The position numbers and the translations under genes are program-made. Positions 1 through 64,000 of a stretch of 64,000 nt of DNA are shown one piece after another. This stretch comes from Kalmusia sp. IMI 367209. Its lineage: Eukaryota > Ascomycota > Dothideomycetes > Pleosporales > Didymosphaeriaceae. The stretch spans positions 1,674,001-1,738,000 of the forward strand of contig JAPEUQ010000007.1 of NCBI GenBank assembly GCA_027946365.1, in the 5' to 3' direction. Under the pieces are notes generated by a model. It saw only the letters and a program-made list of their open reading frames with translations. It was not told the DNA's origin and made no database searches. How positions within the stretch are numbered: the first letter of the stretch is position 1; each line of letters opens with the position of its first letter.

Positions 1-52
1 CATTCAATACGAGGGGCTCGCTGTTCAGGTTGTTGTTGGGCTGGGTTGTCAT
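1..52 (-). CDS. Possible 5' end of a gene leaving the left edge
   Basis: An ATG at 52 on the minus strand opens a reading frame that begins MTTQPNNNLNSEPLVLN and runs off the window. Its Asn/Gln-rich start looks like a disordered N-terminus. Only 17 codons are visible, so neither family nor reality can be judged. Confidence 0.25.
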   Translation of the reverse strand, partial: MTTQPNNNLNSEPLVLN

Positions 53-3027
53 GCTTGCGGTAGATGGTTCCGCTGGCGATGTGCGGGAGAGGTCTGGTAA
101 AAAACAGTCTTGTCTGTCGATGATGTCGCGTGCAGCAAAGTTGAGTGCAGATGAGGTAGAGTGAGGAGTTTTGTGGGCAGGGGCAGCTCTGGCATTGCTC
201 GTGTGAGACGGGGCCGCAATGACGTCTCAGCTGGTCAACTACGAATATTTCACTGGAACCTGCGAGACGTGTGCCCCACAAAGCAGTCGTTACGATTATG
301 TCACTGGTAACGTGCTTCTATTCTCCGCAAATGTGTTCAGCGGCGTTCAAAGACGCGTAGAAATGCTGCTTGTTGTGCGCGCAGCTTCCTGTTCCCCGCG
401 CGGCCAGGAGATTTTGCTTGCGAGTTTCAAGCTCCGTGCACATCATTTTATTAGGGTCTCGCATGTGAATAGCCGCGACGTCATCGGCCCCTGGGGTCAC
501 GCGAGCAACTGCTGCTGGGGCTTATATACGGATGCCAGTCGCCAGAAGCTATCTGAAATGTGCGTCGAGAACGATGGATTTGAATCTCATCATGCATTGC
601 GCAAGGGTTGCGCGGAAAACCGGTCGCATTCGCAGCAAAACAGGCTCTAGAAAATCTACACTTGTACCGCAGGTTATGAGGTAACACGCCTAGGCATACA
701 GGAATCAATATCAGCCCAACGCCAGGGTTTCCCGCTCACCATTGAGCACGCTACCGATACGCTACAGATCGAGAAAGCAAATTCGTGTTATTGGAAATCA
801 ATCGTGCGTCGGTGGTTTTCGTATGCTGAAGCGCAGGGACCCTTCTCAACGCTGGGCTGTTCCGCCCTCTTGGACGCGAAGAAAGAGGACCTGATGCCCA
901 AATTAGGTCCAAAGGATGCATTTGAAATTTGAAAATGTATTAGCAGTTTTCTAGGCTCTTATTTCTCCTTCTCATCAAAGGCCTACATTAGAGCTTGAAA
1001 TCCGTGCGCTTTACCTTGACACAGGGAGGCACTTTCGTTCATGCGGTACAGGCACTGACGACGAATGAGTGGGCTCGGCCGTTCAAGTAGTAAGATGATA
1101 CCATGGGTCGGCTTCACCACGTGGGCGCCATGTGGACGGCCTTTTGGTTGGTAAACATGTTCCGGATGCGGGTTCGTTCGCTGGTAGACTTCTGCTCTGT
1201 TTCGGTGGAGCAGACTGGCAACATCTTACCAATGCACGACGATACGAGTTTGGCCTTGCGTTTGTCTGTGTTGCTTCGATGTACTGAAAGATCTTGGACA
1301 GCTGTATGGTAAATTGATCTTCGTTTGCATGGATTCCTGCACAAGTCGGTGAGTTGCCGTGGGAAATATGAATTCATTCCAGGCTGCACTAGCTCAGACT
1401 ACATAAACGTTCATCGTTTCATCGATTGCATTCTGCCTAGTCTTCACGATAAGCATGTCGTTGCACCAATACATGGGCAGGTAAGCATAGAGTCTGTTGT
1501 ACGGTGAGTTGCACAACGGAGGAGAAGGAGAGCCGTGCCCGTCCGCAACGCTCCCTTTGCTGCGGTCGTGACGTTCGTTGGTCTCGGAACGGAGCGAACT
1601 GCGATACGGCGTTCTGATATGATGTAAAGATCGGCAGCAGACCAGGAATGCGGTTGGGATCGTCGCCAGGGCGGTTGAGGCTCACGAGGACGTCGACGTT
1701 GCTGCAGGGACTCGACACCCGTCTCCTGCTCGTCCTGCTCTCTATCGCGCTTCAATGTGTTGGGATTGTCGAGGGCGCGGTCCTTTGATTATCAGGCTGC
1801 GGCGTAGTGGGTGGCTGGGGAGGGTGGGCAGGCGGCGTGGGCATGTGAGGAGGAGTGGCCTGAAAGCGAAAGGCGGGGCCCAGGATAAGCGACAAATGGT
1901 CCAGGCCGGTGGGATCGTGGGGGGCGCTGGGCAATACTGGCAGAGTGCGAAATGGCGCAAATGCCAGTGCTGGCTATCGTGCCCGGCCTGCGCGCTTAGC
2001 CAAACACATCGCGGCCGGTGTGGCTCTATTGGCGATAGCGCCTTGTCTATCTGTGATCAGTCGCAGATAGCGATTCATTCGTGCCTGGCTAGGCACATGT
2101 GCAGCCTGGCATCATGTGCGACCGAGAGAGGGAGAGAGAGGCGGCGGGAGGAGGAGGTAGGATGCGCCAGTCCTGCGAGGTTGCGCACTCTTCGCGAGGC
2201 GGTCAGGCGTTGGCCAGTGGCCAGCGTTGGGATAGACTGACAGCTCGACACTGCGCAGCCACGCTGCTGCTCAGTTGCCGGTGAGGGAATGGTGCTGGAC
2301 GTTGTGCTGGACTAGGTGCTGGCTCGTTGTTTGCTGCTTCGACGCGGCGCCATGGTCGGAAGCGAGACGGTACAGGCAGCTGTCATGCATCGCACCCTTG
2401 TGACAAGGGTGCCGCCGGCCTACACGCGCGCTGCCGAATGAATCACACCGTGTGTCCATATAACAAGTCCAGCCCACGGCTGCCCTTCATGGCCTCCTCG
2501 GTCGTGATCAACGAAAACCTCGCTCCACGCCGCCCGACTGCGCCGTTGGTTCCTCGAGTCAGCCTTTCCCTCGGTCGTCTGCCCCCCTCGCCGACGCTGT
2601 TCCGCGCCGGCGCCGACCTGGCTTAGGCGCAGGCCTTATCACCACCGCCACTCTCCAACGGCATCGTCCGACCCGCTTGTTTGCTCTCGTGTCTGGCCTG
2701 CCTGCCTTATCCTCCTCTGGGCACCCTCTCGTCCGTCGTCGATCGCCAGTCGTCGTCCGCTCCTCCATCCTCTGCCCTCCCGCCTTTCTTTCTCCACCGT
2801 CCTCACGCCCGCCCGCAAGCGCTGCCAGTAGCCGCGCATAGAGTACGCCTGTGCCTTGAAGTCATATCCACTCAATCCCGCGCCCTCGGTAGCAGACATG
2901 GTCAGAGCGCTCTCCGATCACCACCCACGGACTGCCGTCATTGCAAGACCCTACTGAGCAATCCACCTATTCGAACAGCTCACCCTCTCCGGAGGTCCGA
3001 GTCTGTTGGATCCTCCCAAATCTTACC
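53..3027. other. Intergenic region, no supported gene
   Basis: Short overlapping open frames occur on both strands (for example 219-650), but none shows a recognisable domain or splice-joined continuation. The last 500 bases are pyrimidine-rich on the plus strand, as is common in leaders of fungal genes, and probably contain the promoter and 5' UTR of the gene that starts at 3028. Confidence 0.5.
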
Positions 3028-4713
3028 ATGATACTGCCGCGCGCACTCTACAACGATGCGCCACCAGAGCGTCGCACGCGCATTGCCAACAACCCCACGC
3101 TACTCTACAGCTGGTGGTGCACCGTTTTCTCGCTCGTCATCATTGGCTTCCGACTGTCCGGTCGCTACATCAGGAACGAACGACTCTTCCGCGAAGACAA
3201 AATCATGGCCGCTAGCATCGTTCCGCTCATGGCTCGCATGGGCCTCATCCATGTCGTCCTCATCTACGGTACCAACAACGCCAACACGGCCGACCTCGTG
3301 GATCCCACCAAGATCCACCATCGTGAGATGGGCGCAAAGCTGGTCCTTGCCGCTAGGATATTCTACACGTTATTGTATGCCACCCGCACCCGTCCCACTC
3401 TCCCATGCTGATTCCGAACTAGTATCTGGATGGCCAAATTCACAGTTTCCGAATTTCTGAAGCGCATGACGGAGCGTTTCTGGAAAAAGGGTTACGAATT
3501 CGGCCTGCGAGGCATTCGAATCTTCCTCGCCGTTACCCTGGTCGCTGTGCTGATTGCAACCCTGGCAGAATGCCACCCTTTCACTCAATACTGGCAGGTG
3601 GTGCCCGAGGCGAAGCCACAATGCCGTCAAGGGTACGGCCATCTTCTCACCATGGGCATCACCGACATCGTCACCGACCTTCTTCTCATCTTCTTCCCGA
3701 TACCAATCATCCTCCGCTCAACCATGACGATCAAGCGCAAGCTGTCGCTCGTGTCGCTCTTCTCCATGTCCATCATCCTCATCGTCATCACGGCAGCTCG
3801 GGTTCCGCTCGTCATTGAGAAGCGCGGGCTGCAGCAATATCGCACCGTCTTTGCATCCTCCGAGATTCTCGCCGCCACGGGTGTCTCAAACGCCATTATC
3901 CTAGGATCTTTCCTACGTGACAGGGGTGTCAAGAAGGCCAAGTACAAAGCTGGATCCACCACGGATAGTATGGATCGTCGGTCTTCGACGAGACGAACCT
4001 TGCAAGAAGGTTTGGGCAGTGAGGAAAATCTCGCGCGGTCGTTAGGCTATCGCACGAAATCAGAGCTGTCGGACCAAGAAACGAACATCGCAAGACCTGC
4101 TCAGGTTGTCGACCTCAAACGGCTCAGCTCACGTGGACCTCCACCAACATTCACAAACACCAATTGGCAGTTGCCAAGAACACAGTCCGAGAGATCTGAC
4201 CACAGCGGCGACACGGATCCAAAGGGCAGGACGAGCGAGGACCTTATGCCGAGCCCTCGGGGCAGACGGGTTTCATTCTTCGATGTGGGTGGTCTGCTGG
4301 AAGAGGGCCATTCGACGGTAGCGCCATCACCAACAGATTCCGTCATTGCTCAAGACTTCGCGCCACAACCTCGGCGGCCATCGAGAAGCTCCCTTGCGCA
4401 GAACGGGCGATCATATATATCTGGACGACGGTCGTCACGACTTTCTCAACAATCAGGAGACGGCGACACAGGCACTCGGCCTGGCCCTCAATTGCAAGAT
4501 CGAGGCAACCTGCTCTCCGAAAGGGATGAACTAGCCGCAACAGCTGGACCCACGCTATCTACTACCCAAACCGCGACCTCGTCCTCACCAACGGATCGAT
4601 CACCATCACAATCAGCACGGGAAACCTCCGCTCCCGTTGCGCGCAGTACGACTGCAAATACAGCCACCAGCGTTCCTAGCCTACAGGACGCTGGTGGTCT
4701 TCTTTCCTCATAA
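3028..4713 (+). CDS. Fungal rhodopsin-domain integral membrane protein
   Basis: Two exons, 3028-3374 and 3423-4713, are joined by a 48-nt intron (GTATGC...TAG) and give 545 residues. The start is the first ATG in a good context (ACCATG). The first about 300 residues hold at least six hydrophobic helices. They carry the family's usual landmarks: an early WWCTVFSLVIIGFRL helix, CHPFTQYWQV with a paired Cys (PQCRQGY), and the D-x-x-TDLLLIFFPIPII helix. The last about 240 residues are Ser/Thr/Arg-rich, disordered and cytosolic. Proteins of this ascomycete-specific family sit in the plasma membrane. Some relatives (PTH11-like) are proposed receptors, but the ligand is unknown and no CFEM domain is present. 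Confidence 0.85.
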
Positions 4714-5447
4714 TCTTTTGTGTGATACCCATGGCTGCTACAGCAGTCTATATTTGTCTTTCATTTACTATCAGCATTCAGAGCGAGATATCCCACGGCA
4801 TCATGGCGTTCTGGTTCACGACTTATGCATCATGAATGTTTTTCTACCTCTGTCGTCGTCTCCTTCCGGGACAACAACCTAGACTTGCTAGGAAGACCAT
4901 ACTTACAACTACATGGGAGGGCGGCATTGAGAACCCGGATCTTGGACATTGTACAATATACCATCTTGCCTTGCATGACGTACGTCAAGCCGGCATAAAT
5001 AATGCAATCTATATTAACTCTACCTGATTTCCGAGTGCGTGACGCGCCTGCGGGCCGTGTTATATGAATCGTGCAGCTCGACGACTTCGAATACGGTGCC
5101 ATAGGGCTGTGGATATTGTCTAAGCGCGGCATCCTGGTGAAGATCAATCTAAATACTCGCTTGCTTGCAAAGACCCACGAGGGTCAAAGCTCCCTGCGGC
5201 GGCTGACGTATGCACAGTCACAGAAACCCAGATCGAGCGAAGAATAGCTGTAAAAAGGCAAAAGGGTGTCTAGCAACCATGATCAGCAGCAAGGGCCGAA
5301 CCCCACCGAGCTAGCTCGTTCGTGCTCAGTGAATCGACCGCGCGACGGCGTGACGTGCTCCTTATCGATAATCCTCCCTCTGGCCCCACGCCATCTTTCC
5401 CTCTCTCTAGGTACTCTCTCGCCCCAAGTACGCCCCGCACACGCCCA
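4714..5447. other. Intergenic spacer
   Basis: This holds the 3' UTR of the rhodopsin-domain gene and the promoter of the JmjC gene. The frame of the latter stays open upstream to 5322 but has no ATG before 5448. I see no other feature. Confidence 0.5.
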
Positions 5448-7007
5448 ATGGGCCTCGATGCCCTCGATGCAGACCCGCCCTCCCTCCAAGAGATCTGCGC
5501 CCTCACCAGACACTCCCTGACACACCCTTCCCCTTTCAAAGACCTCACGATTCTCGGCGCGGGCCGCGCTGCCCTCGACTTGCTCCCGCGCGACCCGGAG
5601 ACATGCATGCTGCTCGCGTATAGCCAGCTGCATGCTGTGCCGTACAATGAGGTGAAGGCATGTTGGAGGCGATTGTACACGGACGCGGTGCTGTGGCAGG
5701 TGCTGTTGATAGGGGAGGAGAAAGAGTCGGTGGGGTGTGGGGGAAGTGGGAGAGTCGAGGGCTCAAAGACCGGCGAGGCGACGGAGGATAAGTGGATAGG
5801 AAAGGTTGTAAAGCTGCTGGATATGGCGCTCATTCTGACGGGAGCGCCTGAGAGAGAGGAATTGGTGGAATTGTGGTTTGAGGCCTTGGAAGCACGAGCG
5901 CATACCATGTCCCATTCCGCCTCGAAGGAGCTGGGCGTTCCTCCACGCAACGACGGCGAAGGACATGTAGAGAATACTGAAAGACCCTCAAAGAGAAGAA
6001 GAGTTGATGTCGACATCTGCCCTTCCTTCCCCGAGACCTTCCCGGATACCATCACCATCCCTCCCTCGCTCCGCCGTCCTCTCCCGAGAGCCCGCGAGCT
6101 TGGCCTGTCCGCTTTCCAATCCCATATCTCGAGCCCGGACACACAGACACCCCTCATCATAGAGGGAGCGATCGACCACTGGCCCGCCCTCGAAGACGAG
6201 CGCGCGTGGAAGAAGCCCGCGTATCTGCTCCGCAAGACGCTCGGCGGCCAGCGGCTCGTGCCCGTAGAAATTGGGCGAAGCTACACAGACGAAGGCTGGG
6301 GGCAGAAGATCCTGAGTTTTGCGGACTTCATGCAGAGCTACATGCTCGACGACCCGCACGGCCGCCCAACCAACGGCAAAGCAGACCCAAACGGCGACAG
6401 CGACACAGAAGCTGCTCAGAAAGGCTACCTAGCCCAGCACAACCTCTTTTCCCAGATCCCCTCCCTCCGCTCCGACATCGCCATCCCAGACTACTGCTAC
6501 TGCGAGCCCGCGCCCACGCGCACAAACCCCGCCAACGTCAAGCCCGTCGAGAAGCTCGAAGAGCCGCTCCTAAACGCTTGGTTCGGCCCTAAGGATACCA
6601 TTTCGCCACTCCACACCGATCCTTACCACAACATCCTCGCGCAGGTCGTCGGCTACAAGTACGTCCGCTTATACGCACCGGAAGAAACGCCGAAGCTATA
6701 TCCCCGCGACGCAGACGAGAACGGCATCGACATGTCCAACACGAGCCGCGTAGATCTAGGCATGGCCATGGGCGCGTGGCCCGAGATATCGTGCTGGGAA
6801 ACCAGCACCGCCGGGCATCGATCTGCAATCGCGCACGTCGACGACGACGAAAGAGTAGCGCTGGAGCACGCATTCACCAACTTCAAGCATGCAGCGTACC
6901 TCGAGGGCGTCCTCGGCCCAGGCGACTGCGTGTACATCCCGACCGGCTGGTGGCATTACGTGCGCAGCCTGACGCCCAGCTTCAGCGTGAGTTTCTGGTG
7001 GAATTGA
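5448..7007 (+). CDS. JmjC-domain oxygenase, JMJD5/KDM8-like
   Basis: Single exon of 519 residues. The frame extends further 5', but 5448 is its first ATG. Residues 1 to about 180 form a helical N-terminal region. The JmjC domain occupies roughly residues 240-519, ends with the protein, and closes on the typical SVSFWWN strand. The Fe(II) ligands are visible: His389 and Asp391 in SPLHTDPYHN, and His503 in TGWWHYV. The overall plan (helical N-terminus, C-terminal cupin-type JmjC) matches JMJD5 proteins, which are 2-oxoglutarate/Fe(II) oxygenases reported as arginyl hydroxylases or peptidases. The substrate here cannot be read from sequence. The protein is somewhat longer than animal JMJD5, with a hydrophilic insert near residues 300-330. 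Confidence 0.85.
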   Translation: MGLDALDADPPSLQEICALTRHSLTHPSPFKDLTILGAGRAALDLLPRDPETCMLLAYSQLHAVPYNEVKACWRRLYTDAVLWQVLLIGEEKESVGCGGSGRVEGSKTGEATEDKWIGKVVKLLDMALILTGAPEREELVELWFEALEARAHTMSHSASKELGVPPRNDGEGHVENTERPSKRRRVDVDICPSFPETFPDTITIPPSLRRPLPRARELGLSAFQSHISSPDTQTPLIIEGAIDHWPALEDERAWKKPAYLLRKTLGGQRLVPVEIGRSYTDEGWGQKILSFADFMQSYMLDDPHGRPTNGKADPNGDSDTEAAQKGYLAQHNLFSQIPSLRSDIAIPDYCYCEPAPTRTNPANVKPVEKLEEPLLNAWFGPKDTISPLHTDPYHNILAQVVGYKYVRLYAPEETPKLYPRDADENGIDMSNTSRVDLGMAMGAWPEISCWETSTAGHRSAIAHVDDDERVALEHAFTNFKHAAYLEGVLGPGDCVYIPTGWWHYVRSLTPSFSVSFWWN

Positions 7008-8066
7008 GCGAGGGCGCGCCACATCATTCCCCCGTCCTGTTCGTCCCCGTGGTGCTCAAAGAGATTGATTAGATAGATAGATACCCAATTAGCAAGTCTT
7101 TCGATCCGTCTGTCAATGTAGTCTGCGCGTGTCGCGTCTTAGTACGAATATGTATCTGCCCAACTGATCGTGTTTTATAGACGAGAGCTTCTTTCTATGT
7201 GCCTACGTACTCATTCTTTCTTCTTATCGTGGGGTATTGCGCTCGGATAGGGGCTCATATACCTACGATTCCTGCCGGTGATTCAGAGAAATCGGTCTAC
7301 TAGGGCTGGACACGGGGTGCATCACTCCACTTATCCTTCCGTTGGACCTCTATGTCTGGCATTCAGTGATACCTCTTGCCCGCGATGCGGAAATGCATGC
7401 GTCTGTTTTAAGCATCCAGTGGCAGATTGAGACTAAGTTGCTATACATTACGCAGCGCACATGATGTAGTAGTGTGTATATTCCAGAAGCAAATCGTACA
7501 CATGGCTCAAAGCCCGTAGATAGCTTGTACACACCACACGTAGACGGTGAACACAGCGGGGGCCAGGCATCGGCCTGCAAGGCGGGAATGCAACGAAGCG
7601 GTGCACAAGCAAAGCATCAGAGAAGGAAGGAAGTTGCTCAGCCAGCTCGGCGCAAAAGAATGACCCAGTCGCCAAGCTGATCGGCTCAATAGAGAGATAG
7701 ATACGAACGACCCCATCTAGACGAAGCTCACGGCAACGACAAAAAACCCCTCCGAGCTATCCACAGAACCCGACTACCTCTACTATCAACAAGGGAAAAG
7801 GCTGATCCACATCCGGCATCACCGGCCACCAGCCCACGCGGCCCGACCCTTTTCCCACGCACCCAAAAAGAGACCCATATGAAAAAAGGGACGACAAAGA
7901 ACTCCGTATCCCCTTTTGGTATCAGTGCTGTTTCGAGCCCCCATGGCAGTGGGGAACCTTCGGTTATCATACACAATGCCAATCGACAAAGCGAAACAGG
8001 AAAAGTAAAAAGCTGGAAAATATAAGCGCAAAAGTGTCGCTGAGATGTTGATCATGTCATCATCAA
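7008..8066. other. Convergent 3' spacer
   Basis: The spacer lies between two converging genes and holds both 3' UTRs. A short GATA run (7069-7083) is present. No coding sequence is supported. Confidence 0.5.
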
Positions 8067-11000
8067 TCACCCTAAGCCGCCGCCGCCACCGCCGAAGAAG
8101 AAGCCGTCGAAGAGATCCAAGCCGTTGCCTTCGCTCCAATCGTGCGTACCGTCGCCGAAGCCCATGCCGAAGCCTAGGTCTTGCAGGCCGCCCGCTGCGT
8201 CCGCGACGTTGTTGGCGCTGTTGGCGCCCTGGACGGGGAATGAGTCCAGGAAATCGAGATCGGAGAAGGTGCCTAGATCGGGATATGTGGAGGTGATGTT
8301 CTGCGCGAACGCGTTGTAAGGAAGTTGATTGCTGAGCTGGTAGGGGGAGGTCAAGGGATTGGGTGATTGAGACATGAGTGGGGAGATGGTGGTGGTGGTT
8401 GATGTCGGGGTGAATGTTTGTTGTTGGTGCTGTGGAGAGGATAGATTTTGATGCTGGAAGGGGTAGGGCTGCTGCTGCTGTTGCTGTTGCTGTTGTTGGA
8501 GCTGGTGCGTGCGCATTTGTGGCGATATTTTCAGGTCGGTAGTAAAAGGCTGCATTTGCTGCTGCTCTTGCTTTACTGGCTGTGGCGGCGGCGGAGGACG
8601 CATGGTACCGACTTGATTCGATATGCGGCTAAACGAGCGCTTGTCCGTTTCGTCTTCTGAAAATAGGTCTTTCAAATTCATATCGAAGCGGGGGATTGGG
8701 CGTCGATTATGTTGGAAGTACCCTGCCTGCGGGTACCCTGACATCTCTGTGTCTGCATCCGAAACTGGAGGATATGCTGTGCTAGGTGACTGGGATTGTC
8801 GTCTGGGATTAGGTGGTCGGAGCGCTTGAGGCCCAAACCCAGTCGTTGACATGCACATCTGGATAGTTGCTTTGCTCATGCGGTCGAAGGCGTCACGGCA
8901 TGCTTCTGCAGGGGGACACTTTTCAATCAGGTCACCAAGCACGGATGTGGCCGCTAAGACGGTAAAGTCGACATCGTCAAGAGACTGATAAGATACGGAT
9001 CGTCAGCCCCAATCGTAACACAAGTAGGTGACACAGCGTTCTGTCAAACTTACCAAGAGACTGCGTACAGCAGGCGAGTGCCACACAGCATATAGGAAGG
9101 AAATTCCTGGAAAGGTTAGTTTCATATATGTGAGGGCAGCTATAGTACTCACCCGCCATGAACAAATGATGCGTGGCCAGGAACGTATAATTGACTAGGT
9201 GCACGCGATGTAACTGTCGATACAGCTTGAGAACCTTCTGCCCGGCTTCTGCAACCTTCAAGAAGACAAGCTCCTCATCTTCCCGTTCGTCTGGTCCGAT
9301 TACTGAGGGACTCCCGACCTCACTGTCGGCACCGCCTAGTTCACCGACTAGTCCCAACGGAACTACCAGACTTTGCCTGTATAGCATGATGATCGCCTGC
9401 CAGTAGTTGAGCTCTAAGAATAGTGGCGAGAATTGTACTCCAGCATCTTGTTGAGTCGGTGCCGAGTCTTTCCACTCCAGAAGACGCCTGTCGATATCGA
9501 CACGCCACCCTCGGAACGAGTTGAAATTGGCCAGGAACGGCGACGGTAGCTTTGTGTGCATGTACTCATTACCCTGGTTAGTGCCATTCGCCCTTGCTTG
9601 TTGAGCTTGCCGGTGTTGCAGCACTTGGAGGATTTCTGACTGAAGTAGCCTGAGCCGGAAATAATGATGTGCCACAACCTTGTAGGTTGGTCGTCGCTGA
9701 TGCTCGAGTGGGTCTAGGAATCCCTCCTTGGTGATAAATCGATCATCAAGCATCGACGGAAATTCCGTAGTTATGACCTGATCGGTTATCCCGAACGGGC
9801 GCCCAACGCAAGTACTGACGAGCCTGTCAAGTGAATAGACGCACCACCACAACCTGCGCCGAAGGTCACGGACCCATTGTCTGCGACCTCGCTCCTTGGC
9901 ATCAATTTTGCCATTAGCACCCGCTGTGGTATCTCCTTCTTCCTTCACTTCTGATTTCCCAACATTTTGGTCTTCCGAGCCCGAACTGTCGATCCCCACG
10001 CCATCCTCGTAATGTAATCCGAGATCGACGCCCAACCGTACGGCAACACCGACAATATACCATAGACCTGGCGCAACAGGACGCAACAACGCGAACCCTG
10101 CCAGTAGTAGCACAGCCTGTAGCTCCTCCAAACCTCCCCCGAACCCATCCGGTCGGTCTGCTGCGGGCGTGGAACCTAGGAAATTTTCCAAATGAATTAT
10201 TGCTGAGGCGTGGTACTCCTCGGGTTGGTGCTGATGGCCTGCAAGTCGCCGCTTTTTGTTTGAAGGAGGTGAGGGTTTCGATTTTGTGGGCGATCTTGCA
10301 CTATCCGATGCAGGAGAATCACTAGCGTCTGAACTTCCCATGATGATGCCAGCGCCGATAGCGAAGACAATATTGAGCATGTAGGACTCCCGTGATGTCC
10401 TATGCCGCTCACCCGAGGTATACACGCGATCGAACATTTCCATGAACTCGCCACGATGCAAGATGGGAATCTGCGGATTCGCATGTTCAAAATACAGTTC
10501 CACCAAGCGAGCGCCGAGTTCGCGTTCCGGGAAAGGAGCCTGTCGAAATGTAGGTTTGGTATGGAGGCCGAAGAAGCTGTCTCGCATCGAAGTGCCGCCA
10601 TCTGCGGCATTGGTCGTTATCGACTTGCTGCCTCTGACACTTCCTCGTTCAGATGATGATCCAGATACTGAACTCTTGACAGCGGCAAAGACGACCCTGG
10701 CGAAAGATATGCCGGACGTCGATCCTAGGAAGCGAGGGTCGCTTGCACCCTGAACTGACACCATGCCAATGTTGGAAACCAGCTTGGCGAGCTTCTCGCG
10801 ATCATTCCGCTCCTGCTCCTCCTTTGTGAGGCTGAGGGGTGCCGCGGCCGACCCATTGTGTTGTTGTGGAGCCCCCGCGGCCGAAGCTGGCCTCGACGTG
10901 GAGCCATTCGCGGGCTGGAAGCTGGGATTGAAGTCTTCGGCGGCCGAGAATGTGATGGAGTTGTCCTGCAGCAGCGACTCAAGGTACGCGACGCGTGTTT

Positions 11001-11516
11001 CCAGGTAATAGACATAACTGGGATCATGTCAGCGTCCCGAGGGCCAGTAGATAATGGCATGCGGAGTGAAGGGGATCACGGCAGGGACTGGGTCGGCTCC
11101 AGCGCCATGATGGACTCGGACTCGGGCTCATCACGCACCTTCGAGGGATCTCGCGTTTTGTGATGGGGTCGTAGCCGACGCATTTCACGCTCGCCTTGTC
11201 GCATGAGGCACAGGATGGCAGGCGCTGGTCGCAGCGATTCTTCCTCAGGCGGCATCTACAGATCAGACACGTAAGCAGAGCGTCCTTTCATCCCTTCATC
11301 CCTTCATGTTGCATAACGATCCCCAGACAACAGACGGCCTGCGCACAGCAGAGGTGAGGGCACAGACCTGTTACAAGCAGAGACGTTGCGGAAGGAGGAG
11401 GCCGACGACGCGGAGGCGGCCGGCGAGGCAGGCTTTACGGGGGCGGTCGTCTCCTGCGGTGAGGTGCCGTCTCCATCGTGAGCAGACTCATCGTGCGCGC
11501 GCTTGAGGCCAGTCAT
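8067..11516 (-). CDS. Zn(II)2Cys6 transcription factor, PPR1/UaY type
   Basis: Five exons (11368-11516, 11139-11255, 9153-11017, 9054-9106, 8067-8984) join in phase to give 1033 residues. The zinc cluster uses Cys48, 51, 58, 65, 68 and 75 and is split by intron 1. It is followed directly by a linker and dimerisation helix (PRSYVYYLETRVAYLESLL), the arrangement of the PPR1/UaY subgroup. A fungal_trans regulatory domain fills the middle (about residues 180-700). The C-terminus is low-complexity: a Gln run coded near 8470-8505, then an acidic, aromatic and Gly-rich tail that could activate transcription. Length and layout fit UaY, the activator of purine catabolism, but that assignment needs an orthology test. 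Nuclear. Confidence 0.88.
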
Positions 11517-11822
11517 CAGGGCGCATGGCAAGACTCCAGTGTCTTCCGGGCACGGCTGGCGGTCGGCTGAAGCTCAGGGTGCCGGGCCCCGCTCCGTACC
11601 TCAGGGCTGAAGGAGTAAGCGACGATGACGGGGGTGCAGAATGCAGCGTGGAGGAGCAGGACACGGGTTGGGGTCCATCTGCGGCCAAAAGCAACGACAA
11701 GATCGCTCTGTGGGGAGGAGGCTAGCGGGATGGCTTGTGTCTCTTATCAGCACGATAGCAGGAGGGGCTGGCACTGGCCGAGGCTGACGGCTTCGAATGT
11801 TCCGTCGGCGGCCAGGCCAGGC

Positions 11823-11854
<32 letters not shown>

Positions 11855-12844
11855 CAAGCAGCCAGGTCATGTGCCCGCGTTCCCAGGCGTGGCGCCCTTC
11901 AAGCCCTCCAAGCCCTCCAAGCCCTCCCTCCAGGCTTCCCCATCGTGGCCACGCGCCCGCCTCATCTCACGCCCGCGTCGGATGACTGTACGCATGCACG
12001 CATACACGCATACACGCATGTACATACATCAAATATGCCTCTGTGCACGCAAACGGCACAACTAAACGAGCAACCTGCTCGTCCGACGTCTCGTGCGTGT
12101 CCAAGATGGACTCTACCTGACTCGCGCCGGGGCTTGCCCTGCAACCCACGCACACCGATCAGAACAGTGCCGAAACTATGGGAACGGCAGTTTGGCGCAC
12201 ACTAAGCGATCCTCCACCAAACGCCTGCAGCTTTTGCCCCAATTAGACCAATCGACAGTACCTCGAAGCCTCACTCCACGACCTCTGACGCGGCCTCCTC
12301 TCACACCGCGACTGTCAGAAATGACGGCGAGTCAGGCCGTCCCCCGCGTACAGCTGTCGTGGCGCCTGCAATGAACATCAAAACGAGCTCGGATCCTATA
12401 GTGAAAAAGCAGATATTGCATTCGTTGTGCTTGAGCGATCCTGGCGTCTAAAATAAGGACCATGCAGAACTCGACTGCACCGAAATGTCATGTCCTGGGT
12501 ATTGTATGTGTGTGACATGTTTTTGAGTTCCAACGCCGGGCCTGCACATCCCATGGCAAGCCATATCTTGTTTGTTCGCCTGAGCACCCTCTAGTAAAAT
12601 CATGTCCGCAGAAAGCCACCCATATTCAACCGATTGTATGATACAGAAATGTTCCCGCTGTGACAAAACGCCTATGAAAGTCGCCTTTCCCTTTCTAATC
12701 GGCAGCGACCGATTTGGTGTCTATCTATAGAAGTCCCAGTATTAAAAGGTCCGGTATCGATGATGAAAGCATAATAAAAAAACGCCAATGCTGAAAAGCG
12801 CGATGTGCAAAGTCTGTTTGTCGTCATGTGTAGTCGTGTGGTGT
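11517..12844. other. Intergenic region with simple repeats
   Basis: This is the promoter side of the Zn2Cys6 gene and the 3' side of the MFS gene. No gene is supported. Several short tandem repeats lie between 11811 and 12030, including a CAGG tetranucleotide run, a CCAAGCCCT 9-mer repeat (11899-11929) and ACGCATAC repeats (about 11990-12025). Confidence 0.5.
11812..11866. repeat. (CAGG)n microsatellite
   Basis: About 13 copies of a CAGG/GGCA tetranucleotide, slightly interrupted at both ends. It lies in the upstream region of the Zn2Cys6 gene and is likely length-polymorphic. Confidence 0.85.
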
Positions 12845-14798
12845 TTACTTCGAAAGTCGTCCCTCAGCCCCGTCGTCCAGCGACAGCGTGAGGACAGAAT
12901 CGGCGTCTGACTCGAGCGAGGCCCCGAGAACAGACTCTTCGTCTTCCGAAATGGTCGTAAATCGTTTGCGCTCGTCCTTGAGCGCAAATCCAGGCATCCA
13001 CCCAATCATAGCCACACCCGCAATCGTCCACCATGCAAGGCCTGACATGCCGATGCGGTCACCAATGGAATCGACCGCACCCGAAATCGTCGGCCCGAAT
13101 CCTCTGCAAACACTGGCGGAAGCTGCTGCGGCGCCGTTGAGCGTACCGAGAACCTTCTTGGAGGGGGCCGCGTTGGTCAGCATGATGGCAAGTGACGGAT
13201 AGGACAGCGCCTGCGCTGTCACCTTCCAAACGAGAAGCAGGACGATGCCAGGGATGCGTAGTTTTGTCGGCAGGAGCGCCAAATACGGTGCCATGAAGTA
13301 CAGAAACGGGTAGAGCGCAATGGTCAGATAAAATGTTCGACGGCTGCCGAGTTTCTTGCTCATCCAGGGGAAGATGACGAGCTGAGCAATCATCTGGAGA
13401 ACACCTTGGACGGAAAGCAGAAGGCCATTGGTCTGTGTGGAGAAATTGAACCCGCCTTTGAAGTAGAACGGGAGGTTGCGATGTTCCCCTGACGGCTCCT
13501 TTTTCGACATCAAAATTGGGAGAAGCTGTTCCAGCGAGATCGTGTGACTACTCAAAGCGTCAGTTCAGGTTTCCGCCAATCGGAGGTCAACTTACAAAGC
13601 GAGGACGCCGTAGCACACGATGTTCAAGCAGACTTGCTTGGTGAAGGCATCCCGGACGGTCGGGGCGCGTACAATTTCCTTCTCCAAGGAAAAAGGTGGT
13701 GGCTCGGAAATGGATGATCGTGAGCTGCACAGCGTCGGAGACGTGTCAGTGCTCCTGTACGGGGATGCATTTTCGTGTCCCAACATGGCGCTCATCTCGT
13801 CCAGAGGGGCATCCTTGTCGCTCAAGGGCACATATGCGGTCTGACCCCACACTTTGCGGAGTAACCATTGACCAATCTCGACGCCGCGATCACGGTCGTA
13901 CTTGCGATCTTCGTGTGTCTCTTCAAGAAACAGAATTCCAACGGCAAGTCCAAAGACGACAACCGCAGTGCAAACAACATTTGGCAGCAGGTACGGAAAC
14001 GTTTCGAAAATCGTGCCCTCGAACAGGTGAGGGAGGGACTCTGCAGGGCTGGCGAGAACACCGCCAAGCGTTGCGCCGACGATGGTGCTACAAAAGAGCG
14101 GTCAGTGTCGCGTTCCACTTGGATCCAGGGGGCACGTACCCTAGACACCAGACAGACGGCATTATCGAATACGCGCGCGCTGTGCAGCATAAGTCAGCCT
14201 GCGGCACCCGTCCTCTTTGTCAACAAACTTACGTTGATGCTTCTCCACCGTAACCAGTTCCGCGACAGTAGTTTGAAGAACGCCGATGTTCCTGCATCTG
14301 CGTTTAGCGAGCGCTACTGCACTAAGTCCCACGGATGACCTCACCCATTGAGCAATCCGCCCAGCGCTCGCGCGAACAACGCCATTGGCAAAGACTTTGC
14401 GAAACCAAACAGCAGCATGCTTAATCCAGTGCCAAATAACCCGCCAAGCAGCACCTTCTTTCGCCCAATCCGGTCGCTGAGCCGCCCCCAGAATATACCG
14501 CTCATGCACTCCATGAACGCGAAGGCTGAAGTGACCATACCCGTGTACATGGAAATCTTTGTGTCGTCCTCTGTGATGTGAAAAGATTTCACCATGTAGT
14601 AGGCGTACGGAAAGATGGACATGAATGCAATTGGCTCGCATATACGGCAAAGTGCTGTTTCTCTTGTTAGGAACGATACACTGGTGCTGCTCTTGGTCGA
14701 GTCAGAATAATATTATTCATACCGAGTATGGCTAATTGTCTCGTGGGAAATGGCGTTTTCTCTTGCGCGCGAGCGGGAGCCCCGCCATGCCGAGCCAT
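12845..14798 (-). CDS. MFS transporter (DHA1/ZIFL-like)
   Basis: Six exons (14723-14798, 14345-14654, 14233-14291, 14140-14179, 13596-14087, 12845-13547) give 559 residues with consistent phases. The N-terminal half shows the conserved PFPTRQLAILALCRICEPIA start. It also has the MFS loop signature GRLSDRIGRKKVLLGG after TM2 and a Pro/Gly-rich TM5 (SVWCLGTIVGATLGG). A hydrophilic loop of about 100 residues separates the two six-helix halves. The family is proton-coupled and includes drug, organic-acid and metal-chelate exporters; the substrate is not readable here. The 40-nt exon 4 is needed to keep TM5 intact, which supports the model. Confidence 0.87.
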
Positions 14799-17700
14799 TG
14801 TGATCCTGTGTAGGTGTGGTGAGGTTATGGGGGAAGGTAGGATGATTGAATGAAGGTAAAGTAAATGTCAAAGCCAATGCGGAGACAAGCAGTACATATG
14901 CAATGTGTCAGATGTCGACACTAGTACTAGGGTCTTAAGAAAGGGTCAGTGTGATATAGAGGCGAGCGTCAGAAGTTATATACGAGAAGAGCAAGATTTA
15001 AGTGGCGCCCTGTGAGCGGGTAGACCGCTGCTAGTGACAAGGATGGCAGCGGCGGGGAGGAAACGGGGAAGCAGGCGGTGATTGTTGTGGAAGTGGATAC
15101 GCAGAGATGGGCGGATAGACACAGCGGGAGGACCAGGAAATGTGATCGGGAGTGGACCCATGGACGTCTGAGCTGGGACAGAGCATAGTCATGATTATGT
15201 GGATAGGCGGCCAGAAGAGTTGTGCTGGCACTCGAATTGTACCCAATACCATACAACATCACTTGTGACTCCAAGCCAACAGAATATGCACCCTGTGCGC
15301 CCGAGATGAGGGCAGGACTAGGCTTGCTGCCCCTGAGCGTGGGCCAGGGCTATGGAAGCTTCTCACCACACAGGACCACAACCGGCTTGAGCGGAACCAA
15401 GGCATTGGAGGTGCTAGAGGCAACCGAGTAAGGCGGACCAGGGCCCCAGGTATCAGAGCGTTGAGCGACGAAGTGGCATGACAGAGAACTCGCGAAGAGA
15501 AGATCACCACGCACGTCCCGGCAAAAGCATGTGGGCTGGACTAGCCAAAACCCGCGGATGCGGAGCCAGGTTCCTAGGCTGCAGCAAGCCCATCAGCGCG
15601 CCTCGCAGCATGCAAGGGTTCCCTGCGGCGACCTGACAAAGACTGAACGTCGTGCCGACCGTCGCTGGCCGCTCTGAAGCCGCAAACGGAGTCACGGAAG
15701 CTATTCCAGCTTCCCCGGGGGCAAACATGATTTCCCACGGTCCGAGGCCCTTCATTCGCTCCTCGACTAGAGCGTCGGCTGCGTAGCCAGCTTCTCAGGG
15801 GCAACAAGCGGTGCGCAGGATGATCGAAGTCTTTTTGACAGCGAGCGAGTCAGAGCGCGGAGCAATCGGCTTATTATTTTTACGACCTAGGCCCCGCGAA
15901 TCAGTGCGCCCAGTTGCTGCAGCTTGGGTGGTGACAGAACGGGCGGCGTGGCAGCATCAGACTGCCGCGACTGCGCGGAAGGCATGCAAAATGGCGGTGT
16001 ACTGCACAGCATCGTGACGGGTCGAATCGTCGAATCGACGACTGCACCCACCGACTGCCAGCAAGGCAACTCGTCTGCTGCATCGCGATGGGACAGATGA
16101 CGATAGAGGGTATTATCGCCGGTCGCGACGCGAGTCGCCGGGTTCTGTCAGCCAACGTGGGAGGATTCACGACCTCTCGTGTCGTCTCCTCGCCCTGCTC
16201 CGCGCTGTAATTTGCTGGCCTTGTGCTATCCATCCCCTCTGCCCACGCGGTCAGCTTGATCCGCAGCAGGTTGTCATGGTCACCAACCGAGGGCGAACAT
16301 GGCCTACTCGTGGATTCCGCGCGCTCTGCCGTCATCCATCATCACGACTCCTTGATCGGGCCCACGATGGCATCAGCTGACGGCTGCGTGTTTGTCTGCG
16401 TGCGGCGAGACTCAGCGGCGAGCTAGATGGCGTGTGGCTCGTCGCCGTGGGGCCCGGAAGGACTTCCGGTGCGTGTCGCAAGACGGTCGCAAGCAGCGTC
16501 GAAGGAGAGTTTGCGCGGCGAGACGAGCGAAAGCGGTAAGCATAACGGTTGTTTCGCTGGGAGAGTGGAGCCGGCACTGCGGCGGTGTGGACGTAAGGCT
16601 GGCTGTTACAAGCACAGGACCGGGGTTGCTTGCAGGGCCACGCGAGATTGACACGATGAACAGGGGCAGAAGAAGGATTTGAGACGGCCAGTGTTCTTAG
16701 CGGCTTCTGGGCTCGAAACTGCGACGCCAGGCTGATGGTCCACACGTCGTGATTGAAGCCAGAATCCTCCGATGGGCGCCCGCGCTAGCCCGAATGCTGC
16801 GCTTAACTTTGGGCGCGCCTCGTGGAGGGCAAACATGGTCCATGGCGGCGCCTGGCAGCCCGGCCGAGCGTTCGCCGCAGACTGCAGCGCCTCCGAGACG
16901 CTGAAGCAGCAGAAATCGACCCGCGTCGCGACAATGGCAGGTGACCTTGGACGACCCGCCCACTCGGGTCCGTGATATCCGACTTGCTGGCACTGCCATG
17001 GAGGGAAGGACGTCACCGCCGCCGACCAAGCGCCCTCCACGTGACGGCCCAGCGGGGGGGCAGGGCACTTTGGGCGCTGAGAGAGCGATGTCGAAGCCCA
17101 CCCGCGTCGCCGTCCTCTCGACGATTCGCACCAGCGCACGTCGAATCTGCGCTCACGTCCCACGGCTTGTCGGCGCCGGTGCAACCAGGCGATCTCAATT
17201 GACGTCGCAAATTGCTGCAGTTGCTGGCGGCCCATCCGCCGTATCAAGCGTCAATAGCGGCACTCGACGGAGCGGAACACCTCGCGTGCGCGCAATACGG
17301 GATACGGAGCAGTGCCGGTAACCTCTGTTTCTTCTTTCGCCCTTACGTTGGAACGCGCAATCGCACAACAGCATCGATATGTTGGGATGCTGCATCCTGC
17401 TCGTCTAGTTCCTGCAGGTCGCCTTGCTGCAACGGGAGCCCAACAGGGAAGCGACTGGAGGTCGAGCGCATTCCTGGTATCGGGCGCCGATTCGATTATC
17501 GTGAGGTGCCGGCAGAAGCAGTCTTCTGCAAGTGACCGACTGACCACAAAAGCAGGGCTACACAGGGCTACATCGACACTGCCATCCGGTGACACGGTCA
17601 GCTTCTCCACCGGCATGCTGCCACGTCGTTGAAGCTAACCAGGCGTCCGAAACGCCCGCGATGGGTGCCCGACGCGAGTGAGCGCGTGAGGCTTGAAAAT

Positions 17701-17886
17701 GCTGCCGGAGCGGTGGAGAGGGCGTGGAGGCGCAACGGAAGGTAGTAGACTTCGGGTGGTTTTGTTGTGTGGCGCCAAGAGATGAGCCATCTGATCTGCG
17801 GCTAGCGCTTAAACGGGGATGGGCGCATCTGCGATCGCTCAACCAAGCCTCACCACCGTTGGCGTTCCATCGACACCGCCCGCAAC
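14799..17886. other. Three-kilobase GC-rich stretch without a supported gene
   Basis: From about 15.2 to 17.8 kb the base composition is GC-rich, and open frames overlap on all strands, as expected by chance. The longest (16606-17247, minus) is Arg/Cys/Trp-rich with no domain and no spliced extension. I see no RNA gene, transposase or repeat array. Confidence 0.45.
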
Positions 17887-19061
17887 ATGCCTCTTCCCGC
17901 GTCTTCACCGGCGCTCACCTCCTTCCGACGGCAGCAGCTGCTCGTCGAATTGTACGTCGCAACGTCAGCCTCAACCATCTGCGCTGGCGCCTAACACCGC
18001 ACAGCTCCAGCCTGCGACATGCCCAACTCGACGGCGTCTTCGTGAGCATCACCCCGGGCGACCCCTCGTTGTGGGTTGGCGTCATCTTTGTGCGGAAAGG
18101 TACATGACACTTGCTGGAATGCCCAACCCACGCCGCTGCTCTGGTCGTTCCGCTTCTCATCGACCATCGACCTGAGTATTCACCGTGCACAGGGCCCTAT
18201 GCTCCCGCAGTGTTGCGTTTTCAGATTTCGTTTCCTTCCAACTACCCGTCATTGCCGCCCTTCGTGACCTTTTCCACCGATGTGTTCCACCCGCTTCTCA
18301 CCCCACTTACCACCTACACGTACACGACGGGGTCGTCAGATACGGACACTGTCAGTGCCACCGACGAAGAGCGGCTGCCGCCTGGCGGCTTCAGTCTCCG
18401 GCACGGCTTTCCGCAGTGGTTCGGGCGCGCTCGGCGGTCCACAACGAGCTCCCGTAATGTAAGCGGCTCGGGTGTAGGCACTCCTGCCCAGAGTCACACC
18501 CCGATTCCTTCCGACGGCACAGCGGCAACACCGAGCTTGGTGGACCTATCCACTACTGCCGCTCCTATCGGAAAAGGGGTCTCAATTGTCGGTGTGCTGG
18601 AGTACATTCGTAGCACTTTCAGCGATGAGGATGTTCTCGACTCAATCGCCATAGAGGCAGCTGCGAATCCAAGTGCGTACCACGCTTGGCGCGCCCATCG
18701 TGCAGCTGCAGTGCAGCCACAACAGTCTTCCCCGTCGTCGCCAACGACTAATCCTCAGGCCACCTCGCAAGGACGAGGGACGGAGGGCTCCACGCTGACG
18801 AGGAACCGCCGGCCAGGAGAGTGGAACTGGGAGGGCGTGTGGGAGGAACGGGTCAAGAAAGCAGTAAAGGCTAGCTTGTCCGAACCCGTTCTGTTCGGTG
18901 GAGCAGCAGGCGAAGACATTGTATGCTAACATCCTTATGTACATCCTTGACGAACAGCACTGACCCCTATACAGATTCGATTCCGCAATAGCGACGAAGA
19001 GACTATGGTGAAGATGCAGAAGCAGCTGGAGACGCTGGTTGCAAGAACTGCAGAGATGTAA
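17887..19061 (+). CDS. UBC-like (UEV) protein, FTS/AKTIP-type
   Basis: Four exons (17887-17951, 18005-18099, 18193-18920, 18975-19061) give 324 residues. The ubiquitin-conjugating fold is seen in order: helix 1 (RRQQLLVEF), the beta strands GVFVSITPGDPSLWVGVIFV, GPYAPAVLRFQISFP, and YPSLPPFVTFSTDVFHPL. Where an active E2 carries HPN...Cys, this protein has FHPLLTPLTTY with no Cys, so it should be a non-catalytic variant. A long Ser/Thr-rich insert and the C-terminal helix (WNWEGVWEERVKKAVKAS) follow. Both agree with the FTS subunit of the FTS-Hook-FHIP complex, which links early endosomes to dynein in fungi. That role is inferred from family resemblance. Exon 2 could start 6 nt later without changing frame. 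Confidence 0.8.
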
Positions 19062-19655
19062 GCTTGGAGAAACAGATGACAAAGTAGCAAGTCTTTTCTC
19101 ATGATTACTCACCATGATACCCTTACATAGTCTACGGTATTAGTGCAGGCACCAATATCAGCTATAGCATTGCTTTATTGTGGTGTTGAAAGAGGCAGGC
19201 ACGATGGTCTCCAGTGTAACTTCCCAATCTTCAATTCTCGGCACGTGCCCCTCTACTGTTTCCCCTGATCTTGTTATCTTCTGTGATTTCGAGGATTTCT
19301 GCCTTGCACATTACGTCTCGCACAAGCATTTATCGTATTGGCAGCACTTTATCCCATTACTTTTATTCTCGTCATCTCTACTTATTCGGGCGACAAATCA
19401 AGGCAGTTCACACAGAAAAGCTTCACCACGAGTGCGCGATAGCAGGCATTGAGGTTGGCAGCGAGGCATAACAGCTTCACCACGAACACGCGACAGCAGA
19501 CTTTAAGATTGGCAACAAGCCGAAGGAGTTTCTCCGCGAGTGCGCAGCGGTGTGCATCGCGACTGGCAGCGACGTGCTTGAGGCGAGGGCAAAACGCGAG
19601 TGAACGGGAGTTGCTTGTATACACGACCCGGGCAACGCGTTGTTGCAGTGAAAGC
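19062..19655. other. Intergenic spacer
   Basis: The spacer between two co-oriented genes. The frame of the next gene stays open upstream to 19449 but has no ATG before 19656. Nothing else is seen. Confidence 0.5.
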
Positions 19656-22196
19656 ATGGCAACAAAACAATCAGTCGTTGTCCTCTCGCCTTCCACCCAC
19701 CTCTGTCCTCCTCCACTCCATATCCGAAAGAAGTCGCGCCGAGCAACATTTTACCGGCGCGTTATTCGTAAGTCTCCCCATCAGCCCAACTACGACTGTG
19801 TATACGGTCCACTTGACGATATCATCAATCAAATTTCGGGTGACATTTGGGCTTCGCCGTCGGAGTGGAACCCCGATTCGACCTCTCACGAGCTGGCAAA
19901 GCCGCTCGAAGGGCTGCTCGACTGGCACAACCCGCTGAAAGCACCATCGACGTGCACTATCAGCACTGTCACGCCGCTTCCTGTCAGCCGAATTCCCAGT
20001 AACCAGCCTCTGACAATACGGAAAAATAGGAGTAGCAGATCCACAGCGTCGGAGTCAAGCGCGAGCTGCTCCATGATGGATTTCTCGCGTAGTAGCAAGA
20101 AATCCGTCTCAACGGACTCAAGCAAGGTATGTAGCAGCTTGGACGAACCACCTGCATCGTGGTCGCGAATAGATGTACCATGGCAGGTTGAGCACTCCGA
20201 ACCAACCTCCTCCAATAACACAATCTGTACGACTCACACCCCCGCACAACAGGCCCTTGAGGACGCCCATCGTGTCGGAGACTCTAGTGAAGCGAAGCGA
20301 CACTCGTCACGCGTTCGTTTAATCTCCAGCAGCCTCTCACGGCTTCTTCGACCAAGCAGTGAAGCGAAAGGAAGCGAACTAGCCATCCAGGAAGAGAACG
20401 ACGACGGAGACGCCAACGAACTAGATGAAATTCTCAAGACACCAAATACCGAGTCTGTGGAAGCCTTCATGAGCAAGCATGGAAAAGAGTAAGCAACACC
20501 TCATGAGACTTCATGCGTTAGCAGCATTTGTACTCACATTCGTAGTCAAATCAAAATTGGAACGATGATGAAGCAGGTAGCGGAACGGCTCCCATCTCCT
20601 CTTGGAAACCGTTATGGGACCACTACCTCCCAAGGGCAAGGCAGTTCCTCGTCATTTCCAACCACACTAAAGCCAACGATCAGTGTATTGCCAGAAGTGA
20701 AGCTTCTTACGTCAGATGAAGTGCAGGATTTTTGGGTAGGCATTGAAATCGAAGGCATGTTGCATAATCGTCTTGAGCTTCCAGATTCGAGCATTGACGT
20801 CGTGTTCGTTGTTGACAACGGGTAAGTGACTACTATTCTTTGGAAAATATGGTCAATCGTTAACAGTGGAAAGATATTATGTTAGCAAAGAGTGTCTCTC
20901 ACGCGCTCTATCCATAGCCACTGGCGCGCTTCATCAACTTGAACGCGGAGATCGCATTGCTCTCTATACCACGCATTGTACTCACGTAAACGTCGCAAGC
21001 ACGGTCCCTGACAGACTCCTGCCGCTGCGTCCCATATCTCGGGACACTGAGGACATCTTTCGAGATCTGACTTCGGACATTGCGGTTCACGGTATACAGC
21101 ACTGGACCCCTCCGCGCCCTAATCCACCTATGACTCGCGTTATCCTAGCCATTGCGAAGTCGTTGGAGAAGGACAACCCAAAGCACGGTCGTTGCCACAT
21201 TATTCTCCTTTCTCCGATCTTTGACGTACTTCATTCAGTATCTGAGACCTTTCCGGACCTTCGTATTCACCAGATTAATCCTGCTTTGCTTCCATATATC
21301 CCGAACGAGGAACATCGGGAGATGGTCTGTCTCGAGACTTGCTGCAGGAATGTCTTTGTGAGCAACTGGACTCATTACCAGTCAGTCCCCAGCCGCATCA
21401 GGCAAATCATCCTTCAAGCGCGTTCTGAGACACCACTTGGAGATATCACGAATGTCCACGTGAATCTTTACGCTGAGGCTGGCTGTAAGATACTTGATAC
21501 CGATGGCCTCACTACCCTCAGCGCTCTACGACCTGGACAGGCATCCTGTTTCTTCGTTCGCCTTCGGGTTTCTCCATCAAAGACTCAGGACCTTGCTTCA
21601 TCCTTGAAGAAGAACCCAGTCTTGAACTACAGCCTGGATGCTACGAATTTACGACATGAGTTATACGCCGCCAACATGTCGGATGCTGAGTACGCACATC
21701 TACTTTCAATTCAGGTTAGCTACCAGAATACCTTGAATCCACCTGGTCATTGGACCTATACCCAAGCTCCTTTGGCCATCTTAACGAAGCTCGGTAGACT
21801 TGCGCCTCCAATGGACGTCAGCTCGGAACTTTACAAGCGGCGTGTCTTCAATATGCTCGCCAAGGTCGACAATGAGCTGGCAAAGAAGGAGGTAGACAAC
21901 CTGGTCATCTTCACGTCCAACGAGCGGCAGGAAATCCAGCAGGTCGTTCATCGCATGAGGAGGGAGATTTACTGGCACCATGAAGTCCTCGAATACGAGG
22001 CCACATCTCGACAGAAGCTACCTTCATGCTGCGGACCCATCGGTAAGTGATTAACCCGTAAACACACTAAGTAAAAGTCCTGACCTTTTATCTTCATTGC
22101 TTAGACATTGCGCCGGCCGAGAACCATCAGCACATTCAAGCGATGTTGGATGCCAGGATGAACAGGCGCATGGGCATGGCCTTCATGCGAGGTTAG
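19656..22196 (+). CDS. Large fungal protein with a VWA-like domain
   Basis: Four exons (19656-20488, 20546-20821, 20874-22042, 22105-22196) give 789 residues. The first about 300 residues are Ser-rich and disordered. A von Willebrand A-like fold begins near residue 355 with DVVFVVDNG. It continues through RALSIATGALHQLERGDRIALYT and a second strand, CHIILLSPIF. The metal-binding DxSxS motif is degenerate (Asp-Asn-Gly, no following Ser pair), so it probably mediates protein contacts without a normal MIDAS. A Cys-containing segment, VCLETCCRNVFVSNW, and a helical C-terminus follow. Intron 2 needs the acceptor at 20873, because the closer AG would lead into a stop. The function is unknown to me; the family appears confined to ascomycetes. 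Confidence 0.75.
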
Positions 22197-23584
22197 TAAA
22201 CCAATTCCTCTTTCTTTCCCTTTCCCCTCTTGCACTCTCCCTAGTTTGTCTCTTCGATGCGCTTTCCCTTTTGTTGGTAAGAAGCTTGGAAGGAACTTGT
22301 TGGAATTGGGTGCATGGTCTCGGTTATACCCACCAGTTGGATGTCTGTAAGCTGTCAGCATGGCTAAGCTTTCGCGGCGTGATGGGAAGTTGAAATGTCA
22401 GTCTACGTGAGGGAGCACCATTATGGCTCAGAGCCGAAGGATAGTCGTCACAATTCAGGATCTGTATGCAAGACCCCTCTCCTCGTACTTAAACGTTTGT
22501 CTGCGCCTCGCAGCGCTTTACTCCAGGATATACGATGCATCCACAGCTTCACACATGAGCGTACAAACATGTCCCATCCGATATCCTTCCCCGGAACCTC
22601 CCGTATGCATCCACACGTATCCACAACTCGTACCAGCCTATTTTAATGTGCTTCATTCATGCTCAGAAAAAACAATGCTCAGACGTGGTCCGCGTCCATG
22701 TCTTGCAGGTTCGCAGCGTTGTTGTACTATCAGAAGATTGCTTCACACGCTATTCGAACAGCGAGCCGCTCGTCCCAAGAGACGAAGAGTAACTGTGCGA
22801 GTCAAATGGATGGGAGGATCGAAACTGGGTGGGCTCAATATGTATTCGGCATACTACTTCCAGGCATCGCTCCAGATGCTGCCGCTCGACTTAGGTGTTG
22901 TATCGTACGTGGTTACAGAAGAAGACGTGGTTCACTTTATAGCTGCGTCGCCCGTAGTACCCTTTGGAAACTGCGTTCGATGTGTAGGTGATGTCACGAG
23001 AGTGGATCAGCTGATGGCTGTTGGGGATATGGTGGGCCATACTCGACGAGAGTTTGTTCAGTCAAGAGATGCTCGTCAGACGTGAGCTTGAAGAGGGGTG
23101 GTGTGTTGATAAGTGGGAGCTGGATCATATCTGGGCTTTTGAGGGAGGGCACCGCCGGCTTGCTGCATAGTGCTGACAGACATTGAGCCCATGGAGTATG
23201 ATGCTTGAGTGTTTGTAGTGTGGCAGGGTGGTGAGAATCGTGAGAGAGGGGAAGGTGTTGGGACGAAGAGCCTCACCTGCTGCGAATACATTGAGCTGCG
23301 TTGATTCAGTGGCTTTAAATCTGGTAAAAAAGAGGTTCGCTTGATGGGTATCTATTTACGCCACGAAATAATATCGTACAGAAACTCTGTCGACCATCGT
23401 ACAATCGCGAATACGCGGGCCCAATCCTGACACAGAGCTTCTGCTTCGCGGTATGCATCTGCGCGAGACGGATATAAGAGCAATCCATATTATATCCCAG
23501 CCACTAGGGCTCTTACATATTATTTAAATGACCGTTGTGGCCAATTGTGTGTATATCCTTCCGTACTCGCAATCCAAGGACCGA
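22197..23584. other. Intergenic region, no supported gene
   Basis: A 220-codon plus-strand frame (22423-23085) and a 71-codon minus-strand frame (23076-23291) exist. Neither has a domain, a signal sequence or a splice partner. The stretch 23290-23580 is AT-richer and may hold 3' UTR sequence. Confidence 0.4.
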
Positions 23585-24342
23585 TCATACCATTTGAGCA
23601 GGCTTGGCAGGTTGATCGACGTAGTAATCTGCCGCTTCGCCATGCGTAGGGTATAGCGATTGGGATTGTCCAAGATCTCCCCCATTATGCATCGGGGAGT
23701 GGTATGCTGTAGACTGTTGATGGTACATGGGCCCTGAGTAAGGTGTCTGCATGGCGGCAGGCGCCGCTGGGTTGTGCGCGGGAGCGTAATGACCTCGATT
23801 GGCGTCTCGTCGGTGGCGCCTGGAACCAATGATGGCGTAAATGAGTAGAGCAAGGTAGAGCAGGCTGTAGTCGTTAGCACACTGGGTCGCTTGCCATGAA
23901 TTCAAGGCAAGCACCTACAACATGACGACAACAAGAGCGAGCGCCCGTGGGCTCTGCCGATTCTTCGCGACCTCAACTATATCCATCAAGACCACTCCGC
24001 CCCAGAAGCCCGTCTGCACTGAATTCATGATGACGAAGCCGTTCGGTTGTAGGTTGTGGCGTGCGAACATTACGATTTGTAGGACGTCGAGCAGAAGGAC
24101 GATGATGGCGAAGAGCAGGAATACTATGGCAGCGCTGTGGAAAATTAGCAATGGCGCATGATGTGCAGTGAGGCTCGACTGAAGCTGACTTACCCAAGCT
24201 TGATAGTCCACTGCTCTTGAATATGCTTGATCAAGCCTACCGCTATGGCAAAGCCGATAATGACAACGAGCATGAGGCATATTCGGATGATCCATATAGG
24301 CAGCAAGATGCGCTTCTTCCAATCGACAGTTGATTTTGCCAT
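23585..24342 (-). CDS. Four-TM (MARVEL-like) membrane protein
   Basis: Three exons (24194-24342, 23919-24134, 23585-23864) give 214 residues. Four hydrophobic helices are evident: WIIRICLMLVVIIGFAIAVG, AAIVFLLFAIIVLLLDVLQI, a third around GFWGGVVLMDIVEV, and ALALVVVMLFLLYLALLIYA. Exon 3 finishes helix 4 and supplies a Tyr/Pro/His-rich cytosolic tail. The topology and short loops resemble MARVEL-domain proteins of fungal plasma-membrane domains (eisosome/Nce102-like), but no diagnostic motif fixes the family. The donor of intron 2 (GTAGGT) lies just before an in-frame TAG. Confidence 0.75.
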
Positions 24343-25137
24343 TTTGCGTGACGGTGTTGATGTTTGCGTTAATTGTAAACAGCCTCTCCGATGCGGACCA
24401 CGAGCTCGGGCGGAGGAAATGCGAATCGCAAACAATTAGAAAAGCGACGTTGAACGAGCGGCGTAGGTCAATTGTAGAAAAAGGCGACAGGAGGTAGGTA
24501 TAGTTATTTTCAGAGCTCAATCCTAGTCGTGAGCGAAGGCGTTGTCGATCAAACGCCCGTCGGCCTTGTATATCGCTAAACGCTCATTTCAGGAGCGAGG
24601 CGCAGCCTGATAGCATGAGATCACCGGGAGTGAGATTTAGATGATGAGATGCATTTGCCCTTCTGGAACAACGGGCCCAGAAAGGAAGTGACATCGGGTA
24701 ATGTGCGAGTGACGATTGGTGTCAATATATATGGTCATGGACCCTGGCAACGATTGTTGTTGAGATCGGTGGTGCGCTTGCAGTTGCCCCGAGCTTTGAT
24801 GGCATACGCGACGCGTCTACACGCGGCCGATGACAACCTTTCTACATATCAGGTCACAGGCACGAATATAATAGCCTGGCACTGTGGCGGCTTGCTCCTC
24901 GTAATCGAAGCGGTATACCGATTTGATTAGTTCCATCTCATCTTGCCGCGTGAGAAGTCCCGTAGCAAACAAAGCGACAGCAGCGAGAGGCAAGGGCTCC
25001 ATGGTAAGGTGAATTATAGGTCATGAATTGATCTCAAGAGTATCCAATCTATCATGAAGGGTATCGAAGTCATTAATCTATGAAAGCAACTCTGGAATCG
25101 CTCCCCGAACACCCACTTCCGTCATATACCCATAGCT
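24343..25137. other. Intergenic spacer
   Basis: A minus-strand 61-codon frame (24817-25002) starts with a signal-peptide-like MEPLPLAAVALFATGLLT, but it lacks any other support. No other feature is seen. Confidence 0.4.
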
Positions 25138-26705
25138 TTAGCTCTTCTCCTCTCGCCCTCGCACAATATTAATGATCGAATTAACCCTCGACTGCTCATC
25201 CGCCTTCTCGAAAATATCATCGATCTCTTCTAGAGATAACCCTCTTGTCTCAGGCATCCACAAGAAGCACACTACCGATGTCAGAAGACACGCCGCCCCG
25301 AACAAGAAATAGACACCGGACGATGACTTGGTCAGGAAAATCGGCGTCGTGAATGCAACAATCCAATTGACAATCCAGTTTCCGCTCCGTCCCAAGCTGC
25401 TGGCGGCGGCTCTCGTCCTGATCGGCTGCACCTCGCTGGCGTAGATACTGATCGTTACGGCCCATGTCCCGCTATACACGAAGGTGAAGAGGAAGATGAA
25501 GACGACAACGACCCAGCGGCCAGCGCCACGGTCGCTGAAGACGGCGTTCGCAGCATACAAAGCGCCGATGACGAGCATGATGGCTGCTAGAACGAAACCG
25601 CCGTAGATTACTGAAGAGCGACGCGACCAGCGGTCTGCAATCAAGACAGCGGGGATAGTCGTTGCGAAGATAACAACGCCGCTGAGGCCGGAAGCCAGGA
25701 ATGAGGATGACTCGCTGACGAGACCAGCTTGCTGGAATAAAAGAGGTGCGTAATAGAGAACTCCGTCGATTCCGGACAATTGCATCATGCTCATCATGAA
25801 GACACCCAGAGCAGTCGGCTTGCGCACGTCCTTTGCGAATACCCGGAGTAGCATATGCACTTCTTCTCTGACGCTCTGGTGCGTGGTCGTTTGTCTCAAA
25901 GCGAGAGGCTCCATGTTCAATCCTGCTTCGGTCTCAAGATCACGGGCATCCGAATCCTCAAGGTCGGTTGTCGGCGAGATGCCTAGCTTCGCCCATGCTT
26001 CTTCCGCCTCTTCAATGCGCCCCTTCGCTTTCAGCCAGCGCGGCGAGTGAGGTAATAGAAGGACGCTCATCGCCGCCCATGAAAATGCGCAGACTGAATG
26101 GAATGCGAACGGCAGCCGCCAAGCCAAAGAAGAGTCGATGTTGATGGTACCATAGCAGAAGAAATACCCCACAACCAATGCCAACGTGATGAAAAACTGC
26201 GGCGCAGATGCGATGACACCACGCCCTTTCGCCGGTACGATTTCACAAATGTAGACAACAGTCGTACTCAGGAACAGACCTTCACCTGCACCAGTAATGA
26301 GTCGTCCAATGAACAACATGGCAAGATGAACGGAGCCTGCTTCAAGCGCTGCGCCTATGCCGAAGACCACCGCGCCGATGGCCATGCCTAGCGGACGTCC
26401 AACGGTATCGGCGAGATGGCCGGCCAAGAAAGATGATGCGGCGCCAGTGATGAGGATAGATGATACGATAAGCCCGTGGATAGTTGCGGAGAGCGTCCCA
26501 AAGGTTTCTGCGAATTGCGACATTGCTGTTACAGGGCCTATGGTGCCGGTGTCGAGCCTACAAAGCTGTTAGCACAAACGTGTACGTCGAGTAGAAGTCG
26601 TAAATGAACCCACCCAAACAGAAATCCGCCTATGCCAGCGAAAATAGAAGCGACGACATATCGTGGTGGGTGAAGCAGCAGTCTCAGAAAGCTTTGCGAT
26701 CCCAT
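25138..26705 (-). CDS. MFS sugar-porter-family transporter
   Basis: Two exons (26614-26705, 25138-26557) give 503 residues with the intron inside TM1. Sugar-porter signatures are present: GGFLFG-LDTG in TM1, PHSPRWLKAKGR before the central loop, DRWSRR after TM8, and PETRGLSLEEIDDIFEKAD at the C-terminus. Twelve helices can be counted. Such proteins move hexoses, polyols or related compounds across the plasma membrane, usually by proton symport. The substrate cannot be told. The start is the first ATG of exon 1; the frame is open further upstream without an ATG. Confidence 0.9.
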
Positions 26706-27602
26706 GTTTTCGCCTCTCGAAAGTTGTGATGTGAGCGTTCTCGTAGCTCGCTCGACGACATGCTGTACCTTATATTCCAGAACTTCTTTCAGCTGTGGGT
26801 ACTTTAACGGGTCTGCTAGCACTCCCGCCAGCTCTCAGACGCGTCTAAACAGCCCATTTGACGATTCAGTCATTACGATGCATTTGCGACCATACAGGTG
26901 CGCCCAACCGACTCATTGATTGGGCATGAAAGTGGATACAGCGATAAGATTCTGCATTTTTGCGAGTGTTGGGGCGAGTTTTGCGTGAGCGCGTCACGAT
27001 AGAACGATAACGGGTGTAGCGAAAGAAAAGGTAAGTAGCTCGGCAAACCTTCTTTATCATTTCCGGCGAATATTTCCACTTGTGTGTGGCTTCTAGCATG
27101 TGGCGGCGGATGCACGGTGGTTCCGATTGCCCTGTTCGTGGATTCAAGGTTTTTTTTGTGGGTGTGGGATGGGGTGGGTCCACACCTTGTGGGTCGCGTC
27201 TGTTCTACTGTGTCTAGTTAGCCTCCGAAGCTTACTGTCGATGTATGTAGACTCTCGCTTAGGATTTCTACGGACCACCATATTTACTGCTGAGAACGAT
27301 TGGCAACATCCGTGTTTAGTCCATGCTACCCTTAAAAGAAATACTTGGCCAAAACACTTGTGGTAGTCTCGTAATCGTACACGCTCGCGGATTCCCTAAA
27401 CCAAGCAAAGTAGGAGAACATAGCCCTCTCCATTGATCTAGTTTATTGCTTTAGATATTCCATTCAACACCATGCTGGTGATGGAAGTACGTGAAGGCAG
27501 ATTAGGTAGGTAATACGTACTCAATACAGGCAGACAAAAATAGCAGATGTCCCTCCTGCTAATTTCCTAAGTTGCGTGCGATAACTAGTCAACAAAGGCC
27601 GC
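26706..27602. other. Intergenic region
   Basis: Upstream region of the sugar-porter gene. No coding sequence is supported on either strand. Confidence 0.45.
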
Positions 27603-28279
27603 ATGTTGCTTATCTCAACGCTCGGATTAGGTATATGGATAAGACATACAATTGGACTGATTTCCCTGTATAAAACTTTGATTCGCCTCTTGAAAGGTCA
27701 GGCGCAGACTCTGTATTCCGACACGGTCAATGCAACTCAGGATCACGTGAATGCAAGCTTTGCTCTGCAGAATATTTGCGATACATCTGCGCTCTCCTGT
27801 ACGTCTACAATATACAACGTCGAGTACTCCATGGTGAGCGGCATCATCACCGACCCAAGCAAATGGATAGGAAGCAGCCGTCATCAAAGCCCCGCTGCAG
27901 GTTGGCCTCGGCAGCTACGTGCTCTTCCAACAAGCGTTCCTTAGGGTACTCCACACGGTCATGAGCGTCGCAGAAGCCATGGGTCTCACGTTCAGTCAGA
28001 TCGGCCTGGCGTACGCGGCTGGTGCGTATGCTGCCGCGCCGAGTCGGTGGCTGCGGGTCCGTTAGGATGTGGAGGTGACGCGGATTCCCAAGGCTCCTTA
28101 CATGCTTCTTATCGTCTGTTGTTCTTTGTGTGTAGCGTTGGTATTGGTATTTGAGGAGGCGGGTGAGGATGACTGAGACGCAGGCGCTCCTAATAGTCGG
28201 ATTCCTGGCGGAGCCGTTCGGGATTACAAACCTCGCAAAAAAACTGGTCAGAAGATTTAGACGGTTTCTTGGTAAGGAG
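27603..28279 (+). pseudogene. Probable decayed membrane-protein gene
   Basis: A frame from the ATG at 27603 begins with a hydrophobic helix and continues through DHVNASFALQNICDTSA. It then needs a 37-nt intron-like removal (27834-27870) to join a protein-like stretch, EAAVIKAPLQVGLGSYVLFQ, which runs to a TAG at 28063-28065. In the same frame after that stop, another plausible segment continues, with a hydrophobic run MLLIVCCSLCVALVLVF. Several hydrophobic segments plus an internal stop suggest a broken multi-TM protein gene. The alternative is a short real gene that ends at 28065. I recognise no family. Confidence 0.35.
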
Positions 28280-28461
28280 TAGAGCGCGAGAAACTCGAAA
28301 TACCTTATATTCTAGTAGGAAACTTATTGCTCCTCTTGAGAGGTAGAATGATGTAGCCGACAGTTGCAACTTTGAAGGTCTGAGACTCGAGTCCGCGAAG
28401 GACTGTCCTGATGATGCCGGAAACGTGATTCTTTCCTTGAAAAGTGCTTACTATGTCCTCT

Positions 28462-31400
28462 TTATCTTCCCAACTTCTTCTTGAGTCTTTGCCACCAATC
28501 GTATCTTGAAGTTAAACCTCGTTCGGGCATATTGGCGCCTGGAGACCTAGGAGGTGTCGATTGACCACTGCCTTCTATGACTTCGTGCCTTGTCTCATCC
28601 GTCACTTCTCTATCCAGCAGCTGCTGGAGGGAAGACTGCTGCTCTAGACATGGTCGAGCAATTGGGTGATCTAGTCCCAAAGTCTTGATATAACCGGAAG
28701 AAGCTCTGTGGTAGAGCTGCAGAGATTCATCGTACCGGTGTAGAAGACGAAGTACATGGGCAAGGCCGCATACGCTGAACAGCGTGTCGGGGTGCTCCTT
28801 CCCCAGAACCATATCTCTGCCCTTTAACACCTCCTTATATACTGATACGGCTGCTTCAAGTTTTCCATGGTTCTGTAGTATGCTCGCTAGATTGTTTGCG
28901 CTAGTCAGCGTTGATGGATGGGCCTTCCCTAGTGCTTTCTCAAACCCTTTTAAAGCTCGCTGGTTCATTGCCCCAGCCGCGTTGTACTTTCCCTGGACAT
29001 TCAGCACGCTTGCTAGGTCTCGTACGCTAGTTAGCGTTCTGGGATGCTCTTTGCCTATCATCTTCTCCAAGCCTTTCAGCGCATGCCGCTGCATCGACTC
29101 ACTCGCCTCATACTTTCCCTGGCTCTGCAGCACCAATGCCAGGTCGCTCATACAAACTAGCGTTAAGATATCCTCTTTCCCTATCACCTTCTGATATCCC
29201 TTCAGCACCTGTCGATACATCGCCTCGCTCACCTCGTATTTCCCCTGGCTATGCAGCACTAACGCTAGGGTGTCCATACTAGATAAGGTCGAGATATGCT
29301 CCTTCCCTAGCTTCTTCTCATACCACTCTAGCGCTCGCCGGCCCATCAGCTCGGCCGCCTCATATTTTCCCTGGCTATGCAGCGAGGTTGCTAGACCTGG
29401 CAGAGGCTCAATCTCGTCCCCCAACTCCTTCTTGTTCCCCTCTAGCAATCGGCGATTCATCAGCTCAGCCGCCTTATACTTTCCCTGGCACTGTAGTGTG
29501 TTCGCTAGTCCTTTTACGTTGTTCACCGTGTCAGGATGCTCGTTCCCTAGCACCTTTTCACTTCGCTCTAGCGTTCGCCGGTTCATCGCTTCAGCCGCCG
29601 CGTAATCCCCCTGTTGTTGTAGCGTACTCGCTAGTTTTCTCGCACTGATGAGCGTCTCGGGGTGGTCCTTTCCTAGCGATTTTTCTTGTTCTTCAAGAAG
29701 CTCTCGAAAAGCAACTTCCGCAGCCTTGTAATCATGTAGTAGATACTTATATTGTCCTATTCGACTCAACAGCGTCAGTCTTCCTTGCGTACGATAGCTT
29801 TCAGGTAAATTCGTCACATAAATAGCGTGAGGCAAGTACGATACTCGAATCGTGCCTTCAGCCGGGATAAGCTCCTGAAGGCGTTCTAGTGTTCTTCCCA
29901 CCCAAGAGTCCCACTGGTTGTGTTCCTTTAGCCAGCCTCGCATTGCCAAATGGACCAGTGGATGAACGTCGTATACCTTAGTCGAGTTTTGTATCTGCTC
30001 TGGCGGGTGATGTGTTTGAGTGTGTCGCTCCGTGATGAAGGCATATGCTTTCAGCATCCCAATCGCCTCCACTTGCTCTACTACAGAACCATTCGGCGAC
30101 AACATCGATGCCGAAATCCAGGTATTGCTTATGCATGCCATGAACGATAAATACTCTGCAGCTAGCGCGTTGTGTTTCTGTATATATGCAAATGAAATGT
30201 ACCAGGTTGTGGCTATTGGGTTCTTTGCGTCTTTATATCGCCCTTGATCATTGAACTCTTTACCAAGGAGCTCCATGGCGCTTTTCTGGTTATTCTGATA
30301 GTAAAAAATATATTCAGATAGGCTGATGTCATTTGCATTAATGAATGCCACGGCTTGCACGATAGCAAGAGCAAGGAGAGTGAGCGTGTCTAGAAAGTGC
30401 TCGACAGTCTTTTGGTTCTCAAGTTCGTTTTGATGGTCTGGGAGCAGACGATTCCGCAACAATTCTGTTGCCTCTGGTTTCCGGAATTGTCCCAGCGCCA
30501 TGGTTGACTCAGCCAGCGCGAGGGCAGCTTCTCGAGACCTGGTAGTAAAGATGATGGAGCCTTGATCGCTATGTGGGATGTAGTCCATCAGCCGGTCTTT
30601 ACCGCTGTTCTCAATGGGGTAGTCCAGGAGAATACTAATATCGTCTGCGTTATCGACAATCATCAGCCACTGCCCAAACTTCTCGTCACTCAGTCTTGCC
30701 TTGACGAGTTTTTTTATATCGAATTCGTCATCCACGATTTTCGGTATATGCAAGGTAGCAGCTATCTCTTGGAACGCCTGCTCGAAACTTTCTCGGGTGA
30801 TAGCTGGCACCCAGAAAACGGCACGGGCAGGCTGCTGCTGCCTCGTACGATAAGCCGATTCGAGAACAAGAGCCGTTTTCCCGCAGCCGCCAAGGCCGTA
30901 TATCGCAAGCCGTTGGCCACCGTTCGATGAGATATGTGCATCTAGCTGAGAAAGATGAGTTTCTCGGCCAGCGAAGGAAGCGGGCCTCATCAACGGAACA
31001 AGCCAAGGTATCGCCGCGTGTCCAGCAGCATCATTCTTCCTCATGCCATCTTTGTGCCGCACATACCCAATAATGCTGGAACCGACATAGAGCTGCTGCT
31101 GATACATCCATTTAGAAACCGACTGTGGTAGAACTTTTTCGTAGAAGATCGGATGACATATGGCCACTGTCGCAACGAAGATAGCGAGGAAGCAGAGTAA
31201 GTCTGACGTTGAATAAGCAATCAACGTTTTCCTTACAGGCCTCTTCAGCTTTTTTCTGAGTCGTTTTAATGCCTTCTCTTTGCCTTCACCATAAATGAGA
31301 GGCATATGGACGCCGAAGATGCCAAGCAGAGCGTAGGCGAAGTCCTCCTCCCGTTTTGTCTCCCGGCCCTTCGCCCATCTAAATCGCTCATCTACGTTGA

Positions 31401-31950
31401 ACCTGGACAAATCTTTCCCCCTAAGAGCTTCGATAGATATGCCAGTAATCTCGGCGATCTTATGAGCAAGCGTAGTCTTATCACCAAGTAGAATGCCCTC
31501 TACTGAGAAGAAATTAACACATGTCGGAGCGAGAAGCTCCTGTAACGTCCATCCACGGGTGAACCACCTGCTCATCCGGAAAGTTTCCTGTTGACTAGTA
31601 AAGTCGTTGATCGAGACGTCGGGTAGGTACACATAACATTTATTTGCGTCCTTGTACCATTGGAACATAGAGTTGATGGCTTCAGAAAGCTCCGTGCTGC
31701 TCGACTTGTCAATGCAGCAGGTATCCACCCAGAACCACGTAAGATGATCCTTCGCAGCCTGCGTTCCGCAAAACGTAAGCTTGCGGTAACCCACTTTGGT
31801 CTTGCCGGTGCCATTTATCAGATCTTTGAAGGTGACTTCTTCGTCGTCTGCTCCCCACGTATGTGAGAGGATTGCATATGGTGGGACGTTCTTGCCGACG
31901 TATTCAGCTAGGCTGAATTCGCCGTTGTCGCTAAGCCGTAAAAGGCGCAT
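28462..31950 (-). CDS. HET-NB-ARC-TPR protein (fungal NLR)
   Basis: Intronless, 1162 residues; the start MRLLRL is typical for this HET group. The HET domain (residues 1 to about 235) shows PPYAILSHTWG, WVDTCCIDKSS and RGWTLQELLAP. A hydrophobic helix lies at about 251-270. The NB-ARC domain follows, with P-loop GLGGCGKTAL (Lys358) and Walker B WLMIVDNADD (Asp433). The C-terminal third is about nine kinesin-light-chain-type TPRs of 42 residues (consensus QGKYEAAE...LGKEHPxTL), ending near residue 1100. Fungal NLRs of this plan act in heterokaryon incompatibility and probably in immunity: TPR sensing, NB-ARC oligomerisation, HET execution of cell death. The third TPR lacks four residues. The helix between HET and NB-ARC is unusual. 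Confidence 0.92.
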   Translation of the reverse strand: MRLLRLSDNGEFSLAEYVGKNVPPYAILSHTWGADDEEVTFKDLINGTGKTKVGYRKLTFCGTQAAKDHLTWFWVDTCCIDKSSSTELSEAINSMFQWYKDANKCYVYLPDVSINDFTSQQETFRMSRWFTRGWTLQELLAPTCVNFFSVEGILLGDKTTLAHKIAEITGISIEALRGKDLSRFNVDERFRWAKGRETKREEDFAYALLGIFGVHMPLIYGEGKEKALKRLRKKLKRPVRKTLIAYSTSDLLCFLAIFVATVAICHPIFYEKVLPQSVSKWMYQQQLYVGSSIIGYVRHKDGMRKNDAAGHAAIPWLVPLMRPASFAGRETHLSQLDAHISSNGGQRLAIYGLGGCGKTALVLESAYRTRQQQPARAVFWVPAITRESFEQAFQEIAATLHIPKIVDDEFDIKKLVKARLSDEKFGQWLMIVDNADDISILLDYPIENSGKDRLMDYIPHSDQGSIIFTTRSREAALALAESTMALGQFRKPEATELLRNRLLPDHQNELENQKTVEHFLDTLTLLALAIVQAVAFINANDISLSEYIFYYQNNQKSAMELLGKEFNDQGRYKDAKNPIATTWYISFAYIQKHNALAAEYLSFMACISNTWISASMLSPNGSVVEQVEAIGMLKAYAFITERHTQTHHPPEQIQNSTKVYDVHPLVHLAMRGWLKEHNQWDSWVGRTLERLQELIPAEGTIRVSYLPHAIYVTNLPESYRTQGRLTLLSRIGQYKYLLHDYKAAEVAFRELLEEQEKSLGKDHPETLISARKLASTLQQQGDYAAAEAMNRRTLERSEKVLGNEHPDTVNNVKGLANTLQCQGKYKAAELMNRRLLEGNKKELGDEIEPLPGLATSLHSQGKYEAAELMGRRALEWYEKKLGKEHISTLSSMDTLALVLHSQGKYEVSEAMYRQVLKGYQKVIGKEDILTLVCMSDLALVLQSQGKYEASESMQRHALKGLEKMIGKEHPRTLTSVRDLASVLNVQGKYNAAGAMNQRALKGFEKALGKAHPSTLTSANNLASILQNHGKLEAAVSVYKEVLKGRDMVLGKEHPDTLFSVCGLAHVLRLLHRYDESLQLYHRASSGYIKTLGLDHPIARPCLEQQSSLQQLLDREVTDETRHEVIEGSGQSTPPRSPGANMPERGLTSRYDWWQRLKKKLGR

Positions 31951-32522
31951 GACGAGCAGTATTCAGCGAGTCCGCGTAGGAATCATGGACTTTCGGAAGT
32001 AAACGAAGCGTGCTCATCCCGAGCACGCAAGAAGCTTAGCTGGTAAGTTTGAATCTGAGCTGATGGGTGGGGTAGATAGGGACGGGCTGAGACGTGGCTG
32101 AGGCTGGGGCCAATATCCAGCAGTCGAAAACCACGTGAGAGATGACTAAGCAAATTGCAAAACATGAAGAAACTGTATGCAAATTCATCATTGATACAGA
32201 TCGTCAAATGGAATGGAAACATATTGTGTGTCGCTACAGGTACTAGGGAGGGCGGCCGACCCGCACCGGAACAAACCTTGCTATGTATTCCTGCATGGAT
32301 GGTGTTGCGAAGAGTAGTAGAGGACGGTATCTTTTGCTTTTACACTTATTTATATCATAGCTACAACAAACAAGCATACGTCCCAATAATTTGTGTTCAT
32401 ACGAGTCATGACTCTGGCGATAATATACACGCCCGAATAAAGATTCGTACTGTGAAATATATTCCCTAAGCCTATGTGACGAGACAGCTAACCTTTGTAG
32501 CGCTATTTACATTTATCTCACG
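31951..32522. other. Intergenic spacer
   Basis: Promoter side of the NLR gene and 3' side of the GH16 gene. Nothing further is seen. Confidence 0.5.
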
Positions 32523-33873
32523 CTACGTTCGCTGATATAGCTTAATAGAGTTGAACTCGAAATACGTGTTCGCGAAATCAGTAGGATGATTGGCTACCCA
32601 AGCTTTACAGTCACTGGTGCCAGTTACGGCTTTGCACTGACCACTGGCATTGTTGTTCTTAAAATCATCGCCAGCCCAGCCACCGCAAAAGGTGATGTTG
32701 ATGACCTGAAGCCTGATTAGTATTTTATACATACTGCAACCGACGACGTGGGTAGAGGGAGAAAGGGCTATTGAAGATGGAGTCAACATACAATGTGGAA
32801 CATCCTAAACGCCTTGACAAAGTTGCAGCTCTTGGGCGTAATGTACACGGTAGGCGCCTTCGTCCAAGCATCTGGATTCGGGTTCGCGGAACTCAAGTCG
32901 GCAGGTACCTCCGTCTTCTTGAAGTGCCAAATTTTGATCCGATCACTTTCAACCTGAAGCGCGATTAATTTATATTGGTCATTAAAGGGTTGGTTGAATG
33001 TTCCCTGTTCACCGTAGAAACTGCAGCCCTGCGGTGTGTCGATGTTGTGATCATAGTGGCAGTTGGTCGTCTTTCCTTCCACCATTGAACCTTTGTTGAC
33101 GTTGATAGTGCACTGCTCGGATGTGTAAAGCGAGTGTGTGTTTTGAGTTTGTTTGTTGACGTTTTCCAGGATATCGATCTCAGAGTAAGTGGTAGACTGT
33201 TCGCCTTGGTAGACCCAACTGGATATTTGTCAGTTTAAGCAAGCTCTAATTTATGTTGGATATTGAAACATCCAGAGAAACGAATGATGTTCTTGGGGGC
33301 CTCAGAAGCTCGTAAAGGCAGGATTTTTAGTTAAGTCTTGAAGGCTCCGAGGCTCCGCGTCACAGAAGGCCAAACACACGAAAGAGCGAGAAAAAGGTAG
33401 TCTTACAAAGCTGGCCACATGCCACACCCGGCTACAGGCACATGATTGAAATCTGCAACGAGTAGACCATTGTCGAAATAGCCCCAGCTCTGGAGCCTCA
33501 GACTTTTGCGGCCTGTGCTAGAGGTGCTATAAGTGTTGGTAGAATCAACACCGAGACGGACTTTGCCATTGTTGATCTTTGCTAGACCAGATGAAAGGGC
33601 TTCGTCTATGCCCACGTATTGGGCAAAGCCATTGGTGAAGGAAGAATCAGGCTCCTGCAACGACCGAATCATCAGATTATATTTTGCAAAGGATTCGAAG
33701 ACATGAAGATAGATCGAGAGGAGAGCCATGTGTTTCAAATAGAGGTGACTACTCACGGCGATAAAATTGAAATTGTCCCAGAAGTTGTTGGAATTATAAT
33801 CCCATACTTTTGCATACGCTGCGATACTTGGGGAAGCCAGTGCAGAAAAAGCGAGCAAAGTAGATGTGTACAT
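32523..33873 (-). CDS. Secreted GH16 beta-glucanase-like protein
   Basis: Four exons (33757-33873, 33407-33654, 32792-33218, 32523-32705) give 324 residues with matching phases. A signal peptide, MYTSTLLAFSALASPSIA, begins the protein. The GH16 catalytic motif E-x-D-x-x-E is intact as SEIDILE (Glu135, Asp137, Glu140). Downstream, KIWHFKKTEVPADL, FCGGWAGDDF and the terminal NSIKLYQRT strand match fungal endo-1,3(4)-beta-glucanase-type GH16 members. The enzyme is probably secreted to act on beta-glucans of its own or plant walls. Exact specificity is not readable. It sits between an NLR gene and a CorA-like gene with no evident functional link. Confidence 0.88.
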
Positions 33874-35164
33874 TCTGTCTTCTTCCAATCCACTTTTTTT
33901 GGATAGTGAAATCAGGCGATAGGACTATGAGGCTGCTCATTAAAAGGAGCCAACTGCTGATGGGATGACTGGAGTAGAGGTATTGTAGTAAGATTATATA
34001 CACATCAGAAATATCGTTGAAAGGCAAGCTTTACGCCAAAGACAGGGCGAATTCTGCCTTTGGTCCGTAAAGGATCGGTCTGGCTTTCAGAGCCCTTCTC
34101 GATCCTACGCCAACCCTCCTTGACGAGCACAATTGCGTCCACCCCAGCCAATGCTTACTCTGTCGGGCGTATTATACGAGTGCTAGCTTCAAAAATGAGC
34201 AATCGAAGGAAAGAATGTGACCATCGATTTCAAATGAGGGACTAGGAGCGAGAGCCGTTTGGGCTGACTGACTTTATGATTCGTCGTTGGGTAAGCCGGG
34301 CGTGAAAGCTTTTCAACCTCATTGTTCGCCTCTTCATTTTGGCGCATCAGCGGTGAGAAAAATGGCAGGAGTGCTCTGGAAACTATTCTGGCGACTGAGA
34401 AAATACATTTTACTGCTTGTGTTCGCGTCAAATGAAAGAGTTAATTGTTCGGCCCTAAGTCTGGTAAGCTGGTCCAATCTGAGCACGGAACCCCACGTTC
34501 ACGCTTGATTTACATCGCACATGAACCAAGGTCACTGTATTCAGTGGATGGCTTCGTGTGGAACACGTACCTGCAGCCAGAGTGTCCCTGGTGCCGTTCC
34601 TTCGCTTAAGCCGGCAAGGCGTAGGAGATAGTTCAGCCCTCTAGTAAGATTCCTTTCCTGACTTGGCATCGTGGAGTGAGAATGCACAGACCGTGGCGTG
34701 AGAGCGTTTACCGAGTGTATCCAAGTCTTCGCTATAGAATTCGAGGTTGAGGCAAATGCCTCTTCAGCTCATCACATAAAACAAACGCGGAAAGCCGGCC
34801 ATATAGTGTATAATCTCACTATTTCTAAGACGTATCTTGTCTATCACCGCGACTTGAGCCGATTACATTGGAAATGCATGCAGTGTAAGCGAGGGCGGAG
34901 TTGAACAACAGTCAGCCCTATGAGACATTTAGCCGGCTTGTATGCCGGTAGTGAGCTAACCGAAGTGGCAATAATGTTATCGCTAGCAGGTATGTGTTTG
35001 GCAATTACCAATCTTTTGAGAACATTGTAGCTCCAGGTGACCAGTAGCCTTTTCTGAGAACGCGTAAGTGCGTCTTCAATCATGGACTCTCACATGACCA
35101 ATTGAATGTCTTAGTCACAAAAACGACCGATCTGACAACTGCAAGAGAAGCTCAAACTGAAATT
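33874..35164. other. Intergenic region, no supported gene
   Basis: Only short random frames on either strand; no repeats or RNA genes are recognised. Confidence 0.45.
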
Positions 35165-38100
35165 TCAGCGGGGCAGAGCTCCGATGTCATCCCTTCTCTT
35201 CCGCGCCAGAACGTTGCGTCTTCGGATCGTCGTCAATGGATGAAGCACACCATCCCCAACCCTCCGAAGTGACTTACGAGCTACAGATCCTGGGTTCCTA
35301 ATAGGCTTCGATGCATCCTCTTGGAGAGTGTGCAGTAATTTCAGGCCGATATCATAGAGCAACCCACCATACCAAGCAGCAAAAACAGCGAGGGCCACAA
35401 TTGCAAAAGTCACTGGAAGAGCAATTGCCCAAAAGAACCCTTGCCTTCGATCAGTATTCCGGATGTCGGCGGTATTCATTCCAAAGAAGCTCGTGACAAA
35501 CGACCTAGAGCTTTTAGTGGCAATTTCATGAGGCGGACTTTCCTATACTTACAAAGGAAGAAATATAGTAGTAACCATGGTAAAAACCATGATGGCCTTT
35601 CCGTGGTCCTCTTCGAGAATCTCCATGCTCTCCTTCAGTTGGTCGCGCAAATCCCGGGTCCAGTTTGTTAGAGCCTCTATTTCTGTCGCTCGTGTACGCA
35701 ATAACCGGAGCCCGAGTTTGAGGCACTTCTTCTCAACCACGAATTCGGCGAATAATTCGTCATGCTTGCGTTTGATTGCATTCACGTCCATGATCTCCAT
35801 GAAATTGGTATAAGCCTCCTGCTGCCAGCCATTCACCATTTGAACAACAGTTAATTCGTCTTGCAGTGCGTGAATCTTTGGAAGTAGTCGTTTGCGAGGA
35901 TATCGGTGAACTTGATATTTCTGTAGCGGGTTAGTTGACTTCAATAGAGCATACTAATGCTAGAAACATGAATATTGACATCACCTACCAGTTTCGAGGT
36001 GTGCTGCTGATATAAGCCATTTATATCTAACTTTGACCCCGAAAGAACACGCCGCTCTTGCAGGTTCTGGCAAATCATAGCCACAAGAAATTCCGGTCCG
36101 GCGGGTCTCATATTCACCATACCGCTACCTGAATCAGAACGTGCGAACGACTTTTCTGCGTCCGTCATAGATTGTTGAGCAGATCGACCCAGCTTGACAA
36201 GTTCAAGCAGCCCATAATGAACACCTTGTGCTTCTTTCTCCTCCAGTAGATCAGTGATATCAGAGGCGCGACATTCGTCTTTGATTCCCACAAACATTAC
36301 TGCTGTCTGAATTATATAGAGCGCAGTCTCTTCAAAACATCTAACAAGGTTGGTGGGTAGCGCGAGATCTTTCGATCTTTTCTGACGGTCTGTAACGATC
36401 TCGCGATGGATCTTCGCTGCACTATCCCGTAAGATTGTAAGCGTGGGGAGACAGCTGCGTAAAAGACTCAATTGCCGCTCAATCCGTACTTCATTTCGAA
36501 GGTGACCCTCGGTGCATATCCAGCCATAATAGTCATGCTCGTCTAGTAAGAAGGCCGTTCGATCGTTATGGCCTTCTTGGAAATGGTGGCGCTTTAGATG
36601 CTCAGTGGCTTTTTTGATCACCCGGTAAGTAGATGCTGTTTGACAGCTTGAACAACTTATCATCGAAAGGGGCCTGAACGAGAGACCTGAATCATCTGAA
36701 AGAGTCACTCCGCGAGGGCGAATGATGTACGCGGTTTGACGTTGCTGCCATTTTTCCTGGGGTGATGAGTTGACTTCCTACTCGACGATCGGACAGTCAG
36801 CTAATCTTCCGTATGTGAATAGATATAATTGCAGGACAGAGCAGTTGCAGAGAACTTTGTGGGCATTGTGTGTATCATAGGACATCTTAGTCTACATCAA
36901 GTCTAGAGTCCTGTATGATGGTCGTAAATTATTCTCGAGGAAAAATGCAAGGGATGCTGAAACATAGGATCTAGTCGTGTATCAAGATATACCCACTTAC
37001 CTGCAACATAGTATGAAGACAACCCCACACTTTCCGCACTAGTCGATGTCGGAACCCGAGTGGTAGAAATAAAGCCACGAATTCTTTAACAGTATTGATC
37101 ATGTCTTTTAAAACTGCAAGGACCTCACTAGTATGTAAAGTATAAAGCTCCCTGGAAATTGAATGAATCATGTCCCTTGGAGATCGTAATGATAATATGG
37201 TTTTCCTCAAGTCCTGGATCGTTGGCGCACGTGTTTCAAGCACAGGAGGGTCGGAGTTGTGGTGCTGCAAGCCGATCGACGTTACTTTTCGAGGATCACC
37301 AACATCTTTCGACAGACTTTGATGAATCTCTTCCAGCCGTATGAGGTCTAGTTCTTGTAATTGTTGATAGAAAGATTTCTCTCTCTCGAGTATGTTTCGC
37401 TCAGTGTCCTCCAAAATCGCAAGAAGGTGTTCAGATTCTAACCGTTTCGCATGAATGGACAGTGCTTCTTCACTACTGGGGTCGACTGGATTAACGGGTG
37501 CAAGGCCCCAAGTCAAGAAAGGCGATACAGCAATCTCGCTTTTCGCTTGTTCGACTGGTTTTTGTGATGGCTTCTTAACAGACGGGAGGAAGTGTAGGTA
37601 AGAATCCAATATATCTCCAAGAAGTCGCAGCGCAAGTTCTAGTGTATCAATGAGATTTCTCATTGCTTCCGTATAAGAAAATTCTTTTAGAGAGAGTCTT
37701 CTCACAATTGCATCTCTGTGTGATGAACGCCCTTCAAAATAGCCATTTAAGCCCTCTAACTGCTCAACAGCTTCAATGGCTATGGCTACATTAGAGCATT
37801 GACCAAGTTTGGTCACCACAGTCCGATATTGTCGGCTTCGCTTCGCATGAGAAACTCTGAATGGAAGATGAAATAACCCCTTTACGTTCTCTACGAACGT
37901 TGAGAAGAAGTAACTGTCCTCGTCTTGTGGCTTGGCGAGCAGCAAAATCGATTCGAAGAATGGCCTTTCCTTCATACCAAATCTCTTGACTAAAGACGCG
38001 TGAAACTCACTGCGAATATCGGTTGATCTAATTGGCGCACTGTTTGCGCCAATGTCTACAGTTCGAAGTGACGCTGGAATTCCGTTCTTTAGCTCCGTGT

Positions 38101-40493
38101 TCGTATGCGTGTTCCCGGCCGAGCTCTTGGGAGGCTCGTGAAACTGCGAAGAACCTGAAGCTGAATGGTCTGGAGTTTGCTTTTCATGAAGGTCTCGGGA
38201 TCGGAACGTCAGCGCTTTCCAATGAGTGAACGCTTTCTTTGCTTTAGTGTCGTCCACAACATTATGTGCCGATGTGTTTAGTTCTCCATGCGCGTTAGGA
38301 ACCTGGGTACTTTGACTTGTCTTGTTCAGATTTGATTGCGAGCCTTCGGCGTTAATGAAATGCGCACGCGCCTCCTGAACAACCTCCCATAATGATTTTT
38401 GTGGCGTAGAATCAGACCTGCCATGATGAACTTGAGATTCTGCTAGAGGAGGTGGCGCGAGTTTAGCAACAATAGAATTGCCCATCAACTCTTTGCGATC
38501 GCACTCAGAACATGTTAGAAGATATCCTGTATCGAATTAGAGTTGATCCATGGAACAGGCAATAATGGCATACTTGTACCAATGATGATGCTCCATAAGT
38601 GAGGCACGTACATGATGCCTTGTTCAGAGCGAGGAAAGTCCTTACAGAATACTGGCGGACGATCGCGACCGGTACTGGGTTCATGAGGATATAGAGTCTG
38701 CAATAATGTACGAATAGGATATTCTTGAGTAGAGCCGTCGATTAGATCTCCAAGTGGTCTCATAGTGAGGTAAGGGAAACAAACAAAGGTGACCGAGAGA
38801 TCCCCTTTGCTTATATTCTTGGTTGTCCGACCATTGCATTGCAGGACAATAGCTGGATCAATATGATTTCCGTCAAATAGCTTACTTTGGAATGCCTTAT
38901 TTATTCTTTCAAATAGTCTTAAGATGAGATGCTTCAACTCCGCGCTGAGTCCTGGAGCGTTCAATGCAAAATCCTTGTTATGTCAGTTGGTTACCTAATT
39001 TAATGCAATAGTCACATGTTGAAGAATCTTACTTGAAACACACGAAGATCCATCGTGTGACGTTGCATATGTCTGTTGTTGTCAGAAGGGTAAGCAACCA
39101 TATTGCCTGATCTACAGTAACCAAAATTAACTTACAACCACCGGATTTGACATTGACTGTCTTCTCCACTGGGCTCTTGTGTGGATGAATGATTCATTCT
39201 CAGGGAGTATCGCTCATCGCGATTAGTGTAGCGCTTCAAATCAGTGATATTATAGATCTGAAGGCATCCTTGCTCATTGTTGAGGTTTTTTGTAGGCCAC
39301 TGTCTTTCTAAGGCTTGCGATACCGTTTGGGGTAGGCTAGCATAGGTAGTCCTCACCGGAGTAGTCCAAGCTAAAGAACTTTTCCTTGCTGTCTGAAAGC
39401 TATGTCTTGGTCCAAAGCTCTCGCCAAATTGCTGCGTTGGCGGATAGTTTGCTACGTATTCCCGTGGCCAGCTGGGGACCCGTTCAGTAGAGTACCACAT
39501 AGGCTGAGCGGGCTCGTTGACTATTTGATTCTGAAAGTTGGATGTGCGGTGATGGTGTCCAGATGACAGCAACTGGCTAGACGAAGATACTAATACTTCT
39601 GTTTGACTTCCGTCTTTGTTGCTAGTGAAAGCTTTCGACCCTTTTTGGGGTTTTGATCTATTATTACTTCCCCTCCTACGAACGAACCCTTCGTCCCTTC
39701 CCGTCGGACTGGTCTCCTCGAGTAAGCTCCAGGAAGAATTGTCAAGGAATTCATCGTCAGAAAATCGGGGAACATCAAGCGACAATTCCGAGGAATAATT
39801 GCTCTGTTGGTCCATTGGAGTTGGTGAGTTTCTCTTCGAGGTCTTTAAAGCTTTCACCTTCCCCAACTTGGACGTCCTTAGTCGCTGCCTTTTCTGTTCC
39901 GATCGACTGCTGGAGGAAGCCCTTCTTATAGCGTGCTCGGAATTGCGTAAGCCTTCTCCTAGTCTCTCTAGAGGGACTTCTCTCATAGAGTACTTGTATA
40001 ATTCATGCTCAAAGATATCTTTGTCAGCAGGAGTAAAATCGCGTGGGGAATTGATACTGCCTGACAGAGCTGGAGAGGCAGGTTCAGAGTCGCTATCCAC
40101 CAATTGATACAGTGCTTGTTGGAAATCGTTAACATTCCGGTCGTCGTCGAGAACAGACACAGACAAATTCGTATCGGGGTACTCATGACGAAAGGCTGAT
40201 TGAATAGCAGAGCTGCGGACCCATGCCGGAATACGGTCTTCTCTTGCCACATCAGAACCTGCGGCAATGGCGCGATCCTCAAATGAGGGCTCGATACCGG
40301 ACTCTTCGTCCCGGGAATTAGTTGGAGAAGTAGGAGCAGGAGGAAAGTTTGGAGGAGGGGAAGGAAGAGATGAAGTTTCGTTTTGCTGACTCAAATGAAG
40401 CTCGGGCTCATCAACGAGACCAGCGGAGCTCTCAGAAGAGTCGTAGTCTTCAACCGTAGGCTTCCGTATCTGAAATTCAATTGGCTTGTCCAT
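35165..40493 (-). CDS. Giant CorA-like Mg2+-transporter-domain protein
   Basis: Seven exons (39136-40493, 39033-39072, 38574-38973, 37001-38490, 35989-36777, 35553-35920, 35165-35504) join in phase to give 1594 residues. Residues 1 to about 460 are disordered and Ser/Pro-rich. The middle carries long helical segments and a Cys/His patch (SCSSCQ...HLKRHHF). The last about 230 residues are CorA-like: a long helix, then TM1 MVFTMVTTIFLPLSFVTSFF running into the signature GMN (FFGMNTADIR), then TM2 FFWAIALPVTFAIVALAVFA and a basic tail. True CorA/Alr Mg2+ channels are far shorter. Large fungal proteins with this C-terminal module are common in variable gene families, and their ion specificity is unproven. 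The donor of intron 3 has a 6-nt alternative. Confidence 0.85.
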
Positions 40494-41645
40494 TGTTCCT
40501 AAGGTGCGGAACTACTTGTTCAGCCGCACGAGCGGTCGGGACTCCGATTCTTTAGGGCCAGTCTTCCCGTAGATCATGTTCGAAGGCAGAAGCTATCGTA
40601 GCTATGAGGGCATTCTCAGGCCTCCAGGCACATGGCCGGCAGGTATGACGCAGAGGAGGGGGTCGGCGATGTTATGATACGAGTGAGGTGCACCCCGATA
40701 AGAAAAGAAAACGATCGATCCTTCAGCCTATATTGCTTACATGCACGATTACGTGAATTATTGAATAGAGCTGTTGTGCAGTGATCAGGCTGAGGTTAGT
40801 CGAGCCTTTTGTGTCGCTTGCGATACCCTGCATTCGTCTGCTTGGGGGTTCTTTTGCAGGGGGCCAAAATGCACCTTCCTAGTGGAAAATAGGGCTGAGA
40901 ACGTGAAGACCGTGCGAAACCTATAGTGCTTGCCATATATCTGAGATGATGTCGTGCTAACAATCGCTTTGAAAATTGTAGAGGGATTCCATTTCTGCGG
41001 TCGCAGTCTGCCACCCAAATGGCTGGCAGTCATGCTCCCAATATGAAGAGGATTAAGAACAAGAAACAAACGTGAGAAATAGAGTCTAATAGCGCAATCA
41101 TTTAGCATGGCATTTCGAGGGTAGACTTCACCTGCGTTTAATCGCCCAAGGTGCTAGTGTTCAGTCGCATAGCGCTGCTCCCTAGCAACGGCACCCCTCA
41201 CCCTTGGAAGTCATTCGGAGCAGGTATGGCAACCAACATCATGTCTACCAAGCACGCAATCATTGACATTCATCTTTGGCGCGAACTCTCAACCCAGCCT
41301 TATTTACCTGTAGAATTCCGAAACGCCTATGTTTATTGAAACGGTTATCTACGTTCGGCAACTCAGGTGAACAATACACTCCCAATTAGGAAACCATACC
41401 CGAGCATTACGAAGGATAGCTTTGAAAGTGGTGAGTCAACGAATATTTTTCACTTACCCTATGCTAAAACTTTATCTGAGCATTCGAGAAAAGAATTACC
41501 ATCGACTCGGAATTGGCATTCAAGCAGCACTGCATCACCCCAATTTTGCCTCTGCCATCTCCTGTGTGCGTCCTGTTAGCTACGAAACATTCTTGAACAC
41601 ATAAGCCCAAAGTATTCTTACTAATCGATTTCCAGTACCGGAAAT
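40494..41645. other. Divergent intergenic region
   Basis: Lies between the minus-strand CorA-like gene and the plus-strand glyoxalase-like gene, so it should hold both promoters. No gene is supported inside it. Confidence 0.5.
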
Positions 41646-42730
41646 ATGACTGTCAAGAACGCTCTCGACCACTTGATTCTCTTCCTACCAGTGGACCCTG
41701 ATACCAACCTCCCCAAGATTCCCGATTTCATTACTCAAAACTTCACCCTCACCCCTGGCGGCACCCACGCCGATGGCTTAACCTCAAGTATGTGAATCAA
41801 TCCAATCTCTACAGTTATCCCACTCTAGCCTACTCTCATACATTGAGATAACCCCAATCGACCAAACTAGCCCTCTAGTCTTGGACAAAATCATCACCAC
41901 CTTTCGACTGATCTAGTTCACAACACACATCCAACACTCGATGCTTGAGCCTTGAGGACTCACCCATATCGCCTCTCTATTCCAATACTACCTTCACTAA
42001 CTCTCACCCCGCAGACACCCTCATCCTCCTCGCAGACGGCTGCTACATCGAGCTCATCTCCTTTCTCCCCACCGCCCCGCCCTCCAGCATCTCCTCCCAC
42101 TGGTGGTCCACCTTCGCCGATTTCCCGGGCTGGGCAGACTGGTGCCTCACCAACGACCTCACCCCCGAAGCCAACTACGCTTCTATCAAGGACTCCCACG
42201 CAGAGCCCAAGCACGGCGGCCGAAAGCGCGCTGATGGCGTAGATGTCAAATGGGCCGTCACGTTTCCCAAGGGGGAAAACGGAGGCCAGCAGAATAGAGG
42301 CAGGGTACCGTTTTTCTGTCACGACATCACGCCGAGGGCAGCAAGGGTGCCGCTTTCGGAGGAGGCGACGAGCCATCCGAGTGCGGTGAGGGGAGTAAGG
42401 GAGCTGAGTGTTGTTGTTAAAGATCAAGCAAAGTTGGAGGAGACACGGAAGGTATATACTGCTCTATTTGGCCAGGAGGGCGTCGGGCAGGTCGATGCCG
42501 TTGTTTTTGAAGTAGGGAGGGTTGAGCAAGTTGATGGACTGGATGTTGGGTCGAATATTGTTCTGAGGGTGCCGAGGGACATAGTGGAAAAGGAGAAGGT
42601 AGAGGAGAGAGGGTTTTTATACAGGGATGTGGTGTTAGGTGCTAAGGCAGGAAAGGGGAAGGTAGCTGGGAAGCGAGACAGAATTGATGAGGGAGATGAT
42701 GTTAGGGGGCTGTGGGTGGAGTACGTTTAA
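41646..42730 (+). CDS. Glyoxalase-like domain protein
   Basis: Two exons (41646-41787, 42015-42730) around a 227-nt intron give 285 residues. The N-terminus, ALDHLILFLP, begins the first beta-alpha-beta unit of a glyoxalase/vicinal-oxygen-chelate fold of the Glyoxalase_3 type. The unit continues across the intron as GLTSNTLILLADGCYIELISF, which confirms the splice. Further pieces typical of the family are WADWCL and RVPFFCHDITPR. The C-terminal half is the second repeat, and it ends in WVEYV. Members are cytosolic and of mostly unknown substrate. The first His is a likely metal ligand by analogy. Confidence 0.82.
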
Positions 42731-43253
42731 TCCTATATCCATAGCTAAGTGATATATTGTAGAGGACTTACGCTCAACTTAGATGCGGCCAAGAGGGCCA
42801 ATGTGCATTCACTGAGTGCATTGGGGTTCGGCAAATGTTGTTGAAATTAACCAGCCTATTCCCCAAGACTTAACCACACATGGTAGCCGTGCCCATATCC
42901 CATATCCAAAGAAACCTATTTTACCTGTCCTCCATGTGTGTAGGGTACGTACGCATGAACAAGACAAAGCACGAAAAGGCTTACCTGAGGATGTATGCTA
43001 GTATGATGCTTGCTGTATGCGAAAACACTGGGGTATAATGCGCCGTTTCCTATTGCGGCAGCGCATGCTTAGTGGTGACAGCTCTTGAATGGAAGTTGAG
43101 CATGAGTGCCATACCGATGCAAATCCGTAACGCCAAGATGCAAGATTCGTGATGAGTTCACTGCCGTCCAGTCATAGCGGGAGACAGTAGAGATGTGCAT
43201 ACACCCTAAGATGATAAGCTTGCATCCCGAAAAAGAGCGGTATACTAACCACC
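42731..43253. other. Convergent 3' spacer
   Basis: Lies between the converging glyoxalase-like and Tudor-protein genes. It holds the two 3' UTRs; no other feature is seen. Confidence 0.5.
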
Positions 43254-44350
43254 TCAATAGTAGACAGGTCCCTTGGTGGAACGTTGATTGGTGGACCGCT
43301 GATTGGCGGACCGCTGATTGGCGGACCGGTCACCTCCTTCCTCCTCGTCGGCCTCTGCTGCAGCTTTGTTATCATATCGAACGCGCTTGTTGGTCTCGGT
43401 CATGCCACCGCCAGATCCAGTGAAGCCGACTGCCACGCGTTAGAACTTCAAACGTCAGTCTCGGCGTAGAAAGACCTCACCTCTGCTGTTGACGTTGGTG
43501 CCAGTCCGGAACATGGAGTCTTTCTGTGATAACTTCTTGCCCACGCCCTTGCTGTTCCAATTCTTCCAGTTGTTTACGCCCTTCTCCAGCTGCTTTTTGT
43601 TCGGGATCTTGCGTTTCTTAGTATCAGCATTATCGCCTGAGGTATCTTGCTTCGTAGCTTGCGCCTTGGGATTGACGCTGGCAGGTCCTGAGATCACATG
43701 CGGGGTAGAGGTGACCGGAGTAGAGGCGGCGGCAGCGGTAGGAGCAGGTGCAGGCTCTGGATCCCGCTTTCGCTTACTCTGAATCGGACGAAGAGCGTCA
43801 CGATCGAGCGTCGCAGTGTCATTGTACTCTAGAAAGAGGATATGGTACTTGGGCGCAGAGGCAGACCCAAGGATAGTCTTGATTTTAGCTTTGTACCAAA
43901 GACCGTCGCCCCAGCGTGCCTCACATATATCTCCAGTGTTGAACACTACGGCCTTGGCTGGCTCTGGTTTCTCGAGCGTCTTCTTGAGGACCGGATGCTG
44001 CTCGGGGTCGAACTTGCGGACAGCGGCCTCGGGGGCATCGGGGAGTTGAGCCTCGAGAGAAGCAAGTTTCTCGCGAAGGGGCACGAGTTGAGCTTCTTGC
44101 TCCGCTACGGCTACCTCGATTTCGGCCAACATGGTCATAGAGTCTTCATTATTCGGATCAGCTTCAAGGACCTTTTGGACAGTGTCGATCTGTGAAGCTA
44201 TCAGTGACTGCAGGGCAGGAGACGATGTGCGAATTCTATGAACCTCAAACTAACCTGCTGAACCCATTCGGCAAGGGTGGCCTCCTGCTTCTCCACTGCC
44301 TTCTTCGCGTACCAGATGTCATTCTTGAGTTGCTGAAGGTTGTTCGCCAT
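43254..44350 (-). CDS. Tudor-domain splicing factor, SPF30/SMNDC1-like
   Basis: Three exons (44255-44350, 43481-44189, 43254-43429) give 326 residues. A coiled N-terminus (MANNLQQLKNDIWYAKKAVE) precedes a Tudor domain near residues 110-165 (GDICEARWGDGLWYKAKIKT, then FLEYNDTATLDRDALRPI). A Lys-rich helix follows (KKQLEKGVNNWKNWNSKGVG), then the conserved KDSMFRTG element and VGFTGSGGGMTE. This order is that of SPF30, a nuclear spliceosome-assembly factor whose Tudor domain binds symmetrically dimethylated arginine. The extreme C-terminus has an Asn-Gln-Arg-Ser peptide repeat encoded by a 15-bp DNA repeat, which is not a family feature. Confidence 0.85.
43283..43327 (-). repeat. 15-bp coding minisatellite (NQRSx)
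   Basis: Three tandem 15-bp units plus a degraded fourth encode SANQR-type pentapeptides at the C-terminal end of the Tudor protein. The in-frame unit length lets copy number vary without truncation. Confidence 0.85.
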
Positions 44351-45803
44351 GGTGAGATAGGTCCTGCAGTGCTGCAGTGCGGGCACGCGGTGAGGATGTT
44401 GTTTTGCGCGCGTTGATAGCAACTCGGCAATGACGAGGTTGCGGAGGCGGCAAGGGCAAGGGCAACGACGCTAGTACATCACGTGATTTTCTAGCGTACC
44501 TGCCTTTCTAGGAACTTCACGTTCACCCACGGTACGGAGGCACTGGTCGAACGACAAGCGCTGTGATGGTGATAACTGTGTGGCGAGTGGGCATGTCTTC
44601 CCTGTCGAATATTTCAGCCTTGTACATGCTTTCTTCCAAATATTCAACGCATGCTCCGAAGTCCTTTTGCTCCACCAACCCAGCCTTTTTGAATCTCCAT
44701 GTCGACATAGAAGGAAGCACTACTCTCCTGCAATGGCGTCTATTCCTTATCATCGCTAGTCTCCTGGAGTAGAGCGTTCGCAGGCCTGGACACGGTCTGT
44801 TCATAAGCAAATCGACGCATACATTTTGAGCGACTACATATGTCGCATTTGAGGCTCTCTGCGGCTCGCGGTCCACACTGGGCTGCCGATGACCGGCACT
44901 GACCCCCCGACTGCCGCGCTCGCCGCTGTGAGACAACGTGTGCCTGGAGCAGACTTGGCCAGTACCTGATCTTCAAACAGGCGTTTTCCATGGCCTTCTC
45001 ACAGGTGCTTTGCGTTCGCGTCTTACCCCGCCATGCCTCTTTCGGGCTGCCCGCCGCTTTTACAGACTTGATTGATAAGCCATGCAAAGAAAGAGTCACT
45101 GCTACACTCCGCCTCATATCTTGTCGTTTGCCCCTCACGCACTGCCGATCGGCCTTAGAAGCAGCCTATCACTACCCTGCCGCTTCGCCTCAACTCCCGC
45201 CGCTGCTTTTGTTCGCTCCTCTCACCCCGGCCTTGAAGGTCTCGCCTGTGCCAGATCCGACAAGGTCACCTGTTAGCCCGGATACCTAAGCAGGCTACGT
45301 ATTGGCATTTTGCACGCAGTTCTACCGTGCCTCCTACATCTTTCTGCCTTAGACCGGTGACCCTTTGTGTCTACGTCAGAGAACAGTCGAGTTTGTTCGC
45401 TCCGCGTGCGCGGTCTCGCTTGCACACCGCAAAGGTACGCTCAGCCCTATACCGTCCCAGACCGCCCGTCCGTCCGCTTCGATCCGACTTGACACTCTAC
45501 GCCCTCACTGTCACTGTTCTGTCGCGCACCGCGTCACATTTACTCCGACTACTCCGACACCCAATCCCTGGCGCCTCGCACGAGTTGCGCCGTCGAGTGG
45601 CGAATTCGGCGACAGGGACTCAGATTGCCGTCTGCTAATCCCACTTCCAGACCTCCCCAACCCCCGCACTCTCGTCAAAGGAACTCGGCGCCTCAAACTG
45701 TCCAGCAGGCGACCGTCGACAAGTCTGCTGCAGTGCGACCCTACTCACCGTACCCGCCCGACCTCATCTCGTCTCTGACCTTTGACCCCGCACCGACTTC
45801 GCG
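44351..45803 (+). promoter_or_regulatory. Divergent promoter region and long ATG-free leader of yap1
   Basis: Lies between the minus-strand Tudor gene and the plus-strand yap1 gene. From 45085 to 45803 (719 nt) I find no ATG on the plus strand in any frame, and the strand is pyrimidine-rich. This fits a long 5' UTR kept free of upstream starts. Upstream of it, ATGs at 44990 and 45082 open 99- and 64-codon frames; they are either outside the transcript or in longer isoforms. Confidence 0.5.
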
Positions 45804-47743
45804 ATGGCTGGTACGTCGAGAAACGACTTCCAGAACGGGGCGCAGTTCTACCTCGACCCGAACCAGCAGGACCTCCTCCTAGCCGCGCTTGCCTCAAATA
45901 ACCAGAACACCAACGACATCTTTGCATCGGGCCTGGACTCCAAGCAAGTCATGAACGGCCAACAGTTCAACTTCCCAGTCGACAACATCGACCAGAACTT
46001 CTTCACCTCCCCGCAACAAAGCACACCGGCGTCAGCCTTCAACAACATCGGTGTTGAGGAGAGCCCGTTTGCCGACTACCTCGACGGCGATAATAGCTTT
46101 GATTACGATAACGCTGACACTGGCGATCTCATGATCGGCGCGCTTCCCGGAGATAGTCCCAACAGAAGTGAAGAGACTTCGGAGAAGCGCAAGAGCCCCG
46201 GCGATGACACCGAAGATGCCGAAGGTGGCGGTAAGCGGAGAGAGGGAGAAGACAAGCAGGCGAAGAAGCCTGGCAGAAAGCCATTGACGTCGGAACCAAC
46301 TACCGTACGTTTGTCCGGAAGAGCGGGAAACGATGTTGCTAATTGACTTGGCAGAAACGCAAAGCGCAAAACCGAGCAGCACAGCGAGCTTTCAGGGAGC
46401 GAAAGGAAAAGCATCTGAAAGATCTTGAGACCAAAGTAGCTGAGCTCGAGAAGGCTTCTGATTCTGCAAACCACGAAAATGGACTTCTTCGTGCGCAGGT
46501 TCAGCGCCTGCAGATGGAGTTGCGTGAGTATAGGAAGCGCTTATCACTCAACAGTAGCGGCGTCAACAACAACCGTTCTCCATCGCTGATGGGAGGTATC
46601 AGCTCACTGCTGAATAATGGCGGTTCCACGAACAGTAGTTTTCAGTTTGAATTTCCCCGCTTTGGCGGACTTCCGGGCGCACACATTCTTGATAACGGCC
46701 CGCTCTCCAAGAACAAGGGTTCGCCAGTCTCATCGGCTACCCCAGCTCGCCAGAACAGCACTGTGCGGAGCGTGAGTCCCAAGGGACAGAGCAGTGGTAT
46801 AGATGTCACTACTCCAGATAAGATTGGAGCCAGCCCAGTTACAAATGGGAACTCCCGCTCGGGAAGCATAAATGGCTTCTTTGGGCTGAATAACAGCTCC
46901 AGCGCCACTGATATATCTAACACACAAAATCGTGTGTTCCAGTTCAACAGTGGTTCGTCTACACATTCAGACTCGCCTTCAGCGTCCTCAAATTCGGCGG
47001 CCGGTCAGAACTCATCTTGCGATACGTCGCCTGAGCCGAGCCACAATTCGCCAAAGAATATGGATACCATTGCTGATGGTTATGTGTGTCATGGAAATTC
47101 GGAAGGTGAGATTACCTTCTGCGAGAAGCTCAATATGGCCTGCGGCAATCCTCGCAACCCTATCCCCCGCGCCAAATCACAGTCTGACGCGAGACCGTCT
47201 CCTGCAGGTGCGACAAAGACTCCTGCTACCGAGCCCGTCGGCTTCGATTTCTTCGCCAACCAAAACGGTGGCAACTTCGACCCTACTTTGTTTGGAGATT
47301 ACCGCGACTCTCAAAATGCGATTGTCGGCGATGGTGATTTCACCAACGGTTTCTTCAACGAAGCTTTCCCGATTGCCGACTACGGCAGCCCCTTCCACTT
47401 TGGAGATACTCCAGCTGTCCAGAAACCGAACCCACTTGAAGAGATTGAGCGCATACAAGATGGTGATGATGAGGTTGTTCCTGGGGATGATCCATCGCAG
47501 TTGCTGAATTGCCACAAGATATGGTTAGTATACCCATATCATTTGTTCACCGCCGGTGCACCATTAACTCGTAGCAGGGACAAATTGTCTAGTCGTTCTG
47601 ATTTCAAGGATGGTACCATCGACATTGACAATCTGTGCTCCGAGCTTCGTGCAAAGGCTCGCTGTTCCGAAAGCGGCGTTGTGGTTGACCATAAGGACGT
47701 TGAAGCCGCTCTCAAGCGGTTGCCAAAGGAGCAAAGGGCATGA
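45804..47743 (+). CDS. yap1: AP-1-like bZIP oxidative-stress factor Yap1
   Basis: Three exons (45804-46304, 46355-47523, 47578-47743) give 611 residues. The bZIP begins at residue 168: the basic region KRKAQNRAAQRAFRERK carries the Yap-type NxxAQxxFR core. It leads into a leucine zipper (LETKVAELEKA...LLRAQVQRLQM). The N-terminal Cys-rich domain holds SSCDTS, YVCHGN and FCEKLNMACGN. The C-terminal one holds Cys553 (LLNCHKIW), Cys577 (NLCSEL) and Cys586 (ARCSES), overlapping the nuclear export signal. In Yap1 these Cys pairs form disulfides under peroxide, which masks export and keeps the factor nuclear to induce antioxidant genes. All key residues are intact. Confidence 0.95.
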
Positions 47744-48378
47744 TAATGAGACAGGACTGTACGAACTGCATAGATACCGGCTAAGGCGTACTGGACGGAA
47801 ACTAAATGACTGCGCTTTGGAGACCTCTCTACTTTACCCTTTTTCTTTGCTTCATCGGTGTCGAGCGCCTACGTTCCACCCCTTTTCTATGCGCACAGTC
47901 ACTCGCTCTCTCTTTGATGCTTCTTTGACAGCTTGTGGCTTGGTCTGATCTTGCGATGATTTGAGGCGTTACGAAACATGGATGGAATACCTTCAAGGCT
48001 TAAATTGAGTCATCGAACTCACAGGAGGGTGGAGTAGGCGATGGATTTGAATGAATGTATGTATGTCTTATTGGCTTACTAGCTGCTTCCAATAACACAT
48101 TTGATGCTTCTTGCACTGATGATCACTTGAAGTTGTCATCGCGCTGTTCTGAACCATTTAGTTTCCCTTCTTCACATTCGATGCGCTTATTATGCCATTC
48201 TTTTAAGTTTGGTCTGGAGTGTTTTAGAAATTTATGGAATGACTTGGCAATTAGGATCTACATGTCAATAACGAGTCAGTCCACGCAGGGTAATCAGGCA
48301 ACAACATCTTGAACCAAACAATTACCCCCAACAACAACCCACAGAGACAATGCTTCAATCAACTAGATTCAGTACAGC
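47744..48378. other. Intergenic spacer
   Basis: 3' UTR of yap1 and promoter of the alpha/beta hydrolase gene. No other feature. Confidence 0.5.
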
Positions 48379-49440
48379 ATGTCCCTCCCTCTCCGCCGCT
48401 CCCTCGCCTACTTTAGAACTGCTTTCAATTCCAATCGTGGTGTACAACACCAACCTTCATCCCCAGCAAGATATATCTCATCTCCATCACCTACACTACA
48501 ACCACAAACGCCCCCATCCTCACCCCCACCCCTACCGCTCTCTCAACACCCTAATGAAACAATTCGCCTCCCAGATGGACGAGATTTGGGTTTCGCCACG
48601 TTCGGCGACCCTTCAGGCGCCCCCGCATTCTTCTTCCATGGCTCACCCAGCTGCCGCCTTGAAGCTGGAGAATGGCACACCGCCGCACTCAACACAAATG
48701 TCCGCATCATCGGCGTGGACAGGTGGGGGATGGGTCTCTCGTCCCTCCATCCCAGCGGCACGCTCCTTGACTGGCCAGCCGACATCCTGGCGCTCTCCCA
48801 CCATCTAGGGATTAGCAAATTCCATGTTTTCGGAGGTAGCGGAGGCGGACCGTACGCGCTCGCCTGCGCAAAGGCGTTAGGCGGCGAAGACGGACTGTTG
48901 GGCGCAGGCGTAGTAGCGGGCGTTGCGCCGCCTGCCGCAGGCATGCGCGGCATGGCATTGGATCGCAAAGTCGCCTTCGTTTTGAACAGAATCTTGCCCT
49001 CTGCAGTGCTGGAGAAAATGATCGATATAGGGGTTGCAAATGCGGCGAGGAGTCCCGACCAAGATCACTGGGCCAAGCAGGCAGAGAAGATGATCAAGAC
49101 TTTCCACCAGGAAGAGCAAGAATTTTACGATGAGTTCCCAGATTTGAAGAGGAGCATGATTGAATGCTACAAAGAAGCGTTTCGGCAGGGTTCGAAGGGC
49201 GCGGTCGGCGATACGAATCTGATATTGAAGGATTGGGGCTTTGGCATACACGAGGTGAGGGGGAAGGTGAGGATTTGGAATGGGACGGGCGATGTGCATG
49301 TTCCTGTGTGGGCGGCGAGGTGGATGGCGGAGAGGCTACCGGATGCGGTGTTGAAGGAGTATGAGGGGGAGACGCATTTGAGTGTGCCGTCGAAATATGC
49401 TGAAGAGATATTAGAAGATCTTATGGGGATGGGGAAGTAA
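48379..49440 (+). CDS. Alpha/beta hydrolase, possibly mitochondrial
   Basis: Single exon, 353 residues. The N-terminus (MSLPLRRSLAYFRTAFNSNR) is basic and lacks acidic residues, like a mitochondrial presequence, and is followed by a Pro/Ser linker. The hydrolase fold starts near residue 60: GDPSGAPAFFFHGSP (oxyanion strand), then the nucleophile elbow GGSGGGP with Ser154. The probable acid is Asp305 (GTGDVHVP) and the base His333 (GETHLSVPS). The triad is complete, so an active esterase or lipase-like enzyme is expected. The substrate is unknown. Confidence 0.85.
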   Translation: MSLPLRRSLAYFRTAFNSNRGVQHQPSSPARYISSPSPTLQPQTPPSSPPPLPLSQHPNETIRLPDGRDLGFATFGDPSGAPAFFFHGSPSCRLEAGEWHTAALNTNVRIIGVDRWGMGLSSLHPSGTLLDWPADILALSHHLGISKFHVFGGSGGGPYALACAKALGGEDGLLGAGVVAGVAPPAAGMRGMALDRKVAFVLNRILPSAVLEKMIDIGVANAARSPDQDHWAKQAEKMIKTFHQEEQEFYDEFPDLKRSMIECYKEAFRQGSKGAVGDTNLILKDWGFGIHEVRGKVRIWNGTGDVHVPVWAARWMAERLPDAVLKEYEGETHLSVPSKYAEEILEDLMGMGK

Positions 49441-49754
49441 GGAGGCGCTTTGTTGGACGTTATTTTAAAGTGTTGTATGATGTCGTGGAAGAAAACCCCC
49501 CCTTTCAAAGGATGAACTCCTCTCACGAATAGAGCAAGCCGATGTACTATATTAAATACTGTAATTCTTGTACATAGACAGTGTCTCCACTTCTACTAAA
49601 ATGACCCAATATCATGTATATAGACTTTTCAATCTAACACCGTGCCCACCCACCCTTTGAATCGAACCTCAATGCCAATTGTCAAGTCGTTCTACGAATT
49701 CCATCATACCAGGCTTTTGATCATGTTTCATACTTTTTTGGTCACTCCATCTCG
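49441..49754. other. Convergent 3' spacer
   Basis: Short AT-rich spacer between converging hydrolase and sirtuin genes. Both 3' UTRs lie here; nothing else is seen. Confidence 0.5.
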
Positions 49755-50766
49755 TCATGATCCTTCAGCGGCATCAGGCATCTCTTGGATCTCACCAATA
49801 ACACTTTTCAGTATCTCGGGCAGAATCTGCGCGGCGTCTCCCTGGAAGAACCAATCTCCCTTGTACAGACCACTCGCGGGAATATCGTTCTTGTCCATGT
49901 TAATGGTAGCAACGCGTGCACCCTTTGCTCTCGCGCGGTCGACAAATCCTGCGGCAGGATACACCTTTGCACTCGTTCCGATCACCATAATTAGGTCAAT
50001 CCTATCCTCCTTTCTAATCCAGTCCTCGATGTCATCTAATACTTTCTCCGGTAACATCTCGCCGAACCATACCACGCCTGGACGGAGTAATCCGCGCTGG
50101 CACTTGGGGCATTTTGGGAGATGCTTGAAGCTAAGCTCGGGGATGGGCACGTTCTCATCTGAGATATCTAATTCGCGCGCGGCGAGGGCGGAGGTGGTAG
50201 TGGGGTCTTCTTCAGAAGTGGGGATGGCGAGCGCAGGGACGATAGGGTCGGTGTAGTTGTTCTTCTCGACGTAATTGCAGAAGAAGTCGGAGCACTTGAC
50301 GTCGAAGAGAGAGCCATGGAGGAGCTTGAGCGAATCCTCAGGGTGGTTTGCGCGTGGCGAGAGGCCTATTTGTGGAACGATATCAGCATTGCGGGGCAAA
50401 GGTGGGGGTGTCGTACGTACCGTCTACGTTCTGACTTAAGGTAAGGAAGCCCTCCTTCTTCTTGGAGAGCTCGGCGAGAGCATAGTGGGCAGGATTCGGC
50501 TTCGCTTTGAGGGCCGTGTGCCGTCGGTAGCTGTAGAATTGCCACACTAGGCCTGGGTCGCTGGAGAAAGCTTCAGGTGTGGCGAGCTGCGTCGCATCGT
50601 GCGTCCTCCATAGTCCTCCGGCTCCTCTGAATGTCGGAAGTCCTGATGAGGCAGATAACCCTGCGCCTAGCAATGCGAGTATCCTCGTGGACTTGTTGAG
50701 GTGTTCCTGGAACGTCTGGAGGTCCTGTTGCGGGACTACGCTAGGTCGGGCGGCCGAGGAGGCCAT
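49755..50766 (-). CDS. SIRT5-type NAD+-dependent protein deacylase
   Basis: Two exons (50421-50766, 49755-50365) give 318 residues. Sirtuin motifs occur in order: GAGLSASSGLPTFRG (NAD site), SQNVDGLS across the splice, the catalytic His in LLHGSLFD, a zinc site of Cys pairs (KCSDFFC and KCPKC), VVWFGE and IGTSAKVYPA. FYSYRR holds the Tyr-x-x-Arg pair that in SIRT5 binds negatively charged acyl groups, so removal of succinyl or malonyl groups from Lys is the best prediction. The short N-terminus (MASSAARPS) may target mitochondria. It is divergent from the mitochondrial peptidase gene next to it. Confidence 0.92.
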
Positions 50767-51088
50767 TCTGCGTACGATGTAATTAAGTGACAGTTTGGCG
50801 GTACTAGGTGCAGACACAGGGTCGCGAGCGGGAGGTCGGACATATAGGTGTGTTTGGCAGGCAGAAGAGATGCACAGGCAGAAGGGTAAGGCAGCAGCAG
50901 TGCAACGGGTCCGCAGGTTACACTATTATTACCCAACGCGCTCTTTAAGGCGACGCTCGCCTTTCGTCGACTCCAAGGTACCGCGCATGGGTCCGCTTAC
51001 TCCCTGTGGCTGCTGAGTGACGTGTATCTTTCTTTATGAAGTGTCTCATAATCTACACCAGGGTGGATTGACTTACGTGACTGTTTAA
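50767..51088. promoter_or_regulatory. Bidirectional promoter of sirtuin and Icp55-like genes
   Basis: Only 322 bp separate the two divergent starts, so control elements are probably shared. I could not recognise a specific factor site. Confidence 0.45.
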
Positions 51089-52895
51089 ATGGGAGAGTTG
51101 CTACGGCGCGCCATTTCGGCCAGTTGCGCTATCGATAGTGACATGATTGCATGCGGATAATCTTTCCGCGTATTGGTCGGAGCTTTAACAGCTTCATTCT
51201 TCGTCCCATGTTTTAATATGAATTGTTCTTTTCGAATATTGCGCTGTGACGCGGTCAGGATGGCGAGCGGTACCGTCTGCTCCTGTAAGGCGGCCATTGA
51301 GTGTGTCGGCGGCAGAATTGCGGTTCGGGCAGCCACTGCATGAGACGCACCCGCACCTGCTCGAGCCTGGAGAAAGTACGGTCCATTGACTCCTATCCAG
51401 AGATAGGCTTATGCTGATAGTTTATTTTAGTCACGCCCGGTATCACTGCACAGGAATACTACGACCGACGTGTCAAGCTCGCGAAAGCCCTCCCGCCGAA
51501 CTCGATCGCTATTCTCGCCGCTTCAGACGTGAAGTACCGCTCGGGAGCTGTGTTCTACAAGTTTCACCAGGACCCAGACTTCTTATACTTGACCGGTATG
51601 TATCATGTGGTCCACCAGACCTAGGACAGAAGCTCAACGAGACAGGTTTCAACGAACCCGACGCTCTGGCAATAATAGGTACGCCGTCACACGAGCATGG
51701 CCGAGAACGCGCATTGATGGAGACTAGAAAAGATCGATGATGACGATCACAACTTCCACCTCTACGTACGACCCAAAGACCCCAAGTCAGAGCAATGGGA
51801 GGGATCCCGGTCAGGCATACAAGCAGCAGAAGATGTCTTCAATGCGGACACGACGGGCGACGTGAATAATCTACCCAAGATACTCCCGGAAGTAATAAAA
51901 CGAGCGACTGATATATACACCGACCTGCCGAACAACAGAATCACAAGGAGTGTGTTGACAAGATATCTGTCTGGGTCGGAGCCTTCGCGGACAGGAGGAA
52001 TAATGACTGTCTTCCGAGATTCGAATGCAAAAGTGAAGCCACTGAGACCGTTCTTGAACGAGCTGAGGGTAATCAAGAGTGAGGCCGAAATCAAGAATAT
52101 GCGCAAAGCGGGACAGCATTCTGGACGCGCCATCACGGATGCGATGCGGCAGTCGTGGACGACGGAGAAGGATCTAGATTCGTTCCTGGACTACTGGTTC
52201 AAGCAGGACGGTTGTGATGGTCCGGCCTACGTGCCAGTAGTAGCAGGCGGTATCAACGCGAACACGATACACTACGTCACGAACGACATGATGCTCAAGC
52301 CCGACGAACTCGTACTAGTTGACGCTGGTGCGGAGTACGGCGGCTACATCACCGACATTTCACGGACATGGCCTGTAAGCGGCAAGTTCAATCAGGCCCA
52401 AAAAGATCTCTACAATACGCTTCTCCAAGTGCAGAGGAGTTGCGTTTCGCTGTGTTCTGCATCCTCGACCCTCACGCTTGACAGATTGCATAAGATTGCG
52501 TCAAGAACCCTCGCGGACGGCCTGAAAGACCTGGGCTTCGACATGTCGAATGATGCGATAGAAACGATATTTCCGCATCACGTAGGACATTATGTTGGCC
52601 TTGATGTGCACGACAGCCCTGGCTTGACGCGGGGCCGGTCGTTTGAGAAGGGTATGTGCGTGACTGTTGAGCCAGGCATTTACGTTCCGGATGACGACCG
52701 GTGGCCTGCATGGGCACGGGGTATAGGAATGCGGATCGAGGATAGTGTCTGTATAGACGAAGAGAGCCCGTATGTTTTAACTACGGAGGCAGTCAAGGAG
52801 GTGAGTAGTGTTACACCCATGTACGAGACGATTGCTAAATTCAACAGATCGATGACATTGAGGCTCTACGGGGGACCGAGAGCCGATTGGATTAA
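51089..52895 (+). CDS. icp55: Mitochondrial Xaa-Pro aminopeptidase, Icp55-like
   Basis: Six exons (51089-51137, 51259-51375, 51431-51595, 51646-51678, 51728-52800, 52848-52895) give 494 residues. The N-terminal AMP_N domain reads LRFGQPLHETHPHLLEPGE, TPGITAQEYYDRR and FYKFHQDPDFLYLTGFNEPD. The M24B catalytic domain carries the metal ligands: Asp in LVLVDAGAEYGGY and in TDISRTWP, His in FPHHVGHYVGLDVHD, Glu in VTVEPGIYV and in GMRIEDSV. Icp55 trims one residue from imported mitochondrial precursors after MPP. Exon 1 is the weakest part: it supplies an Arg-containing presequence and keeps frame, but no ATG exists in exon 2's frame. The true end is in exon 6 (DDIEALRG); reading past its donor gives a false tail. 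Confidence 0.88.
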
Positions 52896-53352
52896 ACAAG
52901 CGATTCTAGCGAGGTATTCGCTTGACTTGTGTATACTTGTTGTAAATCTATTTCTGTGCATATGTACCATCACAATACCTGTGGTATATTGGAGCCGCGT
53001 GCTGCTGAGCGCAAGGGACTACAATGAAACTTGTCACACATGCAAAATGATGAATCTGTTGTACTTCAAAACTTACCGTGTTTGTGCTTGATACAAGTCA
53101 CCGTCAACATGTTAAATGATGTACATGATGCTTCGGGTGCCTGAAGTACACATGCGATGAATGGACGTGTAAGAGACGGCGGAGCTTCGTCTGCCCCGCC
53201 AATCAAGCACGGCCCACTTCCGCGCGTCTGAGCTCTGTCCCTTGACATCCCACATCGTTCTCGTCCACATGCGCCTCGAGCAATGACGCGACTGATTGAG
53301 GCATGCTGGAGTCGTTCAGTGAAATACTTGAGCCGGTGAACCCGCCTCCACC
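52896..53352. other. Intergenic spacer
   Basis: 3' UTR of the Icp55-like gene and promoter of PAN2. No other feature. Confidence 0.5.
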
Positions 53353-56300
53353 ATGGAGGCCGATTGGGACGAAGTGAGTCCCCCAGCCTTCCCCCAACGC
53401 TTGACCACACTCGCGGCTTCAAGCGCAGGCACGCACAAAGTAGCTAACACGAGGCGTAGCTTGCGATCGTCCAGCTGCCTCCCCATGGCGCGCACCAACC
53501 CGCGACGCCTGTAGCGACCTTCGCATTCGACACGGTGACAAACCCCTAGAACATGTCCTTGTTGGAACCATGCTTATCGTACACTCGCGCAGTTGCAAGA
53601 ACTGCTATGGACTAGCAACAACTACGTGAGAATCCTCGCCTACTGCCTCAGACAAGGACTGATATAGCATAGGGCCGAATTACCTCTTTCTACGGTCCCG
53701 CCCTCGAACGCTATACATCATACCGTGGCCATGCGCCCGCCGATGGTACAGTCGGCGCCGTCAAGCAACTCCTCTTTACCGACAAAGGTGTACTCTCCGT
53801 TTCGAAACATACCGTACACTATGCCTCCCGACGAGGCCTTACACAATGGCATCTGACGTATGTGATGAAGGTGTCAAACACGGGGCAGGACCAAGTCGCT
53901 AATGAAAGGCTGACAGGAGCCCCGACTTCAAAGAACTCCGATGCATGAACTTTACCTCGAAGGGCACAAGGGAAATTCTAGTGGCAGGATGTCAGGAGAA
54001 GATGTTCAAGGTAGACGTGGAGAAGGGAACTATCGTCGAGGCTGTGAGGTTGCGATCAATCCGCATAGAGAAACCTTGCTAATACGTTGCAGCTTGTGGC
54101 TGACGCTCAGTATACTATCATGAAACGCGCAGGAGGGTACATCTGCGCTGCTAGCAACAATGGAAGTATACACATTCTGGATTCAGGCTCGCTTTCTGTC
54201 GTTAAAGTCTTCGAAGGCCACACCGGCAGCATCAGCGATATGGACGCTAAGGGCGACTTTCTCGCTACATGTGGCTGGTCTCCAAGACAGCAATTTGGCT
54301 TCATGCTCGATCCATTCACTCACGTCTTTTCCCTCAAGACACTCAAGCAGCTACCTCCCATTCCTTTCCACACCGGTGCCGCTTTCGTGCGCATGCATCC
54401 TCGCATGTCGACTACTGCGATCATTGCCTCACAGGCCGGTCAGATGCAGGTGATCGACCTCATGAACCCCGATTCCGCTAATTTACGTCAATTGAATATG
54501 TACGACTCATATTTGACGGGTTTGGAAATGGCTCCATCAAGCGAAGCTTTTGTGCTTTCTGACTCTAATGGCCATCTTCACTTATGGGGATCGCCTTCCA
54601 AAGTACATTTCCCTGAGTACAGTAACCCAACAGAATTCGCAGATCCTGTTGTACCACCGCCGAGCATGGACTGGTCTCCAGAGACGTGAGTAGTCGAGGT
54701 GATTTTGACTGTCATGTAGCTCATCATTGCATTATAGACCTTTGAACACAGTCGGTATGCCTTATTACAAGGAACACCTCCTCTCAAGCTGGCCAAGCCA
54801 CATGGTCTTTGAGATTGGGGCCCCGCCGCCCAAGATAGAGAGTGCTATACTGAATAGCATGACCCGGACCGAAATGGGATTCTTTGCCAAAAACCCAAAA
54901 ACGAAACGGAGGTATCAGATTGAGGACACTCGACAATCCGACAGGGGATTAGAATCCTTGACGGCTCCGAAGTTCCTGAGTGAAAAGGCTCGTGCCGCAC
55001 AGTCGCTGGGTGACACAGATTTTAAGACGGTGGAAACGATGGAGACCTTGACCGATATGCATCTTGATGATGTAACGCGGAGGGACGTGCCGGCCATGTA
55101 CGGTAATGTCGAAATTAAGTACAGCAGATTCGGAGTGGATGATTTTGACTTTGCGTAAGTAGAAACACCATCTAAAAGTGGGTCCATCTGACAGCATTCT
55201 TAGATACTACAACCAAACTCCATACTCTGGCTTAGAGACCCACATCACAAATTCCTATGCGAATCCCCTTTTACAATTATTACGCTTCACACCAATGATT
55301 CGGAATTTGGCTTTGCGCCATACTGCTTCTCCGTGTCTGTACGAATCATGTCTACTCTGCGAGTTAGGATTTCTTATCGACATGCTAGAAAAGGCAGCAG
55401 GACTGAATTGCCAAGCATCGAACTTTCTAAAAACATTCAGTGGACTGTCCAACGCTGTGTCACTCAACCTACTCGAAGAATTTGTGCCCAATGTGGCTCT
55501 TACGAGCATGATTCAAGCTTTCAATCGCTTTCTGTTGGAGAAGATATCAGAAGAGTTTCGCCAAATGTTGACAACACTCGGCGGAACATCTCTAATGGAC
55601 CAAGTACTGGAAACTCAGGCACGTGCGAGCATGAAGTGCGCGCAATGCAGCAACGAAACCATCAGAGGTGGCAGGACTTTTGTCAATGAACTCGTGTATC
55701 CGGCCAAACATGTTATGAAGAACGCTCGAGGCCCACGACCTACCTTTTCTCAGATATTGAAGAGCAGTGTAGAACGTCAAGATCAAACAAGAGGCTGGTG
55801 CACCAAATGCAATCGCTACCAGCAGATGGTGCAAAGGAAGACCATCCAGTCCATTCCTGGCGTACTCATGCTAAACGCGGCTATTCAAAGTCATGAAGCA
55901 AAGTTGCTCTGGTCAATACCTAATTGGCTCCCTCAAGAAATTGGCATCATAGTAGATCAAGGCCAATTCTACTGCTTTGAGGGACAAGATCTGGCTCTAC
56001 ACTTGCAGCGTGGAGTTTTTGACATCATGGTGTACGAACTCATCGGTGTTGTTGCCGACATCAATAGCGGCGAGCATCAGAAACCTCATCTTGTAGCCAC
56101 AGTCAATACAGCCCCGTCAAGCCGAGATGACACCACAGAAGACAAGTGGCATCTGTTTAATGACTTCCTGGTTCGTCCAATACCGAAAGAGGAGGCTTTA
56201 CGCTTCGAGCCTAGCTGGAAGCTACCTTCAGTTCTTACCTTTCAATTGAAAGCAGCAAGGCACAAGATTGATGACTCATGGAAGAATAATCTGGACACTG

Positions 56301-57196
56301 GCATATTGTATCGCTGGTGGTCTTCGAATCCCACGCCCCCAGATTCAAAATTTAAGCTCCTCGACTCAATCGCAGAACAGCCGAAGCCTGGCTACCCTGT
56401 AGCGATCGATGCAGAGTTCATTCGACTCCAATCCGAAGAAATCGAAATGAAAGCCGACGGTACCCGCGAGACTATCCGCCCCGATCGCAAAGGTCTCGCC
56501 CGAGTTTCCGTCTGCCGCGGTGAAGGGGAGCGCGCAGGTCTGCCTTTCATCGATGACTATATTGCCGTCACCGAGCCAGTCGTTGACTACTTGACCGCGT
56601 GGTCCGGCATCTCTCCTGGCGATCTCAACCGCGAAACTTCGCGCCACGCACTTGTCTCCCTTAAACACGCCTACAAGAAGCTCTGGCTGCTACTCAACCT
56701 TGGCTGCGTCTTCGTGGGGCATTCCTTAGCGAACGACTTCCGCACCATCAACATACACGTGCCCAGACAGCAAGTCGTAGACACAGTCGACCTCTTCTTT
56801 AAACCCGCCCTACACCGCAAACTCAACCTCAAGTTTCTTGCTTGGTGCGTCCTAAAAGAGAAGATCCAAGAGGACACACACGACTCGATCGAAGACGCTA
56901 CCACAGCTCTCAAATTATGGCGAAAGTATCAGGAGTTCGTTGATGCAGGCGTGCTGGAGCAAATGTTAAACGACATCTATGCGACGGGCAATCAAGTCAA
57001 GTTTAGGGCGCCGGGGAGCGAGAAGCTGATTGGGAGTGGGAATGGGAAGGATAAAGGTGCGGGGAAGGATAGTATGGCGGGTGCGGCGCCGGAACAAGGG
57101 AGTGCGGAGAAGGGACAGGCGCAGGGGCTCACGACGCCGAAAAAGGGGAATGCGTTCGGGAGGGTGGGGTTTAGGAGTCCCATGAGGGGAAGTTGA
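53353..57196 (+). CDS. PAN2: PAN2, catalytic subunit of the PAN deadenylase
   Basis: Eight exons (53353-53373, 53460-53534, 53593-53625, 53673-53857, 53917-54043, 54093-54685, 54738-55154, 55204-57196) give 1147 residues, the usual size. The N-terminal WD40 region runs from [20 protein letters not shown] to [13 protein letters not shown] linker that binds PAN3 follows. The UCH-like domain starts at [11 protein letters not shown], where ubiquitin proteases have a catalytic Cys but PAN2 does not. The RNase T exonuclease has DEDD residues Asp886 and Glu888 (AIDAEFIRL), Asp in GHSLANDFR and [10 protein letters not shown]. The cytoplasmic PAN2-PAN3 complex starts poly(A) shortening of mRNAs. The first four exons are tiny but restore the conserved N-terminus. 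Confidence 0.95.
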
Positions 57197-59147
57197 TACG
57201 GTGGTATTGCGAGGGTAAAGTGCGATTGAGGGTTATAAGTAGGTAGTTTAGCGAACTTCCATTTATAAATTGAAATGTTGCGGCGACGGTGGTGGTGGTG
57301 ATTATCAACGTGAAGAGATGGCTTTGCTCTTTGAGGACTGCAATGAGCGATATTGGCTAGGAGGGGGCATAAATAATCTCCCATATGGTCCTCTTCACAT
57401 CACACGTTCTTTCGAGCTTTGATTACTAAAAAAGAGAAGTCATGACATTACCTTGTGCTCGAGCTGTCCTCTACTGTATGCCACCATTAATAATCATGTC
57501 GTCCGGTGCTATGGTCTCAAACTGGAACACATATCAAACATGCGACGAAGCTTACCAAGTTCGAGCTGGTAAGTTTCATCGCCATGAACCTGCCGCATCA
57601 TCTTCCGGGATCAGCTTAGATTAGAGTCAACGGAGGAGATATAAATATCGCTTTCTGTTTACAGTAATTCTGTGTACTTCTATCGTTGATCAGAATTTGA
57701 CTAAAAATAAGCTACTGCAGAGTTTATGGACTTTTGCCGTTGTCTAAAACGGACATCGAGAAAGCTACGGAGAATGTGTAGAAGTCTCTCTAAGGCCACC
57801 TCGTAGGTATTCTCGTCATCTACTATATCATTGCCAGAGGTGGCGCATCTCATCACTACGCTTGAGGCATTACATCCCTTGGTCATGCGTGAGGGTGTGC
57901 AAGAGAATATAAATACGACTCATTCCTGTAGCATTTGCTTCTCCACGCTGTTTCCTCGAGTAGGTGTTGATCAAAAACCGACTACCATACACTGAATGTG
58001 CTTTGGCCGCGGTCAAAAACTTGCACAGCGCCTGACATGAACTTTGGAAATTCGAAGCGACTTACTAATGAAGGATGAACAGGTTGCGGTATGGGAAATG
58101 ACGGTGGTGATATTTATCACTATGCGCTAATAGCGTTTCATTGTTTGGCCGTAAGAGGCGGTATGTGGAGAGATATAAGTACTACCCTTCTCTACTAGTT
58201 TGTTATTCTTCACACTTGTGCCTTAATGATGAAGTGACCGAGATCGTTATATCTACTACATATGGCCTTGCGCTGTCGTCTAGAAAGGCTATACATACAT
58301 CTAAGATGAGGAGCGTACGAGGTTACCGAAAGAGTTGACTTTTCACACTGTTGTTCTGGAGAAAGGGCCCCACTGAAATTTGGAAGACCATGATCTACGT
58401 GCTCGTGAAGTTGTATCAAAATCGGGAATTCTAGCGGGTCGTAGAGAGTGCGAGTGGTAGGAGAGGTATAAGATCCTTGGAAGTGAAGGTAGTGATGATC
58501 ATCACTACAAGATCTTGGATCGTCATGCAATACGTGAGTAAATGGGAATTTAAAATCCTTCTACCTTTTCGAAGTTCTAATTCCTCACTCAAATTGTTAG
58601 ACTGGAGGAAAGTCTCCACTGCAGTCGTTTACGTTGCCCGCCAAGCCAGCGTCGGCGTTTACTGTTCTTCGGTGCACAATTCATCGCACTTTATCCACGT
58701 TATATTGTAAGGCTGGCGTGATTTGTTCCCCCCTCTCCTTTGAGATTTTTCTCCGTGCTAATCATATCGCTACTAGTCTAGAGGATCACAGTATTTTATT
58801 TGCATTGATGTGCCGAAGTCTGAAGAAGGTTTCAGATATCAGCAACATTGGCTGATCTGTGAAAATGTGATCTTTAAAGGAGAGGTCAGATGTATTCACT
58901 CTTGTCGTTGACTCCTTCTATGTGATGACTATTATATATACAGTCGACTGTCGCAGGTCTTATTAATTGTCATGATCTATCATGTACTGTCTTAGTCTAC
59001 CGCCGACTATTATTGACTGCAGCTGATTGTCATAAACGTCGTCAGATATCATAGACGCCGCAGACTGTCATCGACTGGCAAAGTTATCTGATAGGTAGTA
59101 ATATCTATACAAATATGATATGTTGTCCAGCTAAAGTGCGATGATTT
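57197..59147. other. Intergenic region, no supported gene
   Basis: Two kilobases with only short frames. It becomes AT-richer after 57.6 kb. A degenerate repeat lies at 58960-59085; nothing else was recognised. Confidence 0.45.
58960..59085. repeat. Degenerate ~19-bp tandem repeat
   Basis: About six imperfect units share GACTGTCAT and GACGCCGCAG cores, just beyond the 3' end of the HET gene. The copies are too diverged to fix a consensus by eye. Confidence 0.4.
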
Positions 59148-61111
59148 TCACACAATCAACGCCTCGGATCCATGTCTCCTCACGTAATCACTTTGAATGC
59201 ACCCAACTCCAACTCTTTCATACTCGTTATCCACATCGGTTAGCCTAACAACTAATATATAGTACTCCCACTTCCTAACATCGGACTCAGAAATCTGCTG
59301 CCGCCCGAGAACGACACACTCTTTGGCATCAAGGCGTGCATTCACCTCGATGTCATATTGAATCCACCCTCTTTCCGTATTGCCCGAGTCTAGTATTGCA
59401 TAGCTTGCACCCCTCTGTTCGAGACTGCAGTTTTGAAAAAAGCTGATAACGGTGACCAAAGCACACTTCCAGGTCTTTTTGAGCCACCTGTACTTGTACC
59501 GCTTATTGAATCTTAGGCTGCGCACCCAGTAAACTTCGTGGAAAGGGACATCCATGAACTGAATTTGACCGTCGTAGGCCATCCACGACCAAGATGGAAC
59601 GATCTGGGTTTTGTATTCGATTCGATCCATACTACTCTCTCCAGATTTCTGCCACAGCAGAGACCTGTGAAGACATGTTTGAAAGATACCAAACCTAGCT
59701 TCACATCTCTTGGCTCTTGCAATACGGTTCTCTAGCCCAGATATTGCAGCAAATCTATCAGTATTGTACGTCAAGCCACGTGTCGAGTACTCTGCAGAAA
59801 GAGATTGAATAGCCTTTACGGTACGCTGCTGGCCTGCCTGAAGGAGCCGGTATGGGAAGTCAGGATCGAGCATGAAGTACTTCTTTTGAAACAAGCTATG
59901 AAGCAGTACACTCGTTTTAGAAAGCTTTTTGTGTATCTGGTCATTTGATTCCATACCTTGTTAATGTGGTGAAAGATTCGCAGCAAATCCCGGTACCACA
60001 TTCAAAATAGACCTGACTTTCACTGAAGTGAATGGTTCGTCGAGACAAGACTCTTTCTTGTAATACCCATGCACGCTTGTTCAATTTTGCGTTGTCTACG
60101 TCGTTGTCGAAATCATCAACTTCAGTACTGATGTAGAATCGCCGACCTGAGGTGTCTTGTACATGGAAATACTCGCTGCTCCGTTTCCGCTTCAGAAACC
60201 CTGCTTTAGAATCGATAGCCGACGTCGCAGCGATTGTGCAGTACGCGTAGGTGAATACGTCTTCCATACGCTTGGATTCGTGTTCCCAATCTTTTTGGTT
60301 TCGCTGTATGATGCAGAGGGAATCGATCCAGAGATACCGTATGCCCAGATTCTGTGCCACCCGAACGGCATCACGAAATGTCTCTGGTAGCTCAGAAATA
60401 TCAAATCCTGTCAGGCGCGCTTCAAGGTTCTTATCAGTTGTACAGAATTGATCTTGTTCTTCCCTGGTTGGTCCGCCCCAACAATGGGAAAGTGCAGCAT
60501 ATCTCAATGTTTCGTTTTTATTGGAACAGCGGAGGCGCAGAGTATCGCGACCTAGACGCCCAACATCGAGGAGTCTGGTTGGTATTGCTGCTTTTATTTT
60601 GGGTTTGCAGTGATGGAACTCATCACACCGAAGAAGCCATGTCCGAAGTAGTCCATACTGCATTTGGCTACCAGGTTCCCCTAAACCTGGGAAGCTGACT
60701 TGTAGTTTCCCTTCAGTAACAAGTGAGGACTCTAAAAGAAAAGAGTATAGTTAGTAAGTGAGTGGCCTACCCAGTAGGGTGATTACACTGACCAGGACTA
60801 GATCCTAGCCGAAGAATGCGATGTCCACCGATTCCAATGGTCAGTCCTAGTGTATCTCGAACAATTCGTTGATCTTCTCTCTCGCCATTATGATAAGGCT
60901 GTGTGACACGAAGCAACAAAGCGCAGACCGGACAATTCAATTTAGCAGCACTGAGGTCAAAGAGATCAACGTTACAATCGACATCTACAATTGAAGCGCA
61001 TTGAACACAGCAATTGATTAATGCAGGCTCGATCAATCGACGATATGTGGATAGGCGTTTCCAGAATTCTAATGCGAGGTCGTTGTCGAAGTCGTAGCTC
61101 CAGCGATCGGC
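59148..61111 (-). CDS. HET-domain protein (5' part lies in the micro-exon array)
   Basis: Three body exons (60793-61111, 59957-60731, 59148-59910) join in phase and code 618 residues from ADRWSYDFDND to the stop. The HET domain shows YAALSHCWGG, IRYLWIDSLCIIQ and RAWVLQERVLSRRTIHFS, followed by FECGTGICCES and LTYNTDRFAAISGL, the usual C-terminal extension. Two Cys pairs (NCCVQC and NCPVC) lie before it. HET proteins trigger incompatibility-type cell death. No ATG starts the body in frame. Upstream, an acceptor at 61112 joins CTG, CAA, a 21-nt exon and a long series of 3-nt exons in the same phase, so the N-terminus must come from there or beyond 64000. Confidence 0.82.
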
Positions 61112-62342
61112 CTAGAATCGCATTGGGATGTCTTTAGAGACTGTAGCAGCCTAGCATGTTTTTTTTTGCAGGTGCACTTACCAGCTACACCACCAGCCAC
61201 AACAAGATTAGCAGTACTTCGCATTTCAATGTTCATAGATCTACTTACTTGCTACATCACCAGATATTAAAAAGATCAGCAGTAACTTCGAATACTGATA
61301 CTCACAGGTTCCTTAGCTTGCTGAATCTACAAACATAACAAGATAAGTAGGGGCTCTATATATAGAGGCTCTTAGGTCTACTTACAAGCTATACCACCAG
61401 ACACAACAAGATTAACAGGAGCTTCGTATACTACCATTTATAGGTGCTTCTTACCATCTAGAAGATTAGACACAACAAGATTAGCAGCTTCGTAACCTAT
61501 TATTTATGGATTTACTTACCTCCTATAATACCAAACATAACAAGATTAGTAAGAGCTTCGTATACCAATACTTATAGGTCTACCTACATTCTACACCACC
61601 AGATATAACAGGATCAGTAGTAGTTCCACATACTAATTATTTCTAGATCAACTTGCCATCTAGAACATCAGATATAATATGATTAATAGGAGCTTCGTAT
61701 ACTACTATTCAAAGATCGGCTCACCATCTATAGCACAAACCACGGTAAGATTAGTATGAGCTTCACATACTAATACTTATAGGTATTTACCTCCTAATTA
61801 CGAGGCACGACAAGATTAGCAGTGGTTTCGCATGCTAACGTTCGTAGGTCTATTTACAATCTACATCAGATTAATAGTAGCTTCGCATGCTAACGTTCAT
61901 AGATCGACTTACATCCTACACAAGATTAGTGGTAACTTCACATGCCAACGTTCACAGATTGACCTACCATCTAGAACACCGGACACAATAAGATTAGCAG
62001 TAGCTTCACATGCTAACGTTTATAGATCCTCTTACGTCCTACACCACCAGGCACAAGAATATTAGTAGCGGCTTCACATACTAATTTACAGCTCAGCTCA
62101 CTGTCTAGAAAACGAGAAAGAACAAGATCAGTAACAGCTTGAAATGCTAACATTCATGATTTACTTACATCCTACAAAAGATCAGTAGCAGCTTCGCATA
62201 CCAACGTTCACAGGTTGACTTACCATCTAGAACACCAGACACAATAGAATTAGTAACAGCTTCGTGTACTATCATTTATAGATCTACTGACCATCTACAG
62301 CACCAAACATAGCAATATTAGTAGGAGCTTCACATACTAATA
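61112..62342 (-). repeat. Tandem intron array with 3-nt micro-exons, part 1
   Basis: Read on the minus strand, introns lie at 61112-61181, 61185-61248, 61252-61305, 61327-61385, 61389-61454, 61458-61519, 61523-61587, 61591-61656, 61660-61724, 61728-61790, 61794-61857, 61861-61912, 61916-61967, 61971-62035, 62039-62101, 62105-62168, 62172-62223 and 62227-62291. Another intron has its acceptor at 62295. Donors are GTAAGT, GTGAGT, GTAGGT, GTAAAT and similar, with one GCAAGT. A TRCTAATCT-like branch site lies about 22-30 nt before each TAG in most units. Every gap is exactly 3 nt except exon 61306-61326 (21 nt). All but the first intron are related copies; the first is unrelated and may be the original intron. 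Confidence 0.85.
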
Positions 62343-63589
62343 AGTATATATATATATATATATTACTAAGCATTGAAAGATTGTACGTAGTTTTGAAAGA
62401 TAGTAAACTAAAAAAGATAGCAGTAGTTCCCTCCTACTTATTAATATAAAAGGCGTGTTAAAGGTGGTAATAATAAAGGTGTTACACTCCTACTAAGCTA
62501 ATTAAATTATTAAGTAAGGCTTAGCGTATGCTCTAATTAAAAAGTTATTTAACTTAAATAAAGAGAAAGGATACAGTATATATATCATCCGTTAAGGATA
62601 AACCTATTATAGTAGTAGCTATATTAAGTTATAGTCCTCCTTCGTTAATAAATTATTATAAATAGTAATCTCTCCACCTTATAATATTCTCCTTCTTCTC
62701 TACTAGGCTAGGTACGCTGTGTAAGTTGCGTGATCTTATATTAATGACTACTATTTATATATTATCTAGCTTCTACTTTATCTATGAAAAATATATATAT
62801 TAAAATTAACCTTACTATTTAACCATCTACTGCCAGTCCTACTGTCTTTTCTATAGACGATAACGTATATATTAGAGCCCTTATAGATTCTATATATATA
62901 TATATAGAGTCGGTTAGAGATAGCTATATTATATAAAAACTATAGAATTATCTATCTAGTCCGTAAAATGATCGAAAGATAGTATAAGGGAGGATAGTAA
63001 GAGACCCTATACTTAAATATAGAGTAGACGCTTAAGGTATATAAACTAGAGTAGATAGCGATAGTAAACCTAAAGAACGTAAATATAGTTACCCCTAATA
63101 GGTATATAGTGTTACTATAGGGATAGGAGCTTTAGGGTATTATACACTAGGTGAGTGCTAAAGGTGCCATTCTAGTAATAGAAAGTAATAACTAGAAGTT
63201 TATCTATAAATTATTAGGTGATAAGAGCGTTATCTAGATATATAAGATTCTCCTTAGTATAGTAAGATTAGACTAGGCGTACTACTTAAATAGCGACGGT
63301 GATAAGGCGGTGGATATCTAGATTACTATATATAGAATAAGTAAACTTTTTTTTTTTAGGCATAGAGCTTATAGTAGTTTTATATATTTTTGGGTTATAA
63401 AGGTACTTAAGTAAGTAAAGCTTAAGCTATTATAAAGTTAAATAGCTATATAGACTAGATTTAATCGCTGAGGTTAGAGCGACTATTAATAAAGTCTACG
63501 CCAACATTAAATATAAAAGGATTTAGAAGATTTTAAAAAGGTAATTAACACTGTTCCAAGGAACTAGTGCGGCGTATATATATATTTAC
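62343..63589. mobile_element. AT-rich, RIP-like insertion inside one intron unit
   Basis: A very AT/TpA-rich block of about 1.2 kb is flanked on both sides by TA dinucleotide runs (62344-62363 and 63574-63585). Array-type sequence stops at 62342 and resumes at about 63580, and the two parts together make one unit of normal length. The block therefore looks inserted into an existing copy. It has stops in every frame and resembles a transposon decayed by repeat-induced point mutation. No terminal repeats or protein family could be recognised. Confidence 0.5.
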
Positions 63590-64000
63590 CTCCTAATCAC
63601 GAGGTACAATGAAATTAGTAGTGGCTTTATATTTTAATATTTACAAATCTACTTACTTGCTATACCACCAGGTCTAATAAGAGTAGTAGTAGCATTAAGT
63701 ATTAATACTTATAAGTCTACTTACAATCTACTCCACCGGATATTAAAAGATTAGCTGCAGTTTCATATACTAATATTTGATTACTTACCATCTACACCAT
63801 TTGACACAATAAGGTTAGTAGCAATAGCACATACTAATACTTATAAGTCTGCTTACGTACTATACCACAAGACATAACAAGGTCAGTGACAGTTTTACGT
63901 ACTAATATTTATAGGTCTACTTACTGACTATACCACAAGACATAACAAGATTAGTAGCAGCTTCGTCTTCTTTATTAAGAGGTCTAATTACATCCTACAT
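63590..64000 (-). repeat. Tandem intron array with 3-nt micro-exons, part 2
   Basis: The array continues upstream with introns at 63593-63656, 63660-63724, 63728-63788, 63792-63856, 63860-63924 and 63928-63991, and a further one whose acceptor is at 63995 and which leaves the window. The micro-exons (minus strand, in gene order from the edge) are GAT, TCA, TAC, ATG, ATT, CAA and GAG. Donors and TAG acceptors are intact, although these copies are AT-richer than part 1, perhaps from spreading RIP. Confidence 0.82.

Follow-up and report, generated by a model that had tools for sequence, protein, structure and literature searches.

Very small exons are thought to impede recognition of the splice sites next to them, and in 2015 the smallest constitutive exon stood at 6 nt and the smallest alternative exon at 3 nt until an exon of 1 nt was reported (PMC4674806). 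In plants and animals, micro-exons such as those of APC11 and VPS55 (1 nt) and of Drosophila homothorax (3 bp) are, like the exons described here, below the size for exon definition; intron definition or removal in two steps has been suggested for them, and they are often missed in annotation (PMC8831610, PMC4674806, PMC7392893). As described in the available parts of these reports, they occur singly or in pairs (in one rice gene, exons of 5 and 12 nt lie next to each other), whereas the genome analyzed here has seven in series in one gene and about 31 in another. Consecutive micro-exons are also known from human RPS24, although the accounts available, both of which use the term “3-bp exon”, describe three micro-exons only, against about 31 and seven (PMC11162997, PMC12686416). 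Many tiny serial exons, mostly multiples of three and hard to annotate, are likewise a feature of the schistosome MEG genes. However, MEG exons are mostly 15 bp long (the range is 3–81 bp in the abstract, with a minimum of 6 bp in the text), MEG introns run from 100 to almost 5000 bp, and the products are secreted (PMC10526429). In the array described below, the exons are 3 bp, the introns are mostly 52–68 nt, and the product would be a HET protein.

Among fungi, functional micro-exons in filamentous species were claimed as new in 2024 (PMC11121469). The P450 genes of Phanerochaete chrysosporium likewise have micro-exons between short introns, but their shortest exon is 6 bp, compared with 3 bp in the array, and the available text mentions no long runs (PMC1184071). 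The stwintrons of ascomycetes also undergo consecutive splicing reactions at one site; in these, as far as they are described in the sources available, one intron sits inside a splice element of another (PMC12403724, PMC8469720), whereas the units of the array lie side by side, 3 nt apart. In the open-access literature, to the extent that its text was available, we found no run of one-codon exons described.

The locus belongs to cf. Kalmusia sp. IMI 367209 (Didymosphaeriaceae, Pleosporales), one of 15 endophytes covered by its genome paper. Its published assembly, made with Raven from 208x short-read and 27x long-read coverage, comprises 30 contigs and 42.78 Mb with an N50 of 2,200,773, and the gene count came from Funannotate (PMC10027605). 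We refer to the whole stretch of DNA that was analyzed, 64,000 nt at C28:1674001-1738000, as the window, and positions without a contig name are counted from its start.

The array and the HET-domain exons beside it

The tandem array of intron units and one-codon exons lies on the minus strand. It fills 61112..64000 of the window and extends 514 nt past the window end, to 64514 (C28:1738514). From 64514 to 61112, it comprises 33 intron units with 31 gaps of exactly one codon; read as a chain, this gives 32 introns, or 33 if a double unit of 134 nt is counted as two. A typical unit, at 63928..63991 (minus strand, 64 nt), reads GTAATT...CTAAT...TAG and is followed by the exon TCA. Much of the original prediction holds up. 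Within 61112-64000 (minus strand), there are 24 junctions of the form TAG-NNN-donor with a spacing of exactly 3 nt, and one donor, at 61656, is GC. In the array as a whole, a YTRAY branch-like site is present in 25 of the 27 complete units, in line with the claim that most units have one. The GC donor (GCAAGT) belongs to unit 25 (61591..61656, minus strand) and is the sole one among the complete units. Unit lengths, given as 52 and 61–66 nt, need widening to 52 or 61–68 nt for complete units. The statement that every unit ends in TAG is true of the 24 junctions in the window but fails beyond it, where the unit at 64459-64407 ends in AAG.

The run had also been described as uninterrupted and its splice signals as usable throughout. 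The first description is incorrect, as unit 14 (62295..63589, minus strand) holds an inserted AT-rich dispersed repeat of 1.2 kb at 62370..63573; these boundaries were set by the commonest extent of the matches (query 1-1204) and are approximate. Owing to this insert, unit 14 measures 1295 nt, which is long for a fungal intron, and it has kept its GTAAAT donor and TAG acceptor. The second description applies to the core signals, which are held, but the donor behind the acceptor at 61329-61327 has been lost, leaving the double unit of 134 nt at 61252..61385 (minus strand) without its middle donor. The next donor after the lost one is GTGAGT at 61305, and the double unit can also be read as two introns (61385-61327 and 61305-61252) flanking an in-frame exon of 21 nt that encodes IQQAKEP. 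In unit 1, the acceptor is weak and a clear branch site is lacking. With a lost donor, a weak unit, and an inserted repeat, the run is imperfect. The inserted repeat is found elsewhere in the genome: at least 47 matches, with its own copy among them, were counted from the 40 of 145 candidates that were scored, and 42 of the 46 other matches are 81–89% identical to it, several of them near contig ends. Its copies have probably been mutated by repeat-induced point mutation (RIP).

The exons on either side of the array can be joined through it in one frame. Upstream, beyond the window end, an exon of 36 nt opens with ATG (exon 1; 64550-64515, minus strand; MSRKAWNDSHFE). The one-codon exons that follow are, from 1 to 16, AAG GAA ATG GAT ATG TTC TAT GAT TCA TAC ATG ATT CAA GAG ATG ATG and, from 17 to 31, GAT ACA GAC ATG GAT ATT GAG ATG ATG AAT GAG ATG CTT CAA CTG. 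Phase 0 is kept from exon 1 via all 31 of these codons, with no stop, into the HET exon, although the absence of stops in 31 codons has a probability of 0.30 from composition. The last intron of the array (61112..61181, minus strand, 70 nt) has the acceptor TTCTAG and leads in phase 0 onto the HET exon. The joints of the array are all phase 0, and the two later introns of the gene are in phases 1 and 2, as judged by exon lengths. The three exons after the array, at 60793..61111, 59957..60731, and 59148..59895 (all minus strand), the last of which ends in a stop, have an intact frame of 613 codons. Residues 184-332 of this 613-aa product are a HET domain (PF06985; E 5.3e-32, 111.6 bits, cut-off 22.5).

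The first of these three exons lacks Met, and its reading frame opens immediately after the last acceptor of the array. As this exon is conserved, a start upstream of or inside the array must be spliced in. A transcript that starts at 61111, which had been named as a case that would leave a minisatellite with splice-like motifs, is unlikely for the same reason. Homologues point in the same direction: P0002 is 45% identical to the HET gene over query residues 12-185, and P0005 (Lepidopterella) aligns gaplessly across the border between exon 1 and the HET exon (MGAEKWKDSSFQ/YDGWEHTFDN vs. MSRKAWNDSHFE/ADRWSYDFDN), with no residues between the two parts. The N-terminus of P0015 is MDQETWKDSLFW, and the motif W-x-D-S-x-F is common to P0015, P0005, and the HET gene of the array. 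The array and the HET exon appear to form a single spliced gene.

A PNP_UDP_1 domain (E 3.8e-6) is encoded by a divergent neighbor on the plus strand (C28:1739942-1741042; L006:6943-8043). Beside it lies an open frame with TPR repeats (L006:8611-9999, plus strand), which is open at the locus end. PNP_UDP_1 domains occur in fungal NLR-like genes, and the HET gene with these neighbors looks like a recognition-type neighborhood.

Spacing and conservation of the splice signals

Junctions with the 3-nt spacing are far more numerous in the array than expected by chance. We counted 30 junctions of the form [CT]AG-NNN-donor in the array, taken as 2200 nt with its extension past the window end and minus the inserted repeat; the 37 matches on both strands of the other 61 kb of the window would predict 0.67. 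Each of the other spacings (0, 1, 2, and 4–12 nt) occurs at zero to three junctions in the array, and the opposite strand of the array has no [CT]AG-NNN-donor junction. Chains of two or more such junctions are absent from either strand of the other 61 kb. A scan that took in 43 of 58 loci and the remaining 61 kb found chains of three or more in the array and at one place on contig C5; 15 loci were left out as overlapping, and the array also appears via the overlapping locus L049. There are 38 acceptor–donor pairs at 0–12 nt in the array, of which 30 are at 3 nt and none at 0, an arrangement that is neither the architecture of stwintrons nor that of zero-length recursive splice sites.

To describe the conservation of individual columns, we used the 27 complete units among the 32 of the chain, leaving out units 0, 1, 14, 29, and 31. 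These units have a mean identity of 69% (range 58–85%), and similarity is slightly higher between adjacent units (0.718) than between distant units at a lag of 11 (0.671). In the columns of the core splice signals (GT, the T and A of the branch site, and AG), 160 of 162 cells (98.8%) show the consensus, the exceptions being one GC donor and one branch A. Other intron columns show it in 998 of 1321 cells (75.5%). The columns of the one-codon exons are among the most variable, with the consensus in 37 of 81 cells. Among 200000 base-matched sets of six columns, none was as conserved as the core, and for the GT and AG columns alone 33 of 200000 sets reached the conservation observed. The commonest change was G to A (87), so RIP or deamination could favor some columns; however, donor and acceptor G were unchanged in 54 of 54 cells, and other G preceded by A in 63 of 80 (p 9e-5). 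As the unit boundaries had been found by means of splice motifs, all 33 periodic units were also counted, and acceptor AG is present in 33 of 33 and donor GT or GC in 32 of 33.

In a neutral minisatellite, columns would be expected to drift alike, and in the array units they do not; an old, useless repeat should not show such a pattern of conservation. The units have the appearance of spliceosomal introns, each under constraint of its own, with single codons as exons. The exactness of the 3-nt spacing gives no significant signal of its own with respect to indels, as none were seen in 81 exon cells and about 0.8 would be expected from the intron indels. A structured RNA repeat is not indicated either, with no predicted base pairs and no Rfam match at E 0.1 in 61000-64000.

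One-codon exons and array-like units elsewhere

The place on contig C5 is a kinase-HET gene. Between its kinase and HET parts lies a chain of eight introns of 46–159 nt (C5:617404-616827, 578 nt), and the seven consecutive one-codon exons, GCA GAT TAT AGC CTG CCG CCA, spell ADYSLPP. Seven such junctions compare with 0.18 expected (P 1e-9), and a CTRAY site is present in six of the eight introns. This reading is in frame with the exons on both sides, the last acceptor having been chosen to fit the HET frame, a choice that leaves the seven codons unaffected. We recorded the chain before the homologue search, and the heptapeptide reading was part of that search's query, where it made up 7 of the 471 scored residues and may slightly favor such matches. 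With P0121, the public model of the C5 gene, left out, 12 of 116 homologues have exactly ADYSLPP at the corresponding place with a W within seven residues, and 36 of 116 have at least six of seven matches to it and then W; 20 random heptapeptides gave no homologue each. Among named homologues, the exact peptide is mostly from Pleosporales, and most of the Xylaria proteins shown have ADYTLPP. Judged by homology to this conserved heptapeptide, the tiny exons of the C5 gene are coding. P0121, which contains both the kinase and HET domains, jumps from LLGRNHR to LVGWEF without the seven codons and is probably wrong in doing so, because the skipped codons spell a conserved peptide.

The introns of the C5 chain look unrelated to the array unit and to each other, as far as the z test sees. 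The seven introns compared (intron 5 was left out for its length) were considered as decayed copies of one another and rejected, with a mean pairwise z of 0.17 and a best value of 2.05 among 21 pairs. They were also rejected as decayed array units, with a best z of 2.7 against six units, where array units reach 6–11 among themselves. Intron 5 (L043, C5:617161-617003) is 159 nt long, has an AACAG/TGAGT overlap near its start, and is perhaps two fused introns.

This linker was also read in other paralogues. There are two apparent 9-nt exons (AACGAATAC and AGATTTACT) in the kinase-HET paralogue on C30 (L044, C30:744500-750500), and apparent exons of 3 nt (GAT) and 15 nt (GAATATAGATACACG) in the kinase-HET paralogue on C29 (L045, C29:496000-502000), while the linker of the C1 paralogue seems to have one intron only. 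All of these are putatively phase 0 and lie just before a D-x-W motif. Two intron boundaries seem common to C5 and C30 and one also to C29, which hints that they are old introns. In some homologues on metagenome contigs, such as P0122 from a 61-kb contig, the peptide lies within one predicted protein; provided that introns are not modeled by the gene callers used, these genes are intron-free at this place.

A first pattern search, for pairs of adjacent introns enclosing a single codon, returned ten matches (three in the reversed control): the array accounts for five, C5 for one, next to a HET paralogue, and other places for four. Four patterns together gave 21 matches, nine in the array or C5 and 12 elsewhere, with 3, 2, 2, and 1 in the reversed controls. 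Two of the 12 matches elsewhere have open frames on both sides and a second intron, and none has a CTRAY branch site. The flank test also fails on the four C5 junctions, since it is blind to exons inside a chain, and is uninformative on further chains.

The array unit itself appears to be confined to its locus in this genome. A search with the unit gave five DNA matches, all in the array (two first-look candidates), and a profile of the unit matched none of 19 other loci. Outside the genome, we found one protein that seems to contain it. In P0012, a HET protein model from Phaeosphaeriaceae sp. PMI808, the HET-type region is preceded by about 275 residues that are rich in repeats such as CEAAANASVLGGVAV and GKLTCEYWDARLLLML. 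The protein matched the unit translations with E 1.3e-7 for the N-terminus and 2.8e-7 for the whole length, the latter when 237 proteins were compared and no reversed control did better than 0.001; motif counts gave 13 unit ends and three unit starts. The model seems to read the array unit as coding, which would be the opposite of the error in P0121. The N-termini of P0002 and P0015 are similar to that of P0012, but against the unit (E 0.004 and 0.005) they do no better than the reversed control at 0.001. P0223 and P0232 (E 0.010 and 0.015) look like noise. P0062 and P0079 were rejected as carriers of the unit, neither of them reaching E 0.05 among the 237 proteins. A search for further proteins with the P0012 repeat returned P0012 alone.

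Proposed splicing and growth of the array

We consider it probable, taking the reading as a whole, that the array forms the 5' portion of a HET-domain gene, which by its domain is of the heterokaryon-incompatibility type, and that an ATG exon, 33 short spliceosomal introns with 31 single-codon gaps, and the HET exons are spliced one by one. The repeating unit would be one intron plus one codon, and each tandem duplication would add a removable intron and one residue with the frame kept. Since such a unit is frame-neutral, the run could grow without breaking the gene. Tandem intron duplication within a gene is a plausible route for this growth, which we infer for the array and which may have been neutral for the most part, in a linker tolerant of additional residues. 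Intron definition is the presumed mode of recognition for fungal introns, and those of the array would be removed singly in this manner. With an acceptor and the next donor 3 nt apart, neighboring introns could hardly both hold spliceosomes, so removal would probably be sequential. Loss of one intron would join its codon to the preceding exon, and the next donor would thereby gain a normal exon context. The messenger would be assembled codon by codon, by serial removal of introns in some order, and the 31 array codons would enter the main mRNA.

Alternatively, the array, with the inserted repeat, may be removed as one block from donor 64514 to acceptor 61112, the one-codon exons being skipped or rare. 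We regard this as unlikely. It would suit P0005, with no residues between its two parts, and the public model P0121, which skips all seven one-codon exons of the C5 gene, and the 1.2-kb insert makes stepwise removal harder. However, two splice sites would be enough for block removal, yet constraint persists on the donors, branch sites, and acceptors inside the array. The C5 model is a poor guide here, as the codons that it skips spell a conserved peptide, so that it is probably wrong at this point, and it probably rests on no transcripts, given that the available main text of the genome paper has no word beginning with “RNA” (PMC10027605).

It is also improbable that the array is an intron-derived minisatellite in a gene that is dead or dying, with signals left from a founding unit and of no present use. 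This reading would fit the genuine tandem repetition of the units, the insert in unit 14, and the donor missing from the double unit. In such a repeat, though, signals and bodies should decay alike, and the observed values of 98.8% and 75.5% differ; furthermore, the HET frame is intact over three exons and 613 codons. The hallmark of introners is the presence of near-identical copies in many unrelated genes. The original prediction had brought up elements of this type, and introner-like elements are known in Dothideomycetes (PMC4457414, as far as its text was available). Repeated insertion of such introns at one place is, nevertheless, very improbable: similar copies in unrelated genes were found neither by the DNA search nor by the profile search of 20 loci, and, as far as these searches reach, the unit is present at the array locus alone, with all five genome matches in the array and none of the 19 other loci matching the profile.

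If splicing one by one is the correct reading, the run of about 31 one-codon exons and the conserved C5 peptide, cut at each of its codon boundaries, would show that a spacing of 3 nt between splice sites can recur many times within a single gene, and the array would provide a natural substrate for studying the order of splicing and an extreme test of minimum exon size. It also suggests a frame-neutral route for the multiplication of introns. The C5 gene, whose model P0121 is without seven codons, shows that gene models can lose one-codon exons. Genes of self/non-self recognition evolve fast, and our analysis places the phenomenon in genes of this type. It may be conjectured that variation of the linker, or a slow chain of splicing reactions, is useful to a possible cell-death trigger. 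More broadly, and tentatively, as a possibility to which we give somewhat less than even weight, a stretch of protein may be built up codon by codon, nearly every one of the 33 intron removals adding a residue, with frame-neutral growth and shrinkage that would give linkers of hypervariable length immediately upstream of the HET domain, or with the long splicing chain serving as a brake on a protein able to kill the cell. This architecture may have arisen or persisted in at least two HET genes of this fungus, and the unit may be present in another family of Pleosporales.
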